From NCBI GenBank assembly GCA_030699125.1, contig JAUYKM010000006.1, positions 1-33,155 of the forward strand: a DNA stretch of 33,155 bases, in the 5' to 3' direction. This stretch comes from Candidatus Daviesbacteria bacterium (GTDB lineage Bacteria; Patescibacteriota; Microgenomatia; Daviesbacterales; UBA10151). The translations under genes and the position numbers were made by a program. The notes below the pieces were generated by a model. It was not told where the DNA came from and searched no databases. It was given only the letters and a program-made list of their open reading frames with translations. Below are positions 1 to 33,155 of the stretch, piece after piece. Numbering within the stretch: the first letter of the stretch is position 1; every line of letters starts with the position of its first letter.

Positions 1-1
1 G

Positions 2-2488
2 ACTATATCCACCATTTCTTCTACCCCTGCCGGCAACTATACTATCTCAGTTAATGGCTCACCTTCTGCTGCTGCTAAAAATACCTGCACTCTCACTATT
101 CCCCCTCCCGGGTGCACACTTCCCACAGTAGATATTAAGGCCAATAGCTCTGACGGTCCTGTTAATATTGCTAATAACACTTCGGCAAATCTTACTTGGA
201 CTACTGGCAATTCTCCCACCTCATGTACTGCCTCCGGTGCCTGGTCAGGAGCAAAATCAGTCAGCGGAGGTTCTCAGTCATCTGGCAATCTCCCTGGACC
301 AAACAGCTATAATTTCACTATTACCTGTTCCAATACTTGTGGTTCCAATTCCGATGTAGTAACAATCAATGTCCCCTCACCGAGTACTAATTGCAGTTTT
401 GGCAGTCTCTCCAATCCGGACGGGATTTCCCCCAATCCTGTTCCCTACAACTCCTCCACCTCTACCTATTCTAATACTCAGATTAGCTGGAGCACCGCCT
501 CCTATAACAGCAGTAATGTCTACTATTATAATCCCGGCAGTTGTACTCTAAGTAATTGTCCGTCCAGCGGCTGGACTTTTATCACTTCTGCTCCCGCTGA
601 TGGTACCTGGGATTATGTCTGGAATCCCAACTCTTTTGGTCCCGCCCAAGGCTCTACTCACACCATTGGTATTACTGATTCCAACAATGTTTTAAGATGC
701 GTCAAAGATGTTACTTTTGGCTCCTCCACCCCTCCTCCAGCTTCTTCCAGCTGCACTGGTATTTCCGGACCAAATACCCTGCTTTTACAAGGCGGAAAAG
801 CCACAGGCACGTATGCTGCCAACTTTGGCGGTGATAGTACCAATTTAGTATTCCACTGGAGTGACAATCAAGGCAGTACTGATGATACAGTCGACAATGA
901 TGTGAATTGGACCTTCTATAATACCGGCTCCTATACCCTTTCTGCCACCTATTCCAATGCCACTGGTTCAGGCTCTTGCGGCTCAAAAAATATTCAGGTA
1001 GTCCAACCCAGTTCAATTTGTGCAGAATTTGATGTTACCCCAGATCCAACTTATGTTAATACAAATGCAATAATAAGACCTCTTGTTTCTAACTATTCTA
1101 TTATCTCCAGAATTGATGTTCGTTACTATAAATATCCCCAGCCAGCTGCTCCTCCATTTACAGAAAGTAATTGGCAATCAATAAAGACGCTTCAGGGTAC
1201 ACAACACTGTGTTAGCGGGCATGTAGTAGAATCCGATGGTGAACCTGATGAATTTATTTGTGATGTTTATGATCCAAATACTTTTGATTGGACTGAGAAT
1301 CAGAAAACTACTGATTGGAAAACACCTAATTACGAAGGATATTATTATTTAGGGATGGAGGTTTACGGTGCGGATGGTACTAAAATTGCCGGCTGGAACA
1401 GCGGTGATACCACAGACTGTACTGAGGTTATTCGTATTCGGGATGATAGTACCTGCATACAAAATAAACCTGTATACCCGGATAACCTTAACGCTTCTGT
1501 CATAAATGATGACGATGTACTGCTGCAATGGCAGATAAGAAATAGCAATGGTAGCGTAAACGACTCTGAACAAGCTTATATAAGCACTCAAGCAGGATTT
1601 ACCCCATCCTCCTCAAACAGGGTGGTTTCCCGTCTTAAAGCAGGCAGTAGTTTATCTGTTACAGATAGCTCTTCCACACTTTCCAATTTAAAAAATCCTG
1701 TCTTTTATAAAGTATCTGCTTTTAACAATGCTTCTCCTGGTGAATCTCCGTTCTCCTCCACTCAAGGTATGGCACCCTTACCTTTTGATACAGATACTTG
1801 TTCCTTAAGTAGTAGTCCAACAACAGCTACTAATTTTAATATCTCTGGTAGTACTTTTACCTGGAGGAAACCTTCTATTGCCTTTGCTACATATAGTGGA
1901 TGGAGAGTGGTAAATAATAATGGTTTAATCTTTGATGTCCCGGCTAGTGAGGTAACCGAAAGTTTTTATGACTCAAATAATAGGCAAATCACCTGGACCA
2001 TGCCCACTCTAATAGCAGGTACTTATTATATCCAGGCTTATGCCGTTTTATGTGATGGAAAAATGTATTTTGGACCAATCTCTAATACAGCTGTCTTAAG
2101 TACCTCAACTAGTGCTGCCTCAGCCCCCACCACAGCCCCATCAGGAGTTACTACCACCATGGGTGGAGGTTTTAAAGACCAACAACCTGTTATCACCAGC
2201 TGGACTGATACTAATACTAATGAAGCTGGTTTTCACCTTTATAGAAGTACAGAATCGTTAGATCCTGCAAAGAGAACAGCAGCTACAAATTATTCCCTTA
2301 ACAATGCTCTTTTTGAGAACCTGCCTGCCGGAACTTATTACCTGGCAGTTAAAGTGACTAATAATTGTGGGGTTGGCTGGTCAAATTATGTAAAAGTTGA
2401 TTTGACTTTGACCGTCAAGCCCTGGATTCAGACCACTGGCGGAGATGTCCATTCCAATGTTAGAATTAATACACCGGGAGGACCATGA
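2..2488 (+). CDS. Ig-like/FN3-like surface protein, 5' truncated by window edge
   Basis: The frame is open from base 2 to the stop at 2486-2488 (828 codons), so the real start lies outside the window; the GTG at 902 is internal. The composition is rich in Ser, Thr, Asn and Gly with scattered Cys, as in secreted beta-sandwich proteins. An Ig-like module near the left end (VDIKANSSDGP, then a TCTASG stretch and TCSNTCGS) matches a type common on CPR surface proteins. Two fibronectin-III-like segments lie at about residues 495-590 and 730-805 (for example EAGFHLYRST then LPAGTYYLAVKV). The protein ends with PWIQTTGGDVHSN, a tail I recall from CPR extracellular proteins. It has no C-terminal membrane anchor. 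The stop overlaps the next start as ATGA, suggesting coupled translation. It is probably an adhesin or envelope protein, but the ligand cannot be read from sequence. Confidence 0.8.
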   Translation, partial: TISTISSTPAGNYTISVNGSPSAAAKNTCTLTIPPPGCTLPTVDIKANSSDGPVNIANNTSANLTWTTGNSPTSCTASGAWSGAKSVSGGSQSSGNLPGPNSYNFTITCSNTCGSNSDVVTINVPSPSTNCSFGSLSNPDGISPNPVPYNSSTSTYSNTQISWSTASYNSSNVYYYNPGSCTLSNCPSSGWTFITSAPADGTWDYVWNPNSFGPAQGSTHTIGITDSNNVLRCVKDVTFGSSTPPPASSSCTGISGPNTLLLQGGKATGTYAANFGGDSTNLVFHWSDNQGSTDDTVDNDVNWTFYNTGSYTLSATYSNATGSGSCGSKNIQVVQPSSICAEFDVTPDPTYVNTNAIIRPLVSNYSIISRIDVRYYKYPQPAAPPFTESNWQSIKTLQGTQHCVSGHVVESDGEPDEFICDVYDPNTFDWTENQKTTDWKTPNYEGYYYLGMEVYGADGTKIAGWNSGDTTDCTEVIRIRDDSTCIQNKPVYPDNLNASVINDDDVLLQWQIRNSNGSVNDSEQAYISTQAGFTPSSSNRVVSRLKAGSSLSVTDSSSTLSNLKNPVFYKVSAFNNASPGESPFSSTQGMAPLPFDTDTCSLSSSPTTATNFNISGSTFTWRKPSIAFATYSGWRVVNNNGLIFDVPASEVTESFYDSNNRQITWTMPTLIAGTYYIQAYAVLCDGKMYFGPISNTAVLSTSTSAASAPTTAPSGVTTTMGGGFKDQQPVITSWTDTNTNEAGFHLYRSTESLDPAKRTAATNYSLNNALFENLPAGTYYLAVKVTNNCGVGWSNYVKVDLTLTVKPWIQTTGGDVHSNVRINTPGGP

Positions 2489-4212
2489 TGGGAATTAGAA
2501 TCAAGCAACTGGAATTAAGAATTAAGGTCTTTTTAAGCTTTTTCATATTAGCTTTATTCTTTACTGCGACAGCAGGAGCTGTGCTCATTCTTTATTCTTT
2601 ATTCTATCACCCTACCTTTGCTCAAGTTCAAAGCTGCGGCTCAGTTACCACCCAGCCCAGGGCACAGGGACTGGTGTCCACACAAACTGTCACAGGCAAA
2701 TTTTATACTTCATCCGGGGGCTGTATTGTCGATGAAAGAGCTTCTTTTGTCTCATTCAGAATACCTGACTATGACAGATTAAAATCACTCTATTTTACTC
2801 AGGCTAAGGAAAGTGGTGCTTTAAAGAAAATTGCCATTACGGGTAATGCCACCCAGGGCAGTTTAAGTCTGACTACCAATACCGCAGCTCATATCAGTGG
2901 GAATATGAGCTTATCCGGCAATATCTCAGGTAGCGCCACCGGTATTATCTTTATTGACGGCAAACTGGATATTACCCAAAACTTCGCTTACGGCGGGGGA
3001 AATTACGGGGTAGTATTGGTGGTCAAAGGTAATGTGGTGATAGCTCCGACTGTCAACACGGTGAATGCGGTCATTATCTCCGAGGGGGTAATTTATACAG
3101 CCGGAGAATTTTGTTCCACCAGCTCCACCAACGCTCCTCAACTGACCATCAATGGCAGTCTTATTTCTCTTAATCCGGACAGCCGGATCAGGTTTTGCCG
3201 CAACCTGACAGACAACAGTCTGCCTGCTGAAATCATCAACCACCAACCAAAATATGTGGTCATTTTAAGAAATATCTTCTCGGAAAAGTTCAGAAAGTTT
3301 TCCGAAATTACCGGCACAGCTCTTCCAGCAACGTCTCCCTCTCCCACCACTCCTACTCCTACCCCAACTTCCACCCCAACTCCTACTCCTACCCCAACAA
3401 GCACTCCCACACCAGCCCCCACTTCTACTCCTACTAACTGTTCTGATAATGCAGGGGTAGTAACTTGCAACTATGCTGGTACTCAACAAACATGGGTTGT
3501 ACCAACTGGTGTAACTTCTATTAGTGTCGACGCCAAAGGTGCCCAAGGAAGTAATGGTAATCGAGGTGCAATTGGTGGAAAAGGGGCGCGTGTCATAGCA
3601 ACCATTAGTGTTACTGCAGGAGAGACTTTGTATATCTATGTAGGCGGACAGTCTCTTGGGAGGTCGGGTGGATATAATGGAGGAATGACAGGCGGCACAG
3701 ATCCATCAAGTGATCTTGCCGGAGGTGGCGGAGGTGCATCCGACATCCGTAAAGGCGGTACAGCGATTAATAATCGTGTTGTGATTGCGGGTGGCGGTGG
3801 TGGCGGCGGTTCGGAATGTTCCGCATGCTTAAACAGAGGAGGATCAGGCGGAGCTGGTGGCGACCCTCTAGGTAAGATTGGATCAAATGGAGCCGGAACT
3901 TATAGAGGATACGGCGGCGGTGGTGGTACTATGACTGGCGGCGGAAGCGGAGGTGCAAGCGGTGGGGGTGCTTCAACTGCAGGTTTTAGTCCTGTTAGTG
4001 CTGGTAGTGGTGGAACTGGAGGAAATGGCGCTGGCAACGGTGGCGGCGGTGGCGGCGGCGGTGGCGGCTATTATGGCGGTGGCGGCGGCGGTGGCGGTGA
4101 TAATGCCGGCAGTGCTGCTGGCGGTGGCGGTGGCGGTGGCGGATCCAGCTATGGTGATACATTTACCAGCGGCTATCAAAGTGGTAACGGTCAAATTATT
4201 ATCACATATTAG
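2485..4212 (+). CDS. Signal-anchored protein with Pro/Thr linker and glycine-rich C-terminal domain
   Basis: The protein has 575 residues. A hydrophobic segment at about 13-40 followed by HPTFAQ looks like a signal peptide or signal anchor. Residues 50-275 are repetitive beta-type sequence (GNMSLSGNISGS, IFIDGKLDITQNF, VLVVKGNVVIAP) with the look of a beta-helix or polymer-forming domain. A linker of Pro-Thr-Ser repeats covers about 282-315. The rest begins TWVVPTGVTSISVDAKGAQG and becomes extremely Gly-rich, matching the glycine-rich family PF12810 by recognition. The start ATG overlaps the upstream stop (ATGA). The pairing suggests two parts of one surface structure. The upstream protein ends at a tail that in related proteins I would expect to continue into a beta-helix region like this one, so the pair may descend from one split gene (inference). 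Confidence 0.8.
   Translation: MMGIRIKQLELRIKVFLSFFILALFFTATAGAVLILYSLFYHPTFAQVQSCGSVTTQPRAQGLVSTQTVTGKFYTSSGGCIVDERASFVSFRIPDYDRLKSLYFTQAKESGALKKIAITGNATQGSLSLTTNTAAHISGNMSLSGNISGSATGIIFIDGKLDITQNFAYGGGNYGVVLVVKGNVVIAPTVNTVNAVIISEGVIYTAGEFCSTSSTNAPQLTINGSLISLNPDSRIRFCRNLTDNSLPAEIINHQPKYVVILRNIFSEKFRKFSEITGTALPATSPSPTTPTPTPTSTPTPTPTPTSTPTPAPTSTPTNCSDNAGVVTCNYAGTQQTWVVPTGVTSISVDAKGAQGSNGNRGAIGGKGARVIATISVTAGETLYIYVGGQSLGRSGGYNGGMTGGTDPSSDLAGGGGGASDIRKGGTAINNRVVIAGGGGGGGSECSACLNRGGSGGAGGDPLGKIGSNGAGTYRGYGGGGGTMTGGGSGGASGGGASTAGFSPVSAGSGGTGGNGAGNGGGGGGGGGGYYGGGGGGGGDNAGSAAGGGGGGGGSSYGDTFTSGYQSGNGQIIITY
4041..4143 (+). repeat. GGTGGCGGC-type tandem glycine codon tract
   Basis: Runs of GGT and GGC codons inside the glycine-rich domain form an imperfect trinucleotide and nonanucleotide repeat. 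It is in frame and codes Gly with a few Tyr, Asp, Asn, Ala and Ser. Such tracts are prone to length change by slippage in multiples of three. Confidence 0.8.
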
Positions 4213-4236
4213 TTTACAGATTTAGGATTGCCATCT

Positions 4237-4260
4237 TTACTTCCCAAAATTTCTTTTTTG
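4237..4260 (-). repeat. uppS-tail repeat copy R1
   Basis: This 24-bp element reads, on the minus strand, Gln-Lys-Arg-Asn-Phe-Gly-Lys-stop, the same as the true C-terminus of uppS at 6721-6744. The codons are CAA AAA AGA, AAT TTT GGG and AAG TAA. It lies between the stop of the glycine-rich gene and the stop of the AbiEii-like gene, at the outer edge of TA module 1. The inner sequence can also fold weakly (CCAAAA with TTTTGG), but no T-run follows, so a terminator is unlikely. Confidence 0.7.
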
Positions 4261-4280
4261 GATTAGAAATGGGAGTGAGA

Positions 4281-4952
4281 TTACGGTTTGATTTTAAGCA
4301 GCAGATTGCGGGAAAGATCCTGGTAGAATTTTACAAATGCCTCTCTGTTAAAAGGGGTATGCATTTTAGGAAAGGTTTTAAACTGTCCCACATCAGCAAT
4401 AACATTGGCAAAATATAACTCGGACAGTCCGGTGTCTTTTTGTTTGGTTTTCTCAAACATTTCATCAAAGCTTAACTCTGTTTGGGTGAAGATCATATAA
4501 AGGTCAATATAATCTTTTGGCTCAAGCCTGCCAAATACTGCCAGAATTTTATTCGTTGTAATATTAATAAGTGAATCAACTGCAATATTATCAACATGGG
4601 TAATTTCCCCGAAGTGAACCGGTTGTTCTTGTACAACATCAATTTTTTGCCTCCATCTATCTTTAGTATTTTCCAGATAAATCTCGCTGTATGTTTGAGA
4701 TCTTGCTTGGATACTCATTGTCGCATTGGTTTTATCCGCAATTTCCTGTATGGTAGTACGGAGTACCAAAGAGTCAAACGGCGAAAGGCTAAAAAAGTCC
4801 AAATCCTGACTTTCCCTATGAGCCAGATAAAAAGCAGCTAAACAGGTTCCTCCGGTGAAGAAAAACGTTTTAGCAAATTCTGAAGCAAAAAAAAGCTGCA
4901 AAATAGTAATCTGATGAGGTAGTAAAATTGAATTATCTTTAAGGCTGTACAT
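4281..4952 (-). CDS. AbiEii-like nucleotidyltransferase toxin
   Basis: The protein has 223 residues from an ATG at 4952; a longer TTG start at 5033 is possible but lies deep in the upstream gene. The motif FTGGTCLAAFYLAHRESQDL followed by DFF is the GG...HR.S.DLDFF signature of the AbiEii/COG2253 nucleotidyltransferase-like family (PF08843). Members are toxins of type IV or related TA pairs and act by transferring nucleotides to tRNA or other targets in characterised cases. It overlaps the DUF6922 gene by 14 bp on the same strand, and GGGGAT lies just ahead of the ATG. It forms the toxin half of the first of three TA modules. The assignment is secure at family level; the target is unknown. 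Confidence 0.8.
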   Translation of the reverse strand: MYSLKDNSILLPHQITILQLFFASEFAKTFFFTGGTCLAAFYLAHRESQDLDFFSLSPFDSLVLRTTIQEIADKTNATMSIQARSQTYSEIYLENTKDRWRQKIDVVQEQPVHFGEITHVDNIAVDSLINITTNKILAVFGRLEPKDYIDLYMIFTQTELSFDEMFEKTKQKDTGLSELYFANVIADVGQFKTFPKMHTPFNREAFVKFYQDLSRNLLLKIKP

Positions 4953-5193
4953 GATATCCCCAAACCTGTAATGCTCTTTGCCAGGCGCTTTTAACAGTTT
5001 TGGGTAAGGATAACCTGGAAAAGTAACGTACAATATCAGAAACTGTCAGATATTTGAAAATGTCTTTATAGTGTGCATGGGTCAGAATACGTCCAATCAG
5101 CCACCTTTTTTCCACCTCATTTTTCCCCTTGAGGATGGCATGAATTTGTGCATCAGTCAGATCATAATCCCAAAGAAAATATGGTGTTTTCAT
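4939..5193 (-). CDS. DUF6922-like small protein, probable antitoxin partner of AbiEii
   Basis: This is an 84-residue protein beginning MKTPYFLWDYDL. The pattern WDYDLT...I..IL.G....KRWLIGRIL.HA...D..KYL matches the DUF6922 family by recognition. Such proteins usually sit directly upstream of AbiEii-type nucleotidyltransferases, which suggests an antitoxin or regulatory role (inference from context). It is followed with a 14-bp overlap by the AbiEii-like gene. A -10-like TACAAT (5201-5206, minus strand) ends 7 nt before the ATG, so the mRNA may be leaderless; I see no good -35 box. Confidence 0.7.
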   Translation of the reverse strand: MKTPYFLWDYDLTDAQIHAILKGKNEVEKRWLIGRILTHAHYKDIFKYLTVSDIVRYFSRLSLPKTVKSAWQRALQVWGYHVQP

Positions 5194-5289
5194 ATCTATA
5201 ATTGTATCACATGCACATAAATAGTTGACCTTCCAATTCCTTCCTAAAATAATTCCCAGTTTTCAGTTGCCAATTTAGAAGCCTACCTT

Positions 5290-5313
5290 TTATTTCCCAA
5301 AATTTCGCTTTTG
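5290..5313 (-). repeat. uppS-tail repeat copy R2
   Basis: This 24-bp copy has the same orientation as R1 and again encodes Gln-Lys-Arg-Asn-Phe-Gly-Lys-stop, but with codons CAA AAG CGA, AAT TTT GGG and AAA TAA. It separates TA module 1 (AbiEii) from module 2 (HigBA). Its differences from the other copies are all synonymous. Confidence 0.7.
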
Positions 5314-5331
5314 GTTTTGATAATTAAAACC

Positions 5332-5355
5332 CCGCAAGGCTAAACCTTGTACATC
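5332..5355 (+). repeat. Short hairpin repeat CCGCAAGG-N5-CCTTGTAC
   Basis: The stem CAAGG/CCTTG has a 5-nt loop. A close relative in inverted orientation lies at 29518-29542 next to the recF 3' end, so the same small element occurs at both TA-bearing loci. It lies between repeat R2 and the HigB-like gene, and no T-run follows it. Confidence 0.5.
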
Positions 5356-5383
5356 TGCTAGAAACCACTTATCCTTAAAATAT

Positions 5384-5617
5384 ATGACCAAAGTTGTCTA
5401 TTACATAACTACCAATAAAGAAAATCCAGTAAGTGATTTTTTAGATAGTCTAACTTCTTCTCAGCAAGCTAAAATATTACGCATAATTTTTTATTATGTT
5501 AATCTTCAACAGGATTCTGTTTTATTACTTCATGGTTTTATGAAAAAATCACAAAAGACTCCTGTTAAAGAAATAGAAAATGCACTTTACCGTCTTAGAG
5601 ATTGGTTAAGTGAATAA
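5384..5617 (+). CDS. HigB/Gp49-like (RelE superfamily) toxin with internal deletion
   Basis: The protein has 77 residues. Its N-terminus (KVVYYITTNKENPVSDFLDS) and C-terminus (LLLHGFMKKSQKTPVKEIENA) are both typical of the phage Gp49-like/HigB family (PF05973). Family members are usually about 105-120 residues. The central part, which normally carries the KxLxG..LWEIR and RVIY strands with the basic catalytic residues, is missing: sequence passes directly from AKILRI to FYYVNLQQDSV. The frame is intact, so this looks like an in-frame loss of about 35 codons that should abolish mRNA cleavage. It precedes the higA-like gene, the toxin-first order usual for higBA. A naturally minimal form cannot be excluded. 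Confidence 0.75.
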   Translation: MTKVVYYITTNKENPVSDFLDSLTSSQQAKILRIIFYYVNLQQDSVLLLHGFMKKSQKTPVKEIENALYRLRDWLSE

Positions 5618-5645
5618 AAACTATCTATCTACACAAAAAGCTATC

Positions 5646-5674
5646 TTGACAAATGATATCATAAATGATATCAT
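5646..5674 (+). promoter_or_regulatory. higA promoter with twin palindromic operator
   Basis: TTGACA (5646-5651), a 17-bp spacer and TATCAT (5669-5674) sit 9 nt before the higA ATG at 5684. The palindrome ATGATATCAT occurs twice, at 5653-5662 and 5665-5674, 12 bp apart. It fills the spacer and the -10 box, a good site for autorepression by the XRE antitoxin. Transcription would start about 2-3 nt before the ATG. Confidence 0.7.
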
Positions 5675-5683
5675 TTTTGTATA

Positions 5684-5971
5684 ATGAAAAACAGATTAAT
5701 TTATACATTCCAAGAGGATCTTGCCAAAAGACTTAAAAATCCCAAGTTTAAAAAAGCTTGGGATGAATCTGAAGTAGAGTATCAGCTTGCTATCAAATTA
5801 ATAGAAACAAGATTGAAAAGAAAAATGTCTCAAAGAGAGCTTGCCAAGAAGGTGAGGACATCTCAAGCTGCAATCTCAAGAATTGAAGGAATGAACGGAA
5901 ACCCATCCTTACATCTACTTAAAAGGATTGCCCAGGCTCTGGGGGAAAAACTGCAAATTTCTTTATCTTAG
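5684..5971 (+). CDS. higA: HigA-like XRE-family antitoxin
   Basis: This is a 95-residue protein with a helix-turn-helix of the Cro/C1 type at about residues 45-92: KMSQRELAKKVRTSQAAISR, then IEGMNGNPSLHLLKRIAQAL. The N-terminal half (EDLAKRLKNPKFKKAWDESE) is the usual toxin-contact region of HigA-type antitoxins. It follows the HigB-like gene by 66 bp and has its own strong promoter, so it can be made independently of the toxin. With the toxin apparently crippled it may survive as an orphan repressor or anti-addiction factor. A TATAAT at 5680-5685 overlaps the start codon and is not the working -10 of this gene. Confidence 0.85.
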   Translation: MKNRLIYTFQEDLAKRLKNPKFKKAWDESEVEYQLAIKLIETRLKRKMSQRELAKKVRTSQAAISRIEGMNGNPSLHLLKRIAQALGEKLQISLS

Positions 5972-5989
5972 CCGCCAAAAAGTAAAGCG

Positions 5990-6013
5990 TCACTTCCCAA
6001 AATTTCTTTTTTG
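5990..6013 (-). repeat. uppS-tail repeat copy R3
   Basis: This 24-bp copy is in the same orientation as R1, R2 and R4 and encodes Gln-Lys-Arg-Asn-Phe-Gly-Lys-stop with codons CAA AAA AGA, AAT TTT GGG and AAG TGA. It differs from R1 only in the stop codon. It separates TA module 2 from module 3 and abuts the -35 box of the AbrB-like gene. Confidence 0.7.
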
Positions 6014-6016
6014 GGG

Positions 6017-6053
6017 TTGACAAGTATGACGAAAATATGTAGTATTGTCATAC
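6017..6053 (+). promoter_or_regulatory. abrB/PIN module promoter with inverted-repeat operator
   Basis: TTGACA (6017-6022), 17 bp and TAGTAT (6040-6045) are followed 9 nt later by the ATG at 6055. A perfect 7-bp inverted repeat, GTATGAC (6024-6030) and GTCATAC (6047-6053), brackets the -10 box. This fits binding by the dimeric AbrB-type antitoxin and autorepression. Confidence 0.7.
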
Positions 6054-6054
6054 C

Positions 6055-6303
6055 ATGCAACAGGTTACAGTCGGTACTAAATATCAAATAGTCATCCCTA
6101 AAGAAGTCAGAAAAAAGGTTTTAGGTTTAAAACCAGGCACCAAAGTTGGCATATATGCAACTGATAAATCTTCTATCAGAATAGATGCTCAACCAAAAAG
6201 TTGGATAGATCGTACCCGTGGGATGATGAAAGAAGCGTGGAAGGATATTAATACTACAAAATACCTCGAGGATCTAAGGAATGAATGGGAACATAAATCA
6301 TAA
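6055..6303 (+). CDS. SpoVT/AbrB-domain antitoxin
   Basis: The protein has 82 residues. Residues 1-47 (VTVGTKYQIVIPKEVRKKVL, then GLKPGTKV) form a swapped-hairpin AbrB/MazE DNA-binding domain. The tail, with WIDRTRGMMKEAW and EDLRNEW, would wrap and inhibit the toxin. It overlaps the PIN gene by 23 bp, the classic arrangement of an AbrB-PIN (VapBC-type) operon. It likely represses its own promoter through the inverted repeat at 6024-6053. Confidence 0.9.
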   Translation: MQQVTVGTKYQIVIPKEVRKKVLGLKPGTKVGIYATDKSSIRIDAQPKSWIDRTRGMMKEAWKDINTTKYLEDLRNEWEHKS

Positions 6304-6715
6304 ATTGGTTGCTCTGGATAGTAATATTTTTATCTATAACCTTGAAGAAAATCTCGAGTTTGTAAAGTTCACAGACATAATTTTTCAAAACTTAAGTGCT
6401 AATAAACTAAAAGCTACTACAAGCATTCTTAGTCTAACTGAAATTTTATCCTACCCAAAAACAGAGAGTGTAGTTAAAGAAATTACCAGTGATTTTTTTA
6501 GTACACCCAATCTTTTAGTTTTAGAAGTTAATCGCGAGGTAGCACTGGAGGCAGCACGGATTAGAAGAAAATATGCCTATCGTTTACCAGATTCAATTCA
6601 GCTTGCCACTGCTTTAGTTACAAAAGCTACAGCTTTTATCACCAATGATTCCAGATTAAAACGCTTTAAAGAACTCAAAATCATCCTAACAAAGGATCTG
6701 ACAATCGAGAGCTGA
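6281..6715 (+). CDS. PIN-domain toxin (VapC-like)
   Basis: This is a 144-residue PIN-domain ribonuclease. All four acidic residues expected in the active site can be placed: Asp13 in VALDSNIFIY, Glu54 in LTEIL, Asp104 in LPDSIQLATA and Asp123 in ITNDSRL. Members bind Mg or Mn and cleave structured RNA such as tRNA or rRNA; the target here is unknown. AAGGA lies immediately before the ATG, and translation is probably coupled to the overlapping antitoxin. Its stop is only a few bases from the stop of uppS on the other strand, so the two genes are convergent. Confidence 0.9.
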   Translation: MNGNINHKLVALDSNIFIYNLEENLEFVKFTDIIFQNLSANKLKATTSILSLTEILSYPKTESVVKEITSDFFSTPNLLVLEVNREVALEAARIRRKYAYRLPDSIQLATALVTKATAFITNDSRLKRFKELKIILTKDLTIES

Positions 6716-6720
6716 TATCT

Positions 6721-6744
6721 TTACTTCCCAAAGTTGCGCTTCTG
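6721..6744 (-). repeat. uppS-tail repeat copy R4 (functional copy in uppS)
   Basis: These are the last seven codons and stop of uppS: CAG AAG CGC, AAC TTT GGG and AAG TAA. R1-R3 encode the same peptide with synonymous codons. R1 also shares the bases ATCTTTA that run into the repeat. The element is therefore derived from, or supplies, the end of uppS. Confidence 0.75.
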
Positions 6745-7428
6745 AGACTGATACCAGCTAATAGCTTTTTTAAGTTCTTTTCCGTCAAAATCCGGCCATA
6801 AAGTTTTGGTAAAGTATAACTCAGAGTAGGCTGTCTGCCAGAGCAGAAAATTGGACATCCTAACCCTTCCTCCGGTTCTAATCACCAGTTCCGGATCTGC
6901 CTGACCATTAGTGTATAGGTGTTTTTCAATCAGTTTTTCATTAATTTTATCTACTTCCACCCCTTCTTTAACCATTTCCTTAATTGCCTCCACCAACTCC
7001 TTTTTACTGCCGTAATTTAGGGCAATATTAAGCTTAATTGATTCATTTTTAATATAAGTATTCCTGATCTCACCAATCAGTCTTTTGATCATACCCGGCA
7101 AACCTTGCAGCTCTCCTAAAACACTGATCTTAACCCCATTAGACATCAACCTCTTTAGCTTACTCTGATAAGCTATTCTCATTAAATTGAACAATCCTAT
7201 TACTTCCCTTTTGGCCCGTTCTCTAATATTCTCAGTGGACAGTGCATAAACAGTGATCGTATCCACACCTAATTTTTCTGCCTCCCCTACCACCTTATCT
7301 AAACTTTCCACCCCGGCTTCATGGCCTTTTAAATCAGGCAAACCACGCTTTCTGGCCCACCTACGGTTGCCATCCATAATAATGGCAATATGGGAAGGGA
7401 TATTTGATTTATCTAATCCAGTATCCAT
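6721..7428 (-). CDS. uppS: Isoprenyl (undecaprenyl) diphosphate synthase
   Basis: A cis-prenyltransferase of 235 residues. It extends farnesyl diphosphate with isopentenyl diphosphate to make the C55-type carrier lipid for cell-wall and glycan assembly. The hallmark HIAIIMDGNRRWA carries the catalytic Asp19; the later motifs LNYGSKKELVEAI, DPELVIRTGGRVRMSNFLLW and AYSELYFT are all present. Canonical RTSGE appears here as RTGGR, a mild deviation in the isopentenyl-diphosphate-binding loop. The C-terminus QKRNFGK resembles the RxRRFG end of the family. It has its own promoter (7438-7466). Polyprenyl synthase and ispH lie nearby in the same isoprenoid block. Confidence 0.95.
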   Translation of the reverse strand: MDTGLDKSNIPSHIAIIMDGNRRWARKRGLPDLKGHEAGVESLDKVVGEAEKLGVDTITVYALSTENIRERAKREVIGLFNLMRIAYQSKLKRLMSNGVKISVLGELQGLPGMIKRLIGEIRNTYIKNESIKLNIALNYGSKKELVEAIKEMVKEGVEVDKINEKLIEKHLYTNGQADPELVIRTGGRVRMSNFLLWQTAYSELYFTKTLWPDFDGKELKKAISWYQSQKRNFGK

Positions 7429-7437
7429 AAGGTAGGT

Positions 7438-7466
7438 ATTTTATCAGGTTCAGTTAATATTGTAAA
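7438..7466 (-). promoter_or_regulatory. uppS promoter
   Basis: On the minus strand TTTACA (7461-7466), 17 bp and TAAAAT (7438-7443) lie 9 nt before the ATG at 7428. No Shine-Dalgarno sequence is present, so the transcript is probably leaderless. Confidence 0.6.
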
Positions 7467-7467
7467 A

Positions 7468-7538
7468 GATATACATTGATATACAGTGGAAACTCAATGG
7501 AAATACAATTGTATATCTATATATTTCTATCGTATATC
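7468..7538. repeat. Double inverted repeat GATATAC x2 / GTATATC x2
   Basis: GATATAC occurs at 7468-7474 and 7478-7484, and its complement GTATATC at 7511-7517 and 7532-7538. The set lies between the yjbQ stop and the uppS promoter. It could fold as a long AT-rich hairpin or act as a regulator site; its function is unknown. Confidence 0.45.
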
Positions 7539-8071
7539 TACTTTATTTCTATAATCTCTTCTGCCGGACATACCCAAATTTGTGCTGTTCTTTCTCTGAT
7601 GGGGTTTTTACCTTTGCCATCCCTGCCATCAAACTCAAAAAGGGCAATCTGCTGGTATTTTCCTAATTCCAGATTACCCTTCCTATAGGGAACTATCACA
7701 CTGTTATGGGAAAATGACAGGGCTCGGATATGAGCTGCCGCATTATAATCCTCATCCACTTCATCACAAAAAGGATTATCCTGACATCTGTGCAGATAAT
7801 CTTTGGTGGGATGCTCATAGTTTGGGTGTACTCTGGTGGACCTTTTGTCCTCAGGTACTGAGGTTAAAGAATGATGCAAAATATCCTGTAGCAAATTTGG
7901 CTCAGCAATTTCTTGTACCACCACTCCCATGGTGGTATGTTTGGAGTTAATATAAATAAATCCGTCTTCAGTTTTACTCTTTTTAATGGCCTTTTCCACC
8001 TCAGAGGTGATGTCTTTTAAATAAGTATGAACAGTTGATTTGAACTTTAATTCTTTAAGGTATGCCTTCAT
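7538..8071 (-). CDS. yjbQ: YjbQ/UPF0047 family protein
   Basis: A 177-residue protein of the UPF0047 family (PF01894). The family motifs are clear: INSKHTTMGVVVQE near residue 42, then DYNAAAHIRALSFSHNSVIV and YQQIALFEFDGRDG near the C-terminus, with conserved His residues. E. coli YjbQ has weak thiamine-phosphate synthase activity, but the physiological role is uncertain. It is longer than the usual 130-140 residues because of an insertion around HPTKDYLHRCQDNPFCDEVD. It overlaps the polyprenyl synthase gene by 4 bp, so the two are co-translated. Confidence 0.88.
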   Translation of the reverse strand: MKAYLKELKFKSTVHTYLKDITSEVEKAIKKSKTEDGFIYINSKHTTMGVVVQEIAEPNLLQDILHHSLTSVPEDKRSTRVHPNYEHPTKDYLHRCQDNPFCDEVDEDYNAAAHIRALSFSHNSVIVPYRKGNLELGKYQQIALFEFDGRDGKGKNPIRERTAQIWVCPAEEIIEIK

Positions 8072-9117
8072 GAGCGTCTTTCAACCAAAAAGGAAGCCAT
8101 CTCAGTTAAAAGTTTATCCAGATCTTTATCCTGGGTAATCTCCGGGATGACTGCTTTGGCAGCTTTTACATATTTTACTGCCTTCGCCTTTGAATAATCA
8201 AGAGAGCCGGTATCTGTAAAAACCTGCCTGATTTGCTCTAATTTCTTATCATCTATCTTACCCTGACCATAATATTTAGCAAGAACCTCTTTTTGTTCCT
8301 GATTGACCCTCTTTAAAGCCTCTGTTATAAGCAGAGTATTTTTGCCCTCCTCAATATCTGAGGTAACAGATTTACCTAATTCCTTTTCCTCCCCAAATAC
8401 TCCCAAAATATCATCCTGAATCTGAAAAGCAATCCCCAAATTATCTCCATACTCACCCAAAGCATCCATTAAACTTTCTTCGGCACCACCCAAAATAGCC
8501 CCAATCATTAAAGGGCCGGAAATAGTATATTGTGCAGTCTTAAGATGCATAATTTTAATAACATCTTCTTCTTTTCTTTCTCCCCCCAAATGAGGCAATT
8601 CCACATCCAGAATCTCTCCCAGGCCCGTATCCATCATCATTTTACTGACAATTCCAATAGCTTGATTTTTCTCCTGATCCTGAAATTTTGATTTACTGAT
8701 AATTGATAAGCATAAAAAAAAGCCGATATCAGCAAGTCCTATGGCCTGGGATACACCATAATGATCTCCACCTAAAACTTGATAAAGAGTTTTTTGACCT
8801 CTTCTTAACTCGGATTTATCGATAATATCATCGTGAGCCAAGATTGAAGCGTGAAGTATCTCCAAAGCCGCTCCAACCCTTATTATGTCTGATGACTGAA
8901 GACTGACGACTGACGACTGATTTGCTATCTCATACCCTAACTTAACCAATGTTCCCCTAATTCTTTTACCCCCTTTACAGGCATTAATAAAAGCCAGGCT
9001 CAGCGGAATCAGCTTGGGATATTCTTTCTTAATACCTTCAAACCACTCACTCAGAGTCTGATCTACTGCCTCATCAATTTTGCCGGCATTAGCTTGTAGA
9101 TAAACCCTAAAATCCAT
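8068..9117 (-). CDS. Polyprenyl (FPP/GGPP-type) diphosphate synthase
   Basis: A trans-prenyltransferase of 349 residues that condenses isopentenyl diphosphate with allylic diphosphates. The first Asp-rich motif is in ILAHDDIIDKSELRRG and the second in AFQIQDDILGVFG; GGKRIRG near residue 50 is the usual diphosphate-binding segment. The residues before DDIID that set chain length are small or aliphatic, so product length cannot be decided. An in-frame repeat tract (8890-8920) encodes SSVVSLQSSD at about residues 66-76, between two N-terminal helices. Its product would feed UppS. It has a promoter in the 66-bp space shared with ispH. Confidence 0.92.
   Translation of the reverse strand: MDFRVYLQANAGKIDEAVDQTLSEWFEGIKKEYPKLIPLSLAFINACKGGKRIRGTLVKLGYEIANQSSVVSLQSSDIIRVGAALEILHASILAHDDIIDKSELRRGQKTLYQVLGGDHYGVSQAIGLADIGFFLCLSIISKSKFQDQEKNQAIGIVSKMMMDTGLGEILDVELPHLGGERKEEDVIKIMHLKTAQYTISGPLMIGAILGGAEESLMDALGEYGDNLGIAFQIQDDILGVFGEEKELGKSVTSDIEEGKNTLLITEALKRVNQEQKEVLAKYYGQGKIDDKKLEQIRQVFTDTGSLDYSKAKAVKYVKAAKAVIPEITQDKDLDKLLTEMASFLVERRS
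8890..8920. repeat. In-frame GACTGA-type repeat in polyprenyl synthase
   Basis: Repeats of TGACGAC and GACTGA encode SSVVSLQSSD in the minus-strand gene. Related tracts occur at 12520-12550, 22650-22721 and 26665-26698. Confidence 0.65.
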
Positions 9118-9126
9118 GTTCAGTCA

Positions 9127-9155
9127 ATCTTACATATCCCATTGAACTAATTCAA
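9127..9155 (-). promoter_or_regulatory. Polyprenyl synthase promoter
   Basis: On the minus strand TTGAAT (9150-9155), 17 bp and TAAGAT (9127-9132) end 9 nt before the ATG. Its -35 box overlaps the palindrome TTGAACTAATTCAA, which also carries the -35 box of the divergent ispH promoter. Confidence 0.55.
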
Positions 9156-9170
9156 CTCATATGTTAGAAT
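9142..9170 (+). promoter_or_regulatory. ispH promoter
   Basis: TTGAAC (9142-9147), 17 bp and TAGAAT (9165-9170) lie 13 nt before the ATG at 9184, leaving a predicted leader of about 6-7 nt. It faces the polyprenyl synthase promoter, so one regulator could control both. Confidence 0.6.
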
Positions 9171-9183
9171 TATAACCTATAAT

Positions 9184-10296
9184 ATGTCCAGCGAATTTGT
9201 AGTAGAACAGATAGATGTAGTTGGCAACAGAGGGCTTTGTGGCGGAGTTAAGATGGCTTTTGAGGGAGCAGACCAAGCAAAAGCTATAGTAGATGAGTTT
9301 GGTAAGAGTTCAAGAATCATTTATTTGACTTGGGATCTAGTTAATAATGAGCCAGTAATGAATATGTATAGGGAAAGGGGCTTTAAAACTTTTGAGGATT
9401 TGGTTAAGGAAGCGCATGAAAACGGCACCAGATTCAATACAGCCTGGGATTTATTACCTAAAAGATCTGTAGTTTTAGGCTCAGCACATGGAGATCAACC
9501 AGTTTTTTTTGAAAAAGCTGCTAAAGGGGATCATTATTTTCTCAACTTGGCTTGCCAACTTGTCAAAAAGGTTAATAGACTAGCACTTGATGCTGATGTA
9601 AAAGGAGAGTTAGTCTTCTATGCTGGAAAAATCTATCCGGATGGCACAATCCATCCTGAAACAACTTCAAGTCTTTCCAGGATTAAATCGGAAAATCAGA
9701 TTTTACTTGATGAAACACAACTCAAGGACCTTTCTGATATAGATCTCAGAGCATATCTGAAAGGCTTAAATTTACCTAGAGAAAGAACAAAAGAAATTTT
9801 ATCTCAAACTACCCTCTCTCCTAGATATTTGGATCGATTATATGCTGCCGTGGCAGAGGTCTACCCAGAAACTATTTTTCGAGACCGAGAAAAAGGAGAT
9901 CTTTGTCCGGCGATGAGAAATCGATCCCTGGCCGCTTACCAAACACTACCTACTGTGGATATGTGGTTAGTGGTAGGTTCAAAACATAGTCATAACTCAC
10001 AAGAGTTAAAAGAATCTGGAACAGAACAGGGGGTACCTTCATATTCTATTGATTATCCCCATGAGTTAGATTTGGAATGGTTTAATCCAGCAGTAAAAAA
10101 AGTGGGTATTACTTCAGGAGCTTCTGTGCCAGATTGGGTACTCACACCAGTTATAGATAGACTTACCTCTATTAATCCGTCAGTAAGAATAAACTGGCTT
10201 GATCAGGTAGTCAAAGAACTAAATAAGACTTTTGTTTTACCCCAAAAAGAAATTGATGGATTAAAGGATTGGTTACTTGCTGAGGCTACTCATTAA
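9184..10296 (+). CDS. ispH: Divergent 4-hydroxy-3-methylbut-2-enyl diphosphate reductase
   Basis: IspH/LytB-type Fe-S enzyme (370 residues; usually about 310), the last step of the MEP pathway, making IPP and DMAPP. The three cluster-ligand cysteines fit: Cys19 (NRGLCGGVKMA), Cys124 (NLACQLVKKV) and Cys241 (GDLCPAMRNR). Substrate-binding motifs follow: SAHGD, IHPET (His157, Glu159), VVGSKHSHNSQEL and GITSGASVPDW. The His of the usual IVHN motif is replaced (LVNNEPV, Asn for His). A helical insertion at about 170-225 explains the extra length. No other MEP gene is in the window. The 3' end overlaps the convergent Nudix gene by 11 bp. The family is secure; full activity is not certain. Confidence 0.85.
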   Translation: MSSEFVVEQIDVVGNRGLCGGVKMAFEGADQAKAIVDEFGKSSRIIYLTWDLVNNEPVMNMYRERGFKTFEDLVKEAHENGTRFNTAWDLLPKRSVVLGSAHGDQPVFFEKAAKGDHYFLNLACQLVKKVNRLALDADVKGELVFYAGKIYPDGTIHPETTSSLSRIKSENQILLDETQLKDLSDIDLRAYLKGLNLPRERTKEILSQTTLSPRYLDRLYAAVAEVYPETIFRDREKGDLCPAMRNRSLAAYQTLPTVDMWLVVGSKHSHNSQELKESGTEQGVPSYSIDYPHELDLEWFNPAVKKVGITSGASVPDWVLTPVIDRLTSINPSVRINWLDQVVKELNKTFVLPQKEIDGLKDWLLAEATH

Positions 10297-10798
10297 TTAT
10301 ATTCCACTCTTTTAAAAACCAGGGGGTAAAATCTATTTTTTTCTCTTTTACCATTTCATTAACCTCCTCAATTTTAAAGAATTTTCCATCTGCCACTTCA
10401 TCTGGATCAAGTTTCATCTGACCATCATAGACTCCTTTATAAGTTTTTACTAACTCATTATCAAAATAACGGCTATATTTGGATTCAATTTTATGAATAG
10501 GAATAATTAATTCTAAGGCAAGTTCTACATCCAGCTCTTCTTTTAACCCTCTCTTAGCTGCTGCATCAAATTCCTCTCCGCTTTTGACATGTTCGGAGGC
10601 GCTTAAATCCCAAAAGAGTGGGTACTTTAGCTTTTTAGAAGATCTTTTATGTAAGAAAACTTCACCTTTAGAATTAAAAATGAAGATATTTACCCCTCTA
10701 TGGAGTAATCCTTTTTCATAACACTCTCCTCTGGTAGCTTGCCCAATTACCTCATTTTCTTCATTAACTATATCTAAAATCTCATTCAATTCACTCAC
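10286..10798 (-). CDS. IDI-like Nudix hydrolase
   Basis: A 170-residue protein with the type 1 isopentenyl-diphosphate isomerase (IDI) layout: EILDIVNEENEVIGQATRGE, GLLHRGVNIFIFNSKGEVFL, HKRSSKK, then a Nudix helix with EEFDAAAKRGLKEEL. In true IDI the segment around the catalytic Cys reads TNSVCGHP; here it is DLSASEHV, so the Cys is replaced by Ser. It is therefore more likely a YfcD-like Nudix phosphohydrolase, although its position beside ispH fits isoprenoid metabolism. It overlaps the upstream Nudix gene by 8 bp. Confidence 0.82.
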   Translation of the reverse strand: MSELNEILDIVNEENEVIGQATRGECYEKGLLHRGVNIFIFNSKGEVFLHKRSSKKLKYPLFWDLSASEHVKSGEEFDAAAKRGLKEELDVELALELIIPIHKIESKYSRYFDNELVKTYKGVYDGQMKLDPDEVADGKFFKIEEVNEMVKEKKIDFTPWFLKEWNIINE

Positions 10799-11330
10799 TA
10801 AAAAATCCTCCCTTTTTTAAAACCTTAACTCCTTCTATTGCCCAGGGGGTGTAATTCTGAGGATTTTTTTCAATATCTTTTAGAAGTTTCCTTTTATCCT
10901 GCCATTTATATCCATATCCTACATCCTCACGCATTTTTACTTCACCATCATATTCTCCTGTCATCATGGCACAATATTCATTTTCACAATGTTTGTTCCA
11001 TTTAGCAAAATAATTAAATCCTCCCCAGTTTTTAAGATTTTTAACCTTACTTATTTGATATTCCTTCTTTAAACACCTTAAAGTTGCTTCTTTAAAATCC
11101 TCATTTCCACTTTCAAGATGATATAAATCTGTAGCTCCTGTTAGATCCAGTAACGCATCAAACCTTCTGTGTTTTCTTTTTTGGATAAGAACCTTCCCCT
11201 TGCTACTTATTAAAAGAACCGTAATAGCTAGATGATGATAACCATTACCTCTATGGCCTGTTTCTTTTGGAATATATTTTCCGGTAGGTTTACCTTTATC
11301 ATCACAAACTATAATTATTGGCTCATCCAT
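10791..11330 (-). CDS. Second IDI/Nudix-like protein, divergent
   Basis: A 179-residue Nudix-fold protein in tandem with the previous one and similar in layout: GHRGNGYHHLAITVLLISSK, GKVLIQKRKHR, then SGNEDFKEATLRCLKKEYQI as the Nudix helix and a conserved TPWA near the end, like TPWF in its neighbour. The Nudix box is eroded (RCLKKE instead of REUxEE), and the IDI catalytic Cys-Gly-His region reads LTGATDLYH. It probably arose by duplication and divergence. The substrate is unknown and it may be catalytically weak. Confidence 0.75.
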   Translation of the reverse strand: MDEPIIIVCDDKGKPTGKYIPKETGHRGNGYHHLAITVLLISSKGKVLIQKRKHRRFDALLDLTGATDLYHLESGNEDFKEATLRCLKKEYQISKVKNLKNWGGFNYFAKWNKHCENEYCAMMTGEYDGEVKMREDVGYGYKWQDKRKLLKDIEKNPQNYTPWAIEGVKVLKKGGFFSE

Positions 11331-11350
11331 GGAGAATTATTGTAGCTTGT

Positions 11351-12127
11351 TTAATGAGTGCCTTCAAGGGAGGATATAGTTAGATAAATTACCAAAACTC
11401 CCAAAAATAGCATCACTGATTCCCAAAAAGCTATTCTTTTATTCTCGTTATTGTGTATTTCCGGAATTAAATTACTGGAGGCAATATAGATAAAAAATCC
11501 GGCTGTGAGGGCCAAAATTATAGGTACGATTCCTGCCAGGCTGTCTCTATAAATAAAGGTCAAAATGGCCCCAAGTATTGCAGACAGAGAAGAGAATAAA
11601 TTTATCCATAAAACCCTCTCTTTTTTTACTCCTTTAGAAAGCATCAAGCCAAAATCGGCAATTTCCTGGGGGATCTCATGGGCAGCCACAGCCAGAGTGG
11701 TGACAACACCTAACGGAATACTGATCAAAAATGTGGCGGCAATGGCCACCCCGTCAATGAAATTGTGCATAGTATCCCCCACTATAATCAACGGTACCAC
11801 TGCTTTTTTCTGTCCATGACCCTCACTCGAATCATGATGATGGATAAATCTCTCCAGCAGGAAAAAAGCTAAAACTCCCCCCAATACCCACATAAATATG
11901 TTAATCTCACCTACCATTCCCTCCTCCATTAAATGTTCCATTTCCTCAAAAGCCTCCGGTAGAAGATCAAAAAAGGATACCCCCAAAAGTGCTCCTGCGG
12001 CAAAAGCAGATAAATAATGGGAAATTCCCAAGGTAAATTTTTCGTTAATAAGTAGTAAAATTCCTCCCACCAAAGAAATCACACTGCCTATGAGGGTAAA
12101 AATTAAAATGTAGGATAGAATATCCAT
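11351..12127 (-). CDS. ZIP family divalent metal transporter
   Basis: A 258-residue inner-membrane protein with about eight hydrophobic segments. The metal site motifs of ZIP permeases (PF02535) are present: MHNFIDGVAIAA in one helix and AAHEIPQEIADF in the next. A cytoplasmic His-rich loop (RFIHHHDSSEGHGQ) precedes them. The likely role is uptake of Zn or another divalent metal. It is the last gene of a close-set run DsbA-CcdA-DUF3105-ZIP, starting 12 bp after DUF3105. Confidence 0.92.
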   Translation of the reverse strand: MDILSYILIFTLIGSVISLVGGILLLINEKFTLGISHYLSAFAAGALLGVSFFDLLPEAFEEMEHLMEEGMVGEINIFMWVLGGVLAFFLLERFIHHHDSSEGHGQKKAVVPLIIVGDTMHNFIDGVAIAATFLISIPLGVVTTLAVAAHEIPQEIADFGLMLSKGVKKERVLWINLFSSLSAILGAILTFIYRDSLAGIVPIILALTAGFFIYIASSNLIPEIHNNENKRIAFWESVMLFLGVLVIYLTISSLEGTH

Positions 12128-12139
12128 ATTCAGAAGGGT

Positions 12140-12841
12140 TTACTCGGCCGTTTTCTCCGGACCCTGGTTATGGTGAGTTTCTATAAACTTTTTTATTCTT
12201 TCTCCATCAAACTGATTAAGCTTATCAATATATACCCAGGCTGTTAGAGCAATCCTGGAATCCAGACTTGGGCGGGGCACAATAATCAGTCTTTGGAACT
12301 GATCCAAAAAGGCTGACAGCTGATTTATTAGATTCTTACACTCCTCAGTTTGAAAATTTTCTGACAGTTCCACTTCCACCGGTGGTGGATTATCCGGCAT
12401 AAAGAAACTTGTGGCCGTATTTGCCGTCACCATCATCCTGGTTAATGGTTTAATCCCAGCCGAGTCTGTAGCCACATCATGAATCTCCACACTCTCTCCT
12501 TCATGTGCATATGCTTGTATGACGACTGACGACTGAGAGCTGACGACTTCTTTATCACAATTATATGAAATTATTACATATCCGTGTTCCAAAGAGTGGA
12601 TCAGATAACCATCAGATAAAACCCGATCATATACTCCTTTTTTGGCCCAGACAGGAAAGTGGGACCCGGATGTGGGAGGATTGGAATTGTATTCAAAATC
12701 TGAGATATCTGTAATATGTTCTCTGCCTAAATCTGCTATCTTCTCTCCAGGCAGAGGTTGGTTTGAGGCCATAAACAGCCAGACCAAAAACCCTCCGATT
12801 GCTAAAACTGCGATACCAATTAAAATAATTCTATTGTTCAT
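12140..12841 (-). CDS. DUF3105 membrane-anchored protein
   Basis: A 233-residue protein with one N-terminal membrane segment (about residues 4-25) and an extracellular DUF3105 domain (PF11303). Signature motifs are YNSNPPTSGSHFPVWAKKGVY, written here as two adjoining parts YNSNPPTSGSH and FPVWAKKGVY, then IHSLEHGYVIISYNC, IVPRPSLDSRIALTAW and FIETHHNQGPE. Conserved His, Cys and acidic residues suggest metal or thiol chemistry, but no function is established. Repeat tract 12520-12550 adds SSQSSVV in frame at about residues 97-107. It abuts ccdA with no gap. Confidence 0.85.
   Translation of the reverse strand: MNNRIILIGIAVLAIGGFLVWLFMASNQPLPGEKIADLGREHITDISDFEYNSNPPTSGSHFPVWAKKGVYDRVLSDGYLIHSLEHGYVIISYNCDKEVVSSQSSVVIQAYAHEGESVEIHDVATDSAGIKPLTRMMVTANTATSFFMPDNPPPVEVELSENFQTEECKNLINQLSAFLDQFQRLIIVPRPSLDSRIALTAWVYIDKLNQFDGERIKKFIETHHNQGPEKTAE
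12520..12550. repeat. In-frame GACGACTGA-type repeat in DUF3105
   Basis: A tract of TGACGACTGACGACTGAGAG type, read as VVSSQSSVV in the minus-strand gene. It belongs to the same family as 8890-8920, 22650-22721 and 26665-26698. Confidence 0.6.
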
Positions 12842-13588
12842 TTATAGAAATTCTAACACAAATGCTCCTGAACCGAAAAGATCCAATAAATAACGGGATA
12901 GGGCTGAATAATGCCCGGTGATCAACAGTATCCCGATGATTATTATTAGTCCACCGGTAATTTTTTGAATTATTGGCAAATGCTGATATATTTTGGACAA
13001 CTTTGAGGCCAATTTATCAAAAAATAAAGCAATTAAAAGAAACGGCATAGCCAAGCCTATTCCAAATACTGCCATCAGAATAACAGCTGTGAGCATATTT
13101 TGACCCAGAGAAGAAACCAACAAAATAGTTGATAAAACCGGGCCGATGCAGGGAGTCCAGGCAAAGCCAAAAATCAACCCCAATAAAAATCCTGATATTG
13201 GTTTACCTCCTCTTAATCTACCTAAATGAAAAGCTCTTTCTTTGGAGAGAAAGGGAATCTTCAAAATATTTAATAAATATAATCCCAAGATTACCACCAG
13301 CACTCCCCCAATTGTATCAATATAGCTCCTGGAAGGACCCAAAGTTCTAGCCAATCCATTCACAGTCAATCCCAAAATCATAAAAATACTGATAAAACCT
13401 GCGACAAAAAATAATCCATTAAAAAAAGCCCTGGAGCGGGCAGCTTCTGAATGGCGTAAGTTATCTATAGTGGATCCTGCCAAAAAACCCAAATAAACAG
13501 GAACAACAGGGGCCAAGCATCCGGCAAAGAAAGTTAATACTCCGGCTGAGTAGGCAATAATTAAATTTAAAAGATTAATCTCAACCAT
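12842..13588 (-). CDS. ccdA: CcdA/DsbD-like thiol-transfer membrane protein
   Basis: A 248-residue polytopic protein with six hydrophobic helices, of the cytochrome c biogenesis/DsbD transmembrane family (PF02683). The two redox cysteines are in FFAGCLAPVVPVYLGF and FAWTPCIGPVLS, each beside Pro as expected. It carries electrons from cytoplasmic thioredoxin to extracytoplasmic thiol proteins. The DsbA-like gene ends 3 bp upstream and DUF3105 follows directly, so the three probably work together on disulfide control. No cytochrome c maturation gene is in view. Confidence 0.92.
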   Translation of the reverse strand: MVEINLLNLIIAYSAGVLTFFAGCLAPVVPVYLGFLAGSTIDNLRHSEAARSRAFFNGLFFVAGFISIFMILGLTVNGLARTLGPSRSYIDTIGGVLVVILGLYLLNILKIPFLSKERAFHLGRLRGGKPISGFLLGLIFGFAWTPCIGPVLSTILLVSSLGQNMLTAVILMAVFGIGLAMPFLLIALFFDKLASKLSKIYQHLPIIQKITGGLIIIIGILLITGHYSALSRYLLDLFGSGAFVLEFL

Positions 13589-13591
13589 GAA

Positions 13592-14341
13592 TTAAGACTG
13601 CAGGAGGGAATCGACGGCGGATTTTAATTGTTCAAAAGGCACTGCTCCGGGAACTGAGACAGTTTTACCACTCTTGGTATCCAGTAGGATATTGCCGGGA
13701 GTACCATTAACACCTGCTTTTATACCGGACTGGTAATCATCTTCCACATATTGAGCATATTTGCCGGAATCTAAACAGGTTTTAAATTTAGTCTGGTCCA
13801 ACCCCACCTCAGTTGCCAGTTTAGGCAGATCATCTAAATTTAAGCCATTATTAGAAGGCGTCACTTCATAAATCTTATCGGTCAGTGCCCAGAAGCCATC
13901 ATTACCACCCAATTCATTGGCGCATTCTACTGCTTCAGCCTCCTTATCTGCCTTGGGGTGAAGTTGATCTAGCGGAAAATGCCTGTAAACCCAGGCCACT
14001 TGTCCATTGTATTGATCCAAGGCCTGCTGGGCTGTAGGATGAAACCTTTTACAGAAAGGGCATTCCAAATCAGAATATTCAATGAGAAGTATCCTGGCAG
14101 ATCTCTCTCCCTTAACATGATCATTATCTCTTAATTTCTCCACATCCCCGGCAGAACCTAATTGAGGTTGTTCCGGTTGAGTCGGTTGGGTAGGCTGAGC
14201 TGCGGTTGGTTGAGTGGCCGAGCCGGTAGTTAAATTACCTACCTTGATAATCCCCCCATGCAATAGAATGGCAATGGAGATCACAAATGATGATATTAGT
14301 ATAGCCACCGGGGTAGTTAGAAAAAGATTTGGTTTTTCCAT
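13592..14341 (-). CDS. DsbA-like membrane-anchored thioredoxin-fold protein
   Basis: A 249-residue protein: N-terminal membrane anchor at about residues 10-30, a Pro/Gln/Thr-rich spacer (about 42-62), then a DsbA-type thioredoxin domain (PF13462). The active site is Cys94-Pro-Phe-Cys97 in LIEYSDLECPFCKRF. The cis-Pro loop is in GVNGTPGNILLD. It probably oxidises or isomerises disulfides outside the membrane, or imports substrates for CcdA to recycle. It heads a four-gene run with ccdA, DUF3105 and the ZIP gene. A palindromic repeat pair lies upstream. Confidence 0.92.
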   Translation of the reverse strand: MEKPNLFLTTPVAILISSFVISIAILLHGGIIKVGNLTTGSATQPTAAQPTQPTQPEQPQLGSAGDVEKLRDNDHVKGERSARILLIEYSDLECPFCKRFHPTAQQALDQYNGQVAWVYRHFPLDQLHPKADKEAEAVECANELGGNDGFWALTDKIYEVTPSNNGLNLDDLPKLATEVGLDQTKFKTCLDSGKYAQYVEDDYQSGIKAGVNGTPGNILLDTKSGKTVSVPGAVPFEQLKSAVDSLLQS

Positions 14342-14386
14342 GTAAATTTAGTCTAAGCGGAAAAAAGATCTATGTCAATATACCTC

Positions 14387-14459
14387 TGTCATCCCGTACT
14401 TGATACGGGATCCATAAATAATATTTATTAATTGGATCCCCGCCTACGCGGGGATGACA
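14387..14459. repeat. Palindromic repeat pair, intergenic
   Basis: Two stem-loops point toward each other: a GTCATCCCG...CGGGATCC unit and a GGATCCCCG...CGGGGATGAC unit. A short AT-rich palindrome lies between them. This is the same family as the in-gene copies at 17087, 24302, 26452 and 29835. It separates pth from the dsbA operon. Confidence 0.8.
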
Positions 14460-14466
14460 TTACATG

Positions 14467-15042
14467 TCAATTAAACTGATTTTGGGCCTTTTCCAGACCC
14501 TTCTCTAAAATAAGCTCTAAGGCTTTGATGGATTGTTTGATCATGTGTTTCACTTGAGATTTTTCCGAATGTATAAAGGATTCTAAAACAAATCTTTCCG
14601 CTGAAACATGTGCTTTTTTATGTTCTGAGCTCTGAGTTTTAACATTACCAATACCCAGTCTTACCCGGATAAATTGATCTGTTCCCAGCTCTTTAATAAT
14701 TGATTCCACCCCGTGATGTCCGGCAGCAGCTCCCCCCAGCCTTACTTTGATCTTTCCCAATGGCAAATCCAGCTCATCATGAATAATAATTACATCAGTA
14801 GCAGGTATTTTATAGTAGCTACTCAGCAGTCTGACAGCCAACCCAGATTGATTAACAAAAGTCTGGGGTTTAGCCAAAATCAACTGATCAGATTTAATAA
14901 TTTCTGCTTTGAATTTATCTTCAAAGTTCCAATCCACTAAGTTGAGTTTTTTGATAAGCTCATCCAAAACATCAAAGCCTAAATTATGCCTGGTCCCGGC
15001 ATATTTTCCTTCAGGATTACCTAAACCCACTATTAGTTTCAT
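14467..15042 (-). CDS. pth: Peptidyl-tRNA hydrolase
   Basis: A 191-residue enzyme that frees tRNA from stalled peptidyl-tRNA in the cytoplasm. The start MKLIVGLGNPEGKYAGTRHN holds the catalytic His19 and the family Asn; IIIHDELDLPLGKI gives the catalytic Asp, followed by GGAAAGHHGVESI in the substrate groove. Length and motifs are normal. It overlaps the inositol-monophosphatase-like gene by 4 bp and is probably translated with it. Confidence 0.96.
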   Translation of the reverse strand: MKLIVGLGNPEGKYAGTRHNLGFDVLDELIKKLNLVDWNFEDKFKAEIIKSDQLILAKPQTFVNQSGLAVRLLSSYYKIPATDVIIIHDELDLPLGKIKVRLGGAAAGHHGVESIIKELGTDQFIRVRLGIGNVKTQSSEHKKAHVSAERFVLESFIHSEKSQVKHMIKQSIKALELILEKGLEKAQNQFN

Positions 15043-15818
15043 AATTTTAATGCCTCCAAGATCTGGTCATGGATTATGCCATTTGATGCTATCACATTTA
15101 ATCTTTCTTTTGTCCAATCAGGCTCTTTACCTTCAAAATCAGTTACCTTTCCTCCTGCTTCCCGAACAATCACTGCCCCTGCCATAAAATCCCAGAGGTA
15201 TGCATAATTTACATAAAGATCTAATACCCCTTCTGCTACCAACCCCAATGAGGCTACTGTTGATCCGAATGAATAAATATAACCTACTTTGTTGATTAAT
15301 TTATTAACGTAAAGATCTAACTTATATTGTCTTTTTATATTATGCCCAAAATCTAGCGATCCGACAGATTCATTCAAACTCTTTTTCTGACTCACACTAA
15401 TTGCTTTTCCATTCAAGTATGCTCCATGCCCAGTTTGAGCCCAATACAACTGCTTAAAACTAATATTATAAACAACTCCTAAAATCGGCATTCCTTCTTT
15501 TAAAAGACCAATTGAAACAGAGAAATACGGCACTCCTTGGGCAAAAGAAATACTGCCATCCAGAGGATCAATCACCCAGGTATACTCTGATTTTCTATTA
15601 ATATTAGTCTGCTCTTCAGCTAATATATTATGGTCGGGAAAACTAGCAGTTAGGATTTTAACTATGATTTTTTCTGCTTCAATATCAGCCTCAGTGGCAT
15701 AATCTGTGGGATCCTCATGCTTAACATTTTTATGCTGATCCTTACCAGAATATTTTTGGATTACTTTCCCAGCTTCTAAGGCTGCTTGTTTGGCTACTTT
15801 TAAAAAGTTATCTTCCAT
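15039..15818 (-). CDS. Inositol monophosphatase family protein
   Basis: A 259-residue Mg-dependent phosphatase (PF00459) from the ATG at 15818. An in-frame ATG at 15833 lies inside a palindromic repeat and is less likely. Metal-binding motifs are present: ILAEEQTN, WVIDPLDGSISFAQGVPYFS (DPLDGS instead of the usual DPLDGT) and WDFMAGAVIVREAGG. Possible substrates are inositol phosphate, 3'-phosphoadenosine 5'-phosphate or fructose 1,6-bisphosphate; sequence alone does not choose. It is followed by pth with a 4-bp overlap. Confidence 0.88.
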   Translation of the reverse strand: MEDNFLKVAKQAALEAGKVIQKYSGKDQHKNVKHEDPTDYATEADIEAEKIIVKILTASFPDHNILAEEQTNINRKSEYTWVIDPLDGSISFAQGVPYFSVSIGLLKEGMPILGVVYNISFKQLYWAQTGHGAYLNGKAISVSQKKSLNESVGSLDFGHNIKRQYKLDLYVNKLINKVGYIYSFGSTVASLGLVAEGVLDLYVNYAYLWDFMAGAVIVREAGGKVTDFEGKEPDWTKERLNVIASNGIIHDQILEALKL

Positions 15819-15827
15819 AGATTCTTC

Positions 15828-15898
15828 TGTCATTCCTGCGAAGGCAGGACTCTATACCAATAATTATTTATGGATCCCGCATCAAGTGCGGGATGACA
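15828..15898. repeat. Palindromic repeat pair at gene junction
   Basis: A GTCATTCCTGCG...GCAGGA unit and a GGATCCCGC...GCGGGATGAC unit form a pair. One end contains an alternative ATG of the inositol-phosphatase gene (15833), and the other holds the last codons and stop of the phosphoribosyltransferase gene (Ser-Ser-Arg-Thr-stop at 15882). Confidence 0.8.
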
Positions 15899-16511
15899 AC
15901 AATTGTATCACTTCTTCATCCCTCACTTCCGTAAATTCCTGATAAAATTCTCCTACAGCACGGAAAAGCCTGGGAGTTTCTAAAATTATCAGCTCATCCA
16001 CCTCACTTTTCAACTTTTCAGCTGATTCTTTAGAGGCCACAGGTACTGCCAAGACAATCTTTTTTACCTCATGCCTTTTCAGATAATTTATGGCTGCTAA
16101 AGCGGTTGCACCTGTGGCAATGCCATCATCTGTAAGGATGACCGTTTTATTTTCCACATTTAAGGATTTTCTTCCTTGCCTATAAACCTTTTCCCTTCTG
16201 ATAATTTCCTGCTTTTGCCTTTCTAATTCTTCCCTTAATTCATAATTCTTAATTCTTAATTCTTGCTTCAAATTCTCATCCCAAACTACCTCCCCATCTC
16301 TATCAACTGCTCCCAATGCCAATTCAGGTTGCATAGGAGCTCCAATTTTTCTGGTTACTATAATATCTAAAGGCAGCTTTAACTCTTTTGCAACTTCATG
16401 TGCTACCATCACCCCACCTCTGGGAATAGCCAGCACTAAATCTGCACCTTTATCTTTTAAATGCTTGGCCAAAATCTTTCCTGCAGATTGTCTGTTTTTG
16501 AAGATCTTCAT
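15882..16511 (-). CDS. Phosphoribosyltransferase (COG1926 type)
   Basis: A 209-residue protein with a type I PRTase fold. The PRPP-binding motif is VILTDDGIATGATALAAINY, and LAIPRGGVMVAHEVA near the N-terminus is typical of the COG1926 family, whose substrate is not well known. An in-frame repeat (16238-16268) adds LRIKNYELREELE in the middle. The final residues SSRT and the stop come from a palindromic repeat, so the original C-terminus has been replaced or extended. It starts directly after the EndoQ-like gene. Confidence 0.85.
   Translation of the reverse strand: MKIFKNRQSAGKILAKHLKDKGADLVLAIPRGGVMVAHEVAKELKLPLDIIVTRKIGAPMQPELALGAVDRDGEVVWDENLKQELRIKNYELREELERQKQEIIRREKVYRQGRKSLNVENKTVILTDDGIATGATALAAINYLKRHEVKKIVLAVPVASKESAEKLKSEVDELIILETPRLFRAVGEFYQEFTEVRDEEVIQLLSSRT
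16238..16268. repeat. In-frame AATTCTTA-type repeat in PRTase
   Basis: Tandem units of AATTCTTAATTCTTAATTC encode ELRIKNYELR on the minus strand. Similar tracts are at 16877-16905 (endoQ), 20100-20130 (ligase), 30671-30702 (before recF) and 2497-2530 (start of the glycine-rich protein gene). Confidence 0.55.
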
Positions 16512-17882
16512 TTAATCAAACAATCCTAACTGCGGAGCTTCTCTTTTTTCTTCTTCCATAGTCTTTTCTCCATGATTCCAAATCTTCACCACTCCATAGA
16601 CTCCATCATAGCCCGGATCTATTACTAAATTTCCTCCTCTTACACGATCCACTCCTTCTGCTATCCTCTCCCCTGAGATTTTAGCTATCTCATCTATGGA
16701 AATTTTGGTTAAAACCTTAATTTCTCCACCTAAAGTAGTTACTAACTTTTTATACTCATTTAGCACCCTTTGGCTTGTTGGAGCATTACCAAACGCCTCT
16801 GCTATTACCTGATGCAGCGGCACCAGCATTCTATATCCTGGTCTATTAGGATACTTTGTGGATTTAATGATTCCTTCCTCATTCCTAGTTCCTAGTTCCT
16901 CATTCGATCGCCCTGCGATCTTCTCCACCCTTTCCATCACCCCCACTGTTAATCCTCTTTTACAGACAGGGCAGATGGTTCCCTTAAGCTTAGTATCATC
17001 CGGAGTATATTTAACATTGCAATTCCGGTGGCCGGTATAGTGATATTTACCCTCTTCCGGATAAAACTCGATGGTCCCAACCACCTTGTCATCCCCGCGT
17101 AGGCGGGGATCCAATTCCGAACTAGACCCTGTTAATTGGATTCCTGCATTCGCAGGAATGACACTGGGTTTAGCTATTGCTCTCCAGAAACCATCATAAG
17201 TAAATTCTCCTTCAAATACTGTAGACTCCCGCCCTAAATTTGGTAAAGAGTGCGCATCGGAAAAAGAGACAATGGAACGGTTATCTAACTCCTTAATCCG
17301 CCAATTCATGGCCGGATCAGATGACAAACCTGTTTCCACCCCATATATGTACTGCGTTAAATCCTCAAAACACTCCTCCAGAGAGTCGTATCCGGATTCA
17401 GATCCAAATATGCCGAACCAGGGAGTCCAGGCATGACTAGGCACAAAAATAGCCTTATCTGATGCCTCCAGAGCCAATCTCAATAATTCTTTAGAAGGAA
17501 TTCCCACAATAGGCCTGCCATCTGATCCCAATGTTGCCCTTCTTACCAGAAGTGATTTTTGGAAGACTTGGGCTGAGGCAAAATCAGGCATAAAAATTAG
17601 GTTATGCACTCTTCTTCCTCTACCATTTTGAGAATACATGGAGGCTATCTCCACTGTTAAAACAAACTTTATTTCAGATCCATCTTGGGTTAGGAATCCA
17701 GATCCATCCTCTGTCAGATCCTTTTTCAGTTCGGCAAGCCAAAGCGGGTGTAAAAAATCCCCAGTCCCTAAAACATTAATTCCTTTATACTTTGCCCATT
17801 CAACTAAATTTGGGATATTAAGTTGCGGTGAACAGGCTCTGGAATATCTAGAGTGAATATGTAAATCAGCCACATAGGACAT
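16512..17882 (-). CDS. EndoQ-like PHP-domain DNA endonuclease
   Basis: A 456-residue protein from the ATG at 17882; an ATG at 17891 is possible but overlaps a TAAAAT box. The N-terminal PHP fold has DLHIHSRYSRACS, TGDFLHP, FVPSHAWTPWFGIFGSESG and SFSDAHSLPNLGRES. A zinc-ribbon-like part (GHRNC, then CPVCKRGLTVGV, MERVEKIAGR) and RPGYRMLVPLHQVIAEAFG complete the TIGR00375/EndoQ pattern. Archaeal EndoQ nicks DNA 5' of deaminated bases (uracil, hypoxanthine), so a base-damage repair role is likely. A palindromic repeat pair is inserted in frame at about residues 240-265, between the PHP domain and the zinc part. Confidence 0.85.
   Translation of the reverse strand: MSYVADLHIHSRYSRACSPQLNIPNLVEWAKYKGINVLGTGDFLHPLWLAELKKDLTEDGSGFLTQDGSEIKFVLTVEIASMYSQNGRGRRVHNLIFMPDFASAQVFQKSLLVRRATLGSDGRPIVGIPSKELLRLALEASDKAIFVPSHAWTPWFGIFGSESGYDSLEECFEDLTQYIYGVETGLSSDPAMNWRIKELDNRSIVSFSDAHSLPNLGRESTVFEGEFTYDGFWRAIAKPSVIPANAGIQLTGSSSELDPRLRGDDKVVGTIEFYPEEGKYHYTGHRNCNVKYTPDDTKLKGTICPVCKRGLTVGVMERVEKIAGRSNEELGTRNEEGIIKSTKYPNRPGYRMLVPLHQVIAEAFGNAPTSQRVLNEYKKLVTTLGGEIKVLTKISIDEIAKISGERIAEGVDRVRGGNLVIDPGYDGVYGVVKIWNHGEKTMEEEKREAPQLGLFD
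16877..16905. repeat. In-frame CCTAGTTCCTAGTT-type repeat in endoQ
   Basis: Tandem copies of CCTAGTT encode RNEELGTRNEEG on the minus strand, in the linker between the zinc part and the C-terminal RPGYRM motif. Confidence 0.5.
17087..17163. repeat. Palindromic repeat pair inserted in frame in endoQ
   Basis: Two facing stem-loops, CATCCCCGCGTAGGCGGGGAT and CATTCCTGCGAATGCAGGAAT by type, each about 25 bp. On the minus strand it encodes VIPANAGIQ, a short spacer and LDPRLRGDD. The reading frame is kept. Confidence 0.85.
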
Positions 17883-17912
17883 GTTTTGCATTTTAACATA
17901 AGCTTACCTCTG

Positions 17913-17941
17913 TTGACAGCCACAAGGGAAATATGTATTGT
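17913..17941 (+). promoter_or_regulatory. Promoter of the Tat glycosidase gene
   Basis: TTGACA (17913-17918), 17 bp and TATTGT (17936-17941) precede the ATG at 17956 by 14 nt. The -10 box overlaps the TTG at 17938, which rules that TTG out as the start codon. Confidence 0.65.
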
Positions 17942-17955
17942 GTAGTCCATTTAAT

Positions 17956-19140
17956 ATGCTCTGCATAGAAAAAGAACGCAGCAGAAGAGACTTTAGCAAA
18001 ATGGCTGGTGGTGGCTTACTACTACTGGCTCTACTACAACTTTCCGGGAAAAGTTTACCTTCACAAATACTAGACATAGTCCCAGAAGATAAAAATCCTA
18101 CTGAAAAACCTAAAGGCTTAGGTTTTACTTTTAGTACTAAACAGTGTCAGAACCTAGGCATGAACGAACAACAAACTCACGATACCTTAGAAAAACTTTG
18201 TTCCTTAAATTTTGACATAATCAGAATTTGTAGCTATTGGGATGAGATAGACAAAGAAAGCTATTTTGATTTTACCAAGCTGGATTGGCAACTGGAGATG
18301 GCACAAAAATACGGAAAAGAGGTAATTTTAACTGTCGGCATTAAAAGCCCCAGACATCCTGAATTCTATTTCCCTGATTGGATTTTGAGAAAATATCCTG
18401 AAGTAGAAAGTAAACCTAATCCGGTCGAGAGTTTCCCCCTAGTTGGGGAATTTGCTCTGGAGTATATTCAGGGAACTGTCATACATACCCGTGATTATTC
18501 TGCTATTTCTCATTATCAGGTTGGGAACGAATCTCTCAATCAAATAAATGCGAAATCTTTAAGCTTATCTTTTTTCAAAAGAGAACTTGCTCTAGTCAGA
18601 TCTTTAAAAAAAATGAATCAAAAAATACTTTTAACTAATGCCTTAACAGACCCTTCAGAAGATATAAAAGTTGATGAGATTATAAATTTAAGACCTGATG
18701 CTTTTGGAACCAACGTTTATTACGGAGTTCCTAATGAATATGGAGGTATTCCAATTCCAATTCAAACTTACCGTAATATCTTTTCTGACAATGTGGAGAT
18801 GTTAGCCAGGTGGCACGACAGATTGCAAGCTCTTAAAATAGCAGCATTTGCCACAGAGCTCCAAGGAGAACCCTGGGAATTATGGAAATCAGGTAAAGAA
18901 ATATTAGATCAAAGGGAGTTCCGTAGCGCCAACCCCAAAGACTCAATTGATTTGGCAATTAAACTAAAACGGTTGGGTTACTTACCTTTGTTTTGGGGAG
19001 CAGAATATTGGGTCGCTCACCACTTAAAATACGGTGGAGAATATTGGCTTAAACCAATGGCAGATTTTGCAAATGGATTTACGCTTAGCCCCTCACTTGT
19101 ACCAGCTGGAAATAATTTCCATCCGGATCCTCAAATGTAG
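17956..19140 (+). CDS. Tat-exported TIM-barrel glycoside hydrolase-like protein
   Basis: A 394-residue protein. The N-terminus carries a twin-arginine signal, ERSRRDFSKMAGG, followed by a hydrophobic stretch (GLLLLALLQLSG). The rest fits a clan GH-A (beta/alpha)8 glycosidase: LNFDIIRICSYWDEI early, the acid/base candidate Glu192 in HYQVGNES at the end of strand 4, and the nucleophile candidate Glu301 in AAFATELQGEPW at strand 7. GH5-like is the best guess; the substrate is unknown. Folded export by Tat would place it outside the membrane. The 3' end overlaps the convergent VOC gene by 56 bp. The promoter position excludes an upstream TTG start. Confidence 0.78.
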   Translation: MLCIEKERSRRDFSKMAGGGLLLLALLQLSGKSLPSQILDIVPEDKNPTEKPKGLGFTFSTKQCQNLGMNEQQTHDTLEKLCSLNFDIIRICSYWDEIDKESYFDFTKLDWQLEMAQKYGKEVILTVGIKSPRHPEFYFPDWILRKYPEVESKPNPVESFPLVGEFALEYIQGTVIHTRDYSAISHYQVGNESLNQINAKSLSLSFFKRELALVRSLKKMNQKILLTNALTDPSEDIKVDEIINLRPDAFGTNVYYGVPNEYGGIPIPIQTYRNIFSDNVEMLARWHDRLQALKIAAFATELQGEPWELWKSGKEILDQREFRSANPKDSIDLAIKLKRLGYLPLFWGAEYWVAHHLKYGGEYWLKPMADFANGFTLSPSLVPAGNNFHPDPQM

Positions 19141-19462
19141 CAATGTATCCATATCCTTCAACATGATAAATTTCAGCCACACATTTGATCCCGGCATCCT
19201 TTAATCTTTTTACCTCTTTCTCTATATCATCTACCTCAATGTTAAGCATGATTCTGGCTCCACTGGGATTTTTACCCTTAACTTGATCATGAGGCAAAAT
19301 TGTTAAACCAGTACTGCCTACCTTAAACATAAAGCCAGCCTCCCCTTTCTCTCCATATTCAAACTCATCCTCAAACTCTAGTCCAACTTTATCTTTATAA
19401 AAATCGGCTAAAACCTTTGGATTTTCAGAACTTATTAAAACTGCATCTAATCCTTTAATCAT
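19085..19462 (-). CDS. VOC (glyoxalase/bleomycin-resistance) superfamily protein
   Basis: A 125-residue single-domain VOC protein: LISSENPKVLADFYKDKVGL, ILPHDQ, IEVDDIEKEVKRLKDAGIK and YIATFEDPDGNYFQLVQ. The strong Shine-Dalgarno AAGGGGGTGA (19467-19476) sits 4-5 nt before this ATG and fixes the start; a GTG at 19480 overlapping the ligase stop is less likely. The first-strand His usual in metal-binding members is not evident, so its reaction is open. It is downstream of the ligase gene on the same strand. Confidence 0.85.
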   Translation of the reverse strand: MIKGLDAVLISSENPKVLADFYKDKVGLEFEDEFEYGEKGEAGFMFKVGSTGLTILPHDQVKGKNPSGARIMLNIEVDDIEKEVKRLKDAGIKCVAEIYHVEGYGYIATFEDPDGNYFQLVQVRG

Positions 19463-19466
19463 AATG

Positions 19467-19476
19467 TCACCCCCTT
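19467..19476 (-). promoter_or_regulatory. Strong Shine-Dalgarno site of the VOC gene
   Basis: AAGGGGGTGA on the minus strand, 4-5 nt before the ATG at 19462, nearly matches the anti-SD complement. It is one of the few clear SD sites here and belongs to an internal operon gene, in contrast to the leaderless-looking first genes. Confidence 0.75.
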
Positions 19477-21180
19477 TCACTTTTTAAATTGTTGTTGGTA
19501 CATTTCTATTAACTCTTTCACTGTTGTGGCATCTTCGGCCATTTTATCAGAACCCCGGAATTTTACCAGTCTGGGAAACCTTAGGGCATAATGAGCTGTG
19601 TGAGTTGGAGATCTGGTAATCTCATCTGCCAAAACCTCAATCACAATCTCCGGAGCTATCCAAACCGAAGGAGTCAAAATAGAATTTACCCTGGCGGGTT
19701 TGTGATCAACCTTAATTTTATCTGCTCTTTTGTGAATCTCTCTCCATTCCTCATCTGTTAATCCTGTACCAATCTTAGAAACTGTGACAAATTCATCCTT
19801 TTTATCATCATAAACCCCCACCAAAAGCGCCCCGGCACCAAAGCTGGATCTTTTACCCTTACCAAAAATATATCCTAAAATTACACAATCAATTGTATCG
19901 GAAAGCTCACCGCTGGAGTGTCTTTTTAGCTTAACCCAGTTAAAATTCCTTCCCCCGGCCTCATATTTGCTATCAGGCCTTTTAACAATTAATCCTTCCA
20001 GTCCTTTTGTGAGTGCATCATCAAAGAGTTCCTGTATCCGGTCAGGCGAATCTGTTATTTCCCCGGGTTGAGATATCAAAACTTCTTCACCTATAATGCT
20101 TGATTCTAGCTTCTTGATTCTAGCTTCTAATGGCAAATCCATTAAAGATTTTCCATTCAAATACATAATGTCAAACACAAAAGCTTTCAGAGGAAGTTTG
20201 GCTGCCATCTCCTCTATCCCATATTTTCTTCTTCTTTTGGTGGTTTCCTGAAAAGGTAAAAACTCCTCAGAAACAGGATTAAAAGCCAAAGCTTCTGAAT
20301 CTAAAATTATACTTTTTGCTTTAACCTGGGACAGCACTCCTTTGATAATGTCCGGAAACATGAGGGTTGTTTCCTCTAAATTTCTGGAAAACAGCCGCAC
20401 TTTATCCCCATTTTTGTGAATCTGGACTCTAAATCCATCTAGTTTATTTTGAATATGTGCAGATCCTGCAAACTTTTCCAAAATAGTTTTAGGATCTGGT
20501 AGTCTTTCAGCCAGCTGTGAGCGGATCGGCCTTCCAACGCTAACTTCAAGTTTAGCTACTGCTTTTTCTCCTCCACTCCATAAAGTCTCACCTAATAATC
20601 CTAAATCCGAAACTTTATTGTAGGCCCCTTCCAAACTCTTCCTCTTGCTTCTGTCCCCTAATTTAGATTGCGCAAAGCCATCTAAAATTGTTGGATCTCC
20701 AATACCTAATCTTGATGCTCCCAAAGGAATCCTGACTAAATGTTTTGCCCCTACTCCATCTACTTTTTGTAAAAGTCCAGCCAAACTGGTTACTTTTTTT
20801 TCTACTGTTCCAACACCGGAAAGTTTAGCAATACCAAGGAGTGTCTCAAAAACCTCATCCACTTTTAAATTGCCTTCTTTAGATTTTGATAATTTCTCAG
20901 CAACCACCCCTAAATCCCCTAACTTTCCATACTCTTTCAAAACTTGCTCACGACCCACCCCATATGCCCTTGCTAAAGAGGCAGCAACCAGTTTCTCACT
21001 CATGCCAATTTCAATTGGTTCATAAAATGGGGCCACCCGGCCCTGCAGCAGATAAACAACCTGGGTTATTTCTTGAGCTTTTACTTCATCAAATAACTTA
21101 GACATGATGTCAATTAAAGACAGGCGGGAGGAGGTAGATTCTAATTTTTCAAAATACTCAGCCAATTTACCAAATATCAT
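19477..21180 (-). CDS. lig: ATP-dependent DNA ligase, archaeal/LigB type
   Basis: A 567-residue ligase from the ATG at 21180 (an in-frame upstream extension lacks a good start). The N-terminal DNA-binding domain is followed by the adenylation motif with nucleophile Lys246 in NKLDGFRVQIHK. Later motifs are SIILDSEALAF, KAFVFDIMYLNG, GLEGLIVKRPDSKYEAG and NWVKLKR, then an OB-fold with TPSVWIAPEIVIEV. The architecture is that of archaeal replicative ligases, unlike the NAD-dependent LigA of most bacteria. An in-frame repeat (20100-20130) gives LEARIKKLESS. A TACAAT box ends 7 nt before the ATG. The VOC gene follows. Confidence 0.95.
   Translation of the reverse strand: MIFGKLAEYFEKLESTSSRLSLIDIMSKLFDEVKAQEITQVVYLLQGRVAPFYEPIEIGMSEKLVAASLARAYGVGREQVLKEYGKLGDLGVVAEKLSKSKEGNLKVDEVFETLLGIAKLSGVGTVEKKVTSLAGLLQKVDGVGAKHLVRIPLGASRLGIGDPTILDGFAQSKLGDRSKRKSLEGAYNKVSDLGLLGETLWSGGEKAVAKLEVSVGRPIRSQLAERLPDPKTILEKFAGSAHIQNKLDGFRVQIHKNGDKVRLFSRNLEETTLMFPDIIKGVLSQVKAKSIILDSEALAFNPVSEEFLPFQETTKRRRKYGIEEMAAKLPLKAFVFDIMYLNGKSLMDLPLEARIKKLESSIIGEEVLISQPGEITDSPDRIQELFDDALTKGLEGLIVKRPDSKYEAGGRNFNWVKLKRHSSGELSDTIDCVILGYIFGKGKRSSFGAGALLVGVYDDKKDEFVTVSKIGTGLTDEEWREIHKRADKIKVDHKPARVNSILTPSVWIAPEIVIEVLADEITRSPTHTAHYALRFPRLVKFRGSDKMAEDATTVKELIEMYQQQFKK
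20100..20130. repeat. In-frame CTTGATTCTAG-type repeat in DNA ligase
   Basis: TTGATTCTAGCTTC occurs twice in tandem and encodes LEARIKKLESS on the minus strand, at the junction between the adenylation domain core and the next segment. Confidence 0.55.
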
Positions 21181-21209
21181 TGATTGGATTGTAATAGATT
21201 CCCAATATA

Positions 21210-21238
21210 TTGTAAATCTCAAGCTCTTCTTGTAAAAT
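21210..21238 (+). promoter_or_regulatory. Promoter of small unknown gene
   Basis: TTGTAA (21210-21215), 17 bp and TAAAAT (21233-21238) end 8 nt before the ATG at 21247. This supports the shorter start and a leaderless mRNA. Confidence 0.55.
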
Positions 21239-21246
21239 ATCCTACT

Positions 21247-21558
21247 ATGAGTTACTCTAAAGAAGTTATGGAACAAGGAGAAGGCACACCTGGAAAGTTT
21301 ATTCCTCTCCCTCCTCTAATGGATAAAGTTGCATTTCAAGGCTGGTTAAATACTTATATTATCAGACCATTCGCTGGATTTGAAGACTTAAAACATGAGG
21401 ACGGAACCCCATATTCTCTTGATGAACAGCTTCAGGCCACCAGAAAACAATGTTTTGATTCAGGTTATTCTGAAATTGAAAAAAATCCCAAATATAAAGA
21501 ACGGATAATAAAGTGGCTATATCAAACTGCAGTTGATCAAAATAAACCAAAAACTTAA
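21247..21558 (+). CDS. Small protein of unknown function
   Basis: A 103-residue soluble protein starting MSYSKEVMEQGEGTPG; I do not recognise a family. It has a Pro-rich N-terminal segment (FIPLPPLMDKVAFQGW), acidic and aromatic residues, and no membrane segment or Cys pair. A longer frame back to 21184 would overlap the promoter and is not favoured. It is divergent from the ligase gene (66 bp between starts) and convergent with the fic gene (9 bp between stops). Promoter and spacing support a real gene. Confidence 0.6.
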   Translation: MSYSKEVMEQGEGTPGKFIPLPPLMDKVAFQGWLNTYIIRPFAGFEDLKHEDGTPYSLDEQLQATRKQCFDSGYSEIEKNPKYKERIIKWLYQTAVDQNKPKT

Positions 21559-21567
21559 TATCTTTAT

Positions 21568-22644
21568 TTACTTCAATATATAGATAGCTTTTTTGGTGCC
21601 GCCGGACTTCTTAATTAAACCCTTCTGCCGTAAAAACTTAAGCTCTCTTAAAACTGTATCATCGGAAAAATCCGGAAAAATTTTCCTAAAATCCTTATTA
21701 GACATGCCCTTGTGCCTATGCAAATATTCCATAATCAACATTTGCCTTTCGTTGAGCATCACCTGTCCTCCCAGCTTATCTTTAACTTTGACATCAACAG
21801 AAATCCTTTGTACTTTTTCCTTGACCCGATTTAGCTCAATTGCCACCCCTTCTGTAAAATATTCCAGCCAGGGACTCAGATCCCGCTCATGAGTATCCAA
21901 CACCAGCTGGTTGGATACAGATTGCAAAGTTAGATAATATTCCATGGGCTTTTCATCAAAATATTCCTCAAAAGAGAAAAACTTTCTAATATCATAGTTA
22001 TCCAAAAACATCACCAAGGTAGCCACAGCCCTGGCTACCCGGCCATTACCATCCACAAAAGGATGGATTCTGGCTAACTCATAATGGATAATTCCTGTTT
22101 TAATAACAGGGTGCACCCCTTTGGCCTCATCTGAGTTGATCCAGTTAACCAAATCTTCCACCAAATATGGTACTTCCACTGCCGGAGGAGGCGTATAAGA
22201 AATTTGTCCAGTTTTAGTATTTCGGATTACTACCTGGCGCACTCTGAATTTTCCGGATGATTCTTCAGGTAAAATTTTATCAGTAGTCAGATGGTGCATC
22301 TCTAGGATAGTTTCAATGGTAAAACTGTAGCTGCCGGAAGCACCAATTTGAGCTTGAACCTCATCAATAAATCTTAAAACATTTCGATAATTTAGAATCT
22401 CCTGAATGTCCCGATCCCGGGCCACCACCTCTTCCCCATCTAAAACATCCTTTACCTCTTCCTCTGACAGCGGATTTCCTTCTAAGTGAGTACCATGGTG
22501 GATAGTTCTCTCCATGGCCTCTTTTCTAAACTTGGCCTCCCAGGCAGGCACCAAGGGAGCATTCATAATCACTTCCCTCGCCGCCTCCACAATGCCAATA
22601 TCTCTTAAGATGCGATTGGTAATGGTGTATTTGGGAATAAACAT
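21568..22644 (-). CDS. Fic-domain protein with winged-helix tail
   Basis: A 358-residue Fic protein. The catalytic motif HPFVDGNGRVAR sits near residue 193; the family usually transfers AMP to a hydroxyl of a target protein. An N-terminal motif HHGTHLEGNPLS resembles the inhibitory helix (S/T)xxxE(G/N) of class II Fic proteins, so activity may be self-restrained. Residues about 290-358 form a winged helix (LNERQMLIMEYLHRHKGMSN), probably for DNA or promoter binding. The target is unknown. It lies downstream of carB with a repeat-filled gap between them. Confidence 0.92.
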   Translation of the reverse strand: MFIPKYTITNRILRDIGIVEAAREVIMNAPLVPAWEAKFRKEAMERTIHHGTHLEGNPLSEEEVKDVLDGEEVVARDRDIQEILNYRNVLRFIDEVQAQIGASGSYSFTIETILEMHHLTTDKILPEESSGKFRVRQVVIRNTKTGQISYTPPPAVEVPYLVEDLVNWINSDEAKGVHPVIKTGIIHYELARIHPFVDGNGRVARAVATLVMFLDNYDIRKFFSFEEYFDEKPMEYYLTLQSVSNQLVLDTHERDLSPWLEYFTEGVAIELNRVKEKVQRISVDVKVKDKLGGQVMLNERQMLIMEYLHRHKGMSNKDFRKIFPDFSDDTVLRELKFLRQKGLIKKSGGTKKAIYILK

Positions 22645-22649
22645 AAAAT

Positions 22650-22721
22650 AGCTATCAGCTGCCAGCTTTCAGTCATCAGACAAAATAAGTCTGATAGCTG
22701 AAGACTGATGACTGACGACTA
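22650..22721. repeat. Intergenic GATAGCTGA/GACTGATGA repeat cluster
   Basis: Mixed direct and inverted copies of GCTATCAG, CTGATAGC, TCAGTCATCAG and CTGATGACTGACGACT fill most of the space between carB and fic. The inverted copies can pair. It is the intergenic member of the family that is in frame at 8890, 12520 and 26665. Confidence 0.65.
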
Positions 22722-22751
22722 TTTTATTCTTGCACATTTCCCGCAAAAAAT

Positions 22752-25700
22752 CTAATTTTTAAGATACTCATCCCAGGATTTGATTCCTAAATCCTCTATT
22801 TTTTTGGAAGATATTGCAGAAATTAACAGTTCTGCAGATTGCAGGTTTGTGATCAGGGGAATTCCCAAATCAATGCAGCTTCTTCTGATTAAATAGCCGT
22901 CAGTCTCCCCTTTTTGAGAGCCTCCCTCAGAAATATTAATGGCCAGATCAATTTCTCCTTTTTTTAACAAATCCAAAACCGAGGGATATTTTTTCTCTGA
23001 TATCTTATAAACCCGAATATTCTTAATACCGGCAGATTGCAAGAATTGGTAGGTATGATCTGTGGCATAAATTTTTAAACCAATTGAGGTTAAATCAATC
23101 ATTGATGATAATATTTTTATCTTATTTTTATCCCCTCCCACTGATAAAAAAACTGATTTTTGGGGAATTTTAAATCCGGTGGCAATCATAGATTTTAGAT
23201 ATCCTTCTGCCAAATCTTCACCAAATGTGGCCACTTCCCCGGTGGAGGACATCTCCACCCGAAGTCTGGGGTCAGCTCCTTTGATTCTATTAAAAGAGAA
23301 CTGTGGTGCTTTAACAGCCACATAATCTAAATCTATGGTTTTAAAATCTCCCTCAAGTCTTTCTCCCAGCATCACCCGGGTAGCCATTTGGACAAAATTA
23401 TAGCCTGTTACCTTGGAAACAAAAGGGAATGAACGGGAAGCTCTTAAATTAAGCTCAATTACTAAAATTTCATTATCAATGGCCAAAAACTGAATATTAA
23501 ATGGCCCGTTGATGTTTAACTCTTTTAAAATCTCTCTGGTGGCATCTTTTATTCTCCTGACAGTTTCCAGATAAAGTCTTTGGGGAGGCAAAACCATCGT
23601 GGCATCACCGGAGTGAACGCCGGCATTCTCAATATGCTCGGAAATAGCATAAATCAATAATTCCCCATCCTGTGAGACTCCATCAATCTCAATCTCTTTG
23701 GCGCCCTCAATAAACTTGGAGATAACCACCGGATGCTCACTTGATATATCTGAGGCCTGTTTCAAATACTTTTTCAGATCAGTCCCTCCATAAGCCACAT
23801 TCATGGCTGAGCCTGATAAAACATACGATGGTCTGATTAAAACCGGATAGCCGATTTTTTTGGCAAACTTTAAAGCATCCTCAACAGCTTTTAAACTCAT
23901 CCATTCAGGCTGTTTTATTTTAAGTTTATCTAAAAGAGCAGAGAATTTATGTCTATCTTCTGCCCTGTCAATGGAGATTGGGGAAGTACCTAGAATTTTA
24001 TATCCTGCTTGAAAAGCTTTTAGGGCCAAATTATTGGGGACTTGTCCCCCAAATCCCAACAGAAGTGCTCCTTTTTCAATATCATAAATATCTGAAACTC
24101 TCTCAAAGGTTAATTCTTCAAAATATAATTTGTCTGCTAAATCATAGTCAGTAGAAACTGTTTCAGGATTACAGTTAATCATGATAGTTTCCAAACCTTT
24201 TGCTCTTAAACTTTGAGCTGCAGTCACCGCACACCAGTCAAACTCAACAGATGAACCAATCCTGTAAGGCCCAGAACCCAGGACAATTGCTTTGTGTGCA
24301 TTGTCATCCCGCCGAAGGGCGGGATCCAATTCCGACCGTGACTCATTTAATTGGATTCCTGCCCCTCGGTCCTGAGGACCTCGGGATCGAAGGACTTTCG
24401 CGGGAATGACATTTGGTGTCACTTCACTTTCTTCACCGTGATAAGTTAAATACAGATAGTTCGTTTTGGCCGGAAATTCTCCTGCCAAAGTATCAATATG
24501 TTTAACTCTAGGTACAATTCCCCATCTTTTTCTAAATTCCCTAATCTTTTCTTCACTTACTTTCAGATATTTTCCAATTATCTTATCTGAAAATCCCAAC
24601 TTTTTTGCTTCTAATAACTTGTTACTTGTTACTTGTGTCTTGTTACTTTGTAGATTTTTCTCAAAATCTACAATCTCCCTTATCTGGTACAAAAACCATG
24701 GATCAATCCCGGTTTGGCGATAAATCTTGTCCACCGAATCTCCCTTGGAAAACCTTTTGGCAATGGAAAATAATCTCTGTGATGTTGGCAACAGCATAGT
24801 ATCATCTACACTATTGGTAAGTAATCCATCTTGAGAGGTTTCCAGACTTCTAATGGCTTTTTGTAGGGCTTCAGGAAAATTTCTGCCTATGGCCATTACT
24901 TCTCCCACTGATTTCATTTCTGATCCAATCAAATGATGGGCTCCTACAAACTTCTGCAGATCCCACCTGGGAATTTTTACTACAATATAATCCAAAGCCG
25001 GTTCAAAAAAGGCAGAGGTTTTCTCTGTCACAGAATTTTTGAGCTCCGGCAGGTTGTATCCCAAACCTATTTTGGCCCCAATATAGGCCAGCGGGTAGCC
25101 CGTGGCTTTGGAGGCTAAAGCTGATGAGCGAGACAGTCTGGCATTAACTTCAATCACCCGGTAATCGTTGTTTTGAGGATTTAGGGCAAACTGGATATTG
25201 CACTCTCCCACAATCCCCAAATGTTCAATCACCTGTAAAGATAACTTGCGCAAAAATTGATATTGATAATTGTTTAGAGTTTGAGATGGAGCCACCACAA
25301 TGCTTTCCCCGGTGTGGATCCCCAACGGATCAAAATTTTCCATGTTGCAAACAGTGATCTTATTGTTGGCATTATCCCTCACCACCTCATACTCTATCTC
25401 TTTCCAATGTTTTAAATATTCCTCGCAAGCCACTTGAGGCGCATTCTTTAGGGCAGTGGAAACCATCTTGATTAGTTCATCCCGATTATGAACCACCCCT
25501 GAGCCTAAACCGCCTAAAGAAAAACCTAATCTAATAAGCAGCGGATAGCCCGATTTTTCAGCAATTTTTAAAGCTTGAGAGGTAGTTTTGGCAAATCCGC
25601 CTTTGGGTACTTTGACCTTAATTTCAGCCAAAGTCTTAGCAAATAATTCCCTGTCTTCAGTTGCTTCTATACTTTGAACAGGAGCACCCAAAACACGAAC

Positions 25701-26018
25701 CCCATATTTTTTAAATACACCAGCTTTTTGTAGGGCCAATCCGCAATTTAAGGCAGTCTGTCCGCCAAATGACAAAAATATTCCATCCACTTTTTCTTTT
25801 TTTACCACCTGTTCCACAAAATAGGGATTTACCGGTAAAAAATAAATCTTATCTGCCAACTCCTTGGAAGTTTGGATAGTGGCAATATTGGGATTAATTA
25901 AAACACTCTCTATGTTTTCTTCTTTCAAAGCCTTTAAGGCCTGTGAACCGGAATAATCAAATTCCCCAGCTTCACCAATCTTTAATGCACCGGAACCTAG
26001 GACTAAAACTTTTTTCAT
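22752..26018 (-). CDS. carB: Carbamoyl phosphate synthase, large subunit
   Basis: 1088 residues (E. coli about 1073). Two ATP-grasp halves are visible, each starting with a glycine motif (VLVLGSGALKIGEAGEFDYS and IVLGSGPYRIGSSVEFDW) and carrying FLSFGGQTALNCG or LGFGGQVPNNLA. The C-terminal allosteric (MGS-like) domain follows SVGGDKNKIKILSSM. Makes carbamoyl phosphate from ammonia, bicarbonate and two ATP. Two repeat insertions keep the frame: a composite palindromic block at about residues 535-572, exactly before the second ATP-grasp half, and a TSNK-type tract at about 456-468. It overlaps carA by 4 bp. Both halves keep their motifs, so activity is expected. Confidence 0.96.
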   Translation of the reverse strand: MKKVLVLGSGALKIGEAGEFDYSGSQALKALKEENIESVLINPNIATIQTSKELADKIYFLPVNPYFVEQVVKKEKVDGIFLSFGGQTALNCGLALQKAGVFKKYGVRVLGAPVQSIEATEDRELFAKTLAEIKVKVPKGGFAKTTSQALKIAEKSGYPLLIRLGFSLGGLGSGVVHNRDELIKMVSTALKNAPQVACEEYLKHWKEIEYEVVRDNANNKITVCNMENFDPLGIHTGESIVVAPSQTLNNYQYQFLRKLSLQVIEHLGIVGECNIQFALNPQNNDYRVIEVNARLSRSSALASKATGYPLAYIGAKIGLGYNLPELKNSVTEKTSAFFEPALDYIVVKIPRWDLQKFVGAHHLIGSEMKSVGEVMAIGRNFPEALQKAIRSLETSQDGLLTNSVDDTMLLPTSQRLFSIAKRFSKGDSVDKIYRQTGIDPWFLYQIREIVDFEKNLQSNKTQVTSNKLLEAKKLGFSDKIIGKYLKVSEEKIREFRKRWGIVPRVKHIDTLAGEFPAKTNYLYLTYHGEESEVTPNVIPAKVLRSRGPQDRGAGIQLNESRSELDPALRRDDNAHKAIVLGSGPYRIGSSVEFDWCAVTAAQSLRAKGLETIMINCNPETVSTDYDLADKLYFEELTFERVSDIYDIEKGALLLGFGGQVPNNLALKAFQAGYKILGTSPISIDRAEDRHKFSALLDKLKIKQPEWMSLKAVEDALKFAKKIGYPVLIRPSYVLSGSAMNVAYGGTDLKKYLKQASDISSEHPVVISKFIEGAKEIEIDGVSQDGELLIYAISEHIENAGVHSGDATMVLPPQRLYLETVRRIKDATREILKELNINGPFNIQFLAIDNEILVIELNLRASRSFPFVSKVTGYNFVQMATRVMLGERLEGDFKTIDLDYVAVKAPQFSFNRIKGADPRLRVEMSSTGEVATFGEDLAEGYLKSMIATGFKIPQKSVFLSVGGDKNKIKILSSMIDLTSIGLKIYATDHTYQFLQSAGIKNIRVYKISEKKYPSVLDLLKKGEIDLAINISEGGSQKGETDGYLIRRSCIDLGIPLITNLQSAELLISAISSKKIEDLGIKSWDEYLKN
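24302..24412. repeat. Composite palindromic repeat inserted in frame in carB
   Basis: A pair of facing stem-loops as in endoQ, but the loop of one unit is itself interrupted by about 35 bp containing GGTCCTGAGGACC, a second palindrome. The minus strand reads VIPAKVLRSRGPQDRGAG, then IQLNESRSELDPALRRDD. The frame is preserved through both layers. Confidence 0.85.
24614..24650. repeat. In-frame CTTGTTACTTGT repeat in carB
   Basis: Units of TAACTTGTTACTTGTTACTT type encode NKTQVTSNKLLEA on the minus strand. Similar tracts occur in mutM (32524-32585) and, shorter, in recF (30082-30099). Confidence 0.6.
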
Positions 26019-27088
26019 AGGTAATCCAAAAATTCATCAAACAAATATCCGGCGTCAACCGGGCCGGGTGAGGCTTCCGGATGAAATTGCACTGCTAAAA
26101 ATGGTTTGCTCTTATGTCTGATACCCTCATTTGTGCCATCATTTAAATTAACAAACCACTCAACCCACTCCGAACTCATACTTTTCATATCCACGGCAAA
26201 ACCGTGATTTTGAGAAGTGATGATGGCTTTTTTGTTTGTCACATCTTGAACTGGCTGATTCTGACCTCTGTGGCCAAACTTTAATTTGTAGGTATCTCCC
26301 CCTGCTGCCAAAGCCAAAATCTGTGAACCCAGACAAATTCCAAAAATGGGAATGCCTTTTCTTAAAACTTCTTTAACATTTTTAATAGTTTCTCCTGCCT
26401 GTTTTGGGTCCCCGGGGCCATTGGAAACTACTACTCCATCAAAATCTACCCTGTCATTCCCGCGAATGCGGGAATCCATAAATTTTAAAGGATTAAAATT
26501 CCAGGGAACTCGAGTCACTCTTACTTTCCTTTTTACCAGGGATCGCAATATGTTTTCTTTTACTCCGCAATCAATCAGGACAATGTTTTTATTTCCTCTT
26601 CCATACACTTCAATCTTTTCTGTGCTCACCATCGGCAAAACATTTTCTGAATTAGGATCATATTGTCTGATAGCTGATAGCTGATGACTGATGACTATCC
26701 GACCCAGCATTACTCCATGTTCCCTTAATTTTATGGTGAGTTTTCTGGTATCTACTCCTTGTAGGGCTGGAATTCCCTCCTCCTTAAGCCACTGCCCCAA
26801 AGTTTTTTCCGATTCAAAATGTGATGGATTATTAATATAATTTTGCACAATTAAACCCTTAACTTGAATCTTTTTTGATTCCCAGAAATCTTTTTTAGGT
26901 ACTCCGTAATTGCCAACCAGAGGATAAGTTAAAACCAAAATTTGTCCAAAGTAGGAAGGGTCAGTAAAAGATTCAGGATATCCTACCATGCCGGTATTAA
27001 AAACCACCTCCCCTGAGGTGGATAAGGTGGCTCCAAAGGATTCGCCAACCATGGTTGTCCCGTCGGACAAAATTAATTTTCCCATCAT
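26015..27088 (-). CDS. carA: Carbamoyl phosphate synthase, small (glutaminase) subunit
   Basis: 357 residues. The amidotransferase domain has the nucleophile Cys in GIPIFGICLGSQILAL and the His/Glu pair in QFHPEASPGP. It supplies ammonia from glutamine to CarB. Two in-frame repeats are present: VISHQLSAIRQYD (26665-26698) in the N-terminal domain and MDSRIRGNDR (26452-26477), a single palindromic unit at about residues 204-212 just before the SNGPGDP motif. Overlaps of 4 bp with pyrB and carB show one operon. Catalytic residues are intact. Confidence 0.96.
   Translation of the reverse strand: MMGKLILSDGTTMVGESFGATLSTSGEVVFNTGMVGYPESFTDPSYFGQILVLTYPLVGNYGVPKKDFWESKKIQVKGLIVQNYINNPSHFESEKTLGQWLKEEGIPALQGVDTRKLTIKLREHGVMLGRIVISHQLSAIRQYDPNSENVLPMVSTEKIEVYGRGNKNIVLIDCGVKENILRSLVKRKVRVTRVPWNFNPLKFMDSRIRGNDRVDFDGVVVSNGPGDPKQAGETIKNVKEVLRKGIPIFGICLGSQILALAAGGDTYKLKFGHRGQNQPVQDVTNKKAIITSQNHGFAVDMKSMSSEWVEWFVNLNDGTNEGIRHKSKPFLAVQFHPEASPGPVDAGYLFDEFLDYL
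26452..26477. repeat. Single palindromic unit inserted in frame in carA
   Basis: CATTCCCGCGAATGCGGGAAT type stem-loop. The minus strand reads MDSRIRGND. Only one unit is present, in contrast to the paired copies elsewhere. Confidence 0.8.
26665..26698. repeat. In-frame GATAGCTGATGACTGA repeat in carA
   Basis: Repeats of CTGATAGCTGATAG and CTGATGACTGATGACT encode VISHQLSAIRQ on the minus strand. Same family as 22650-22721. Confidence 0.65.
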
Positions 27089-28020
27089 TTTATTCTTCCT
27101 AAAATTAATGCCAGTAACGCCTCTCTAACATACAACCCATTTCTGGCCTGTTTAAAGTAAACGGCATTGGGATGAGCATCCAAAACAGGGTCAATCTCGT
27201 TGACTCTGGGCAGAGGATGCATCAATTTTAATCCTTTATCCAAATACTTAATAAAATCTTTCCCCAAAATAAATTGATCCTTAACTCTCTTATATTCCTT
27301 TAAATTATTAAATCTTTCTTTTTGGACCCTAGTCTGATAAAGGAAATCTGCCTTAAGGCGAGCTGGTAAATTATCAAATTCTTCATATTCCACTCTTCTT
27401 TCCTTTAAAATCTTGATAAATTCTTCCGGCATTTTAAGAGAAGGGTGGGAAATAAAAATTTGTTTAACTTTGAAATGAGAAAGAGCTATAGATAGAGCAT
27501 GCACGGTCCTGCCATATTTTAAATCCCCCATCAAGGCAATTGTGATATTCTCCAATTTAGCTGCCTCTTTGAGTATGGTGTAAAGATCAAGCAAGGTTTG
27601 GGTGGGATGCTGGTTTGGTCCATCTCCCGCATTAATGACTGGAATCTCCGCCACATCTGCTGCTTGCCTGGCAGCACCGCTTTCGGGGTGTCTAATAATT
27701 AAACAATCTGCATATGAATCCATAATTCTGATGGTATCGGAAAAGCTCTCGCCTTTATGAATAGAGGTAGATTCTGGATCATTAAATCCAATAATGCCCA
27801 TCCCCACCCTTTGAGCAGCTGAGCGGAAGGATTGTTCTGTACGGGTGGATTGTTCAAAAAAAAGGAGCCCGGCAATTTTGCCTCTTAAAAGTAAGTAGTT
27901 GGATCTTTTTCTTCTGACATATTGGGGGTCAAATTTTTTAGCCAGTTTGAGAATAAAAAGGAGCTCCTCTTTGGAGAAATCATTAATATCAATTATATCC
28001 CGTCCTTTAAAGGGGCCCAA
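27085..28020 (-). CDS. pyrB: Aspartate carbamoyltransferase catalytic subunit
   Basis: 311 residues; joins carbamoyl phosphate to aspartate. Motifs: FFEQSTRTEQSF (carbamoyl phosphate loop, with Glu where STRTR is usual), TSIHKGESFSDT (catalytic Lys), LIIRHPESGAA, HPTQTLLDLYTI and LMHPLPRVNEI. No regulatory subunit gene (pyrI) is seen, so an unregulated trimer is likely. The only plausible start is TTG at 28020; it lies 9 nt after the -10 box of a good promoter, implying a leaderless mRNA with a TTG start. First gene of pyrB-carA-carB, with 4-nt overlaps. Confidence 0.94.
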   Translation of the reverse strand: MGPFKGRDIIDINDFSKEELLFILKLAKKFDPQYVRRKRSNYLLLRGKIAGLLFFEQSTRTEQSFRSAAQRVGMGIIGFNDPESTSIHKGESFSDTIRIMDSYADCLIIRHPESGAARQAADVAEIPVINAGDGPNQHPTQTLLDLYTILKEAAKLENITIALMGDLKYGRTVHALSIALSHFKVKQIFISHPSLKMPEEFIKILKERRVEYEEFDNLPARLKADFLYQTRVQKERFNNLKEYKRVKDQFILGKDFIKYLDKGLKLMHPLPRVNEIDPVLDAHPNAVYFKQARNGLYVREALLALILGRIK

Positions 28021-28029
28021 ATTATCGCC

Positions 28030-28058
28030 AGTTTAGTGATAAAGAAATTATCTGTCAA
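28030..28058 (-). promoter_or_regulatory. pyrB-carA-carB promoter
   Basis: On the minus strand TTGACA (28053-28058), 17 bp and TAAACT (28030-28035), ending 9 nt before the TTG start. No leader attenuator or PyrR-type site fits in the short leader. Confidence 0.65.
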
Positions 28059-28134
28059 TCCCTCAAAATATCGGGGTTGTATGCTAAAATGATTTTGTGG
28101 CCAAACAACTGATTCAAGAGAAGAGCTCTCCCGC

Positions 28135-28229
28135 TTAGCCTCCAAATTTAACTCTCACTAATTCACCGTTTTCCACTCTTAAAATCCTGCTCTGGTCTAG
28201 GAAATTTTTGGGATATTTTCTAATTCTAC
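28135..28229 (-). pseudogene. Decayed copy of the recF 3' end
   Basis: The minus strand aligns to the last part of intact recF (29544-29621): GTAGAA-(TTA/CTG)-GAAAAT, then ATCCC for ATTCCC (one base lost, a frameshift), then codons for FLDQSRILRVE shared with recF but with synonymous changes (CTA/CTG, GAC/GAT, AGC/AGT, AGA/AGG, GAA/GAG). It then ends NGELVRVKFGG-stop, while intact recF ends DGKII-stop. No more of recF is present on its 5' side, where the DUF5615 gene begins. The remaining 100 or so bases between this fragment and pyrB hold no recognised gene except the pyrB promoter. Confidence 0.8.
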
Positions 28230-28236
28230 TTTACAA

Positions 28237-28614
28237 TTAGTTTTGGAGTTTCTTTTTCTTAAATCTCACTGCTAATTTCCCTTGTTTTTCTGTGACAGTA
28301 ACAAATTTATTTATTAATTTTTTATCAGAATAAATAGATAAAAACCATCTAAGAGTATTTATTGTGTTATCTTGTGTTTGATTCTCAAGCCTAAGAAAGA
28401 GTACCCCGCTATGTGGTTTCCCTTCTTTAAATATTAGTTCCCCGTAATCTTTATCTAAAGTTACGATAATAGACCGTTCATTAACTGCTAATTCCAAAAC
28501 CTGATAATCTTCCATTCCTGGGTTAATTTCCTTAACCCTTAAAACAATGTGTCCAAGTTGAGTTAAAAATTTTGCAGTAAGCTTACTGATGTTTTCGTCT
28601 AGTAAAAATTTCAT
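28237..28614 (-). CDS. DUF5615 PIN-like toxin
   Basis: 125 residues. The start MKFLLDENISKLTAKFL and IIVTLDKDYGELIF are hallmarks of the DUF5615/Mut7-C PIN-like family (PF18480), with the acidic residues Asp6, Glu7 and the later Asp-x-Asp pair in place. By family it is the putative RNase toxin of a DUF433-DUF5615 TA pair. It overlaps the DUF433 gene by 32 bp. Its stop lies 8 bp from the recF remnant. Confidence 0.85.
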   Translation of the reverse strand: MKFLLDENISKLTAKFLTQLGHIVLRVKEINPGMEDYQVLELAVNERSIIVTLDKDYGELIFKEGKPHSGVLFLRLENQTQDNTINTLRWFLSIYSDKKLINKFVTVTEKQGKLAVRFKKKKLQN

Positions 28615-28837
28615 GGGCTACTGCCATTTGTGGAGGAGAGTTCTTAGTTACTTCTTTTTTGGCATAATTTATTGCTGCTTTAACCTGATCTTCAGTTATT
28701 TCATAATCCTCTGTTATTTGAGGGATTGTTTGACCATGTTCAACTAAATTTAAAATAAACTCCACAGTCAGTCTAGTCCCTTCTATGGTGGGCTTTCCAA
28801 CCATAATTTTAGGATTTCTCACAATTTTTGCTTTCAT
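28583..28837 (-). CDS. DUF433 antitoxin
   Basis: 84 residues. NPKIMVGKPTIEGTRLTVEF and EDYEITEDQVKAAINYAKKE match the DUF433 winged-helix family (PF04255), the usual DNA-binding antitoxin partner of DUF5615. Only 25 bp separate its ATG from that of the divergent gene at 28863, so both mRNAs must have very short leaders and may share a regulatory site. Confidence 0.88.
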   Translation of the reverse strand: MKAKIVRNPKIMVGKPTIEGTRLTVEFILNLVEHGQTIPQITEDYEITEDQVKAAINYAKKEVTKNSPPQMAVAHEIFTRRKHQ

Positions 28838-28862
28838 ATTGAGTTTATTATATCATGAATTT

Positions 28863-29495
28863 ATGTCTCAAAAAGGAATTAGTCCGCTAATTATTACCAT
28901 CATAGTGGCAATTGTGGCTATAAGCGTGGGAGGATTTATTGCCACCCAGACCAATATCTTTCCTTCCCCTAAATCTTCCCCCCAACCCTTCGACTCCGCT
29001 CAGGGCAAGCCAACCACTCAACCTTCCCCTACTACTAACCCCACTGCCAATTGGAAAACATACATAAATAATAAATCTGCTTATAAGTACCAAGTTAAAT
29101 ATCCATCAAATTGGCAATTACAAGAAACTAGTCCAGAATATGTAACTTTTTATCCTCCTGAGGTAAATTTAAATGCAGAGGGCGTAGGGACAATTGGAGC
29201 ACCTCCTAAGATTGGTATTCAAGTTTCAACTATGTCGATGAGTGAGCGTCCTACTGGAAATGAATCTAGACAAGGAATTGATTTTGTTACTGATTGGAAG
29301 AGGGTAAATGTTGATAGTGTAGATGGCATCTATTATCAGACTCACCAATGCGCACCACAATGTTCTTCGAATACTGTTTTACCTTTAAATAATGGTCAGC
29401 AATCTTTGGTAATAGCTATCTCTTCAGAAGCTCAAAGGCAAGGATATGCGCAAATTTACAACCAAATCCTTTCCACCTTTAAATTCCTACCTTAA
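28863..29495 (+). CDS. Membrane-anchored extracytoplasmic protein, PsbP-like fold possible
   Basis: 210 residues from the ATG at 28863; a longer frame from 28785 would run through the DUF433 gene. The N-terminus MSQKGISPLIITIIVAIVAI is a membrane anchor with the KG(I/F)SPLI pattern common in such genomes. A Pro/Thr/Ser linker follows and contains PFDSAQGKP, a known mobile-repeat peptide (28984-29010). The domain YKYQVKYPSNWQLQ...VTFYPPE to LSTFKFLP resembles PsbP/DUF1795-type lipoproteins; the function is unknown. It lies inside the segment bounded by the two recF 3' ends. Confidence 0.7.
   Translation: MSQKGISPLIITIIVAIVAISVGGFIATQTNIFPSPKSSPQPFDSAQGKPTTQPSPTTNPTANWKTYINNKSAYKYQVKYPSNWQLQETSPEYVTFYPPEVNLNAEGVGTIGAPPKIGIQVSTMSMSERPTGNESRQGIDFVTDWKRVNVDSVDGIYYQTHQCAPQCSSNTVLPLNNGQQSLVIAISSEAQRQGYAQIYNQILSTFKFLP
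28984..29010. repeat. CCCTTCGACTCCGCTCAGG repeat in linker
   Basis: Encodes PFDSAQGKP in the Pro/Thr linker. A related block is at 32720-32769 in mutM. It is GC-rich against an AT-rich background. Confidence 0.65.
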
Positions 29496-29517
29496 TAACT
29501 TAATTTACCTTTATTTA

Positions 29518-29542
29518 CGCACGTAAGGTCTCACCTTGCGAG
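29518..29542 (-). repeat. Short hairpin repeat CGCAAGG-N5-CCTTACGTG
   Basis: Stem AAGGT/ACCTT, read on the minus strand as CGCAAGGTGAGACCTTACG. Close to the element at 5332-5355 (opposite orientation). It lies directly beyond the recF stop, at the edge of the inserted segment. Confidence 0.5.
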
Positions 29543-29543
29543 G

Positions 29544-30671
29544 CTAAATAATCTTCCCATCCTCCACCCTTAAAATCCTACTCTGATCCAGGAAACTTTT
29601 GGGAATATTTTCCAGTTCTACTGTGGCAATAATGGTCTGTTGTTTACCTACTATTTCCACCACATGAGCTCTGTGGTTTGCATCCAGTTCTGAGAATACA
29701 TCATCAAGCAGTAGAATTGGCCTTTTCCCCAGGATTTTAGCCATATATTCCAGTTGGGCCAGCTTAAAAGCTAAAGTACCTGTTCTTTGCTCACCTCTGG
29801 AGCCATAGTGAGCCAAATTGCGCCCACCTTCCACTGTCATCCCCGACTTGATCGGGGATCCATTATTTGTATAGATTCCCGCTTTCGCGGGAATGACATT
29901 ATCGTAGATGACAATATCAAAATCATCCCTGTGTGGCCCAATTAAGGTAGCTGCCGCTGCCACCTCTCTTCCGTTTGTTTCAGCTAATTTTTCCACAGTT
30001 ACTAAACTTGGTAGATATTCAAATTTGAACCCACCTAGGGGAGTTTCTAAACCATTAATAAATTCAAAAAAATCTTGTCGCTTATCACTTATCACTTTGC
30101 CCTTGCTCACTAATTCTTCTGTCCAATACTCCAACTCGTCCACCCTTGCCTTTCCTTCCCTGATCTTTTTTAAAATCCTGTTTCTGGCTGTTAAGAATTG
30201 CTCATACTGAGTCAGTGATTTTTTATAATCAGGATCGACTTGTGCCAATCCTAAATCCAGGTGCCATCTCCTTAGAGATGGTGAACCTGTCACCATATTA
30301 ATATCCGAGGGATAAAAAATCACAGCCGGCAAATTTCCTATAAAATCAACTACTCTTCTTCCTATTCCATTAATCATCACCTTTTTTCTGAATGTCACTT
30401 CCTCACTTGGTTCATTGATAATAATTAAAAGTTCTGTCTCCGGATCATCCAAAAGCCCTTCCACTTTACAAAACTTTTCTCCTTCTTTAATTAATTCATC
30501 CTCTGTATCCACTCTTTGGGATTTGGTAGTAGATAGAAGATAAATGGCCTCCAATAAATTAGATTTACCTGCCGCATTATTTCCCACCAAAATAGTAGGA
30601 CGTTGGTCAAAATCTAAAGTAAGGGCAGAATAATTTCTGAAATTAGTTAAATTGATTTGCTTTAAAACCAT
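29544..30671 (-). CDS. recF: DNA replication/repair protein RecF
   Basis: 375 residues. An SMC-like ATPase that loads RecA at gaps. Walker A is GNNAAGKS (30-37), the signature is YGSRGEQRTG, and Walker B is RPILLLDDVFSELDA. A palindromic repeat pair (29835-29898) is inserted in frame at about residues 258-278 between IGPHRDDFDI and the signature motif, encoding VIPAKAGIYTNNGSPIKSGM. The C-terminus ends DGKII, shorter than the displaced remnant at 28135-28229. It is third in the run mutM-MFS-recF. Confidence 0.94.
   Translation of the reverse strand: MVLKQINLTNFRNYSALTLDFDQRPTILVGNNAAGKSNLLEAIYLLSTTKSQRVDTEDELIKEGEKFCKVEGLLDDPETELLIIINEPSEEVTFRKKVMINGIGRRVVDFIGNLPAVIFYPSDINMVTGSPSLRRWHLDLGLAQVDPDYKKSLTQYEQFLTARNRILKKIREGKARVDELEYWTEELVSKGKVISDKRQDFFEFINGLETPLGGFKFEYLPSLVTVEKLAETNGREVAAAATLIGPHRDDFDIVIYDNVIPAKAGIYTNNGSPIKSGMTVEGGRNLAHYGSRGEQRTGTLAFKLAQLEYMAKILGKRPILLLDDVFSELDANHRAHVVEIVGKQQTIIATVELENIPKSFLDQSRILRVEDGKII
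29835..29898. repeat. Palindromic repeat pair inserted in frame in recF
   Basis: Units CATCCCCGACTTGATCGGGGAT type and TTCCCGCTTTCGCGGGAA type face each other with an 11-13 bp spacer. The minus strand encodes VIPAKAGIY then SPIKSGMT; the second unit is read in a different phase from those in endoQ and carB. Confidence 0.85.
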
Positions 30672-30702
30672 AATCCATAATTCTAGATTCTTAATTCTAA
30701 TT
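30671..30702. repeat. ATTCTTAATTCT-type repeat between MFS gene and recF
   Basis: AATTCTAGATTCTTAATTCTAA spans the end of the MFS gene and the gap to recF. Related to the in-frame tracts at 16238 and 20100. Confidence 0.4.
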
Positions 30703-32067
30703 TTCCCAGTGGCCCAGGCCTAAAAATTCCCTGACATGATAGGACAGGTGTGCTTTCTTAAAAAATAAAGATGGTTTTAAACCAAACAACCCCACCAGAA
30801 AGATGATTATTCCCAAACCTAAAAATATGGGATTGGTCCCAAAAACATCAGCCAGAATCCCTGTTAGAAGAACCGGGATTAAGGATAACCCGGCCATAGC
30901 CACTCCCAAAGTGGCAAAGACTTTTCCCCGATCCTGGTTGGAAGTATTTTCCTGCAAAACCGTCTGGGAAGGAACTAAAATCGAAACCATAGCCACTCCC
31001 ATTAAAAATGATCCTACAATTAACACCGCCGATAAAGGTGGTTGGGTAATAAAAGATAAAGGTCTACTGTGAGGCAGATATTTGATAGCAGGTGAAACAA
31101 TAGGAGCAATTCCCACCAGCATAAATAGCAGTCCGCTAAAAACAATGGCCTTAGATACCACCACTCTTCTGATGATGCTGTGGCCGAACTTACCTAAGAT
31201 AAATCCACCCAAAACAATTCCCACCCCGACAGGGATAACCATAATATATGAGGCATCAGTAGCCCGAATATGTAACACCCTTTCCAAAAAGGAAGGTATT
31301 AAAACAGCCAAAACCCCCACCACCATCTGCACGCCTCCCAAAATTAATATAGAAGTCACAAGCGGCAACTTACCCCTAATCATCCTGATGGTTTGTAAAA
31401 TTTCCCATAAACCTACTTCTTTAATCTGAAGATAGTTCTTATTTAAGATGGCAAAAATCAGCTTCTTACCTGCCCTAGTTGGCCTGGCATAGATGGTGGG
31501 AAAAAGAAAAGATAGACCAAAGGCAGTAAAAAGAATAAATCCACCCAGTAAAAATATAAAATTTATACCAAAGTGATTAATTAAAAAGCCGGATAAACCA
31601 AAACCAACCAAAAATGTAGTGTAGAGAGTGGTTGAAATTATGGAATTGGCAGTAATTAACTGTTTTCTTTTAACAATCATGGGGACGGCTGAGGCTTCAG
31701 TAGGTGCATAAAATTGGCCCAATGCATTGATCAAAAAAGCTACTACTAAAATTGCCGGATAAAATTCCTTTAAAAGGATTAGGCTTAAAAAAAGCAGACA
31801 AAGCATCATATCAATCAGCATGATGATTTTTTTCTTATTAATTAAATCAACTAAAACTCCGCTAAATAGCCCCAAAATAACTGCCGGTAAATAGATAAAG
31901 AAGAGCAGAGTAGCTACAGCAATATTTGAACCTGTTAACTTAAATACCCAAAGAATGAGAGTAAAATTTAAGGCATTATAGGAAAGTTGCACTAAAATCT
32001 GATTGATCCATAAATTTAAAAATCCCCGGTTTCTAATAACCGAGGTGAAGCTTACTCTCTCAGCCAT
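30697..32067 (-). CDS. MFS transporter
   Basis: 456 residues with about 12 hydrophobic helices and a charged cytoplasmic loop between helices 6 and 7 (about residues 195-225). The early motif SGVLVDLINKKKIIMLIDMM is the MFS motif A region (GxxxDRxxRR-like), and the layout resembles the MFS_3/EntS-like exporter group. The substrate is unknown. It lies between mutM (9 bp upstream) and recF (25 bp downstream) on the same strand. Confidence 0.9.
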   Translation of the reverse strand: MAERVSFTSVIRNRGFLNLWINQILVQLSYNALNFTLILWVFKLTGSNIAVATLLFFIYLPAVILGLFSGVLVDLINKKKIIMLIDMMLCLLFLSLILLKEFYPAILVVAFLINALGQFYAPTEASAVPMIVKRKQLITANSIISTTLYTTFLVGFGLSGFLINHFGINFIFLLGGFILFTAFGLSFLFPTIYARPTRAGKKLIFAILNKNYLQIKEVGLWEILQTIRMIRGKLPLVTSILILGGVQMVVGVLAVLIPSFLERVLHIRATDASYIMVIPVGVGIVLGGFILGKFGHSIIRRVVVSKAIVFSGLLFMLVGIAPIVSPAIKYLPHSRPLSFITQPPLSAVLIVGSFLMGVAMVSILVPSQTVLQENTSNQDRGKVFATLGVAMAGLSLIPVLLTGILADVFGTNPIFLGLGIIIFLVGLFGLKPSLFFKKAHLSYHVREFLGLGHWEN

Positions 32068-32076
32068 ATCTACAGG

Positions 32077-33012
32077 CTATTCTACACCCTTTTGGCACTT
32101 GGGGCAAAAATATGTGCCGCGGCCCCCCAGTTGAATTTTTTTAATGTCGGTGGAGCAGACCTTGCACTTATGCTTATCTCTTCCGTAAACATAAGCATAG
32201 TCTAAAAAGTAGCCTTTATGGCCTTCAGCATCCACAAAATGGGCTCTGGTGGAACCCCCCTGTTTGATACCTTCCTTGATTACCCTAATCACCCCTTGAT
32301 GTAATTTTTTAAACTCCCTATCTCCCAAATCTCCCACTTTAATTCTGGGATCAATCTTGGCTGCAAAACAGGCCTCATTTGCATAAATATTACCCACTCC
32401 AGAAACCACACTCTGATCCATTAAGGCTACTTTTATGGGCATAGATTTATGCTTGAGTAGATTCTCTTTTAAAATCTGCCAGCTAAATTCCTTCTCCAAA
32501 GGCTCAGGTCCTAAGCTTTTAAATAACTTGTTACTTGTCACTTGCTCGCCTCGCTTCGCTGGCGAAGCGGGTGCCTTGTCACTTACCCGTATCCATCCAA
32601 ATCTCCTCTGGTCATTAAAATAAAGGTGTGAACCATCACTAAAGCCAAAAATAACCCTAGTATGAGGGTTTGGCAGAGGCCCCACCATATCCTCTGTGGG
32701 ATGACCACCTATGAAACGACCTGCCCTGAGCTGACCTATCCTGAGTGGAATCGAAGGAGTCGAAGGGTTCCCATCATCATAGATAACCTGACCGGTCATT
32801 TTAAGATGAAAAAGTAAACTGGTATTACCAGTTAATTCCATACCTAAATATTTGGCTTTTCTCCAAATATTGAGTACTTTTTTACCCTGGGCTTTATTAG
32901 GGTTTCCAATGAAGGATTTAGGAGATAAAACTTGGATTTTGGTAATCTTTAATCCAATAATCTTCTTTTGCAGGCCTAATTTAATAACTTCAACTTCTGG
33001 TAACTCCGGCAT
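32077..33012 (-). CDS. mutM: Formamidopyrimidine-DNA glycosylase
   Basis: 311 residues (usual about 270-275). MPELPEVE gives the catalytic Pro and Glu; LLFHLKMTGQ, FNDQRRFGWIRV, SGVGNIYANEACF and the zinc finger (CKVC, CPKC) near the C-terminus complete the Fpg pattern. It removes oxidised purines. The extra length is two repeat inserts: STPSIPLRIGQLRAGRF at about residues 81-98 and APASPAKRGEQVTSNK at about 146-163, both in loops. A transposase gene ends 20 bp upstream, so the promoter region has been remodelled. Confidence 0.95.
   Translation of the reverse strand: MPELPEVEVIKLGLQKKIIGLKITKIQVLSPKSFIGNPNKAQGKKVLNIWRKAKYLGMELTGNTSLLFHLKMTGQVIYDDGNPSTPSIPLRIGQLRAGRFIGGHPTEDMVGPLPNPHTRVIFGFSDGSHLYFNDQRRFGWIRVSDKAPASPAKRGEQVTSNKLFKSLGPEPLEKEFSWQILKENLLKHKSMPIKVALMDQSVVSGVGNIYANEACFAAKIDPRIKVGDLGDREFKKLHQGVIRVIKEGIKQGGSTRAHFVDAEGHKGYFLDYAYVYGRDKHKCKVCSTDIKKIQLGGRGTYFCPKCQKGVE
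32524..32585. repeat. Nested repeat in mutM: palindrome inside TSNK tract
   Basis: A CTTGTTACTTGTCACTTG tract is split by a GC-rich palindrome (GCCTCGCTTCG...CGAAGCGGG, 32545-32575), after which CTTGTCACTTAC resumes. The minus strand reads KAPASPAKRGEQVTSNK without a stop. Confidence 0.75.
32720..32769. repeat. TCGACTCC/CCTGAG-type repeat in mutM
   Basis: GCCCTGAGC...CCTGAGTGGAATCGAAGGAGTCGAAGG is a longer relative of the repeat at 28984-29010. The minus strand encodes PSTPSIPLRIGQLRAG in a surface loop of MutM. Confidence 0.6.
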
Positions 33013-33032
33013 AGAGCTATCGGTATGTACAC

Positions 33033-33155
33033 TTAAATATCCGACACTTGATACTGTTTCAAAAACTCATTCGGTGTCTTCATGTTTAAACTCATATGAG
33101 GCCTCTTAGTATGATAATACACCAAATAATCTGTTAGTTCTCTACTTAGGTTTGG
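33033..33155 (-). mobile_element. 3' end of an IS transposase (integrase-core type), truncated by window
   Basis: The minus-strand frame is open from the right edge to the TAA at 33033-33035 (40 residues). YLVYYHTKRPHMSLNMKTP followed by NEFLK is the C-terminal signature of rve/DDE transposases of the IS3 or IS481 groups (YN..RPH..L...TP). TGTACAC at 33026 facing outward may mark the IS end. The rest of the element is outside the window. Confidence 0.8.

Follow-up and report, generated by a model that had tools for sequence, protein, structure and literature searches.

The recF gene of this Candidatus Daviesbacteria genome, which is of the Microgenomates type within Patescibacteria, contains a translated palindromic repeat, and this repeat is a CGTC-type REP, an ordinary member that behaves as its class is known to behave, residence in repair genes included. 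With a probability of roughly 0.85, it is a non-autonomous mobile element, i.e. a head-head (HH) pair of CGTC REPs, that was inserted into recF with the reading frame left open and is near-neutral and tolerated at the permissive tip of a hairpin. The literature searched held no report of REPs in Patescibacteria, and VIPAKAGI appeared in none of its texts. As far as this search extends, CGTC REPs and their gene-rich distribution in Patescibacteria are new, and so, above all, is a RecF turn lengthened by repeats. CGTC REPs with a high share of copies within genes are now placed in a streamlined candidate-phylum lineage absent from the 2013 survey of the class.

A pair of CGTC-type units in the recF coding sequence

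The window, meaning the whole stretch of 33,155 nucleotides that was analyzed, holds the recF element and several others of its type (Table 1). The 64-nt recF element, TGTCATCCCCGACTTGATCGGGGATCCA-TTATTTGTATAGATTCCCGCTTTCGCGGGAATGACA, consists of two inverted hairpin units with a perfect 8-bp stem in each. A preliminary description had placed a palindromic repeat at this site of RecF; its coordinates and its reading are borne out by the sequence and its translation, and the view that the repeat was inserted into the coding sequence and is translated is supported. Its folding energy as DNA is -17.6 kcal/mol, compared to -6.9 +/- 2.0 kcal/mol in shuffles (z = -5.2), none of which equals it. The window contains nine perfect-stem units versus 0-2 (mostly 0) in 20 mononucleotide shuffles. 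The number of copies in the genome speaks against both a chance palindrome and a native RecF loop palindromic by accident, and these readings were rejected.

Table 1. Coordinates of recF and of the CGTC-type elements in the window
Feature	Position	Strand	Remarks
recF (375 aa), intact and single-copy, which hosts the element	29544..30671	-	TIGR00611 271 bits
CGTC-type REP HH heterodimer in recF	29835..29898	-	Translated as (N)VIPAKAGIYTNNGSPIKSGMT; evidence: sequence, fold z -5.2, genome copies
Unit A of the recF element	29872..29898	-	TGTC-ATTCCCGC-GAAA-GCGGGAAT-CTA; CGTC-1 type, stem 8, loop 4; covariance model 41.1 bits
Unit B of the recF element	29835..29862	+	TGTC-ATCCCCGA-CTTGA-TCGGGGAT-CCA; stem 8, loop 5; covariance model 40.3 bits
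CGTC-type element in frame in carB	24302..24411	-	carB TIGR01369 match in two stretches
CGTC-type element in frame in endoQ-like gene (TIGR00375)	17087..17163	-	
Lone CGTC-1 unit in frame in carA	26452..26478	+	Read MDSRIRGNDR
HH dimer, intergenic	14387..14459	.	
HH dimer between two ORFs	15828..15898	.	Overlaps both ORF ends

CGTC REPs have been described as carrying a tag that reads CGTC or TGTC, a stem of 8-9 bp whose first bases are AT, a loop of 4-5 and a CCA tail, as forming HH dimers with the tags outside, and as frequently hosted by DNA-repair genes; according to Di Nocera et al. 2013, they have no dedicated transposase (PMC3733652). Both recF units display an unpaired TGTC tag and perfect 8-bp stems, with loops GAAA and CTTGA and tails CTA and CCA. 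HH dimers account for 25 of the 39 elements of the genome, 63 units at E<0.001 are dispersed over its contigs, and no dedicated transposase flanked by units is seen at the Y1_Tnp loci sampled in this genome and in its relatives. The element thus resembles the CGTC-1 and CGTC-2 families (PMC3733652) in its TGTC/CGTC tag, its 8-bp stem starting with AT, its loop of 4 or 5 and its CCA tail, as well as in HH dimers, intragenic copies (DNA-repair genes included) and the lack of a transposase gene flanked by units. It differs in that the recF dimer combines one loop-4 and one loop-5 unit; furthermore, Patescibacteria lie outside the five phyla listed there, and the text of that survey does not mention recF.

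Rickettsia RPE-6 and Neisseria dRS3 have been assigned to CGTC-1 (PMC3733652). Like RPE-4 and RPE-6 (CGTC-4 and CGTC-1 in R. conorii), the present repeat is a palindromic element found in frame in many unrelated protein genes, although the host lineage is unrelated and RPE-1 is longer and of different sequence. With Neisseria dRS3 it shares the class, whereas most Neisseria elements lie in large intergenic clusters and are not coding inserts. REPINs and BIMEs mobilized by RAYT (the GTAG class) also consist of two inverted short hairpins and are dispersed and non-autonomous, but they bear a GTAG tag where the recF units bear TGTC, and their RAYT genes are flanked by their own REPs, an arrangement not seen in this genome.

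A single CGTC-1 unit is open in five of its six frames, a stop closing the reverse one that ends in ...GAATGA; the 64-nt recF dimer is open in two of six, one of them in the sense orientation. The earlier statement that the element is open in more than one frame therefore applies to the single unit and, at best weakly, to the dimer. Forward units are read ten times in the VIPAxAGI frame, five times in the SFPRxRES frame and never in the CHSRE frame (p about 0.007, on small numbers). The second unit reads ...GSPIKSGMT in RecF, compared to ...LDPRLRGDD in endoQ and LDPALRRDD in carB, in agreement with the earlier remark that its phase differs from that of these two copies; the shift is due to the 5-nt loop of unit B and to a different spacer.

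An Rfam search on the recF element returned a sub-threshold match only, to the Francisella sRNA FtrB (RF02748; 32.3 bits for a gathering threshold of 66), which was rejected. This match is full-length (29824-29920, minus strand) and the FtrB consensus contains a GuCauuCcCGCGuAGGCGgGaauC hairpin, so FtrB may belong among the CGTC REP dimers.

Copies across the genome and a candidate mobilizer

A covariance model of the unit was searched over the contigs of the 1.13-Mb genome and the units were grouped by hand, giving 64 units in the 39 CGTC elements. Per sampled genome of the same taxonomic family, the number of units ranges from 0 to 33, with the present genome the highest, and one genome from another family of the class has at least 100. 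Eighteen of the 39 elements are located wholly within long ORFs, which belong to unrelated families, and another two lie where an ORF starts. The hosts recognized with Pfam/NCBIfam include RecF, CarB, CarA, an EndoQ-like protein, GuaA, AtpG (ATP synthase gamma) and MurB, together with a class I tRNA synthetase, a CCA/polyA polymerase, a glycosyltransferase, two O-antigen ligase-like proteins and a DUF359 protein.

Some units contain repeats within repeats: a second palindrome is nested in the hairpin loop in carB (24352-24411) and at G000:C4:72903-73009 and G000:C8:73183-73296, and in two of these three units it is GTCCTTCGATCCCGAGGTCCTCAGGACCGAGGGGC. Elsewhere in the genome (G000:C15:69600-71667, L170), an LVIVD-repeat protein with an intein splicing domain has a CGTC dimer at its predicted N-terminus.

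The genome encodes three Y1_Tnp (RAYT-like) proteins, whose sole NCBIfam match is NF047646 (REP_Tyr_transpos), below the cut-off. No CGTC units lie beside these three genes or the sampled Y1_Tnp loci of relatives, and no GC-rich hairpins were found around the three genes. Across 38 genomes, those with more Y1_Tnp genes tend to have more units (Spearman rho 0.58, p 1.5e-4, uncorrected for relatedness and genome completeness). This copy-number link is a testable lead on how CGTC REPs move, short of a demonstration of their mobilizer. We infer that mobilization occurs in trans, the best candidate enzyme being a RAYT-type HUH transposase. A wider proposal starts from the observation that, in Microgenomates, palindromic repeats of several unrelated families have landed repeatedly in one RecF turn, and adds that the CGTC REPs of this group are moved in trans by RAYT-type HUH transposases; taken as a whole, it is unlikely.

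The RecF protein and its permissive turn

The genome has one recF match. Its product scores above the TIGR00611 cut-off and has the RecF fold; the match to this model comes in two stretches, of which the first runs to residue 257. The translation reads GPHRDDFDIVIYDN-VIPAKAGIYTNNGSPIKSGMT-VEGGRNLAHYGSRGEQRT, with the insert between GPHRDD and GSRGEQR and with intact Walker A, signature, Walker B and D-loop motifs. The genome likewise encodes RecR and RecO, so the RecFOR set is complete. Named relatives of this RecF include those of Daviesbacteria, Gottesmanbacteria and Levybacteria.

The AlphaFold2 model of the window RecF (59 sequences) has a pLDDT of 93.4, with about 95 or more in the core. 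Two blocks over the insert average 54 and 52, and values below 50 occur in the insert only (260-264 and 275-280). The insert extends beyond the end of the strand 250-256, and the signature helix starts at residue 292 as usual, undisturbed. Foldseek gives a TM-score of 0.82 to the crystal structures 5z68/5z69 and of 0.86 to the integrative model 9a5q. The preliminary description had proposed comparing predicted structures with and without the insert; the comparison was made with the insert-free orthologue L021, whose model has the same secondary structure elements; the insert itself appears as a low-confidence loop. Given the preserved fold in AlphaFold2 and the presence of RecR and RecO, RecF with the insert most likely still folds and functions, the extra residues forming a floppy loop.

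The homologues were compared in a set of 30 genes from relatives and 80 from genome contigs, of which 106 were alignable. The segment from GPHRDD to the signature measures 52 residues in the window and 26 in most homologues (57 of the loops that were parsed). In the 106-sequence alignment, the turn after residue 255 has 367 inserted residues, the highest total of any site, and in 32 of the 106 sequences it is longer by four residues or more, which contradicts the initial claim that insertions are rarely tolerated near the signature loop. It had also been argued that orthologues with an equally long native loop of unrelated sequence would speak against the proposal; this objection has partial force, since L082 (+18), L108 (+31) and L101 (+50) have long loops with no likeness to the CGTC repeat.

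Different palindromic repeats have repeatedly extended one and the same RecF turn, independent inserts of other palindromic kinds being found there in at least seven other genomes. These are a GTCAT...AATGAC dimer in L028 (+27), a CGTC dimer with another stem in L207 (+35), CCCTGAGCGAAGTCGAAGGG in L013 (+7), CTTCGACAGGCTCAGG in L225 (+9), inserts of the CCTGCCGGCAGG type in L084 and L106, and a GGCCCGGGGCC palindrome in L213. In the two inserts for which dispersal was tested, that of L207 has dozens of matches throughout its own genome and that of L028 just four further partial matches. Hairpin-forming inserts also occur in other RecF turns (near residues 77, 85-90, 148 and 344). We read the repeated lengthening as survival at a permissive site. 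A single RecF hairpin tip takes many different repeat-encoded peptides, and RecF loops therefore record naturally the palindromic families that have been active.

In L024 (G031), a 27-nt unit (QSLRSDDLK) present three times in tandem lengthens the same turn.

Origin and retention of the insert

In the preferred scenario, a head-head pair of CGTC-type REP units, presumably moved in trans by the candidate RAYT-type HUH transposase, would have inserted into recF at the tip of the surface beta-hairpin between GPHRDD and the signature motif. Its length and phase would happen to leave the frame open. As 64 is not divisible by 3, a clean insertion would have put the gene out of frame, and the putative insertion event, whose precise course and boundaries are inferred, is assumed to have included a small junction duplication or deletion. 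The element would then be transcribed and translated into a flexible loop of ~21 residues, and RecF, judging from the model, would still fold and very probably work, so that selection would tolerate the insert. The insertion would owe its retention to the permissive hairpin tip in which it landed, and the recurrence of other repeats at this turn in other Microgenomates would reflect how few places in RecF take extra residues at little cost.

Several unrelated types of palindromic insert fall within a few residues of each other, which could indicate that this turn is a preferred DNA target, in sequence or structure, of several transposases, beyond mere survival of insertions. This is unlikely: inserts that form hairpins are held by the other RecF turns too, and the non-repeat loop extensions cluster at the same turn, a pattern that fits survival at permissive sites.

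It is quite unlikely that the insert is adaptive, altering RecF (its ATPase, dimer or RecR/DNA contacts) and hence repair or the mutation rate, a role that Di Nocera et al. speculated on for REPs in uvrABCD and recBCD genes (PMC3733652). The frequency of repair genes among REP hosts (PMC3733652) would agree with such a role, as would the decoration of the same RecF turn in about eight genomes of the class. However, the inserts at this turn have only their position in common and differ in sequence and in length (+7 to +35 aa), the hosts in this genome are mostly metabolic, wall and translation genes rather than repair genes, and AlphaFold2 predicts the loop to be disordered. Despite the 26-aa excess beside the signature motif, a recF pseudogene or a bypassed element is very improbable, the ORF and ATPase motifs being intact, the gene single-copy, RecO and RecR present and the predicted fold preserved. 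Under the preferred reading of a tolerated insertion, the insert would be near-neutral and RecF would have retained its activity.

The window contains other repeats as well. A different palindromic family occurs in coding sequence at 28985-29012 (ORF 28785-29495, plus strand), where CCCTTCGACTCCGCTCAGGG is read PFDSAQGKP; a near-identical palindrome is present in the RecF turn of L013. The direct repeat CTGATGACTGACGACT is dispersed at 8887-8920, 12517-12550, 22689-22722 and 26665-26698, the last copy lying inside carA. Finally, a long Gly-rich low-complexity repeat array (3708-4154) lies at the end of the ORF at 2485-4212.
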